In this document: piece by piece, positions 1 to 33,834 of the stretch
Numbering within the stretch: position 1 is the stretch's first letter
Layout of the letters: every line of letters starts with the position of its first letter
Origin: Gammaproteobacteria bacterium
GTDB lineage: Bacteria > Pseudomonadota > Gammaproteobacteria > GCF-002020875
NCBI GenBank assembly: GCA_018648825.1
Contig: JABGQL010000057.1
Span: 1 to 33,834, forward strand
Direction: 5' to 3'
DNA: 33,834 nt
Notes under the pieces: model-generated
Told to the model about the DNA's origin: nothing
Database searches by the model: none
What the model saw: only the letters and a program-made list of their open reading frames with translations
Translations under genes and position numbers: made by a program

Positions 1-20
1 AGAAGGGTACCAATGAGACA

Positions 21-47
21 TTAGCACTCTCCTCTAGGGAGTGCTAA
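21..47 (-). promoter_or_regulatory. CIRCE operator (HrcA-binding site), probably of groESL
   Basis: TTAGCACTC at 21-29 and GAGTGCTAA at 39-47 are perfect 9-bp inverted repeats separated by exactly 9 bases, which is the canonical CIRCE element bound by the HrcA heat-shock repressor. fxsA ends just to the right and is commonly a neighbour of groES in gammaproteobacteria, so the controlled genes are most likely groES-groEL running leftward out of the window. The target genes are inferred; the operator itself is directly visible. Confidence 0.93.
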
Positions 48-49
48 TC

Positions 50-75
50 ATAGGGACGAACAGAACGAAATCAAG
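50..75 (-). promoter_or_regulatory. Sigma-32-like heat-shock promoter upstream of the CIRCE element
   Basis: Read on the minus strand, CTTGAT (75-70) is followed after 14 bases by CCCTAT (55-50). This resembles the RpoH pattern of a CTTGAA-type -35 and a CCCCAT-type -10 with a 13-17 base spacer. The -10 lies two bases before the CIRCE arm, so HrcA bound there would block initiation or early elongation. The match is not perfect and the transcription start is inferred. Confidence 0.65.
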
Positions 76-155
76 AGAACAACGAAAAGAATTTTTTATC
101 AGGACATCAACGACTAGGCGGTACTGAGAATCCGCACAACGAGGCTATAGCCGTG

Positions 156-626
156 TTAACGCAACACTTTGCTCTGCTTCTCATGAAATTCACCATCCAC
201 CACCACGCCTTCCTCTCGCTGATCAAAAGAGTGGTGCCCCCCCTCTCCCCCCATATGGATACCAGAGATAGTCGCACGACTAAGAAAGAGGTTGACGATC
301 ATCTTGCGCGTCACCGGGATCAATCCCAGAAAACCGATAAAGTCGGTAACAAAACCGGGAGTCAACAACAGCGCTCCACTCACCAACAGTGCTGCCCCCT
401 CCAGTAGCTGAAAGGCTGGCACCTGACCACTCGCCAAGCTGCGCTGTGCATCCATCAGGGTAGATAGCCCCTGCGACTTGAGCATGGAAACCCCCATCAT
501 CGCGGTGGTAATCACCAACAGAACCGTAGGCACCACACCAATCCACGAGCCAACCTGAATCAATAGGTAGACCTCAATAATGGGGATAAAGATAAAGATG
601 GCGAAGAGTAGTTTGAAAGGGTTCAT
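156..626 (-). CDS. fxsA: FxsA family membrane protein
   Basis: This is a 156-residue FxsA-family protein. In E. coli FxsA is an inner-membrane protein whose overproduction relieves phage T7 exclusion by the F plasmid; its normal role is poorly known. The N-terminal half has hydrophobic segments at about residues 5-25 and 28-50, then a soluble loop with the conserved LLEGAALLVSGALLLTPGF region around residues 75-95 and a third hydrophobic stretch. The C-terminus is polar and His/Glu-rich, as is usual for the family. The start MNPFKLLFAIF is a typical FxsA beginning. It is divergent from cutA (32 bases between the start codons) and reads toward the CIRCE-controlled unit at the left edge. Confidence 0.92.
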   Translation of the reverse strand: MNPFKLLFAIFIFIPIIEVYLLIQVGSWIGVVPTVLLVITTAMMGVSMLKSQGLSTLMDAQRSLASGQVPAFQLLEGAALLVSGALLLTPGFVTDFIGFLGLIPVTRKMIVNLFLSRATISGIHMGGEGGHHSFDQREEGVVVDGEFHEKQSKVLR

Positions 627-658
627 AGCGCAGGGATTGTACTGTATTCTCTTTTTCC

Positions 659-976
659 ATGTCTGATTACTGCACCATCCTCAACACCTGCCCGGACCAT
701 GAAACGGGGGAACGAATCGCCAAACTGCTGGTCGAACAGCAACTGGCCGCTTGTGTGAATTTGATCGACAACATCTCCTCGATCTACCGTTGGGAGGATG
801 GAATAGAGCAAGATCGTGAGACTCTATTGGTTATAAAGACAAAAAAAGAGCATTACCAAAAAATTGAGGATACCATTCAGCAACACCACCCTTACAAGGT
901 GCCTGAGGTGATCGCACTCGACATCAGCCAAGGATCAGACAATTACCTGAACTGGATCACTCAAACCACCTCGTAA
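659..976 (+). CDS. cutA: CutA1 divalent-cation tolerance protein
   Basis: This is a 105-residue protein, the usual CutA1 length. CutA1 is a very stable trimeric, PII-like cytosolic protein linked to divalent-cation (copper) tolerance; its biochemical function is unsettled. The family hallmarks are visible: the early NTCPDHETGERIAKLL segment, AACVNLI, SIYRWEDGIEQ, and the C-terminal HPYKVPEVIALDI block. The start at 659 gives the expected short N-terminus, although no strong Shine-Dalgarno sequence precedes it. dsbD follows 47 bases downstream on the same strand, matching the cutA-dsbD order known from enterobacteria, so co-transcription is likely. Confidence 0.93.
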   Translation: MSDYCTILNTCPDHETGERIAKLLVEQQLAACVNLIDNISSIYRWEDGIEQDRETLLVIKTKKEHYQKIEDTIQQHHPYKVPEVIALDISQGSDNYLNWITQTTS

Positions 977-1023
977 TAAAAAACAGATTAAAAATAAAGA
1001 CAAAAACCACGACTCTCTAGCTT

Positions 1024-2913
1024 ATGAACCTGAAAAAAACCACCACACTGCTGCTTACCCTACTCCTCACTCTCACCCTACAGAGCGGAGCATCCGCAGA
1101 GGGGATTTCCCCACTGAAAGAGCTGGGCGGGCTGATGAACTCCTTTGGACTGGATGCAGGTAATGATGACCCACTCCATCCTGATGAAGCCTTTGCCTTC
1201 TCTCATCTACCCGCAGAGCAGAACGAAATTTTGATGCAGTGGGATATTGCCGATGAGCACTATCTCTACCGCAACAAGTTTAAGTTTGACCTGAAGAAGG
1301 CCAGCAACCTAACGCTGGGAACCCCAGAACAGCCTCCCGGCGAACTCAAGGAGGATCAGTTTTTCGGCACGCTGGAAGTCTATCACGGCACTCAGAATAT
1401 CAAACTACCGCTTATTCGCGCCACAGGAGAGGCCTCCAGCGGCACACTCTACATTCGCTATCAGGGCTGTGCAGAACGTGGCATCTGCTATCCACCCATC
1501 ACCAAAAAGGTTGAGCTAAAGCTGCCCGCCTTCACCCCAGCCGCAAAACCGGAAAAAGCAGCAAAACCGGCAGCCCCTGCTCCAGCCCCCCAGGCAGCAC
1601 CTGCACCAGTACTAGCGGAGCAAGACCAGATCGCCGCCTCACTGGGCAGTGGCAACACCCTCCTCACCCTAGCCAGCTTCTTTGGCTTCGGGCTGCTACT
1701 CGCCTTTACCCCCTGCATCTTTCCGATGATCCCCATCCTCTCCGGCATCATTGTCGGTCAGGGCGAAGAGATCACCACCCGCCGCGCCTTCACCATGTCA
1801 CTGGTCTATGTACTGGCGATGGCTGTCGCCTACACCTTTGCCGGGGTGATGGCGGGGCTGTTTGGCGAGAACCTACAAGCCGCCTTCCAGAACCCCTGGA
1901 TTCTCGGCAGCTTCAGTATCGTCTTTGTACTACTCGCCCTCTCTATGTTCGGGTTTTATGAGCTACAGATGCCTGCCAGCCTGCAAGGTAAGCTGGCTGA
2001 GGCAAGCAATCGCCAGAAAAGTGGATCGCTGATCGGTGTTGCGGTTATGGGACTGCTCTCTGCGCTGATCGTTGGCCCCTGTGTCGCCGCACCTTTGGCT
2101 GGTGCTCTGATCTATATTGGACAGACGGGTGATGCACTGCTGGGAGGTATGGCACTATTTGCCCTCAGTATCGGCATGGGGTTACCACTGCTCGCCATCG
2201 GCACCTCAGCCGGTAAGCTACTGCCCCGCGCAGGCGCGTGGATGAACGCCGTAAAATCGGTCTTTGGTGTACTGCTACTGGCGGTTGCCGTATGGATGCT
2301 GGAACGCATCGTTCCTACGGCCGTTACTATGCTCCTCTGGGCCGCACTGCTCATCATCCCGGCTATCTATATGGGCGCACTGGAAGCTGCTAACGAAAAC
2401 AGCTGGAAGAAGCTATGGAAAGGCACTGGTATCATCATGCTGATCTACGGCACCCTGCTGATAATCGGCGTTGCCTCTGGCAGCAACAACCTGTTTCAGC
2501 CGCTGAAAGGGCTGGGGGGCGGTGGTGGTATGGCAGCTCAAGAGGATCACCTTAGCTTCCAGCAAATCAAGGGGATTCAAGGTCTAGAGCAGGCACTGGC
2601 AACCGCCAAGCGCAACAACCAGCCGGTCTTTCTCGACTTTTACGCTGACTGGTGTATCTCCTGTAAAGAGTTTGAGTCACTCACCTTTACCGCCCCTGCG
2701 GTACAACAGGCACTGGCCTCGGCCCTGTTAATTCAGGCAGATGTCACCCCCAATGATGCAGAGGATCAGGCATTGATGAAGAAGTTGGGCATCTTTGGCC
2801 CACCCGCACTGCTGTTCTTTGACAGCAACGGCAATGAGGTGGAGTCGGCACGTCTGGTACAATTTATGGAAGCTGACGCCTTCGCTCAGCATGTACGCAC
2901 CGCACTCCAATAG
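1024..2913 (+). CDS. dsbD: Thiol:disulfide interchange protein DsbD
   Basis: DsbD carries electrons from cytosolic thioredoxin across the inner membrane to keep periplasmic DsbC, DsbG and cytochrome c maturation thiols reduced. All three modules are present in 629 residues. A signal peptide (1-25) leads into the periplasmic alpha domain with Cys149 and Cys155. The central beta domain has eight hydrophobic segments with Cys231 (FTPCIFP) and Cys353 (GPCVAAP). The C-terminal thioredoxin-like gamma domain has the CISC motif at 544-547. An Ala/Pro-rich linker (about 170-195) joins alpha to beta. The six redox cysteines identify a complete protein. No clear Shine-Dalgarno is seen, but the signal peptide fixes this start. 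The TlpA-like gene begins 17 bases after the stop. Confidence 0.96.
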   Translation: MNLKKTTTLLLTLLLTLTLQSGASAEGISPLKELGGLMNSFGLDAGNDDPLHPDEAFAFSHLPAEQNEILMQWDIADEHYLYRNKFKFDLKKASNLTLGTPEQPPGELKEDQFFGTLEVYHGTQNIKLPLIRATGEASSGTLYIRYQGCAERGICYPPITKKVELKLPAFTPAAKPEKAAKPAAPAPAPQAAPAPVLAEQDQIAASLGSGNTLLTLASFFGFGLLLAFTPCIFPMIPILSGIIVGQGEEITTRRAFTMSLVYVLAMAVAYTFAGVMAGLFGENLQAAFQNPWILGSFSIVFVLLALSMFGFYELQMPASLQGKLAEASNRQKSGSLIGVAVMGLLSALIVGPCVAAPLAGALIYIGQTGDALLGGMALFALSIGMGLPLLAIGTSAGKLLPRAGAWMNAVKSVFGVLLLAVAVWMLERIVPTAVTMLLWAALLIIPAIYMGALEAANENSWKKLWKGTGIIMLIYGTLLIIGVASGSNNLFQPLKGLGGGGGMAAQEDHLSFQQIKGIQGLEQALATAKRNNQPVFLDFYADWCISCKEFESLTFTAPAVQQALASALLIQADVTPNDAEDQALMKKLGIFGPPALLFFDSNGNEVESARLVQFMEADAFAQHVRTALQ

Positions 2914-2930
2914 CCCTAAAATACCCGATA

Positions 2931-3419
2931 ATGAAAAAACTACTCTCTCTGCTCCTGCTGACCATTCTACTCAGCAGCACAAGTAGCTACGCCTTTGCCC
3001 CCATTGAACAGCTACCGGATCAAGTGTTGTTAGACTTGGATGGAGAGCCACAGCCATTCAACCAGTGGAAAGGGGAGATCGTTATCCTCAACTTCTGGGC
3101 CACTTGGTGCCCCCCCTGCCGCAGAGAGATGCCGAGCTTTATTGAGCTACAGGAGCAGTATGGCGCCCAAGGGGTACAGTTTGTCGGGGTCGCCATCGAT
3201 AACCCCAAGATGGCACAACGCTACGGCAGTGACCATGGCATCAACTTCCCTACGCTACAGGGGGAGCAGAGTGGACTGGAACTCTCCATGATGTTGGGCA
3301 ACCACCGTTCGGTACTCCCTTACACGGTAATTTTTGACCGCAGTGGTAAGGTGGTCAGCCGCCGCAGTGGTGAGATCCGACACAAAGAGATTCTGGCAAC
3401 CATCACCCCTCTGCTGTAA
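2931..3419 (+). CDS. TlpA/ResA-like periplasmic thioredoxin-fold protein
   Basis: This 162-residue protein begins with a clear signal peptide (MKKLLSLLLLTILL, cleavage near residue 22). A TlpA/ResA-type thioredoxin fold follows, with the redox motif CPPC at residues 60-63 in the context FWATWCPPCRREMP and a cis-Pro region around PYTVIFD. Such proteins reduce disulfides in the periplasm, for example in apocytochrome c or in copper-site assembly. Its position 17 bases behind dsbD suggests that DsbD is its electron donor; that pairing is an inference. It could equally be called a redoxin-domain or AhpC/TSA-family thioredoxin, and a specific substrate cannot be assigned. Confidence 0.9.
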   Translation: MKKLLSLLLLTILLSSTSSYAFAPIEQLPDQVLLDLDGEPQPFNQWKGEIVILNFWATWCPPCRREMPSFIELQEQYGAQGVQFVGVAIDNPKMAQRYGSDHGINFPTLQGEQSGLELSMMLGNHRSVLPYTVIFDRSGKVVSRRSGEIRHKEILATITPLL

Positions 3420-3560
3420 ATCCAGCACCATTCAAAAGGGTTTTATTTTCCGCAAACAGGTCGCGATCAACAGCATTATCCACATAAACTGTAGACATCT
3501 GTCCACTTCTACGCCAAAATAGCTCGCACTAGAAGAAACGAGGCTAGGAATTCGTACAAG

Positions 3561-3995
3561 ATGGCTACCTTATTGGTTCTAAACGGCCCTAACATCAACC
3601 TGCTCGGCAAGCGGGAACCGGGGCATTACGGCAGTGACACACTAGAGTCCATTCTGGCTACGCTGGAACAGGAGACGCATGCTGCCGGTCATCAGCTACA
3701 GAGTCTGCAGAGTAATTCTGAGGCCGAGTTAATTGAGCGCGTTCATCAGGCCGGAGCAGAAGGGATCGATTTCATTCTGATCAACCCAGCCGCCTTCACC
3801 CACACCAGCATCGCACTACGTGATGCACTACTGGGGGTTGCCATCCCCTTTATTGAGGTACACCTCTCCAACACACACGCCCGTGAGAGCTTCCGCCACC
3901 ACTCCTATTTCTCTGATATTGCTCAGGGAGTCATTATTGGGTTGGGCGCACAAGGCTACTCTCTGGCACTACAAGCCGCACTGAAACAGGTTTAA
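3561..3995 (+). CDS. aroQ: Type II 3-dehydroquinate dehydratase
   Basis: AroQ catalyses the reversible dehydration of 3-dehydroquinate to 3-dehydroshikimate, the third step of the shikimate pathway. The 144-residue length is normal for the type II enzyme. The signature [20 protein letters not shown] at the N-terminus contains the catalytic Tyr/Arg loop. The conserved [39 protein letters not shown] and ARESFRHHS segments follow, including the His of the catalytic base region. The gene lies 141 bases after tlpA and 17 bases before accB. The aroQ-accB-accC order is widespread in proteobacteria, which supports the call. Confidence 0.97.
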
Positions 3996-4012
3996 GAAAA
4001 AGGATAACGCCC

Positions 4013-4459
4013 ATGGATATTCGTAAGATTAAAAAGCTGATTGAGCTGTTAGAGGAGTCCGGCATCGCCGAGATCGAGATTCAAGAGGGGGAGGATTCAG
4101 TACGCATCAGCCGTTACGGCCAAGCAGCCCCAGTTGCAGCCGTCGCCCCAGCACCTATCGCTACCGCACCTGTTGCTGTAGCAGCAACTGAAGCTGTAGT
4201 TGAAACGGCTACCCCTAGCTTTACTGGTCACGAAGTTAAGTCTCCTATGGTGGGCACCTTCTACCGCGCCCCTTCACCCGGCGCCAAGCCTTTTGTAGAG
4301 ATCGGTGACAGCATCACTGCGGGCGACACCATCTGTATTATTGAGGCGATGAAAATTCTCAACCCCATCGAGGCAGACAAGTCGGGCACCATCAAGGCGA
4401 TTCTGACCGACAACGCAGATGCCGTTGAATTTGAGCAACCTCTCTTCGTCATCGAATAG
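4013..4459 (+). CDS. accB: Acetyl-CoA carboxylase biotin carboxyl carrier protein
   Basis: AccB carries the biotin that shuttles CO2 between biotin carboxylase (AccC) and the carboxyltransferase (AccA/AccD) in the first committed step of fatty acid synthesis. The 148-residue protein has the N-terminal [18 protein letters not shown] helix, an Ala/Pro/Val-rich flexible linker at about 40-65, and a C-terminal biotinyl domain. The target lysine is Lys114 in the EAMKI motif, and the thumb-like insertion near [18 protein letters not shown] is present. A good ribosome site (AAGGATAA) precedes the start. accC follows after 8 bases, so the subunits are co-expressed. Confidence 0.98.
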
Positions 4460-4467
4460 GTAAAACC

Positions 4468-5808
4468 ATGCTGGATAAAATTGTAATCGCCAACCGTGGC
4501 GAAATCGCGCTGCGCATTCTGCGTGCCTGTAAAGAGCTGGGAATTAAGACCGTTGCGGTCCACTCCACGGCTGACCATACCCAGAAGCATGTACGCCTCG
4601 CTGATGAGTCGGTCTGCATTGGGCCACCCCCCTCAACCGAAAGCTATCTCAACATTCCCGCCATCATCAGCGCTGCAGAGGTGACCGATGCGATGGGTAT
4701 CCACCCAGGGTACGGTTTTCTCTCCGAAAATGCTGACTTTGCAGAGCGTGTTGAACAGAGCGGTTTTCGCTTTATTGGCCCCAAGGCGGAGACCATCCGC
4801 ATCATGGGTGATAAGGTAGAGGCGATCAAGTCAATGAAGAAGGCGGGTGTCCCTACCGTACCTGGCTCTGACGGTCCTCTCGGCAGTGATGATGAGACCA
4901 ATCTAAAACTAGGACGCCAAGTAGGCTACCCAATCATCATTAAGGCAGCTGGCGGCGGCGGTGGACGCGGTATGCGCGTGGTCCACAGTGAGGCAACGCT
5001 GCTGCAGGCAATTACCATGACCCGCACCGAGGCAGCAACGGCCTTCAATAATGATGTGGTTTACATGGAGAAATTCCTCGAAAACCCACGTCACGTAGAG
5101 ATTCAGGTACTGGCTGATGAACATGGCAACGCTATCCATCTGGGAGAGCGTGACTGCTCGATGCAGCGCCGCCATCAGAAGGTGGTAGAAGAGGCCCCCG
5201 CCCCCGGCATCACCAAGGCCCTTCGCTCCGAAATTGGTGAGCGTTGCGCCAAGGCATGTCAAGATATCGGCTATATCGGTGCAGGCACCTTTGAGTTCCT
5301 CTACGAAAATGATGAGTTCTACTTTATCGAGATGAACACCCGTGTTCAGGTCGAGCACCCTGTAACCGAGATGATCACCGGTGTCGATATTGTGCGCGAA
5401 CAGCTGCGCATCGCCTCTGGTATGCCATTGGCCTACAAGCAGAAGGATATCAAGGTTCGCGGACACGCCATTGAGTGTCGTATCAACGCCGAGGATGCCC
5501 GCACCTTTATCCCATCCCCCGGCAAGGTCACCACCTATCATGCACCGGGTGGTATCGGTGTGCGTGTCGACTCTCACCTCTATACCGGCTACAGCGTCCC
5601 ACCTCACTATGACTCAATGATCGGCAAGCTGATCACTTATGGTGAAGATCGCGCAACCGCCATTGCACGTATGCGTACCGCACTGGATGAGGTGGTGATT
5701 GAAGGGATTCGCAACAACATCGACCTCCATCGCGACATCATCCGTGATGCCAACTTTGAGAAGGGTGGCACCAACATCCACTATCTAGAGAAGAAACTCG
5801 ATCTCTAA
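4468..5808 (+). CDS. accC: Acetyl-CoA carboxylase, biotin carboxylase subunit
   Basis: AccC uses ATP and bicarbonate to carboxylate the biotin on AccB. The 446 residues have the full biotin carboxylase layout: the N-terminal domain starting [20 protein letters not shown], an ATP-grasp domain with the glycine-rich loop [12 protein letters not shown], the metal/ATP site region [16 protein letters not shown], and the C-terminal domain with [13 protein letters not shown]. Length and motifs are standard and nothing appears to be missing. Its TAA stop is followed immediately by the ATG of prmA with no spacer, so translation of the two is probably coupled. Confidence 0.98.
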
Positions 5809-6687
5809 ATGGCTTGGTTCCAAGCCCGTTTCACCACCCAACAACCATCGGCAGAGAGCTTATCTGATCTGCTGATGGAGTTGGGTGCCGCCTCCGTCAC
5901 CTTTGAGGATGCGGAGGATCAACCACTACTAGAGCCACCACCCGGCGCAACTCCACTATGGGACCAAGTTGTGGTGGTCGGGTTGTTTGATGATGCACTG
6001 GATCGAACCTTGATCCAGCAACAGATCCTACAACAAATTCCGCAAGATGCAGCCGCCACCCTCACCCTGGCCCCGCTCGAAGAGCAGGACTGGGTACGTG
6101 CATGGATGGATGACTTTCACCCCATGCAGTTTGGTGAGCGACTGTGGATTGTCCCCTCCTGGAGCGATCCAGTAGATAGCGATGGGGTCAATATACTGCT
6201 CGACCCCGGTCTCGCCTTTGGTACCGGCACTCATCCTACTACTGCACTCTGTCTACAGTGGCTCGATGCACACCCACCACAAGGTAAACGGGTGATCGAC
6301 TACGGCTGTGGCTCCGGCATCCTCGCCATTGCTGCCGCCAAACTAGGGGCCACACAGGTCGATGGCGTTGATCTTGATCCACAGGCGCTGATCGCCACAC
6401 AGGATAATGCAGAGAAAAATCAGATCACCACCATTAACAGTTTTCTACCCGATAAGTTCCCCAAAGCAGCAAAGGCCGATCTACTGCTGGCAAACATCCT
6501 CGCGGGGCCACTAGAGGAGCTGGCCCCAATGCTCTCCAACCATGTCATCAGTGGTGGTGCTATTGTCCTCTCTGGCATTTTGAGTGATCAGGCCGAAGCC
6601 GTCAGCCACGCTTACAGCCACTGGTTTGAGATGGAGCCCGCCACCCTGCAAGAGGAGTGGGTACGTCTTTCCGGGGTCAAACGATGA
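5809..6687 (+). CDS. prmA: Ribosomal protein L11 methyltransferase
   Basis: PrmA trimethylates ribosomal protein L11 using S-adenosylmethionine. The 292-residue length fits. The N-terminal L11-recognition domain (about 1-60, starting MAWFQARFTT) is followed by a class I methyltransferase domain with the SAM motif VIDYGCGSGILAIAAAKLGA, the acidic ribose-binding GVDLDPQA, and the catalytic-region LLLANILAGPLEELAP. The preceding DPGLAFGTGTHPTT block is diagnostic for PrmA. The start abuts the accC stop (TAAATG), and the stop overlaps the hemH start (ATGA), so it sits inside a translationally coupled run. Confidence 0.96.
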   Translation: MAWFQARFTTQQPSAESLSDLLMELGAASVTFEDAEDQPLLEPPPGATPLWDQVVVVGLFDDALDRTLIQQQILQQIPQDAAATLTLAPLEEQDWVRAWMDDFHPMQFGERLWIVPSWSDPVDSDGVNILLDPGLAFGTGTHPTTALCLQWLDAHPPQGKRVIDYGCGSGILAIAAAKLGATQVDGVDLDPQALIATQDNAEKNQITTINSFLPDKFPKAAKADLLLANILAGPLEELAPMLSNHVISGGAIVLSGILSDQAEAVSHAYSHWFEMEPATLQEEWVRLSGVKR

Positions 6688-7658
6688 GCATAAAGAGTGG
6701 CGTACTGATCACCAATCTCGGCACTCCAGATGAGGCCACCCCCAGCGCACTGCGACGTTATCTGGCTGAATTTCTCTGGGATGAACGGGTGGTTGACCTT
6801 GCTCGTCTCCCGTGGTGGCTGATTCTCCACGGTATCATCCTGCGCACCCGCCCCGCCAAGGTGGCCAAGGCGTACCAGAAGGTTTGGACTACGGAGGGTG
6901 GCCCACTGCTGGTGATCTCCAAACAACAACGTGATGCAATAGAGAAAAAGCTACAAGAGAGGATCGGTAAAGCCGTTCCGGTTGCTCTGGGAATGCGCTA
7001 CGGCAATCCATCCATCCCCTCTGCGATGGAGCAGCTACGCGGCCAAGGGGTAGAGCGCATTATCGTACTCCCACTCTTTCCTCAATACTCTGCCGCCACC
7101 ACAGGCTCGACCTTTGATGCAGTATCAGAGGTGCTGCAGGGGTGGCGCTCTATTCCCGAACTGACCTTCATCAACCAGTACCATGACCACCCTGCCTATC
7201 TAGGTGCATTGGCTCACACCATTCAAGAGGCGTGGGCAGAGCGGGAACCGGCAGAACGACTGCTACTCTCCTTTCACGGACTGCCAGTACGATACCAACA
7301 GTTGGGCGACCCCTATCGTGATCAGTGTGAGGCAACTGCCCTTGGCGTAGCGGAGCAACTGGTACTCAACGAGGGGCAGTTACAGGTGGTGTTCCAGTCT
7401 CGTTTTGGAAAAGAGGAGTGGTTACAGCCCTATACCGATAAGACGCTGGAAAACCTCCCCAAAGAGGGGATCGATCACGTCGACATCCTCTGCCCTGGAT
7501 TCTCTGCCGACTGCGTCGAGACCCTAGAGGAGATTGCCATTCAAAACCAAGAGCTATTTATCGATGCCGGAGGAGAGGCTCTCAACTATATTCCGGCTCT
7601 TAACAGTCGAGAAGATCACATCGAAGCACTGACAGAAATCATACTGGAGCGGTGGTAG
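6684..7658 (+). CDS. hemH: Ferrochelatase
   Basis: Ferrochelatase inserts Fe2+ into protoporphyrin IX as the last step of protoheme synthesis. I place the start at 6684 (MSIKSGVLITNLGTPD), which overlaps the prmA stop as ATGA and gives 324 residues. A longer frame opening at 6657 would add nine residues unlike the family. Family features are the N-terminal LITNLGTPDEATPSALRRYLAEFL, the catalytic-site histidine in LLLSFHGLP (His198) and the second active-site segment CPGFSADCVETLEEI. The C-terminus lacks an obvious Fe-S cysteine cluster, as in most proteobacterial enzymes. The DUF523 gene overlaps its end by 7 bases. Confidence 0.96.
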   Translation: MSIKSGVLITNLGTPDEATPSALRRYLAEFLWDERVVDLARLPWWLILHGIILRTRPAKVAKAYQKVWTTEGGPLLVISKQQRDAIEKKLQERIGKAVPVALGMRYGNPSIPSAMEQLRGQGVERIIVLPLFPQYSAATTGSTFDAVSEVLQGWRSIPELTFINQYHDHPAYLGALAHTIQEAWAEREPAERLLLSFHGLPVRYQQLGDPYRDQCEATALGVAEQLVLNEGQLQVVFQSRFGKEEWLQPYTDKTLENLPKEGIDHVDILCPGFSADCVETLEEIAIQNQELFIDAGGEALNYIPALNSREDHIEALTEIILERW

Positions 7659-8173
7659 CCAACAAACCCACTCTCCTCATCAGCCGCTGTCTGCTGGGTG
7701 AGACGGTACGCTATGATGGGCGCAGCAAGGGAGATCCTGAACTGGTCACAGCAATCCAACCTCACTGCCAGCTACAACCCATCTGCCCAGAGGTTGAGGC
7801 GGGGCTATCAACACCTCGTCCTTCCGTAGAGCTGGTGCAAACAGGCCAGACGATCTCTGCAAGAGGACGCGATGAGCACTCCCTAGATGTAACCCATCAG
7901 CTCCAGCAATTCACCACACAGTTCATTACACAACAGCCCCCCATTCATGGTGCGATTTTACAAAATCATTCACCCAGCTGTGGCGTAGAAGATACCCCGC
8001 TCTTTTCAGAGGAGGGCGAGCAGTTACAAACCATAGATGGTCTCTTCACCTCCGCACTGCGCGCCACCTATCCCGCGCTACCCATCACCTCAGCAGAGAC
8101 TGTTTCCAGTCCCAAGGGGTTGCAACAGTTTCTCAACCAAGTGGCGGCGTACTACATCACCTCACCCAGATAG
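7652..8173 (+). CDS. DUF523 family protein (YbbK-like)
   Basis: This 173-residue cytosolic protein belongs to DUF523, whose function is unknown. The conserved family cysteines are present: SRCLLGETVRYDG at the N-terminus, PICPEVEAGLSTPRPSVELV, and NHSPSCGV near residue 110. The spaced cysteines suggest metal or Fe-S binding, which is an inference. Translation starts at a GTG at 7652 that overlaps the hemH stop, with GGAG just upstream, so it is probably coupled to hemH. Its last 22 bases overlap the 3' end of the convergent hemerythrin gene. Confidence 0.88.
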   Translation: MVANKPTLLISRCLLGETVRYDGRSKGDPELVTAIQPHCQLQPICPEVEAGLSTPRPSVELVQTGQTISARGRDEHSLDVTHQLQQFTTQFITQQPPIHGAILQNHSPSCGVEDTPLFSEEGEQLQTIDGLFTSALRATYPALPITSAETVSSPKGLQQFLNQVAAYYITSPR

Positions 8174-8553
8174 ACCCCCATCTCCATATCGGCACCGAAG
8201 ATATGCCCCGTCAACCACTGCTCCAAAAACTCAATCTCCTCTGCAGAGATCATCCGTCCACCCGCGATAAACTTCTGCTGTAACGCCTTGGCACTCTCAA
8301 TCAGGGATCGATGCTCTCGTTTATGTGCATCAGCGTGGGCATAACTATATTTCAGCATCAACCGCTCTTCATGCTTGAAGTGCCAATTGGTACAGCTCAA
8401 TAGCTCCTCCAGCAGCGCCTCAACATACTCTGTGGTATCCCCCTCCTCTACCGCATGCAACAGCAGGTTAAATAGCTCTACAAGCCTACGATGATCTTCA
8501 TCGATCTCCTTTACCTGCACACTGAGTGACTGGTCCCAAATAAGCTCTTTCAA
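8152..8553 (-). CDS. Bacteriohemerythrin
   Basis: This is a single-domain hemerythrin of 133 residues, the usual length for bacterial O2-binding hemerythrins. All seven di-iron ligands can be placed: His21, His58, Glu62 (HFKHE), His77, His81 (HKREH), His117 and Asp122 (HIFGAD). Such proteins bind O2, and in some bacteria NO, at a non-heme di-iron site and serve in oxygen sensing, storage or delivery. No fused signalling domain is present. It is convergent with, and overlaps, the DUF523 gene and is divergent from ppk2 across a 171-bp gap. Confidence 0.95.
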   Translation of the reverse strand: MKELIWDQSLSVQVKEIDEDHRRLVELFNLLLHAVEEGDTTEYVEALLEELLSCTNWHFKHEERLMLKYSYAHADAHKREHRSLIESAKALQQKFIAGGRMISAEEIEFLEQWLTGHIFGADMEMGVYLGEVM

Positions 8554-8683
8554 AATCTACTCTCCTGATTCAATGCCCTGCACGGGTCTGTTTTTCCCAT
8601 GAGAATAGGGAAAGCAATAACATGACTCAATGCCGTAAGTCAAAACAGATCCAATGAGTTGCAGAAAAATCACCACCATTCGC

Positions 8684-8689
8684 TATAAT
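8684..8689 (+). promoter_or_regulatory. Probable -10 element of the ppk2 promoter
   Basis: A perfect TATAAT stands 41 bases before the ppk2 start. The best upstream -35 candidate is TTGCAG, but at a spacing of 19 bases, which is longer than optimal. CACCAC (8671-8676) and GTGGTG (8694-8699) form a 6-bp inverted repeat that flanks the -10 box and could be an operator; the latter is a guess. Confidence 0.45.
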
Positions 8690-8724
8690 CAGAGTGGTGT
8701 TCAACAATCTTTCAAAGGAATGAG

Positions 8725-9621
8725 GTGAGCAAAATGGTCGAAGTTAATGGTCAACAGATGTCTATAGAGGCGTTGGTAGCCGCCTATGAGGAGTCACTTC
8801 AAGCAGAAGAGCGACTGAAACCGGCAGCAAAAAAGGCACTACGCCGCCGCAGACAAGAGCAGTCTCTAAAGCCCTACCAAGCGGAACTGATCCGTATGCA
8901 GCAATATCTGGAAGAGACCGGACGCCGCATGGTCATCCTCTTCGAGGGACGCGATGCCTCTGGCAAAGGTGGCACTATCCGCCGAGTGACACGCTACATG
9001 AATGAAAAACACTACCGTGTAGTGGCGCTGGGCAAACCCACCGAAAATGAACGCAGCCAGTGGTTTTTCCAACGCTATGTAGCACAGTTTCCACGTGGTG
9101 GTGAGGTGGTACTGTTTGACCGTAGCTGGTACAACCGTGCAGTGGTCGAACCCATCTTTGGTTTCTGCTCCGACGAGGAGTATAAAAACTTCATGCGGGG
9201 TGTCAGCGGGTTTGAGAAAGATCTGGCGCGACAGGGCACCATTCTGGTCAAACTCTATTTCAGCGTCACCAAGGAGGAGCAGGATCGGCGCTTCTCACGT
9301 CGCAAGACTGACCATCTGCGTCAATGGAAGTTGAGTGAGGTTGACCTACAGGCGCAGGAGCGCTGGGATGACTTCACCAACCAGAAGTATGAGATGCTGA
9401 AGAGGACCCACAGCAGCCATGCCCCATGGACCGTGATCCGCTCCAACGACAAGTATCAAGCACGCATCAATGCGATGCGGGTGATTCTCAACAGCGTTCC
9501 TTATCAGCGTGGGGACAGTGAGCTCGACTTTGTACCCGACCCCGAAGTAGTGATCTCTGGATCACGAGAGGTGGAGACGATGGAGGCAGAGCGGCTCAGA
9601 GGCGGTCGTTTTATTAGCTGA
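8725..9621 (+). CDS. ppk2: Polyphosphate kinase 2 (class I type)
   Basis: PPK2 enzymes phosphorylate nucleoside diphosphates (or in reverse make polyphosphate) with inorganic polyphosphate as donor. The 298 residues contain the Walker A motif GRDASGKGG (75-83), the Walker B/lid segment VLFDRSWYNRAVVEP (about 129-143), and the basic lid RRFSRRKTDHLRQWKLS. The single kinase domain and length are typical of one-domain class I PPK2. The annotated start is a GTG with AAAGGA 5 bases upstream. An ATG at 8734 with GAGGTGA upstream is almost as good and would shorten the protein by three residues. The preference of this copy for ADP or GDP cannot be decided from sequence alone. Confidence 0.94.
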   Translation: MSKMVEVNGQQMSIEALVAAYEESLQAEERLKPAAKKALRRRRQEQSLKPYQAELIRMQQYLEETGRRMVILFEGRDASGKGGTIRRVTRYMNEKHYRVVALGKPTENERSQWFFQRYVAQFPRGGEVVLFDRSWYNRAVVEPIFGFCSDEEYKNFMRGVSGFEKDLARQGTILVKLYFSVTKEEQDRRFSRRKTDHLRQWKLSEVDLQAQERWDDFTNQKYEMLKRTHSSHAPWTVIRSNDKYQARINAMRVILNSVPYQRGDSELDFVPDPEVVISGSREVETMEAERLRGGRFIS

Positions 9622-9640
9622 TAGCGTACCATGTAAGTGT

Positions 9641-9691
9641 TCCCCCCCCTTGGGGGGGCACTATTGGGGGGGCACTATTGGGGGGCACTAA
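9641..9691. repeat. G-rich 14-bp tandem repeat with C-run hairpin after ppk2
   Basis: Three tandem copies of a 14-bp unit (TGGGGGGG followed by CACTAT) run from 9651 to 9691; the last copy has six rather than seven G and ends CACTAA. A run of eight C precedes them at 9642-9649 and can pair with the G tracts, so transcripts would form strong hairpins. The array lies between the convergent ppk2 and DUF2939 genes and supplies the last codon positions of the latter. It may serve as a terminator. Confidence 0.8.
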
Positions 9692-10140
9692 CTGTGCAGT
9701 GCACTCAATCGCCAAACCAACCCCTGCCGCTCTAAGATAAGGTGAAGTGGATCTCCGCTCAACGCCCCCAATCGCACCAGAAAAGTATTTGGCCCTTCAA
9801 AGAAGGCGTGGTCGAGCTGGTCAAACATGGAGCTCCCAATCTGCTCCTGACTTGCACCAGTAAGCTTCTGACGAATCCACTCAATCGACACCATCTGGTC
9901 TACAGTCAGCGCACTCATAGTATTCGCCGTCCCCCGGAACATTTTGGAGAAGGCCCCCTCTTGCCCCTGTTGATCAATCTGCAACGACTGTTTGTAGGCT
10001 ACACGCACCTGATTTAGATCAATATAGCGATTCAGCTGTGCCGTATCATTGACCACCAGCGCATGGTTGAGTCGATAGAGGCTATAGTAGGGGATCGAAC
10101 CATAAAGCAGTGTGGCAAGAATCAGTAGACGCAGAATCAT
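9688..10140 (-). CDS. DUF2939 domain protein with N-terminal membrane anchor
   Basis: This 150-residue protein begins with a hydrophobic segment (about 1-20, ILRLLILATLLYGSIPYY), probably a membrane anchor or uncleaved signal. The DUF2939 pattern follows: YSLYRLNHALVVNDTAQLNRYIDLNQVRVAYKQ. The rest is predicted to be soluble and periplasmic. The function of DUF2939 is unknown. The gene ends inside the G-rich tandem repeat and is convergent with ppk2. It is divergent from mobA, with 72 bases to the mobA start used here. Confidence 0.83.
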   Translation of the reverse strand: MILRLLILATLLYGSIPYYSLYRLNHALVVNDTAQLNRYIDLNQVRVAYKQSLQIDQQGQEGAFSKMFRGTANTMSALTVDQMVSIEWIRQKLTGASQEQIGSSMFDQLDHAFFEGPNTFLVRLGALSGDPLHLILERQGLVWRLSALHS

Positions 10141-10212
10141 TGTGAAAATCTCGATTTATTGATATTTATTCACCTTATCATATCCCTCTGGCACACGATA
10201 TACTCCACATCC

Positions 10213-10803
10213 ATGAATAACATCAGCGGCATCATACTGGCAGGCGGCAAGGCTCGCCGAATGGGAGGGGAGGACAAGGGGCTAACCCGTCTCCAGGGAA
10301 AGCCAATGGTGCAGCATGTGATTGAGCGCCTTACACCACAACTCAGCACACTGGTGATCAGCGCCAACCGCAACCAAGAGCGCTATCAACAGTATGGCTA
10401 TCCCGTAGTTGCTGATGGGGATGAACAGTTTCAGGGCCCTTTAGCTGGCATCGCCAGTGGCATCCAAGCAACCGATACCCCGCTGGTACTGGTCTCCCCC
10501 TGTGACACCCCCTTACTCCCCACCAATCTGGTCTCTCGTCTCTACAACTTACTACAGCAGTCTGACAGCCCAATTGCTGTAGCCCATGATGGAGAGCGCC
10601 TGCAACAGCTCTGCTTTCTTGCCAAGCGCTCTATTCTCGACTCCATCACCGAGCAGCTGGAGCAGGAGCAACGCCGAGTACAGCAGTGGATCAACAGCCT
10701 CAATCCGGTGATCTGCACCTTTGACCAGCCCATCGCTTTCTCCAATATCAACACCCCTGAAGAGCAGCAACGGATTGCACAACAGCTGGAGGAGAACCGA
10801 TGA
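10213..10803 (+). CDS. mobA: Molybdenum cofactor guanylyltransferase
   Basis: MobA transfers GMP from GTP to molybdopterin to make the guanine dinucleotide form of the molybdenum cofactor used by DMSO-reductase-family enzymes. The start at 10213 (MNNISGIILAGGKARRMGG) gives 196 residues. A frame opening 54 bases earlier only adds a hydrophobic stretch not seen in the family. The nucleotide-binding signature LAGGKARRMGGEDKGL, the LVISANRN segment and the metal-binding PCDTPLLP are all present. The stop overlaps the mobB start as ATGA, so mobA and mobB are translationally coupled. Confidence 0.95.
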   Translation: MNNISGIILAGGKARRMGGEDKGLTRLQGKPMVQHVIERLTPQLSTLVISANRNQERYQQYGYPVVADGDEQFQGPLAGIASGIQATDTPLVLVSPCDTPLLPTNLVSRLYNLLQQSDSPIAVAHDGERLQQLCFLAKRSILDSITEQLEQEQRRVQQWINSLNPVICTFDQPIAFSNINTPEEQQRIAQQLEENR

Positions 10804-11327
10804 TCGATAGCTCCACCCCACTGCTCGGCTTTGCTGCCTGGAGTGGCACCGGAAAAACCACACTATTGAAACAGCTTATTCCACTACTGAAAGCCGATGG
10901 AGTGCGACTTGCAGCAGTCAAACACACTCACCACGAGGTGGAGTTTGATCAACCCGGAAAGGATAGCTATGAGCTGCGCCACGCAGGGGCCGATCAGGTG
11001 CTGGTGGCCTCCGCACATCGCTCCATGCTGATCAGCGAGAACCAGACCTTGGCTGCCGAACCCAACCTGCAGCAGCTGCTTCCACAACTCAATCATGAAC
11101 AGATTGATCTCATTCTGGTCGAGGGGTTCAAGCATGAACCGATTCCTCGTATTGAGCTACACCGCTCAGCTCTTGGCAAACCACTCCTCTACCCAGAAGA
11201 TACACAAATTATCGCAATAGCCCTCTCCAGTGAGGAGACCATTGCCCCCACTATTCCTCGGCTTGATCTCAATAACCCCCAGCAGATCGCCAACCACATT
11301 AAACAGCAACTACTACTCAGGACATAA
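10800..11327 (+). CDS. mobB: Molybdopterin-guanine dinucleotide biosynthesis adaptor protein MobB
   Basis: MobB is a GTP-binding P-loop protein that assists MobA. The 175-residue protein has the Walker A motif SGTGKTT in GFAAWSGTGKTTLLKQ, the diagnostic KHTHHEVEFDQPGKDSYELRHAGA block (about 40-63), and LILVEGFKHEPIPRIEL in the second half. It overlaps mobA by 4 bases at its start. moeA begins 1 base after its stop, with AGGA located inside the mobB end serving as ribosome site. Confidence 0.95.
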   Translation: MIDSSTPLLGFAAWSGTGKTTLLKQLIPLLKADGVRLAAVKHTHHEVEFDQPGKDSYELRHAGADQVLVASAHRSMLISENQTLAAEPNLQQLLPQLNHEQIDLILVEGFKHEPIPRIELHRSALGKPLLYPEDTQIIAIALSSEETIAPTIPRLDLNNPQQIANHIKQQLLLRT

Positions 11328-11328
11328 C

Positions 11329-12549
11329 ATGCAAGCACTACTCCCATTCAACGAAGCACAGGAGCAGATCTTCCAGCAGATCACCCCCACCAATAAGACT
11401 GAATCGGTCAGCGTTAAGGAGGCCTTGGGCCGTACTCTGGGAGAGGAGATCATCTCTCCTATCCATGTCCCCGCTTACAACAACTCCGCAATGGATGGTT
11501 ATGCAATACAGGGAAGTGACTTGCCAGAGAATGGCAACATCACCCTAGAGGTGGTCGGCTCCTCTTTTGCAGGAACCCCCTTTGAGGGCAGCATGCAGGC
11601 AGGGCAGTCCATACGCATTATGACAGGGGCCAAGATCCCCGACGGAGCTGACACCGTAATCATGCAGGAGAAGGCGACCCGCGAAGGGGAGCAGGTGAGC
11701 TTCTCCAGCGAAGACAACCACAAGGCTGGTGAGAATGTACGCATGGCAGGAGAAGATATGCGTGAGGGCGAAGCGGTACTACAGCCCGGAAAACAGCTGG
11801 GGTCCGCCGAACTGGGGATGATCGCTTCTCTGGGATATGGTTCGGTTAAGGTTAAAAAACGTATCAAGGTGGCCTTCTTCTCTACCGGAGACGAGCTCTG
11901 TTCTGCGGGTGAAGCCCTCGGAGATGGACAGATCTATGACAGCAATCGCTACACGGTCTTCAGCATGTTGAGTGAGCTGGGGGTGGAACTGATTGACCTC
12001 GGCATCATTCGCGACAAGCGCGAGTTGATTGAGCAGGCCTTCAAAGATGCCGCAGCACAGGCCGATGTGGTGATCACCTCTGGCGGTGTCTCTGTCGGTG
12101 AGGCCGATTTCGTCAAAGAGACTCTGGATAATCTGGGAGAGGTCAACTTCTGGCGCATTGCAATGAAACCGGGCAAGCCCCTCGCCTTTGGCAAGGTTGA
12201 TGATGCCTGGTTCTTTGGGCTGCCCGGTAACCCGGTCTCCGCGATGGTCACCTTCCTGCAGTTTGTTCGCCCCGCCATCAACCACCTCTCTGGTAAGGCG
12301 CGTGTCACCCCATTCCGTATCCCGATGCGCTGTATCAACAAGCTAAAGAAGCGCCCTGGTCGTCTGGAGTTCCAGCGTGGGATTATGGAGCAGGATGAGA
12401 AGGGGGAGACCGTAGTACGCGGTGCTGGGCACCAAGGCTCCCATATTCTGCGTTCGATGAGCATCGCCGACTGCTTTATTGTCCTCCCTGCCGAAAACAG
12501 TGGGGTAGAAGCAGGCGACTGGGTAGAGGTCGAACCCTTCCAATCGTGA
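11329..12549 (+). CDS. moeA: Molybdopterin molybdenumtransferase MoeA
   Basis: MoeA inserts molybdate into adenylylated molybdopterin. I choose the ATG at 11329 (MQALLPFNEAQEQIF), 406 residues, because AGGA lies six bases upstream and the protein matches family length. The longer frame from 11230 overlaps mobB and reads unlike MoeA. Motifs include PAYNNSAMDGYA, MTGAKIPDGADTVIMQE, FFSTGDEL, VVITSGGVSVGEADF, RIAMKPGKPLAFG and GLPGNPVSAMVTF, so all four MoeA domains are covered. It completes the mobA-mobB-moeA unit; which molybdoenzyme it serves is not shown in this window. Confidence 0.96.
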   Translation: MQALLPFNEAQEQIFQQITPTNKTESVSVKEALGRTLGEEIISPIHVPAYNNSAMDGYAIQGSDLPENGNITLEVVGSSFAGTPFEGSMQAGQSIRIMTGAKIPDGADTVIMQEKATREGEQVSFSSEDNHKAGENVRMAGEDMREGEAVLQPGKQLGSAELGMIASLGYGSVKVKKRIKVAFFSTGDELCSAGEALGDGQIYDSNRYTVFSMLSELGVELIDLGIIRDKRELIEQAFKDAAAQADVVITSGGVSVGEADFVKETLDNLGEVNFWRIAMKPGKPLAFGKVDDAWFFGLPGNPVSAMVTFLQFVRPAINHLSGKARVTPFRIPMRCINKLKKRPGRLEFQRGIMEQDEKGETVVRGAGHQGSHILRSMSIADCFIVLPAENSGVEAGDWVEVEPFQS

Positions 12550-12561
12550 TACGATTCCACT

Positions 12562-13158
12562 ATGGAAAATGAGCATACAACCCCACGCCACAAACAGGGC
12601 GACAAAACCACCGAAGAGATGAATCAAGAAGAGTTGCTGCTCTACAGCATCAACTACTTCCATGAGTCACTGGAAAAACGGGCGGAGATGATCGCCATCA
12701 ACTCCCGCTGGACCAATCGAGTGATTCGCAGCGGCATGTCTGGGCTGATGCTAATCGCACTCTCTATCCTCTTTCTGGTGGTGATTGTTGCCAAACAGAT
12801 GAACCAAGTGGCCGACGTTATGGTCCGACTCGATCAGCAGATGGAGACCCTCGTGACAGATATCGGCCAGATGGAGCACTACGTCGATGCCATTGGCGGC
12901 AGTGTCTCTACCCTGCCACTGATTGTGGAGGAGATCTCAGAGATGGAGAAGACTGTGAACAAACTGGGGGGACACATGACCGAAATCTCTGGACGCATGG
13001 ACCATACCGAGGTGGTAGTGGGTGAGGTGATCAGTGATATCGAAGAGATGGATCAGCATCTCAACTCTGTAAACCACATTGTCCAAGGGATGAACCACAG
13101 CCTCAAACGGGTCGGGCGTCCCTTCCGTCTCTTTAACGATATGGTACCGATGCCATGA
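12562..13158 (+). CDS. Single-pass membrane protein with Met-rich coiled coil (unknown function)
   Basis: I cannot assign a known function. The 198-residue protein has a polar N-terminal cytosolic part (1-60), one transmembrane helix (about 63-83, SGLMLIALSILFLVVIV), and a long helical periplasmic part with heptad-like spacing and many methionines (16 in all). It ends in a short basic/aromatic tail, RVGRPFRLFNDMVPMP. It starts 12 bases after moeA, and its stop overlaps the next gene by ATGA. The layout is shared with the next gene and with the partial gene at the right edge of the window. Automatic pipelines may mislabel such proteins as chemotaxis-like because of the coiled coil, but no methyl-accepting signalling hairpin is visible. 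Confidence 0.8.
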   Translation: MENEHTTPRHKQGDKTTEEMNQEELLLYSINYFHESLEKRAEMIAINSRWTNRVIRSGMSGLMLIALSILFLVVIVAKQMNQVADVMVRLDQQMETLVTDIGQMEHYVDAIGGSVSTLPLIVEEISEMEKTVNKLGGHMTEISGRMDHTEVVVGEVISDIEEMDQHLNSVNHIVQGMNHSLKRVGRPFRLFNDMVPMP

Positions 13159-13703
13159 TGGATTCAAAAACCAGCCTAGAGGTCACCCGCTCCTTCTATG
13201 CACAGATGTGTCAATTTCGTGAGGAGACTGAGAAGCAGCATCTTGATACTGAGCGATCCTCCAAGAAAACCTCCATTCTGGTACAGGGCATTGGTACCCT
13301 GCTACTGGTATTTGTGATTGTCATTGGGGTCTATATGACCCAGCTGACCAACCAGTTCATCCACATTGTGGAGAGCATCGAAAAGATGAACAGTCGTGCA
13401 GTGACTATCTCCGAGCTGATGTCACACATGACGGAAGATGTCACACAGATGAATCAGGATGTCTCTCACATGCACGCCGTACTCAAAAACATGAAGCAGA
13501 TCAACAGCCATATCAGCATCATGGAACAAGAGGTCAACGGTATCACCACAAGCATCAGCCATCTTGATAAGCTTGGAGAGAAGGGGATGAAGGCCGTCAG
13601 TGGGATGAATCAGAAAATGTCCGAAATCAACCGCACCACCAGTCAGATGGAGCTGCGCATGTATCAAATTTCAAAACCAATGAAGGCGATGCCTAGCCAT
13701 TAA
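13155..13703 (+). CDS. Second single-pass membrane protein with Met-rich coiled coil (unknown function)
   Basis: This 182-residue protein has the same architecture as the preceding gene product: a charged cytosolic N-terminus with short coiled-coil potential (about 1-45), one transmembrane helix (about 50-70, GIGTLLLVFVIVIGVYM), and a helical periplasmic domain rich in Met, Asn, Gln and Ser (18 methionines in total). The tail is ISKPMKAMPSH. It is translationally coupled to its neighbour (ATGATG with the TGA inside), which suggests that the two products form a hetero-oligomer or act in the same place. No enzymatic motif is visible. Function is unknown. Confidence 0.8.
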   Translation: MMDSKTSLEVTRSFYAQMCQFREETEKQHLDTERSSKKTSILVQGIGTLLLVFVIVIGVYMTQLTNQFIHIVESIEKMNSRAVTISELMSHMTEDVTQMNQDVSHMHAVLKNMKQINSHISIMEQEVNGITTSISHLDKLGEKGMKAVSGMNQKMSEINRTTSQMELRMYQISKPMKAMPSH

Positions 13704-13778
13704 GGTTCCGAAGAGCATGGAGAATAGATGAGGGATCTCACACTTGGGGTGCTGAAACAGCGGTAAAAAGAACCAACA

Positions 13779-14549
13779 ATGGCTACAGCAGACCGCAACT
13801 TTGATGGCCTTGGCGCCCATTTTCAGAATAAAATCTACCGCTCTCCCAAAGGCAAAATCCGCTTACGGGTTTTACAGGCAGACTTCCAAGAGCAGCTTCC
13901 TGAACTGAACCAGCACCCTGCTACCATCCTGGATGCTGGCTCTGGTCAGGGACAATTTTCTCTACAACTGGCTACACAAGGGCATACTCTATTTTTGAGC
14001 GATCTCTCTCAAGAGATGGTTGTGCAGGCCCAATCTAATTTTGCAGAGGCAGGACAAAATGCGACCTTTCTACACAGCCCCATCCAGTCACTCCCCACAC
14101 AACTGAGTCAGAGTTTTGATCTCATCCTCAACCATGCGGTGCTGGAGTGGTGTGAAGAGCCGCGCACCATTATCAAAACACTGACCTCAATGCTTGCACC
14201 CGGCGGGGCTCTCTCACTGATGTTCTACAACATCCATGGTATCCGTCTGCGCAATTTGGTTCGCGGCAACCTGAAAAAGGTAAAGAGCAACCAGTTCAAA
14301 GGCGACCCTGGCAGCCTCACTCCAATCAATCCACAAGATCCTGCTGAGGTGATAGAGTGGATTGAGCAACTGGGAATGGAGATTATTTCCCATAGCGGCG
14401 TACGCACCTTCTATGACCTGCTCGATGCCACCCCACGTAACAAAATCCCGCTAGAGGATATTATGGAGCAAGAGCTGGCGCTACGTTATCAGCCCCCCTA
14501 TCGGGATATGGGACGCTACATCCACCTGCTCTGCCGCAAGCCCCATTGA
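13779..14549 (+). CDS. cmoM: tRNA 5-carboxymethoxyuridine methyltransferase
   Basis: CmoM methylates the carboxyl group of 5-carboxymethoxyuridine at the tRNA wobble position to give mcmo5U. The 256-residue protein begins MATADRNFDGLG, matching the DRNFD start of E. coli CmoM. It has the SAM motif ILDAGSGQGQ, the acidic LSDLSQEMV, NHAVLEWCEEPR, and the characteristic LAPGGALSLMFYNIHG segment. The C-terminal GRYIHLLCRKP also matches the E. coli protein. Its stop overlaps the following glycosylase gene (TGATG), so these two are probably co-translated. Confidence 0.92.
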   Translation: MATADRNFDGLGAHFQNKIYRSPKGKIRLRVLQADFQEQLPELNQHPATILDAGSGQGQFSLQLATQGHTLFLSDLSQEMVVQAQSNFAEAGQNATFLHSPIQSLPTQLSQSFDLILNHAVLEWCEEPRTIIKTLTSMLAPGGALSLMFYNIHGIRLRNLVRGNLKKVKSNQFKGDPGSLTPINPQDPAEVIEWIEQLGMEIISHSGVRTFYDLLDATPRNKIPLEDIMEQELALRYQPPYRDMGRYIHLLCRKPH

Positions 14550-15082
14550 TGAGCTACGATCAAGTAGAGGGCTTTCCCGCAATTGAACGGGCCGATGCTC
14601 GTATTCTGATTCTCGGTTCAGCCCCCAGCGTAGAGTCGCTACGCCAGCAGCAATATTACGCTCACCCCCGTAACGCCTTCTGGCCTATTCTCACTACAAT
14701 CCTCACTGGAGAACTGACCAAGCTCTCTTATCCAGAATCTGTAGCACTATTACAACAACAGCAGATTGCCCTATGGGATGTGATGTGTAGCTGTGAGCGC
14801 CCCGGTAGCCTCGACAGCGCCATTACCCCCGCATCTATTCAAACCAACAATTTTGAGCGCTTTTTCGACCAACACCCTGAGATCCAAGCACTCCTTTTTA
14901 ACGGTACCAAGGCCGAAGAGACCTATCGCAAACGGGTACTCCCCCACCTTCCCGCACACTACACCCAGTTACAGAGGCACCGCCTCCCCTCCTCTAGCCC
15001 TGCAATGGCGATGCTCAACCAAGAACAGAAACTGGAGCAGTGGAAAGCAGTCATCACTCAATCGGGGTCTTATCATCCATAG
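14549..15082 (+). CDS. DNA-deoxyinosine/uracil glycosylase family protein
   Basis: This 177-residue protein matches the hypoxanthine-DNA glycosylase branch of the uracil-DNA glycosylase superfamily, which excises deaminated purines (deoxyinosine) and starts base excision repair. The key segment is ILGSAPSVESLRQQQYYAHP followed by RNAFWPIL, where the Asn of RNAFW is the expected catalytic-loop residue. ALWDVMCSCERPGSLD and LFNGTKAEETYRKRV follow, and LPSSSPAMA is the C-terminal substrate loop. I use the ATG at 14549, which overlaps the cmoM stop; a TTG one codon earlier is possible. The last 29 bases overlap the convergent DUF5610 gene. Confidence 0.86.
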   Translation: MSYDQVEGFPAIERADARILILGSAPSVESLRQQQYYAHPRNAFWPILTTILTGELTKLSYPESVALLQQQQIALWDVMCSCERPGSLDSAITPASIQTNNFERFFDQHPEIQALLFNGTKAEETYRKRVLPHLPAHYTQLQRHRLPSSSPAMAMLNQEQKLEQWKAVITQSGSYHP

Positions 15083-15650
15083 CTTGGGTGGTATGGCTCT
15101 CCACAAAGGCTTTCAGACCCGCCTGAACCAGCTCATAGGTTGTATCAATATTGCTGGCTATATCACCCTCTAACACCTTAAGTCCATCCAATATCTCTCT
15201 GGCTTCAGCAAAGCCTTGATCGATGCCGCCCCCCATCACTTCTGCAAACTTGATCGCAGCCTCCTCCTCAGAGAGTTCAGGGTGCACCTTCTGATACTCC
15301 CCAAAAAAAGCCATACTCATTGAGACAATTCTGTCGGCTGTTGCTTCAGGAGTTACATCAAGCCCTGACCCATATGCATTTTGTATCGCATTTTCACCAA
15401 GCGTGGGTTCCAGCGCCTCATTGATCCCTTCTATAGCCGCCTTATATAGCAATGCAAGTGGTTCATTGCCAGAGTTAATGCTAGCCTCTAAGTTTGCTTG
15501 AATGATTCCCGCATTCATTCTCTGTTTTGCCGTTGCTTTAGATAAGGAGCTCTCTTCTGTCTGCTCCGTATGGGTAACAACATGAGAGACAGCAGCCCCT
15601 GTAACGCCTCTGTTCTGCTGCATGGTCGATGTATTTGAGATAGGTTGCAT
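15054..15650 (-). CDS. DUF5610 domain protein
   Basis: This 198-residue protein has no signal peptide or transmembrane helix. Its central part reads INSGNEPLALLYKAAIEGIN, then LEPTLGENAIQNAYGSGLDVTPEATADRIVSMS, a pattern I associate with DUF5610, a domain of unknown function found alone or fused to repeats in gammaproteobacteria. The N-terminus (1-45) is polar and low-complexity (many Thr, Gln, Ser). A GAGAAG ribosome site is present upstream. It overlaps the convergent glycosylase gene by 29 bases. Function unknown. Confidence 0.78.
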   Translation of the reverse strand: MQPISNTSTMQQNRGVTGAAVSHVVTHTEQTEESSLSKATAKQRMNAGIIQANLEASINSGNEPLALLYKAAIEGINEALEPTLGENAIQNAYGSGLDVTPEATADRIVSMSMAFFGEYQKVHPELSEEEAAIKFAEVMGGGIDQGFAEAREILDGLKVLEGDIASNIDTTYELVQAGLKAFVESHTTQAMDDKTPIE

Positions 15651-15835
15651 GTCAGTTCTTCTCGGTTTTAATCTGCTTGGCCTCTACCTTTAAGGTTACA
15701 ACATAGCCACTGAAATTCAATATTATTGCCCGTTGTTAACACTGGAATCCGCTGGATACTGAAGCAATAGCACATCTATTTACCGACATATGGCTTCTTT
15801 TCTACCGCCAAGAATAGTGACAAAGCTAGTCAGTT

Positions 15836-16129
15836 TTAGTATCCAGCTTCCTTTTGATGCCGAAACGCCAGAATATAGAGGGTGTCAGAATCTCCATCAA
15901 ACCGATACAGCGCAACATAGCCTGAATCACCAAATGGAATAATCAATTCTCTCAATTCTGGGTGATCATCCAGCGGCCTGCCCGATTCTGGTGATGACTC
16001 AAGCAGGGAGAGGTGGTATTTGATCACCTCAGCAGCTCTCTTTGCAGCGATAGCACTCTTTTCCAATAAGAAGCGGCGACAGTGGTCTAACCCCTGTACC
16101 GCCCCTTCGGTAACGATTAGTCGTGACAT
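15836..16129 (-). CDS. ParE/RelE superfamily toxin
   Basis: This 97-residue protein matches the RelE/ParE toxin fold: an N-terminal helical pair (MSRLIVTEGAVQGLDHCRRFLLEKS, then AAKRAAEVIKYHLSLL), a glycine/proline turn with the SGRPL motif, and C-terminal strands ending YRFDGDSDTLYILAFRHQKEAGY. The IPFGDSGYVALYRF plus LAFRHQ pattern is typical. ParE members inhibit gyrase and RelE members cleave mRNA at the ribosome; sequence alone does not separate these here. The start lies inside the end of the antitoxin gene (13-base overlap), the usual coupling. Confidence 0.9.
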   Translation of the reverse strand: MSRLIVTEGAVQGLDHCRRFLLEKSAIAAKRAAEVIKYHLSLLESSPESGRPLDDHPELRELIIPFGDSGYVALYRFDGDSDTLYILAFRHQKEAGY

Positions 16130-16389
16130 TCAGGGGACTTTTTCGCATCTTCTGTTCCCCATCGGCTCAACCACTCCTGCACCTCTGCACCGGTGATATG
16201 CTGACCCTCTTGTTGATACGCATCCCAAGAGCTGAGCGCCTCTTGCGTAAAATGATCACGCGCCTCTTCACGCTCAACATACTCACTAATCGCTTTGCGC
16301 ATAATCCAGTGCGCGGTCCGCTCTCTGGAGGCCGCCAAGTGCTGAACTCTAGACTTCATCTGATCATCAAGTTTGACAGATACTGCCAT
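16117..16389 (-). CDS. Ribbon-helix-helix antitoxin (CopG/ParD-like)
   Basis: This 90-residue protein starts with a ribbon-helix-helix DNA-binding domain (MAVSVKLDDQMKSRVQHLAASRERTAHWIMRKAISEYVERE, residues 1-43): the beta strand AVSVKL followed by two helices with the SRERT turn. The acidic C-terminal half should wrap the toxin. It is the first gene of the pair and overlaps the toxin gene. A 23-bp perfect palindrome stands 16 bases upstream and is the expected autoregulatory operator. Confidence 0.9.
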   Translation of the reverse strand: MAVSVKLDDQMKSRVQHLAASRERTAHWIMRKAISEYVEREEARDHFTQEALSSWDAYQQEGQHITGAEVQEWLSRWGTEDAKKSPECHD

Positions 16390-16404
16390 GTTTTTATCCT
16401 GCTC

Positions 16405-16433
16405 AGTTAAAGGTATTACCTTTAACTACTATA
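16405..16433 (-). promoter_or_regulatory. Toxin-antitoxin operator palindrome and -10 box
   Basis: AGTTAAAGGTA (16405-16415) and TACCTTTAACT (16417-16427) form a perfect 11-bp inverted repeat around a single central base. It stands 16 bases before the antitoxin start. On the minus strand TATAGT (16433-16428) abuts the palindrome as a -10 candidate; the -35 is weak (TTGGTT region). RHH antitoxin bound to the palindrome would repress the operon. Confidence 0.8.
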
Positions 16434-16529
16434 GCGCAACAACCAAGAGAAACCAAACACCCACAAAAAATAGTAATTCTCGTAAAACCCTGCCAGCCCC
16501 TATCCTGTTTTGCAGAATCAAAGAGTTGG

Positions 16530-17030
16530 CTAAAAAAGACTGAGATGCCCCTCATGTCGCAGCAACCACTGCTTCACATTCACCCGCTCCCCCGCTCCCC
16601 ACTGCCCAGAAAAACCACCAATCCCACTCTTAGAGACCACACGGTGACAGGGGATGATTAATGGAATCGGGTTATTTCGGCAGGCACCGCCCACTGCTCT
16701 TGGACTACTACCCAGTTTCTTCGCCAATGCCCCATAGGTGAGTACCTCACCCAGCGGAATCTCACACAGCGCCTGCCACACCTCTCTTTGAAAGGGGGTA
16801 CCCACTGGTTGATGGGGGATCGACTGCAACGCTATGGGGGATTGAAAATAGGCCTCAAGCCGCTGCTCTACCGTTTTTAGTAGTGGCTCCTCCCTGTTGT
16901 CGACTGCCTCAGCCAGAGACTCTTCCCAGTGGAAATCAATCTGACAAATTTTTCCTTCTGCCACCGCAATACGCAGCGGACCAATTGGGGGGTGAATAAC
17001 ACGCCACTGACTACTGCAATTCTGACTCAT
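16530..17030 (-). CDS. ogt: Methylated-DNA--[protein]-cysteine S-methyltransferase
   Basis: This is a suicide repair enzyme that moves alkyl groups from O6-alkylguanine to its own cysteine. The 166-residue protein contains the active-site motif PCHRV with the acceptor Cys128 (IIPCHRVVSKSGIGGFSG), the helix-turn-helix segment GEVLTYGALAKKLGSSPRAVGGA and the arginine finger inside it. It lacks the AraC-type Ada domain, so it is an Ogt/MGMT-type enzyme. The start overlaps the end of the DnaJ-related gene (ATGA), placing it last in a run of genes led by tetR. Confidence 0.94.
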   Translation of the reverse strand: MSQNCSSQWRVIHPPIGPLRIAVAEGKICQIDFHWEESLAEAVDNREEPLLKTVEQRLEAYFQSPIALQSIPHQPVGTPFQREVWQALCEIPLGEVLTYGALAKKLGSSPRAVGGACRNNPIPLIIPCHRVVSKSGIGGFSGQWGAGERVNVKQWLLRHEGHLSLF

Positions 17031-17593
17031 GCAATCAACACCTCATAGGCTTGCCGGATCTCTATAAACTGTTCAGGGTTTCCCCCCTTATCGGGATGGT
17101 GGGTCGCCGCCAGTTGACGGTAACGCTGCGTTACCTGCTGTCTACTGCAGTCGGTCTCCAGCCCCAGTGTAACCAGTGCCGGACCTCGCAGATCCTCCAC
17201 CACAAAACGGTTCCAGAAACTATCTAGCAGCTGCTCCACCTCTGCCTCCGTGATCCCTTCCAGATGACTCCAGTCACGGTAGTAGGCACTGAGATTAGAG
17301 CCGTCTGCCAGCAACGCAGCACCACTACCCGCTTGCTGCGTTGCTCTTGAGAGATGGCTTTTGACAGGTGAAACCTCTAGATAGAGCTGCTCCTCCTCCC
17401 ATAACTGTTGTTGCAGGGTGTAGAGCGCATTCATCACCAGAAAGTGGATCTGAAATAGAGAGAGGCTCTGCTCTCTCTCCATCCCCTCAAAAGCGGCATG
17501 CCCCTCCAGCGCCTGAATCAGATCATACTCACTGATCCCATCGGGGTGGTCATGGAGCAGTGTGAGAATCTCTGGAATCAGTGGGTTGTGCAT
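17027..17593 (-). CDS. DnaJ-related protein (N-terminal DNAJ_related domain plus C-terminal J domain)
   Basis: The protein has an N-terminal region of about 130 residues (NPLIPEILTLLHDHPDGISEYDLIQAL) matching the DNAJ_related family. A C-terminal J domain follows with the HPD motif in ATHHPDKGGNPEQFIEIRQAYEVL, so it can stimulate the ATPase of a DnaK-type chaperone. A TALE-like start, VTLGLETDCSRQQVTQRYRQLA, precedes HPD. I use the ATG at 17593 (188 residues); a GTG at 17599 is an alternative. It begins 12 bases after the RND pump stop and overlaps ogt. Whether it is functionally linked to efflux is doubtful; positional co-transcription is likely. Confidence 0.87.
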   Translation of the reverse strand: MHNPLIPEILTLLHDHPDGISEYDLIQALEGHAAFEGMEREQSLSLFQIHFLVMNALYTLQQQLWEEEQLYLEVSPVKSHLSRATQQAGSGAALLADGSNLSAYYRDWSHLEGITEAEVEQLLDSFWNRFVVEDLRGPALVTLGLETDCSRQQVTQRYRQLAATHHPDKGGNPEQFIEIRQAYEVLIA

Positions 17594-17605
17594 TGCCACA
17601 CTCTA

Positions 17606-20600
17606 TCACGCCTCTTCAGCACTCACCTTTCTCTCTTTTGCCATCATCATATAGGCGGCAGGCACCACAAACAGGGTAAACAGGGTGCCAATCGAAAGTC
17701 CGCTGAAAATCACCAGTCCCATGGAGTAACGCCCCGCAGCACCTGCACCACTCGCCATCACCAATGGGATCACCCCCAACACCATCGCCGCAGTGGTCAT
17801 CAAGATTGGGCGCAAGCGCACCGATGAGGCCTCGATAATCGCCTCTGCTTTACTACGCCCCAGCAGCTGCAGTTCATTGGCGAACTGCACCATCAAGATA
17901 CCGTGTTTACTGATCAGCCCCATCAACGTCACCAGCCCCACTTGGGTGTAGATGTTGATCGTAGCCAGACCCAGATTGATAAACAGCAGCGCACCAAACA
18001 GCGCCATCGGTACCGAGACCAGAATCACAAAAGGGTCACGAAAGCTGTTGAACTGGATCGCCAGCGCCAGAAAAACGATAACAATCGCAAACAGCATGGT
18101 AAAGACAAAACCACCAGACTCCTGCATATACTGACGAGAGCCACCTGCATAGTCGACACTATAGCCTGCTGGAGCCAGCTCAGAGAGCACTTGACGCATA
18201 AAGTCGAGCACCTGCTGCTGAGACACCCCCGGTGCATAGACCCCAGAAATAGTGGCACTGTTGAGCTGTTGGAAGCGGTTGATCGACTCCGGCACTACAC
18301 TCTGTTCGATGGTCGCAAAGGTGGCGGCCTGCACCATCTCTCCTGATGGGGTACGTACATAGTACTCCAGCACCTGTTCTGGATTGAGGCGATCCTGCTG
18401 CGCCACCTGTGGCATTACCCGATAGGAGCGGCCATCGATAGAGAAGTGGTTGACGTATCCTCCGCCCAGCGCACCCCCCAGTGCTGCACCAATATCACGT
18501 TGGCTCAACCCCAGATCGGCTACCAGATCCCGATCCACCACCAGCGTACTCTGTGGCTTGTCAATCTTCAGATCGGCATCGATAAAGAAGAACATACCGC
18601 TCGCCTGCGCCTGCTCCAGCAGTTGGATCACAATCTCATTCAGACGCTCAAAGGGCTCTGTGGTTTTGACCACGAACTGCAGCGGTAACCCACCCGACCC
18701 GGGTAGCGCAGGCATCTGAAAAGCGGCTACCTTGGCTCCCGCAATCCCATTCCAACGCTGTTGTAGGATTTTCTGTAACTCCGCTGCACTACGCTCGCGC
18801 TGCTCCCACGGGGTAAAGACGGCACCCGCAATCCCTTGGTTGGTGGTTGGGGTACCTGTAATTTGGAACATCTGATCATACTCAGGCAGATCACGGGTCA
18901 GTTGGTAGACTTGATCTGCATAGCTTGCCATCTGCTGTGCGGTGGCGTTGGGTGCGCCCACCACTTGCCCCAACACCAGCCCCTGATCCTCTTCTGGGGC
19001 CAACTCGGATGAGGCCGTTGCAAATAGATAGACCACACCCAACAGCAGTAGCCCCCCCATCACCGCCATCACCGACCACGTCTCCAAGGTACCGCTGAGA
19101 CGTTGTTGATAGCGGTTATGCAGTCGGTTGAACTGTCGATCACTCCACTGCACCAGTGAAGAGTCCTGCTGCCCCGGTTTGAACATACGTGAGGCCATCA
19201 TCGGGGAGAGTGTCAACGCCACCACACCGGAGATGGTGACTGCACCTGCCAGAGTAAAGGCAAACTCGGTAAACAACGCACCCGTCAGCCCTCCCTGAAA
19301 CCCAATCGGCACATAGGCGGCGATCAGCACCACGGTCATTGCGATGATCGGTCCACCCAGCTCACGAGCCGCCATCAACGCCGCCTCCATCGGGGGCTTA
19401 CCCTCCTCGTGCATATGACGATCCACATTCTCCACCACAATAATCGCATCATCTACCACCAGTCCAATCGCCAACACCAGCGAGAGTAGTGTCAGTAGAT
19501 TGATGGTATAGCCGAAGGATTGCATGATAAAGAAGGCCCCGACCAGTGAGAGAGGAATAGCAAGCAGAGGCACCACCACAGCACGCCAACTACCCAAAAA
19601 GAGGAAGACCACCACGGTAACAATCAGTAGCGCCTCCATCAGGGTTTTGATCACCTCTTCAATAGAGCTGTCGATAAACTGGGTACCATCGTAGACAATC
19701 TTGCCCACCAGCCCACTGGGCATCTCTGACTGGATCTGTGGAAACAGTCTCTTTACCCGTTCAACCACCTCCAGTACATTGGCATCGGGTGCGACATTGA
19801 TGCCAATAAAGACCGACTTCTCCCCATCAAACGCGGTGGTGAGGTTATACTCTTCTGCACCCAGCACCACGGTAGCCACATCCTCCAGCCGCACAATGGC
19901 TCCCTCTTGCTCCCATAGAGAGAGGCGCTGAAACGCCTCTACAGAGTGGAGATCGGTAGCCGCATTCAGATCAACACTCACCATCTGCCCCTTACTGCTG
20001 CCCAGTGCGGTTAGGTAGTTATTGGCCGCCAGTGCAGCATGGACATCCGCAGCAGAGAGGCCATAGGCCGCCATCCGCGCCGGATCAAGCCATGCCCGTA
20101 ATGCAAAGCGGCGCTCACCCAAGATCTCTGCCTTCTGCACCCCTTCGACCCCATCCAGTTGCGGCTTCACCACCCGCATCAAATAGTCCGTCACTTGATT
20201 ATTGAGCAGGCGATCACTGGAGAAGCTCATATACATGGAGCCAATCGATTCACCAACCTGCACCGTCAACACCGGCTGCTGTGCCTCACTCGGCAGCTGA
20301 TTCAGTACGGAGTTCACCTTGGCATTGATCTCAGTAAGGGCTCGATTAGAGTCATAGTTAAGACGCAGATTGGCACTGATGATTGATGCTCCACTGACAC
20401 TGGTGGACTTGAGATAGTCGATCCCCTCTGCCTGTGCGATAGCGGTCTCCAGCGGCTGAGTGATAAACCCCGCAACAGTCTCTGCATCAGCACCAAAATA
20501 GACGGTAGTAACGGTGACCACCGCATTCTGCGTCTCTGGATACTGGCGCACCGCCAGTTTGGAGATCGCCTGTATCCCCAGCACCAGAATTAACAGGCTG

Positions 20601-20650
20601 ATGGTGATCGCCAGTACTGGCCTACGAATAAACAAATCTGTGTAGTTCAT
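17606..20650 (-). CDS. RND efflux pump, inner-membrane permease (HAE1 family)
   Basis: This is a 1014-residue AcrB/MexB-type proton-driven exporter of drugs or lipophilic compounds. The N-terminal DLFIRRPVLA start, twelve predicted transmembrane helices in two halves and two large periplasmic loops are present. The proton-relay aspartates are Asp400 and Asp401 in GLVVDDAIIVVENV. Family landmarks include FIRRP, GDGTQF-like YDGTQFIDSSI and RLRPILMTT in the second half. Length fits the HAE1 class, not the heavy-metal (CusA) class, which is longer and has a Met-cluster. Substrate is unknown. It is the third structural gene behind the outer membrane factor and fusion protein, so a full tripartite pump is encoded. 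Confidence 0.95.
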   Translation of the reverse strand: MNYTDLFIRRPVLAITISLLILVLGIQAISKLAVRQYPETQNAVVTVTTVYFGADAETVAGFITQPLETAIAQAEGIDYLKSTSVSGASIISANLRLNYDSNRALTEINAKVNSVLNQLPSEAQQPVLTVQVGESIGSMYMSFSSDRLLNNQVTDYLMRVVKPQLDGVEGVQKAEILGERRFALRAWLDPARMAAYGLSAADVHAALAANNYLTALGSSKGQMVSVDLNAATDLHSVEAFQRLSLWEQEGAIVRLEDVATVVLGAEEYNLTTAFDGEKSVFIGINVAPDANVLEVVERVKRLFPQIQSEMPSGLVGKIVYDGTQFIDSSIEEVIKTLMEALLIVTVVVFLFLGSWRAVVVPLLAIPLSLVGAFFIMQSFGYTINLLTLLSLVLAIGLVVDDAIIVVENVDRHMHEEGKPPMEAALMAARELGGPIIAMTVVLIAAYVPIGFQGGLTGALFTEFAFTLAGAVTISGVVALTLSPMMASRMFKPGQQDSSLVQWSDRQFNRLHNRYQQRLSGTLETWSVMAVMGGLLLLGVVYLFATASSELAPEEDQGLVLGQVVGAPNATAQQMASYADQVYQLTRDLPEYDQMFQITGTPTTNQGIAGAVFTPWEQRERSAAELQKILQQRWNGIAGAKVAAFQMPALPGSGGLPLQFVVKTTEPFERLNEIVIQLLEQAQASGMFFFIDADLKIDKPQSTLVVDRDLVADLGLSQRDIGAALGGALGGGYVNHFSIDGRSYRVMPQVAQQDRLNPEQVLEYYVRTPSGEMVQAATFATIEQSVVPESINRFQQLNSATISGVYAPGVSQQQVLDFMRQVLSELAPAGYSVDYAGGSRQYMQESGGFVFTMLFAIVIVFLALAIQFNSFRDPFVILVSVPMALFGALLFINLGLATINIYTQVGLVTLMGLISKHGILMVQFANELQLLGRSKAEAIIEASSVRLRPILMTTAAMVLGVIPLVMASGAGAAGRYSMGLVIFSGLSIGTLFTLFVVPAAYMMMAKERKVSAEEA

Positions 20651-20664
20651 GATGGTGACCCGCC

Positions 20665-21792
20665 TTATCGCTCTTGTGGTGTTGGAGCCATCTCATTGGC
20701 GGGTGACACTCGGTTATCGATAATCAGTGGTGTGCCATTTTTCAACTTCATCTGACCGCTGGTGACCACCTGCTCTCCCTCTTCGATACCACTCAAGATC
20801 GCGACCTGATCACCACGTTGCAGCCCAGTCTCGACAAACACCTGTTGAGCCGTTGGGTGGAGCTCCCCCTCTACGGCACTCTTAACCACAAACAGCGTCG
20901 ATCCATAGGCGTTATAACTAACTGCCGTTTGTGGCAGAGTGAGTAGTTGTTGAGGCGCACCACGATTGATATTCAGGTGAACAAACATCCCCGGCATCCA
21001 CTCACCACTATGGTTATCAATCACCCCCTCAACACGCACATTACGTGTCGCACGGTTGACTGTAGCATTGATCGCATGGACCTCTCCCCGCACACGCTGT
21101 GCCACATCCACGTTAGAGCGCAAGGTGATCTGCTGCCCTGTATGGATCTCTCTCATGTACTGTTGTGGCACATTGAAATCAACATAGAGCCGCTCTCGAT
21201 TTTGTAGAGAGACGATCTCTTCACCGGGGTTCAGCAGCTGCCCCACATCAACCTGAGTGATACCCAAACGACCTGCAAATGGTGCACGGATCTGTTTCTT
21301 GAGAATGGTCGCTTGCTGCTTCTCCTCTTGCGCACGACGGCTCTTCAGCTCGCTCTCTGCTGCATCCAGTTGTGACTGACTGATGGCGTTAATCTTGAAC
21401 TGCTGACGATCTCGCTGCACGTTGATCTCAGCCAGCTGGCGGCTCGCCTGTAACGCCTTGAGCTGGGCCTGCTCCTCTGCACTATTCAGCTCTAACAACA
21501 GCTGCCCCTGCTTAACCTCATCACCCGATACGAAATGAATCGTTTGCACAATACCGGAGACCTCTGCCCGTAGCTCTACCCCCTGAATGGCTCGCAGGGT
21601 ACCCACTGCACTGATCTGTGGCTGCCAGCGCTGATGTCCAACCTCCAAGGCAGTAACCGTAGCGGGTGGGTTGGCATTAGAGGCCAAAAAACCTTGCATC
21701 ATGGTTGCTACAAATTGTTGATACCAGACCACGCCTCCAAACAGCGCCCCTACCAGCAGCAGCATCACCACCATTCTCTTTACTGTTTTCAT
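20665..21792 (-). CDS. RND efflux pump, periplasmic adaptor (membrane fusion protein)
   Basis: This 375-residue adaptor has an N-terminal membrane anchor (about 5-25, VKRMVVMLLLVGALFGGVVW). A split lipoyl domain follows (VGTLRAIQGVELRAEVSGIV and IRAPFAGRLGITQVDVGQ) around an alpha-helical hairpin (about 110-165), then beta-barrel and membrane-proximal domains (DFNVPQQYMREI, LLTLPQTAVSY). It connects the RND pump to the outer membrane channel. No lipobox is visible, so anchoring is through the helix. It starts 3 bases after the outer membrane factor stop and ends 14 bases before the pump start. Confidence 0.94.
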   Translation of the reverse strand: MKTVKRMVVMLLLVGALFGGVVWYQQFVATMMQGFLASNANPPATVTALEVGHQRWQPQISAVGTLRAIQGVELRAEVSGIVQTIHFVSGDEVKQGQLLLELNSAEEQAQLKALQASRQLAEINVQRDRQQFKINAISQSQLDAAESELKSRRAQEEKQQATILKKQIRAPFAGRLGITQVDVGQLLNPGEEIVSLQNRERLYVDFNVPQQYMREIHTGQQITLRSNVDVAQRVRGEVHAINATVNRATRNVRVEGVIDNHSGEWMPGMFVHLNINRGAPQQLLTLPQTAVSYNAYGSTLFVVKSAVEGELHPTAQQVFVETGLQRGDQVAILSGIEEGEQVVTSGQMKLKNGTPLIIDNRVSPANEMAPTPQER

Positions 21793-21795
21793 CTT

Positions 21796-23259
21796 CTACT
21801 GTTCCTTGATTGGATTCCACCAGCCGCCGCCCAGCGCTACCAATAACGAAACCGTATCGCTATAGAGTGCGGCATGGGACTGAATGGATTGAATACGTGC
21901 CTGTTGGAGCTGACGTTGTGCATTCAGTAACATCAGATAGCTCACGGCCCCCTGTCGATGCTGCTGTTCTACCAATCTCAATGTCTCAGAGGCGAGGCGA
22001 TCGGCCTCCTCCGTCAGTGCCAGCTGTTCACTATCTAACTGCAAGCTACGCAATGCATCAGCCACCTCACGGAAGGCACGCAACACCTGTTGTCGATAGC
22101 GTGCAGACTGCTGTTGATAGGTTGCCACTGCAGCACGCTCTTTGGCCTCCAGCGTATCCCCATGAAACAGTGGGTGGAGCAGGCCTGCACCCAACCCCCA
22201 GACCGTGCTACCACCACTCAGCAGATCCGAGAGCTGATTCGCCTCTGTACCAAAACGGGCACTGAGGTCGAGCGTTGGGTAACGGTTGGCTGTGGCGATA
22301 CCCACCGCTGCCGCAGCCTGTTGTAGCGCTGCCTCAGCGGCCAGCACATCGGCACGCTGTCGGGTCAACTCTGACGGTAACGTCAATGGCAGGCGTTGCG
22401 GCAGTTGAATCTGATCGAATGAGAGTGCAGGTAGTTTGACCTCGGCGATAGTCGTACCGAGTAGCAGTGCCAACTGGTGCTGTGCCAGTGCATGCGCCCG
22501 CTTCAAGGTGGGCATTCGGGTACGAGTCTGGGCCAGTGAGGCTCGTTGACCCAACAGATCACTTTTCGGGATCACCCCAATCTGATAGCGCTGTTCCGTT
22601 ACCGAGAGGTGCGCCCCCTCATCTTTAATGATTTTTGCCAGCGCGCTCATCTGCGCCTCCAGCGAGGCGATCTGGATTGCACTGTTCACAATATTTGCCG
22701 CCAGTGTGACTCGTGCATGTTCTAGCTGATACTGCTGCTGCAGTACTTGGGCATGGCTACCCCGTAGCTTCTGCTTGTTGGCACCGAACAGATCGACCCG
22801 ATAACCTAACTGTAGCGTAGCACTCTGCATCGACAGCACACTGCCTGATCCTATCTGCCCCACTGTAGCCCCCGAGCTCTGTGCTCGACTGCCACTCATC
22901 AGCAAATCTGCACTAGGCAGCTGGAGATCATCCTGCTCACCACGATAGAGTGCCTCGACAGCACGCAGTCGGGCCTCGGCAACCTCCAACGTTGGACTGT
23001 TCTCTAACCCCTGCTGAAGTAACCCCGTAAGCGCCTGAGACTGGAACAGCTGCCACCACTGCTGTGGGATCGGCTCTTCACTAACCAGCTGCTGCTGTGG
23101 CTGAAAGGTGGTCGGCCCCTCTACGCTCTGCTGTGCGGTATAACGCTCAGGTACCTTAACAGTGGACTCTGGCAGTGTGGGACCTGAACGGTTACAACCA
23201 CTCAGGATGGCTACAATAACCAGTGAAAGAAGCGATTTTCGACTCACACCACGGTTCAT
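21796..23259 (-). CDS. Outer membrane efflux lipoprotein (NodT/OprM family)
   Basis: This 487-residue TolC-superfamily channel begins with a lipoprotein signal whose lipobox is ILSGC (Cys22). The first of two efflux-protein repeats starts near PQQWWQLFQSQALTGLLQQGLENSPTLEVAEARL and the second near QRADVLAAEAALQQAAAAVGIA, the two being internal duplicates. It would form the trimeric outer-membrane exit duct for the adjacent pump. The start has GGAGAAGAG upstream and overlaps the tetR stop (ATGA). The order regulator-OMF-MFP-RND differs from the more common MFP-RND-OMF order. Confidence 0.94.
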   Translation of the reverse strand: MNRGVSRKSLLSLVIVAILSGCNRSGPTLPESTVKVPERYTAQQSVEGPTTFQPQQQLVSEEPIPQQWWQLFQSQALTGLLQQGLENSPTLEVAEARLRAVEALYRGEQDDLQLPSADLLMSGSRAQSSGATVGQIGSGSVLSMQSATLQLGYRVDLFGANKQKLRGSHAQVLQQQYQLEHARVTLAANIVNSAIQIASLEAQMSALAKIIKDEGAHLSVTEQRYQIGVIPKSDLLGQRASLAQTRTRMPTLKRAHALAQHQLALLLGTTIAEVKLPALSFDQIQLPQRLPLTLPSELTRQRADVLAAEAALQQAAAAVGIATANRYPTLDLSARFGTEANQLSDLLSGGSTVWGLGAGLLHPLFHGDTLEAKERAAVATYQQQSARYRQQVLRAFREVADALRSLQLDSEQLALTEEADRLASETLRLVEQQHRQGAVSYLMLLNAQRQLQQARIQSIQSHAALYSDTVSLLVALGGGWWNPIKEQ

Positions 23260-24020
23260 CTCTCTTCTCCAATACGTTGTGGGGCATACCAGGTGGTCTG
23301 ACTGAGAAGGCGTTGCGAGACCCGGTTGCAGCGTTCAAATACCTGCTCAGGGGCATCGCTGTTCCACCCATACCCTTTGAGAAAGTTGATGTAGTTGGTG
23401 GAGAAGAAGCGCATCACCTCAACCTCTCCCCCCTCTTTGCCCTGACACTGAGATTCCGCATAACCAGACTGTGCAATAGAGGAGAGCCCGACAGAGAGCC
23501 CCCAGAGTCCGTGGGTCAGATAATCGGCTATCTCTAATTGATCAGCCTGATCCAGTTCCGCATACTCATCAATACTCTCTGGAAGCGCCTCTAAGGCCAT
23601 ATTCCGAATCCATTCAGCCAGCTCTTGATGTAGGTGATCGTAGCGTGACACCCGCTGTTCCGTTGCACGTTGCCAGACAGAGGGCATGCGAGAGAGATTT
23701 TCGATCTCAACCAGATCGGGAAAGCGGGTTGCCACCAACCAAACCCCCTGAACCAGTGAGATGATCTGCTCCATCGCCGGAATCGGCTCTTCACGTACCA
23801 TGCGGAACATCCGCTGGTGATCCTCTGTCAAAGCATGCGCACAGGCGACCAGCAGATCCTCTTTGCTTTCAAAGTGGCTGTAGATGGTACCCATGGAGTA
23901 TCCGCTCTGTTTCGCAATATCAGACATTCGCACACCGAGGAACCCTTGCTGAGAGAAGAGCCTGATGCTCTCTCCTACAATCTCCTGCTCTCGCAGCTCA
24001 CGTTTCTCTCGCTTGCTCAT
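23256..24020 (-). CDS. TetR family transcriptional repressor of the efflux operon
   Basis: I use the ATG at 24020 (MSKREKRELREQEIVG), which gives 254 residues; a frame opening 63 bases earlier runs through the probable operator and is not credible. The N-terminal helix-turn-helix (about 11-58) reads IVGESIRLFSQQGFLGVRMSDIAKQSGYSMGTIYSHFESKEDLL, the TetR/AcrR signature. The C-terminal ligand domain carries several tryptophans and acidic residues and is not recognisable beyond the family. It is first in the efflux operon and overlaps the next gene by 4 bases, so it most likely autoregulates the operon. Confidence 0.93.
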   Translation of the reverse strand: MSKREKRELREQEIVGESIRLFSQQGFLGVRMSDIAKQSGYSMGTIYSHFESKEDLLVACAHALTEDHQRMFRMVREEPIPAMEQIISLVQGVWLVATRFPDLVEIENLSRMPSVWQRATEQRVSRYDHLHQELAEWIRNMALEALPESIDEYAELDQADQLEIADYLTHGLWGLSVGLSSIAQSGYAESQCQGKEGGEVEVMRFFSTNYINFLKGYGWNSDAPEQVFERCNRVSQRLLSQTTWYAPQRIGEER

Positions 24021-24037
24021 AACCACTCTCTCGAAAA

Positions 24038-24061
24038 CGAATAATGTTCGAACAATAATCG
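24038..24061 (-). promoter_or_regulatory. Probable TetR operator overlapping the efflux promoter
   Basis: A 24-bp near-palindrome (20 of 24 positions symmetric, with perfect central core TGTTCGAACA) ends 17 bases before the tetR start. On the minus strand TTGATT (24083-24078) and GATTAT (24060-24055) are separated by 17 bases, a plausible sigma-70 promoter whose -10 lies inside the palindrome. Repressor binding would therefore block initiation. Confidence 0.75.
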
Positions 24062-24118
24062 AAAAATAGAAAAAAGCAATCAATAGTCACCATTAATTTT
24101 ATGGAATGGGACTGTCTG

Positions 24119-24134
24119 GCGCTTGCTAAAGCGC
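24119..24134 (-). terminator. Short hairpin after the NnrS-like gene
   Basis: GCGCTT and AAGCGC form a 6-bp stem with a 4-base loop just after the NnrS-like stop codon. There is no T-run behind it on the minus strand, so it is at best a weak or partial terminator between this gene and the tetR promoter. Confidence 0.3.
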
Positions 24135-24151
24135 ACCACTTGAAGAGCGGA

Positions 24152-25339
24152 TTACTTGAACAACAACGGTATATAGCGCTTTGACCAGAGAAGAAACAGC
24201 CCCAACCACAGCAGTGCTGAAGCTGTAATCATCTCTATATAGAGTGACATCTCACTATTCAACATAAGCCCAGTAGCCATTCGCACAAGCACCACCACCT
24301 GCACAGACCAAAAGAGCATGATGGCATAACGGTCGGCCGCCGGTTTCTGCCCAGCATGCCCCAGTATGATTCGGGTACCAAAACCGATCAACAAGGTGGT
24401 GAAATAACCGATACCAATGGCGTGCAAAGGGGCCTTTTCAAACATCCACCCCTCAGAACCCAGAATCAGTGGCGTGAAGCCTTCGAGAAAAAAGAGTAGG
24501 AAACCGATCGGTACCCAGACCAGTGATAGGTAGAGCACCCAGAGGATCGCCTCTACCTTACGCACAGGCAGCCGCCATCGGATCAGCTCTCTCAGCGTAA
24601 CCACAAACAGTGCACCATCAATAAGGCCATAGCTGTTCACTACGGCGCTAGTGAGAGTCACTTTGAGCAGTAGCAGTCCCGCTAGGGTATGCAGAAAATA
24701 GCGGCTTCTGTTAGCCTGGTACCCCGCCACCTTACCTTCTGTAAAAAAGGGGATCATCTTTTGACTCAGGGTAATGATCAGCATGAAGAGGTAGAGAAAA
24801 AATCCACTCTCAATTGCCGCGCGATTGATGGTGACCCATACCGGATCAATAAAGCTCAGCAGGAATAGTAGGTGTGAAACTGCACCTGCCACCACTGCAA
24901 TCAGAATCCAGTTGACATCAAAGCGTTCACTCACACTGCTCTGTTGGTAAAGCTGCCAAAGTATCCAACCAACCATCAGGTAGGCGGCAAACATTCCAGC
25001 TGAGGCCAGCACTGTCAGCGCTGAGGCCCAATAGAGTGAAACGGTAAATAGGGCGACCGAACCATTCAACAACAGAAAGGGGGGCAGGTATCGCTCACGA
25101 GCGATCTCTGAGGTGGCCAGAAAACGGGGGAACATGGTACAGAGAAAGCCAAAAAAGAACTGGCTAAAGACCGCAAAGATCAGCGTATAGGCATGGACGC
25201 TTGATAGCGTTATTTTGCTGTAGAGCACCCCCTGATAATGCAACAGCAGAACCAACATGGTGACAATGGCATTGACCATGCCTCCAAAAAAGAAGAGCTT
25301 ATGGGGTTTTTCGGTGAGGTTAATAAAAAGCTGTTTCAT
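24152..25339 (-). CDS. NnrS-like heme/copper-type integral membrane protein
   Basis: This 395-residue protein is almost entirely hydrophobic, with about twelve predicted transmembrane helices. Two segments match the NnrS family: the HAYTLIFAVFSQFFFGFLCTMFPRFL block near residues 48-75 and the C-terminal APLHAIGIGYFTTLLIGFGTRIILGHAGQ (about 305-333). The conserved histidines lie in HAYT, HAIG and GHAG. NnrS proteins are linked to relief of nitric oxide stress in denitrifiers. The ATG at 25339 is two bases after the T-run of the upstream terminator and has no Shine-Dalgarno. The conserved EKPHKLFFFGG residues directly after it support this start. Confidence 0.85.
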   Translation of the reverse strand: MKQLFINLTEKPHKLFFFGGMVNAIVTMLVLLLHYQGVLYSKITLSSVHAYTLIFAVFSQFFFGFLCTMFPRFLATSEIARERYLPPFLLLNGSVALFTVSLYWASALTVLASAGMFAAYLMVGWILWQLYQQSSVSERFDVNWILIAVVAGAVSHLLFLLSFIDPVWVTINRAAIESGFFLYLFMLIITLSQKMIPFFTEGKVAGYQANRSRYFLHTLAGLLLLKVTLTSAVVNSYGLIDGALFVVTLRELIRWRLPVRKVEAILWVLYLSLVWVPIGFLLFFLEGFTPLILGSEGWMFEKAPLHAIGIGYFTTLLIGFGTRIILGHAGQKPAADRYAIMLFWSVQVVVLVRMATGLMLNSEMSLYIEMITASALLWLGLFLLWSKRYIPLLFK

Positions 25340-25341
25340 AG

Positions 25342-25375
25342 AAAAAAACAGCCTCAGAGCATACTCTGAGGCTGT
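25342..25375 (-). terminator. Rho-independent terminator of the tpx-like gene
   Basis: ACAGCCTCAGAG (25348-25359) and CTCTGAGGCTGT (25364-25375) form a perfect 12-bp stem with a 4-base loop. On the minus strand it is followed directly by a run of T (25347-25342). It lies 27 bases after the tpx-like stop and directly before the NnrS-like start, so it terminates most transcripts coming from tpx. Confidence 0.93.
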
Positions 25376-25402
25376 CCTGATTGAACTCTGCTTAGTGGAT
25401 GC

Positions 25403-25948
25403 TTACTGACAGGAACCGCAGCAGCTGACACCCAGAGAACCGGCACTGGTGACGGCCGCGAGGGCTGCACCATAATCTGGTTCATCGGTGACTTCAGGCA
25501 CAATCTGTTTGTAGGTCACACGACCATCTTTATTGACTACAAAGACCGCACGACAGGTGATGCCAGCCAAGGGGCCATCAGCGAGCAGCACACCATAGTT
25601 GTTGGCGAATTCCTTGTTACGGAAGTCACTGGTAACCGTCAGGTTATCAATACCCTCAGCTTCGCAGAAACGGCCCGCAGCGAAAGGCAGATCCATTGAG
25701 ACAACAGTAACCTCTGCACCGCTGATAGAGGCGGCTTCGGCGTTAAATTTGCGAGTCTCTGCGGCACATACTGGGGTGTCCAGCGATGGTACGACAACGA
25801 TCACCTGTACGTTGTCGGAGGCACCACCAACCACCTTATCAGCCAACCCTTCGGATGCAACAACGGTTACCTGAGGAGCAACAGCCCCTACACTGATCTC
25901 GTTGCCCGCCAGATTGCACTCATTCCCTTTTAGCGTAACAGTCGCCAT
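25403..25948 (-). CDS. tpx: Thiol peroxidase (Tpx-type atypical 2-Cys peroxiredoxin) with Cys-rich tail
   Basis: Tpx reduces peroxides using thioredoxin. Peroxidatic Cys61 lies in PSLDTPVCAAETRKFN and resolving Cys95 in AAGRFCEAEGI, the classic Tpx pair. VVVPSLDTPVC and SDFRNKEFANNYGVLLADGPLAG are Tpx signatures. The protein has 181 residues, longer than the usual 165-168. The extra C-terminal part ends SCCGSCQ with Cys176, Cys177 and Cys180, which is not part of the standard family and could bind metal or act as an extra thiol relay. A strong ribosome site (AAGGAGATATCT) precedes the ATG. Confidence 0.93.
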   Translation of the reverse strand: MATVTLKGNECNLAGNEISVGAVAPQVTVVASEGLADKVVGGASDNVQVIVVVPSLDTPVCAAETRKFNAEAASISGAEVTVVSMDLPFAAGRFCEAEGIDNLTVTSDFRNKEFANNYGVLLADGPLAGITCRAVFVVNKDGRVTYKQIVPEVTDEPDYGAALAAVTSAGSLGVSCCGSCQ

Positions 25949-26081
25949 AGATATCTCCTTACATAAATTGAACAGTTAAAATGCTGGGCGCACTATAGAA
26001 AAAAATGGGGCCGTTGTCCGCAACTATTTTTAGAATCGACGGCAGCTACAGGCTGTCCACAGTCCCTCATCCCCCTCAACC

Positions 26082-27524
26082 TTACCAGCCTCGACGAGGC
26101 GGCCCACGACGACCTCTGGGGGGGCCTTTCGGAGCCTCTGCATCACTCAGGTAACCATCACCATTTTCATCATGAAAATCGAAGCGATTCTCTGGGCCAT
26201 CAAACTCAGCACGAGAGACTCGTCCATCTCCATCACGATCTAGGCGCTGAATAAATCGCCCCTTTTGTGGGGGGCTGGACCTCCGAAACTGCAGTGACTG
26301 GAGAGCCTCTTGTGTTGTACGCTGTACACCCTGAAGCTTATTCGGATAACGCCTGGGATCACTCGACGGCTCCACTGATCTCTTCTCTGCTGCACCACCT
26401 CGCACCAACCGCACAAAGTTGGATACTCGAAGTGTATCCCCTTGCGGCCCTCGGAACTGGAGCTGGGGCTGCCCCTGCCCCACTTTTGGATCACTGCGCT
26501 GCGCCCCCGCACCATGCACATCCATCACCCGTCCACGCATCTTTCCCGTTGCACGACCAAAGGCGATATAGACTGCACTTCCTCCGGGGTTGGGACCATC
26601 CAGATGGGTCGTGCCACTCCAAAAATAGGGGTAGTCTTTCTGCCCCGCCTCATTGGTGATTGAGGAGGTATGAAAACGAGGGTCTATCGCTGCCGACTGG
26701 GTTACATCCGGTGCACGACTATAATCGACGAGGTACTGTAACTCCTTGGCATTGGGTAAGCGCCAGTCACTGTAGCCCGCATAAGTTGAAGATTCAGCAT
26801 AGGCCAGCGCCTGCTTCCAGTTCATCCCCTCTCCGCTATCCTGCTGCGCCCACATCAAGCCGCTACTGTGATCAGTGATGGTGCCATCATCATGTGTTTG
26901 AAACTGATTCTCCCCCACGAGGACGTTGATAACCATACCCCTTGATACGTCCATCGGCAAAATTCACCCCGAACAGGGTCCGGTTTCCAGCCATGGTGGT
27001 ATGGACATACTCGGTACTGGAGAGCCATTGCGCATCGATATAGCGTTCACCCGATGCTGTATCCCCATAGGCAAAATCGAAGTAGTCGGTATTGATAAAG
27101 GGAGTCGCATTGCTCGGTACACGCTTCATCTGCCTACGTCCTGAGAATCCGGTATAGCCACGAAAATCAATCAGCGTGTAGAGCTCCTTGATGGTGGGTA
27201 CTCGCCAGTCACTGTACCCTCCCAACTCCATCTCTCCAGCAATGCGTTTCGCTTCGAGCAGAGACACCTTGCGCGGCTCTACCGCCTTCGACCAGGCCAA
27301 TCCTGTTACTCGGTCCGTTACCGTGCCATCTGCATTATCTCGGTAGCTCGGCTGCTCTCCCTGATAATTTCCATCCTGCCCATAGAATGGCTCTCCTGCT
27401 GCGGGACAAGAGATTTCCGTATGCGCTCCAAACAGGCAACCTGCCCGCTATCTACTGCCCATACGGGCTGCAATAGCGTAGAAACAAGCAGCCATCCCAT
27501 CCATTTTGATCTTGTTTTTAGCAT
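26082..27524 (-). pseudogene. DUF1566/EF-hand exported protein, broken by two frameshifts
   Basis: Three frames together make one recognisable exported protein. A signal peptide starts at 27524 (MLKTRSKWMGWLLVSTLLQPVWA). After VDSGQVACLERI the frame is lost near 27418-27427; the adjacent frame continues with TEISCPAAGEPFYGQDGNYQ, then NADGTVTDRVTGLAWSK. That frame holds one DUF1566 module (GGYSDWRVPTIKELYTLID). It is lost again at a run of five C at 26912-26916 (plus strand). The next frame carries ENQFQTHDDGTITDHSSGLMW, a second DUF1566 module (AGYSDWRLPNAKELQYLVDY) and a C-terminal pair of EF-hand loops (DRDGDGRVSRAE, DENGDGYLSDAE) with a Gly/Pro/Arg tail. It lies immediately behind another broken gene. 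Confidence 0.85.
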
Positions 27525-27564
27525 ATTCAGCTCAGCTCTTTGATTGATTTCCTACGATTCAACA

Positions 27565-28141
27565 TCACCCCTCGACAAAGTGTTTTTGTTGGTAGGCGGC
27601 CTTCCTCTCCATTGCATCCATCTCTTTCAAACTTTTCAGGGTCAGTATAGCCCCTTCCCTTTTCTGTTGAGGCTGCTTCTCCCAGTAGCTGAGTGCTCGC
27701 TGCAAGATTATCCTTTAGATTGAGTAACTGTTGGGAGTCATTACCCTGTTGTCTCTGAGCCTGCTCAACCGCCCGTAACAACAACTCTCTGGCCAAGGTG
27801 TAATTCTTACGCTCAAAGGCAATCTGTGTCGCCGCTTGTAGATAACCAATGTGGCTGGGGTGGAGCTGAACCGCCTCACTGATTAACTGCTCGACACGTC
27901 GCCACGTCTGTTGCTCTGCATAATGCCCTGCCAGCCGGAATGCGGCCTCTGCGGCCTGCTTCTTACCTTGGGTACGTAGCGCTTCCAACGCTGCTGGAGT
28001 GGTGGGGTAATCTTGAGTAACCGATGATATTTGAGCCTGTCACTCTATAGTGACTGCTTGGGTTGTTGCTGAGACAGCTGCAGAGGCACTCAGCGCTATG
28101 GATAGCAGCACCCCAATTACTCCAGCCCGACAATTGATCAT
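27565..28141 (-). pseudogene. Exported TPR-like protein, broken by an in-frame TGA and a frameshift
   Basis: With CAGGAG six bases upstream, the ATG at 28141 opens a signal peptide (MINCRAGVIGVLLSIALSAS, then AAVSA) that stops at an in-frame TGA (28042-28040) after 33 codons. The same frame resumes at once with QAQISSVTQDYPTTPAALEALRTQG and TPR-like helices (AAFRLAGHYAEQQTWRRVEQL; AATQIAFERKNYTLARELLLRAVE). Near 27704, after NLKDNL, the coding quality moves to another frame (QRALSYWEKQPQQKREG, ending QQKHFVEG with TGA at 27565), explained by one extra T. It is a decayed partner of the adjacent DUF1566 gene. Confidence 0.8.
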
Positions 28142-28270
28142 GATTCACTCCTGAACGGTTATATTTGATAAGAGCGTTCATCATCGACAAAAAATAAGCA
28201 GGGAAGATGGATAGAGTGTGAAGAGAATAAGGAGTCTAAAAAAGGGGCTCTCAATTCGTAAAGAAGGCAA

Positions 28271-28549
28271 TCAATCCTCTGAATGGAGGGCCTCCCACCC
28301 CATACAGGCGAGATCGACCACAATGGGGATTGGGCGACTACCAGTGCGGTAGTGGGCCACCATGCGACGGCTCATTCCTAGGGCATTGGCGGCTTTGGTG
28401 AGAGAAAGATGGATCCACTCCATCCAAGTATTAAAACTTGCAGTAGTAGGTAGCCCTGCTTGCTCACGCGCCACCTCATAGAGGCGATCACCCCCCAGAT
28501 CAAAACCATCAGGCCACTCCAGTGCATGCCCCCAATCGTCTACTATCAT
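28271..28549 (-). CDS. Small helix-turn-helix protein
   Basis: This 92-residue protein carries a helix-turn-helix of the Cro/XRE-like kind in its C-terminal half (SLTKAANALGMSRRMVAHYRTGSRPIP). The N-terminal part (DDWGHALEWPDGFDLGGDRLYEVA) resembles the end of DUF2442 domains, which are sometimes fused to such an HTH, so this may be a shortened form. No Shine-Dalgarno is evident. It lies between the decayed TPR/DUF1566 unit and the small secreted protein. Its target is unknown. Confidence 0.65.
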   Translation of the reverse strand: MIVDDWGHALEWPDGFDLGGDRLYEVAREQAGLPTTASFNTWMEWIHLSLTKAANALGMSRRMVAHYRTGSRPIPIVVDLACMGWEALHSED

Positions 28550-28650
28550 TTGTTGGAATAAAGCTAATGAGTGACCCTATCTGTTTACTGTAGAGGCGGA
28601 GGGGGGTTGTCATAAAGTTAGACCTGAACCTTCACCCACGCTTTCAACCA

Positions 28651-29013
28651 TTAGCGCCGACCACGTCCATAGCCACCACTACCATCCCGCAAACGGCTTC
28701 TTGTCATCTTGCCCTGCCCTTGCCCAGCTCCACTGCCGTAGCGGTTGCCACGACCACTGTCTGCGTCTGCCGATTGGCGACTGCTATTGAGGTCTCTGAA
28801 GACAGAACGCTCTTCCGGGGTCATCGCACTGACCCGACTTCTCATCTCATCGCGGAATGCAGTGCGCTCCTCATCGGTCATGGTCGGCGCAGTGCTACGC
28901 ATCTCCACCAGTTGGTCGGTGGTAAAGGTGGTGAGGTCCTCCGCAGAGGCCGTGGTAGACAGCAGCCCAAACAAAGCCGCTGGAATCGCCATCATAAAGG
29001 TCATTTTTTTCAT
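28651..29013 (-). CDS. Small exported protein with EER repeats and Gly/Arg-rich tail
   Basis: This 120-residue protein has a signal peptide (MKKMTFMMAIPAALFGLLSTTASA, cleavage near 24). Two similar helical repeats follow, MTDEERTAFRDEM and MTPEERSVFRDLN. The last 35 residues form a Gly/Arg/Ser-rich tail. The function is unknown. The repeats recall the charged helices of small periplasmic stress proteins, but the LTxxQ motif of Spy is absent. A strong ribosome site (AGGAGAAGAGA) is present. A BaeR-box-like site begins 92 bases upstream, which suggests control by the adjacent two-component system. Confidence 0.78.
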   Translation of the reverse strand: MKKMTFMMAIPAALFGLLSTTASAEDLTTFTTDQLVEMRSTAPTMTDEERTAFRDEMRSRVSAMTPEERSVFRDLNSSRQSADADSGRGNRYGSGAGQGQGKMTRSRLRDGSGGYGRGRR

Positions 29014-29104
29014 TCTCTTCTCCTGATTGATACTTTAAATTATTGAATCCGTTTCTAATACAGACAGATAAAGTATCACCCCACTTCATTGCTGATACGT
29101 TTCA

Positions 29105-29128
29105 CAAATGTGGAGTCAATATGGAGAA
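29105..29128 (-). promoter_or_regulatory. BaeR-box-like site upstream of the small exported protein
   Basis: On the minus strand this site contains TTCTCCATATTGACT, close to the E. coli BaeR box TTTTTCTCCATDATTGGC as I recall it, with a one-base gap. It is 22/24 identical to the site at 31802-31825. It lies 92 bases before the gene start and faces it. The site also falls in the first codons of a possible broken ORF, so a coding explanation remains open. Confidence 0.5.
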
Positions 29129-29434
29129 GGTGACAGCCAGAAACGCATCGACCGTCATAAAATCATGAACTGCTGCTCATACTCCCAGAACGCACTGTAC
29201 TTTATCCAAAAAATGTTAACTGGGCTGATTCAAAAGCAACCTTACCGAGGCTGACACGGACTCAGCATCGATGAAGAGACTCTGGAAGAGCTATTCTCTC
29301 TGCTGGATGAATATCTGGAGGATGATATGAGTGAAGAGCAACGCCAGAGTGCTATAGAGGCGATTCGTGGCACACTAACCCCAGAAGAGGGGCTGTTCAG
29401 CGCAGTAAAGTTCTCCAAGATCATAAATTCCTGA
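29108..29434 (+). pseudogene. Probable decayed ORF with one in-frame TGA
   Basis: A plus-strand frame starting with ATG at 29108 (alternative 29165) reads YGEGDSQKRIDRHKIMNCC, then ALYFIQKMLTGLIQKQPYRG, and stops at a TGA at 29252-29254. The same frame then continues for 59 codons with strong coding character (IDEETLEELFSLLDEYLEDD, MSEEQRQSAIEAIRGTLTPE) to a TGA at 29432. The helical, acidic second half and the codon choice resemble those of the neighbours. No Shine-Dalgarno is seen and I do not recognise a family. This frame takes up most of the 458-bp gap between the small exported protein and the response regulator. The alternative is an unexpressed chance frame. Confidence 0.42.
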
Positions 29435-29471
29435 CAGTCGCATCTACTCTTGCCGGTTCAAAGGAGGTTAT

Positions 29472-30170
29472 TTATGCGCTCTCTTCAAACTTGTAGCCCA
29501 CACCATAGACCGACTTGATAATCTCAGGGTCACTGTGGTGTTCAGCAATCTTTTTACGCAGGTTTTTCACATGGCTATCGACGGTGCGATCGGTCACCAC
29601 ACGACGATCTTCGTAGAGGTTTTCCATCAACTGCGCTCGGGAGAAGATGCGGCCCGGCTGATTCACCAGTGTCGTTAACAGACGAAACTCAATCACCGTT
29701 AGCTCCAGTAGATGCCCAGATACGCTAACCAGCATCCGTTCTGCATCGAGCACAATCGTGCTGTTACCCCCCTTTGATAGCTGTTGCCGATAGGCCAGTG
29801 TACGAAACAGTGCCTTGACCCGCGCCATCACTTCACGTGGACTGAAGGGTTTACAGATGTAGTCATTGGCTCCGATCTCCAGCCCCAGCACTCGGTCGAT
29901 CTCCTCAACCCGAGCAGTCACCATGATGATCGGTACCTCGGTAAAGGCGCGCAGCTCCTGACAGATGGTGATGCCATCCTTGCCTGGCAGCATCAGATCG
30001 AGCAGGATCAGGTCGGGCTGCTGCTGCCGCACCCACTCCACCACCGCCTCGCCATCATCAATCCAGTGGGTGCCGTATCCATTGCTGTGCAGATAGTCTT
30101 GTAACAGTTGTGCGATCTTGGCTTCATCTTCCACCACCAGTACGGTGCGCTGTGGTTCTGTTGTGTTCAT
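29472..30170 (-). CDS. baeR: OmpR-family response regulator, BaeR-like
   Basis: This 232-residue protein has a receiver domain with acidic pocket Glu14-Asp15, phospho-acceptor Asp58 (LILLDLMLPGKDG), Thr85 and Lys107 (YICKPFSPREV). A winged-helix DNA-binding domain follows (TVIEFRLLTTLVNQPGRIFSRAQLMENLY, DRTVDSHVKNLRKKIA, KSVYGVGYKFE). The overall sequence resembles BaeR, which controls envelope-stress genes including spy. It follows the kinase gene by 16 bases, and a Spy-like gene is divergent from the pair. The BaeR name is by similarity and context; CpxR or other OmpR members are alternatives. Confidence 0.85.
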   Translation of the reverse strand: MNTTEPQRTVLVVEDEAKIAQLLQDYLHSNGYGTHWIDDGEAVVEWVRQQQPDLILLDLMLPGKDGITICQELRAFTEVPIIMVTARVEEIDRVLGLEIGANDYICKPFSPREVMARVKALFRTLAYRQQLSKGGNSTIVLDAERMLVSVSGHLLELTVIEFRLLTTLVNQPGRIFSRAQLMENLYEDRRVVTDRTVDSHVKNLRKKIAEHHSDPEIIKSVYGVGYKFEESA

Positions 30171-30186
30171 GCTCTATCTCCTAGTG

Positions 30187-31659
30187 CTATCTCTTTGGGT
30201 CAATCGGTAACTGCAGAGTAATCGTTAGCCCACCTAACGAGGATGGCTCTGCTCTCAATTCACCGCCATGCGCCTTGGCAATACTCTGCACAATGGATAG
30301 CCCCAAACCGGAGCCACCATGGTCACGGTTGCGCGACCCCTCCACCCGGAACAGCCTTTCAAAAATACGGGGGATCAGCTCCGGAGGAACACCCGGTGCG
30401 CTATCTTCAAAATGGATGAGTAATGAACTACCCACCTCACAATGGACTTTCACCTCCCCCCCCTCATCGGTATAGCGCTGACTATTCTCTAACAGGTTGG
30501 TGAAGAGCTGGGTCAGGCGCTGGGGGTCTGCCAACAGATGTGGCCCCTCCCCTTCACAACCCACCGTCAATATAATCTGCCTCTGCTGCATAGTGACGAT
30601 GAACCCTTCTGCCACGCCTCTCAAGAGCTCCAGTGGCAACACCCGCTCTTTTTCATAGGAGAGTGACCCCTGATCCGAGAGTGAGAGTTGGTAGAGGTCA
30701 TCCACCAACCGCTTGAGCTGTTTCACTTCTAACGATAGAGACTGTATCGACTCACGGTTGAGTGGACGCACCCCATCCTCCATCGCCTCTAGCTCCCCTC
30801 TCAATACGGTGAGTGGGGTGCGCAGTTCATGGGAGATATCTGCAATCCACTGGCGACGGGAGCGCTGGTTCTGCTCTAAGGTCTCCACCAGTGTATTGAG
30901 ATCCGCAGCTAAGTCACCTAACTCATCCCGCCTGATTTTTTCGATACGAACCTCAAACTGCCCTGCGGTCAGTTGACGTGCCATCTTAGCGATACCGGAG
31001 ATTGGACGAACAAACAGTCGCGCCAGCAGCAGCGCAGCGATGATCGCAATCAGCAGTGAGAGCAGTGCAGTAAGCAATAGGTTGTCAAATTGCTGCTGCT
31101 CAAATTGTTGATCCAGTTCTGTACGGCGCGGAGTAAAGATTCGAAGGGTCAGATAGCCCACCACCTGCCGCTCCAGCTGAATGGGGAGTAGACGGTGTTT
31201 TGTCGTGGGTGGCGGCCCAATCACTTGAGCACGCGCAGCATCTAGCAGACCAAGCCTCTCCCGCATAAAGCGAGGGGGGGATGGGGGATGTCTCTCATCT
31301 GCAGCGGCAAGCTCTGAAGGGGGGCCACCTCCACGAGGCCCCGCCCCTCTTCTACCAAATCCAGGGCCATCGGGACCACGAGGTAGTCGCGGCGGTAGCA
31401 TGTTGGATTCAACCAACAGTTGATGCCACAAGCGGGGGTTTTCTTGTAGGAAGGCCCAGCTCTTCTGCTCTCGGTACTGCTCACTCAATGCCAGCCTAAA
31501 CCCATCCAGCCGCTTCAGTTTCACCTCTTCAATGTACTGGGTAAAGCCCTGTTGAAAGCTGAGCCGAGAGAGCACCATACTGATCGCCAAGACCAGCATC
31601 ACCACCAAGAGGATGGCGAAGAACAGTTTGTGCCAAATTTTGATGCGAATAGAGAACAT
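30187..31659 (-). CDS. baeS: Sensor histidine kinase, BaeS-like
   Basis: This 490-residue membrane kinase has TM1 (about 11-31), a periplasmic sensor region (32-193), TM2 (194-214), HAMP (215-267), a dimerisation domain with phospho-acceptor His277 (DISHELRTPL), and an HATPase domain with the N-box (NLLENSQRYTDEGG) and the GGSGLGLSIV G-box. The sensor region contains a striking Pro/Gly/Arg-rich insert (about 89-130, LPPRLPRGPDGPGFGRRGAG and PRGGGPP) not typical of E. coli BaeS. No ribosome site is obvious before the ATG. It is co-directional with the regulator gene and divergent from the Spy-like gene. Confidence 0.86.
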   Translation of the reverse strand: MFSIRIKIWHKLFFAILLVVMLVLAISMVLSRLSFQQGFTQYIEEVKLKRLDGFRLALSEQYREQKSWAFLQENPRLWHQLLVESNMLPPRLPRGPDGPGFGRRGAGPRGGGPPSELAAADERHPPSPPRFMRERLGLLDAARAQVIGPPPTTKHRLLPIQLERQVVGYLTLRIFTPRRTELDQQFEQQQFDNLLLTALLSLLIAIIAALLLARLFVRPISGIAKMARQLTAGQFEVRIEKIRRDELGDLAADLNTLVETLEQNQRSRRQWIADISHELRTPLTVLRGELEAMEDGVRPLNRESIQSLSLEVKQLKRLVDDLYQLSLSDQGSLSYEKERVLPLELLRGVAEGFIVTMQQRQIILTVGCEGEGPHLLADPQRLTQLFTNLLENSQRYTDEGGEVKVHCEVGSSLLIHFEDSAPGVPPELIPRIFERLFRVEGSRNRDHGGSGLGLSIVQSIAKAHGGELRAEPSSLGGLTITLQLPIDPKR

Positions 31660-31801
31660 ATTTTGGACTATAGCACCTACTTATGTAGAGGCACTGAATA
31701 GAATCCGTTGCTTCACTGGATGCATAGCGACTACTTCATTAGAGATTGCATCAATCATGGTTACTGCCCCTTATTTGAATGGCTACGCAGATTTTGACGA
31801 T

Positions 31802-31825
31802 CAAATGTGCAGTCAGTATGGAGAA
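31802..31825 (-). promoter_or_regulatory. BaeR-box-like site in the baeS/spy divergent region
   Basis: The minus strand reads TTTCTCCATACTGACT, resembling the BaeR box. The 24 bases match the site at 29105-29128 at 22 positions. It is 143 bases upstream of baeS in the same orientation and 123 bases before the Spy-like start in the other direction, so it could serve autoregulation, spy activation, or both. The rest of the 289-bp divergent gap shows no gene. Confidence 0.5.
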
Positions 31826-31948
31826 ATCATTCACAATCTCTTCATACTCTCTCCCTATTCGCTACATGGTTGCGTTCTATCTTATGGGGTAAGGAGAGAC
31901 AACCAATAAACACTCTCCTGTTTCCACTCAATAGTAAGGAGAAACACC

Positions 31949-32323
31949 ATGAACCTCAAGAAAGCCCTGCTGCTCTCTGTAGCAGCACTATTCATTACCG
32001 GTAGCGCCTATGCGATGGGGCCCGGCGGTCCGTCAGGAGGCCCTCCATTCGGCCCACTCCATATGGAGCGACTGCAGTTTGATCTCGATCTGAGCGACAC
32101 CCAGGCAGCCTCTCTGAAACAGCTATTTGAAGAACAGCGCATCAAACATCGACAGCACCGCAAACAACGACGCACCATGCGTAATGAGATGCACAACACT
32201 CTCTCTGAACTCTTAACGGTCAGCCAGCTCGAAGATTTCAAGGCGATCCAACAGCAGCAGAGGAGAAAGGGTCACAGAAAATTTGAGCAGAGACAGAGGC
32301 CACGCTGCGATCAAAGTTGGTAG
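31949..32323 (+). CDS. Spy/CpxP-like periplasmic chaperone
   Basis: This 124-residue exported protein has a signal peptide (MNLKKALLLSVAALFITGSAYA). After it come a Gly/Pro stretch (MGPGGPSGGPPFGP) and an all-helical, very basic and Gln-rich body. The two LTxxQ-type motifs of the Spy/CpxP family appear as LSDTQ (about 48-53) and LTVSQ (about 88-93). Such proteins bind unfolded proteins or sensor kinases in the periplasm. A good ribosome site (AAGGAGAAACACC) precedes the start. It is divergent from baeS and shares the BaeR-like site, which fits the known BaeR-Spy relationship. Confidence 0.85.
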   Translation: MNLKKALLLSVAALFITGSAYAMGPGGPSGGPPFGPLHMERLQFDLDLSDTQAASLKQLFEEQRIKHRQHRKQRRTMRNEMHNTLSELLTVSQLEDFKAIQQQQRRKGHRKFEQRQRPRCDQSW

Positions 32324-32332
32324 ATAATGCCT

Positions 32333-32358
32333 CCCCCCCTGTGCAAAAAAAGGGGGGG
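32333..32358 (+). terminator. C7/G7 hairpin after the Spy-like gene
   Basis: Seven C (32333-32339) and seven G (32352-32358) can pair around a 12-base loop just after the Spy-like stop codon. There is no T-run behind the stem, so it is a possible but atypical terminator. It is similar in composition to the C/G-run hairpin after ppk2. Confidence 0.4.
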
Positions 32359-32397
32359 TGTCCCTACATTTAGGCATTTCACGACAATAACCCCAAA

Positions 32398-32419
32398 AAA
32401 TACGTAATTCTGCGTATTT
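32398..32419. promoter_or_regulatory. Inverted repeat upstream of the 59-residue membrane protein
   Basis: AAATACG (32398-32404) and CGTATTT (32413-32419) are perfect 7-bp inverted repeats with an 8-base spacer, centred about 48 bases before the small membrane protein start. It may be a transcription-factor site; no known regulator pattern was recognised. Confidence 0.4.
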
Positions 32420-32455
32420 ATACAGCGCCTGTTTTGCATTTAGAGTAAGGGGGTC

Positions 32456-32635
32456 ATGGATTCACCAAACAATCATCAGGAGACCCCTCCAACACTGGAG
32501 CTGTTTCTATCAACCACCACCGGCATCATCTACGGTTTGGGTATTGCGATCTTGATCCTCTCGCTATTTGGTATTGCGTTGGATAGCGATACCCTTTCAG
32601 CAATGACCGAGATTCTGTTCGGCATATCCATTTAA
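32456..32635 (+). CDS. Small single-pass membrane protein (59 residues)
   Basis: An ATG at 32456 with AGGGGG four bases upstream opens a 59-codon frame. The product has a polar N-terminus (MDSPNNHQETPPTLELFLST) and one hydrophobic helix (about 25-45, IIYGLGIAILILSLFGIALD). It ends in a short acidic to neutral tail, DSDTLSAMTEILFGISI. It has no cysteine and no family that I recognise. It is one of the few features in the 433-bp gap between the Spy-like gene and the DUF302-like gene. The ribosome site, codon use and clean TM helix argue that it is real, but this is not proven. Confidence 0.65.
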   Translation: MDSPNNHQETPPTLELFLSTTTGIIYGLGIAILILSLFGIALDSDTLSAMTEILFGISI

Positions 32636-32756
32636 CCTACTCCCCTTAGTTATAGGATATAGAGTATTCCCAGAAATCTTTGTATCTGCCTGTAAAATCG
32701 CATAACATCATAATCTTTGCGGCTTTTCTATAACAATAAAAGGATTCATCTCACTC

Positions 32757-33254
32757 ATGAAAAAGGTTTTCCGTTCTCTTATCGCTCTTGGTTTCACACT
32801 CAGCGTCTCTCTCTCCGCTTTTCAGGCTAATGCTGGCTTTGGTTTTAATGATCTCTATGTTGCAACCGATGTTGAAGCTGGGATTACAGGTGCTGATGTG
32901 GATGAGTCCATCAAGCAGCTAGCAATCAGTGAAGGCATTCTGCATGTCGCAATGTTCCCACTGAGCAAGCAGGTAGAGAAGGTGACGGGCTCCCCTTATC
33001 GTCATCTGAGTATTCACAACATCTGTGATGCAAAGACCGCCTCCCTGCTGGCTGATGTCTCTGACGCCTTTGTGATCGTCATGCCTTGCCGTATTGCAGT
33101 GGTTGAAGGCAAAGATGGCGTAGTCAGAATGTGGAGCATGAACCCTGCGATGATCACCATGATGCAGATGCCTGAAGAGCAACAAAGACTGGCGAAGATG
33201 ATCGCTGGTAAGATGCAGAATATTATCAATGGTGCTGCTGAGGGTGCCTTCTAA
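32757..33254 (+). CDS. Exported DUF302-like protein
   Basis: This 165-residue protein has a signal peptide (MKKVFRSLIALGFTLSVSLS, cleavage after about residue 26, QANA). The mature part resembles DUF302: HLSIHNICDAKTASLLADVSDAFVIVMPCRIAVVEGKDG with two conserved cysteines (in HNIC and MPC), followed by the MNPAMITMMQMP segment and a C-terminal helix. DUF302 has no settled function; members occur in the periplasm of sulfur- and metal-exposed bacteria. AAAAGGA lies twelve bases before the start, rather far. It is convergent with a Met-rich coiled-coil gene, sharing a perfect hairpin terminator. Confidence 0.78.
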   Translation: MKKVFRSLIALGFTLSVSLSAFQANAGFGFNDLYVATDVEAGITGADVDESIKQLAISEGILHVAMFPLSKQVEKVTGSPYRHLSIHNICDAKTASLLADVSDAFVIVMPCRIAVVEGKDGVVRMWSMNPAMITMMQMPEEQQRLAKMIAGKMQNIINGAAEGAF

Positions 33255-33264
33255 GCCCCCCCTC

Positions 33265-33311
33265 CCATCCACAAAAAAAGGGCGCTTAAGGCGCCCTTTT
33301 TTTGTGGATGG
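33265..33311. terminator. Bidirectional terminator, perfect 21-bp stem
   Basis: Bases 33265-33285 and 33291-33311 are perfect inverted repeats of 21 bp around a 5-base loop. The inner part is GGGCGC/GCGCCC flanked by A7 and T7, and the outer part is CCATCCAC/GTGGATGG. The A and T tracts give a T-run in either direction, so it can terminate both the DUF302-like gene and the convergent coiled-coil gene. Confidence 0.93.
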
Positions 33312-33322
33312 TCTGCTCTTCT

Positions 33323-33834
33323 TTAGAAGGGGCTAAAGCGGGAGAACATCCCTCGGGGTGACATTCCACGATTCATAGAGCCCATCTCACGGGTCATATG
33401 GAAGGTACTGTTAGCCATATGCTGTGTAGACTGATCTAAGTTAACCATACTCGCCATCATCGGCTCTAGTGTCTGGGTATGCCCGGTGATCTGCTGCATA
33501 CTACCGCGCATATCTTCCATAGAGACGGTAATCGCCTCCATGTTGCCATCAATGGCGTTAAGGTTACGGGTCATCACCTGCACATTGCTGGACATATTCT
33601 CAATGCCATCAACCATGCTTGCCATATGCGGCCCCATGTAAGGATCAATGCTGGTAGAGATCACCTGAATGTTACGCGCGATGTGCGACATATCCTGAGT
33701 CAGATGATAGATCATGTAGAAGCCATAGATAGAGAGTACGCAGAACGCAAACAACGCAGGATAGACCACCATCTCCCAACGACGTGCGCTCTTCTCAAAG
33801 CAGCTGGCAAAACGCTCTAGTGGCTGCCCATTCA
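33323..33834 (-). CDS. Third Met-rich coiled-coil membrane protein (N-terminus cut by window edge)
   Basis: The frame is open to the right edge, so the start is missing. The visible part begins NGQPLERFASCFEKSARRWE, then a transmembrane helix (MVVYPALFAFCVLSIYGFYM). A helical periplasmic part with heptad-like spacing follows (MSHIARNIQVISTSIDPYM, then GPHMASMVDGIENM) and ends in a Gly/Met/Arg/Phe tail, MSPRGMFSRFSPF. There are 21 Met in the last 149 residues. The layout (polar N-part, one TM, Met-rich coil, short basic tail) matches the two genes at 12562-13703. Function is unknown. It converges with the DUF302-like gene. Confidence 0.78.
   Translation of the reverse strand, partial: NGQPLERFASCFEKSARRWEMVVYPALFAFCVLSIYGFYMIYHLTQDMSHIARNIQVISTSIDPYMGPHMASMVDGIENMSSNVQVMTRNLNAIDGNMEAITVSMEDMRGSMQQITGHTQTLEPMMASMVNLDQSTQHMANSTFHMTREMGSMNRGMSPRGMFSRFSPF

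Follow-up and report, generated by a model that had tools for sequence, protein, structure and literature searches.

Methionine-rich coiled coils have been described for RND-type permeases of the MmpL group. The coil of MmpL5 was modelled as a hexameric barrel of ~13 nm whose lumen is lined by Met, and it is described as essential (PMC12501195); that of MmpL4 is lined with 45 Met residues, 15 per hairpin (PMC12803245). For MmpL4 and MmpL5 with MmpS4/5, a Met-lined six-helix conduit was proposed, a tube of ~13 nm that measures ~18 nm from transmembrane (TM) region to tip, and a single-pass partner protein is required (PMC12501195, PMC12803245). AcrZ is described as a small protein that targets the transmembrane region of E. 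coli AcrB (PMC7267776). Periplasmic coils are furthermore found in the adaptors (MFP/HlyD) of tripartite pumps, and Pfam holds coil families such as DUF948 and DUF1664. Here we analysed a stretch of 33,834 nucleotides of gammaproteobacterial DNA (the window) that contains the following features:

12562..13158, plus strand: gene A, intact, 198 aa, N-in single-pass protein; TM at about residues 58-77, coil at about 78-184, C-terminal tail RPFRLFNDMVPMP
13155..13158, plus strand: ATGA stop/start overlap of A and B, 4 bases
13155..13703, plus strand: gene B, intact, 182 aa, apparent paralogue of A with the same design; TM at about residues 40-60, one predicted helix at 3-173
32757..33254, plus strand: gene for a DUF302 protein (PF03625, E=3.8e-7), convergent with C
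33323..33834, minus strand: 3' part of gene C, third relative of A/B, single-copy; 5' end beyond a scaffold gap

A and B each consist of a basic part ahead of the TM segment, one hydrophobic segment, a Met-rich coil of ~120 residues and a short conserved tail; overall, Met makes up 8-10% of each protein. The overlap of the two reading frames probably couples their translation. In AF2 models (pTM 0.28-0.30, folded as single chains), A forms helices 22-116 and 118-194 with a mean pLDDT of 81, and B its one helix with a mean pLDDT of 84. The AF2 helix of A breaks near a conserved proline, residue 119, and many A and B proteins have a Pro at the equivalent site in mid-coil (e.g. STLPLIVEEI). The preliminary description of this DNA had already recognised two overlapping genes of common design, with one TM helix and a Met-rich coil, and had taken C as the sign of a recurrent family. 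Both statements hold: A and B are intact, C is real though N-terminally cut, and the genome harbours a second pair.

Like the MmpL4/5 systems, A and B feature a putatively RND-associated heptad coil with a Met-enriched core and a similar reach, and they are themselves single-pass proteins. In contrast, the MmpL-type hairpin inserted in the permease is absent. The MmpL coil is an antiparallel hairpin, whereas A and B are separate single-pass helices from two genes that would run in parallel. A/B also have no Ig-like domain and no MmpL homology detectable beyond the generic coil; a profile search against MmpL4 gave E=1.3e-3, no better than against other coils, and a PDB fold search with the A model gave no match. 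Moreover, the permeases mainly linked to A/B are of the AcrB type with MFP and OMF genes, unlike the MmpL system. The likeness to MmpL is one of analogy, not homology. Compared by description, AcrZ is an accessory membrane protein of an AcrB-type RND, as A/B would be. AcrZ is single-pass and is not known to contain a coil. Periplasmic adaptors provide the periplasmic coils of tripartite pumps, as A/B would; however, A/B accompany an MFP gene, and neither gave an adaptor-family (MFP/HlyD) match.

Searches of A, B and C with Pfam, NCBIfam, PHROGs and PADLOC returned sub-threshold coil matches only. DUF948 (PF06103) scored 27.6, 22.4 and 25.7 bits versus a gathering cut-off of 37.2, and DUF1664 scored 23.6 on A versus 34.6; weak matches to these two families were found in 9 and 11 of 20 members, respectively. 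Domain-model searches revealed no sensor, signalling or catalytic domain in A/B, and the literature search for a described equivalent of the A/B/C proteins yielded nothing specific. The earlier statement that the pair has no known domain is thus borne out, as no characterised family exceeded its cut-off in Pfam or NCBIfam and the MCP-type domains scored below theirs. A phage protein was rejected likewise, with only weak PHROG matches (best E=9e-4) and no relatives of A among viral contigs and plasmids.

The second A/B pair in the genome of the window (G000:C9) is 56% and 47% identical to the first, has the same ATGA overlap and is followed by an ankyrin-repeat gene. A/B pairs are present in three of five sister genomes. 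The ATGA overlap is kept at four of five A/B loci (including L005, L023 and L025), with a short gap at L024 (genome G004), and orthologues preserve the pairing and the presumed coupling. An ankyrin-repeat-like gene lies directly downstream of A/B at L005 (7660-8103, where the Pfam match was run) and at L025 (7869-8405), with no adjacent RND. The preliminary description had placed the pair behind moeA, and in the window moeA indeed lies 12 bp ahead of A; this context is lineage-specific, however, being common to the window and G002 only. The copies in G003, G004 and C9 have other neighbours, and we therefore consider moeA an incidental neighbour and reject a link to molybdenum.

A profile of A picks up B as a weak match, and A and B hence look like distant paralogues. 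Profiles of the A, B and C types detect the family well outside the genus, in 81 of the 369 gammaproteobacterial genomes sampled and in 59 of 271 genera. Tandem A-then-B pairs recur in a second class of the phylum, probably the Magnetococcia, and relatives occur in many sulfur-oxidising and magnetotactic-type bacteria. In all 30 pairs collected, the A-like gene came first and the B-like gene second; gammaproteobacterial pairs helped build the A and B profiles, second-class pairs did not, and at L163 both genes scored best with the A profile. An apparent A match in L242 was unconfirmed and dropped. The fixed gene order and the near-equal coils of 123 and 124 residues make the heteromeric envelope element suggested earlier plausible. 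A fourth family member with 16-18% Met and the tail TEPEKLMFPFAR was seen in the genome of the window (L155, G000:C112, 8232-8774) and in sister genome G001 (L135, 8402-8953); in both, a gene of 142 aa precedes it and one of 145-147 aa follows.

Coil anatomy was analysed on 117 family members, of which 108 have exactly one TM segment. Net charge averages +1.9 ahead of this segment and -0.6 behind it, and by the charge rule the N terminus is inside and the coil periplasmic in 85% of members. The part following the TM segment is near constant in length, with medians of 123 residues for A (quartiles 121-126) and 124 for B (123-128). It corresponds to ~18 nm of helix, long enough to cross the periplasm, and ends in a conserved RPM.xFN.xxPF-like tail with aromatic and Pro residues. 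Met amounts to 13% of the coil, and its spacing is heptadic: Met-Met pairs occur at 3.7 times expectation at distance 7, 3.3 times at 14 and 1.4-1.7 times at 3, 4, 10 and 11, and off-register spacings fall to 0.10-0.38 of expectation. With the heptad register fitted to the hydrophobic core, 45-61% of d positions and 33-38% of a positions are Met, and S, T, N and D prevail at e and g. Columns that hold Met in the window proteins can hold I, V, L or F instead in distant relatives. From this exchange and the position in the heptad core it follows that the methionines probably are packing or lumen residues rather than exposed metal ligands.

The strongest clue to function is the association with a divergent RND subfamily (RND-X), which was absent from the preliminary description. 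RND-X lies directly ahead in 11 of the 30 A/B pairs examined, one of these in Gammaproteobacteria. Ten of 13 second-class pairs display the order OMF-MFP-RND-A-B, with overlaps or 0-39 bp before A, although the OMF was not labelled at every such locus; the same order occurs at the gammaproteobacterial locus L116, with 204 bp before A. In one bacterial family, two genomes (L126, L131) have a single A gene at a distance of 36 bp downstream of an MMPL/HAE3-type RND, and a third genome of that family (L120) has an RND of this type on the same 17-kb stretch as its single A. In arbitrary control regions of 17 kb each from genomes of the set, no RND was found (0/18).

The linked RNDs of the AcrB type all group in a single clade (support 1.0) that excludes ordinary RNDs from the same genomes. 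Within it, AB-linked RNDs are a subclade (0.999), C-linked RNDs are another, and a third set is without linked family genes. Against the best multidrug RND model, these permeases score no more than 419-456 bits versus 1115 for the ordinary RND of the window, and they carry the HAE-type motif LVDDAIVVVEN. At the level of genomes, RND-X matches of at least 1620 bits, a threshold set after the list was seen, were counted in 72 of the 369 genomes, with the coil family present in 71 of these; conversely, 71 of the 81 family genomes have such a high-scoring RND-X, as scored with a profile trained mostly on linked loci, together with own-genome copies. The Fisher p-values of this co-occurrence are inflated by common descent of the genomes. 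In several genomes, RND-X lies ~3-16 kb from soxB (e.g. G062:C30, G198:C36, G136:C1, G337:C3), in some of them without the coil family.

Gene C sits in a locus of the RND-bearing type. A run of N, the scaffold gap, starts at the window edge, and C is therefore truncated, its true N terminus lying across the gap, where 18 codons of C are repeated. The gap itself (C35:33835-33934) has ~50 bp repeated on both sides and likely reflects an unresolved overlap. Intact C orthologues of sister genomes (L142, L143, L151) have about 177-205 aa. C-type loci draw in varying subsets on MFP, RND, DUF4412/LolA-like, ParA/MipZ-like ATPase, TPR, DUF302, C and dynamin-like GTPase genes. The dynamin-like gene is directly 3' of C, and in several other genomes DUF302 genes are directly 5' of it. 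An RND was located on the same stretch as the C-type gene at 19 of 42 loci; many of these loci are truncated. Within the genus (L017, 1198-8740; L142, L143, L151), the locus is kept as a small gene, MFP, RND-X, a 273-aa protein, DUF4412/LolA-like, TPR and C; in many other genomes it also includes ParA/MipZ-like, DUF302 and dynamin-like genes.

The relatives of A, B and C thus adjoin one unusual class of RND pump, which suggests that they are unrecognised pump parts. We estimate at roughly one in two the probability that A and B, and C as the single-gene version, are in some form accessory subunits of divergent RND-type trans-envelope transporters. Each protein would place one anchor helix in the inner membrane and send a methionine-cored helix of ~18 nm across the periplasm. 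A and B might be made together by coupled translation and pair in register via their Met/Ile/Val cores. Most likely, the helices would bundle on the RND trimer or next to it, for instance as a six-helix barrel of 3A+3B with a Met-lined lumen; combined with an RND trimer, three copies of each protein also give six helices. Such a bundle could guide or gate a hydrophobic substrate on its way to the outer membrane, a role that has been proposed for the MmpL4/MmpL5 coiled coil. Tentatively, stand-alone Met-lined helical barrels, of A+B or of C alone, may serve as trans-periplasmic conduits of a widespread Gram-negative RND class. Equally speculative is that such conduits would correspond to the MmpL coiled-coil tube, here encoded by genes of their own, with ties to sulfur-oxidising lifestyles and, at the C locus, to ParA-like and dynamin-like partners.

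The main weakness of the accessory-subunit reading lies in the window itself. Its A/B pair has no adjacent RND of the linked subfamily. The RND closest to the pair, at 17606-20650 on the minus strand, is of the ordinary type, and we rejected it as a partner since it falls outside the linked clade in the tree. An AB-clade RND was not found in the genome of the window, whose three copies of RND-X all belong to the C-linked clade. As no such RND adjoins, A/B of the window would need an RND partner from a different locus.

The coils might instead be tethers or rulers that span the periplasm and hold the RND, the adaptor, the outer membrane or the peptidoglycan at a fixed distance or position, with no substrate carried; the ParA/MipZ-like, TPR and dynamin-like proteins on the C side would then be positioning machinery. 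This is possible, if rather doubtful. The near-constant coil of 123-124 residues (~18 nm) with its conserved aromatic/Pro tail is in agreement with a ruler, and so are the ParA-like and dynamin-like genes next to C. However, a tether could do without a methionine core, plain coils do not usually have Met at 45-61% of their d positions, and the place in an RND operon points to transport.

Alternatively, the family could mark a lifestyle, as an envelope family of sulfur oxidisers that is co-kept with RND-X and makes no direct contact with it. SoxB is indeed found in 70 of the 81 family genomes versus 80 of 288 others, and a DUF302 gene lies within the sox cluster of several chemolithoautotrophs (PMC5037610). 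Even among SoxB-positive genomes, however, the family still tracks high-scoring RND-X (64/6/0/80), and its operon-like adjacency to RND genes extends over two classes, so that we regard a mere marker as unlikely.

A Cu(I)/methionine-based sensor, as guessed in the preliminary description, or a metal-binding coil would account for the high Met content and the MxxM spacing. This guess is not supported: Met stands in heptad register only, at core a/d positions that exchange with I/V/L/F, no sensor or catalytic domain accompanies it, and the linked RNDs are HAE-like, not CusA-like, with 228-255 bits on the CusA/CzcA metal-efflux model versus a cut-off of 701. We rejected the Cu(I) ligand role on Met periodicity and consider copper sensing very improbable. 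A degenerate, MCP-like chemoreceptor or a generic DUF948-type coil with a signalling role is just as improbable: MCP coils top the otherwise generic coil matches of a profile search against PDB sequences (E=5e-9) and weak MCPsignal and DUF948 matches exist, but all are below curated cut-offs (MCPsignal 16.5 and 14.2 bits versus 34.6, HAMP_2 12.9 versus 24.3) and common to unrelated coils, HAMP and signalling tip are absent, and the charge rule places the coil in the periplasm.

A family that no model detects above cut-off is nonetheless carried by about a fifth of the sampled gammaproteobacterial genomes and by a second class. If its members are RND subunits, they would represent a further type of component for Gram-negative trans-envelope pumps. 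Methionine-cored helical conduits, if real, would then be a principle wider than mycobacteria, and the family would help to find out which substrates sulfur oxidisers transport across the envelope.
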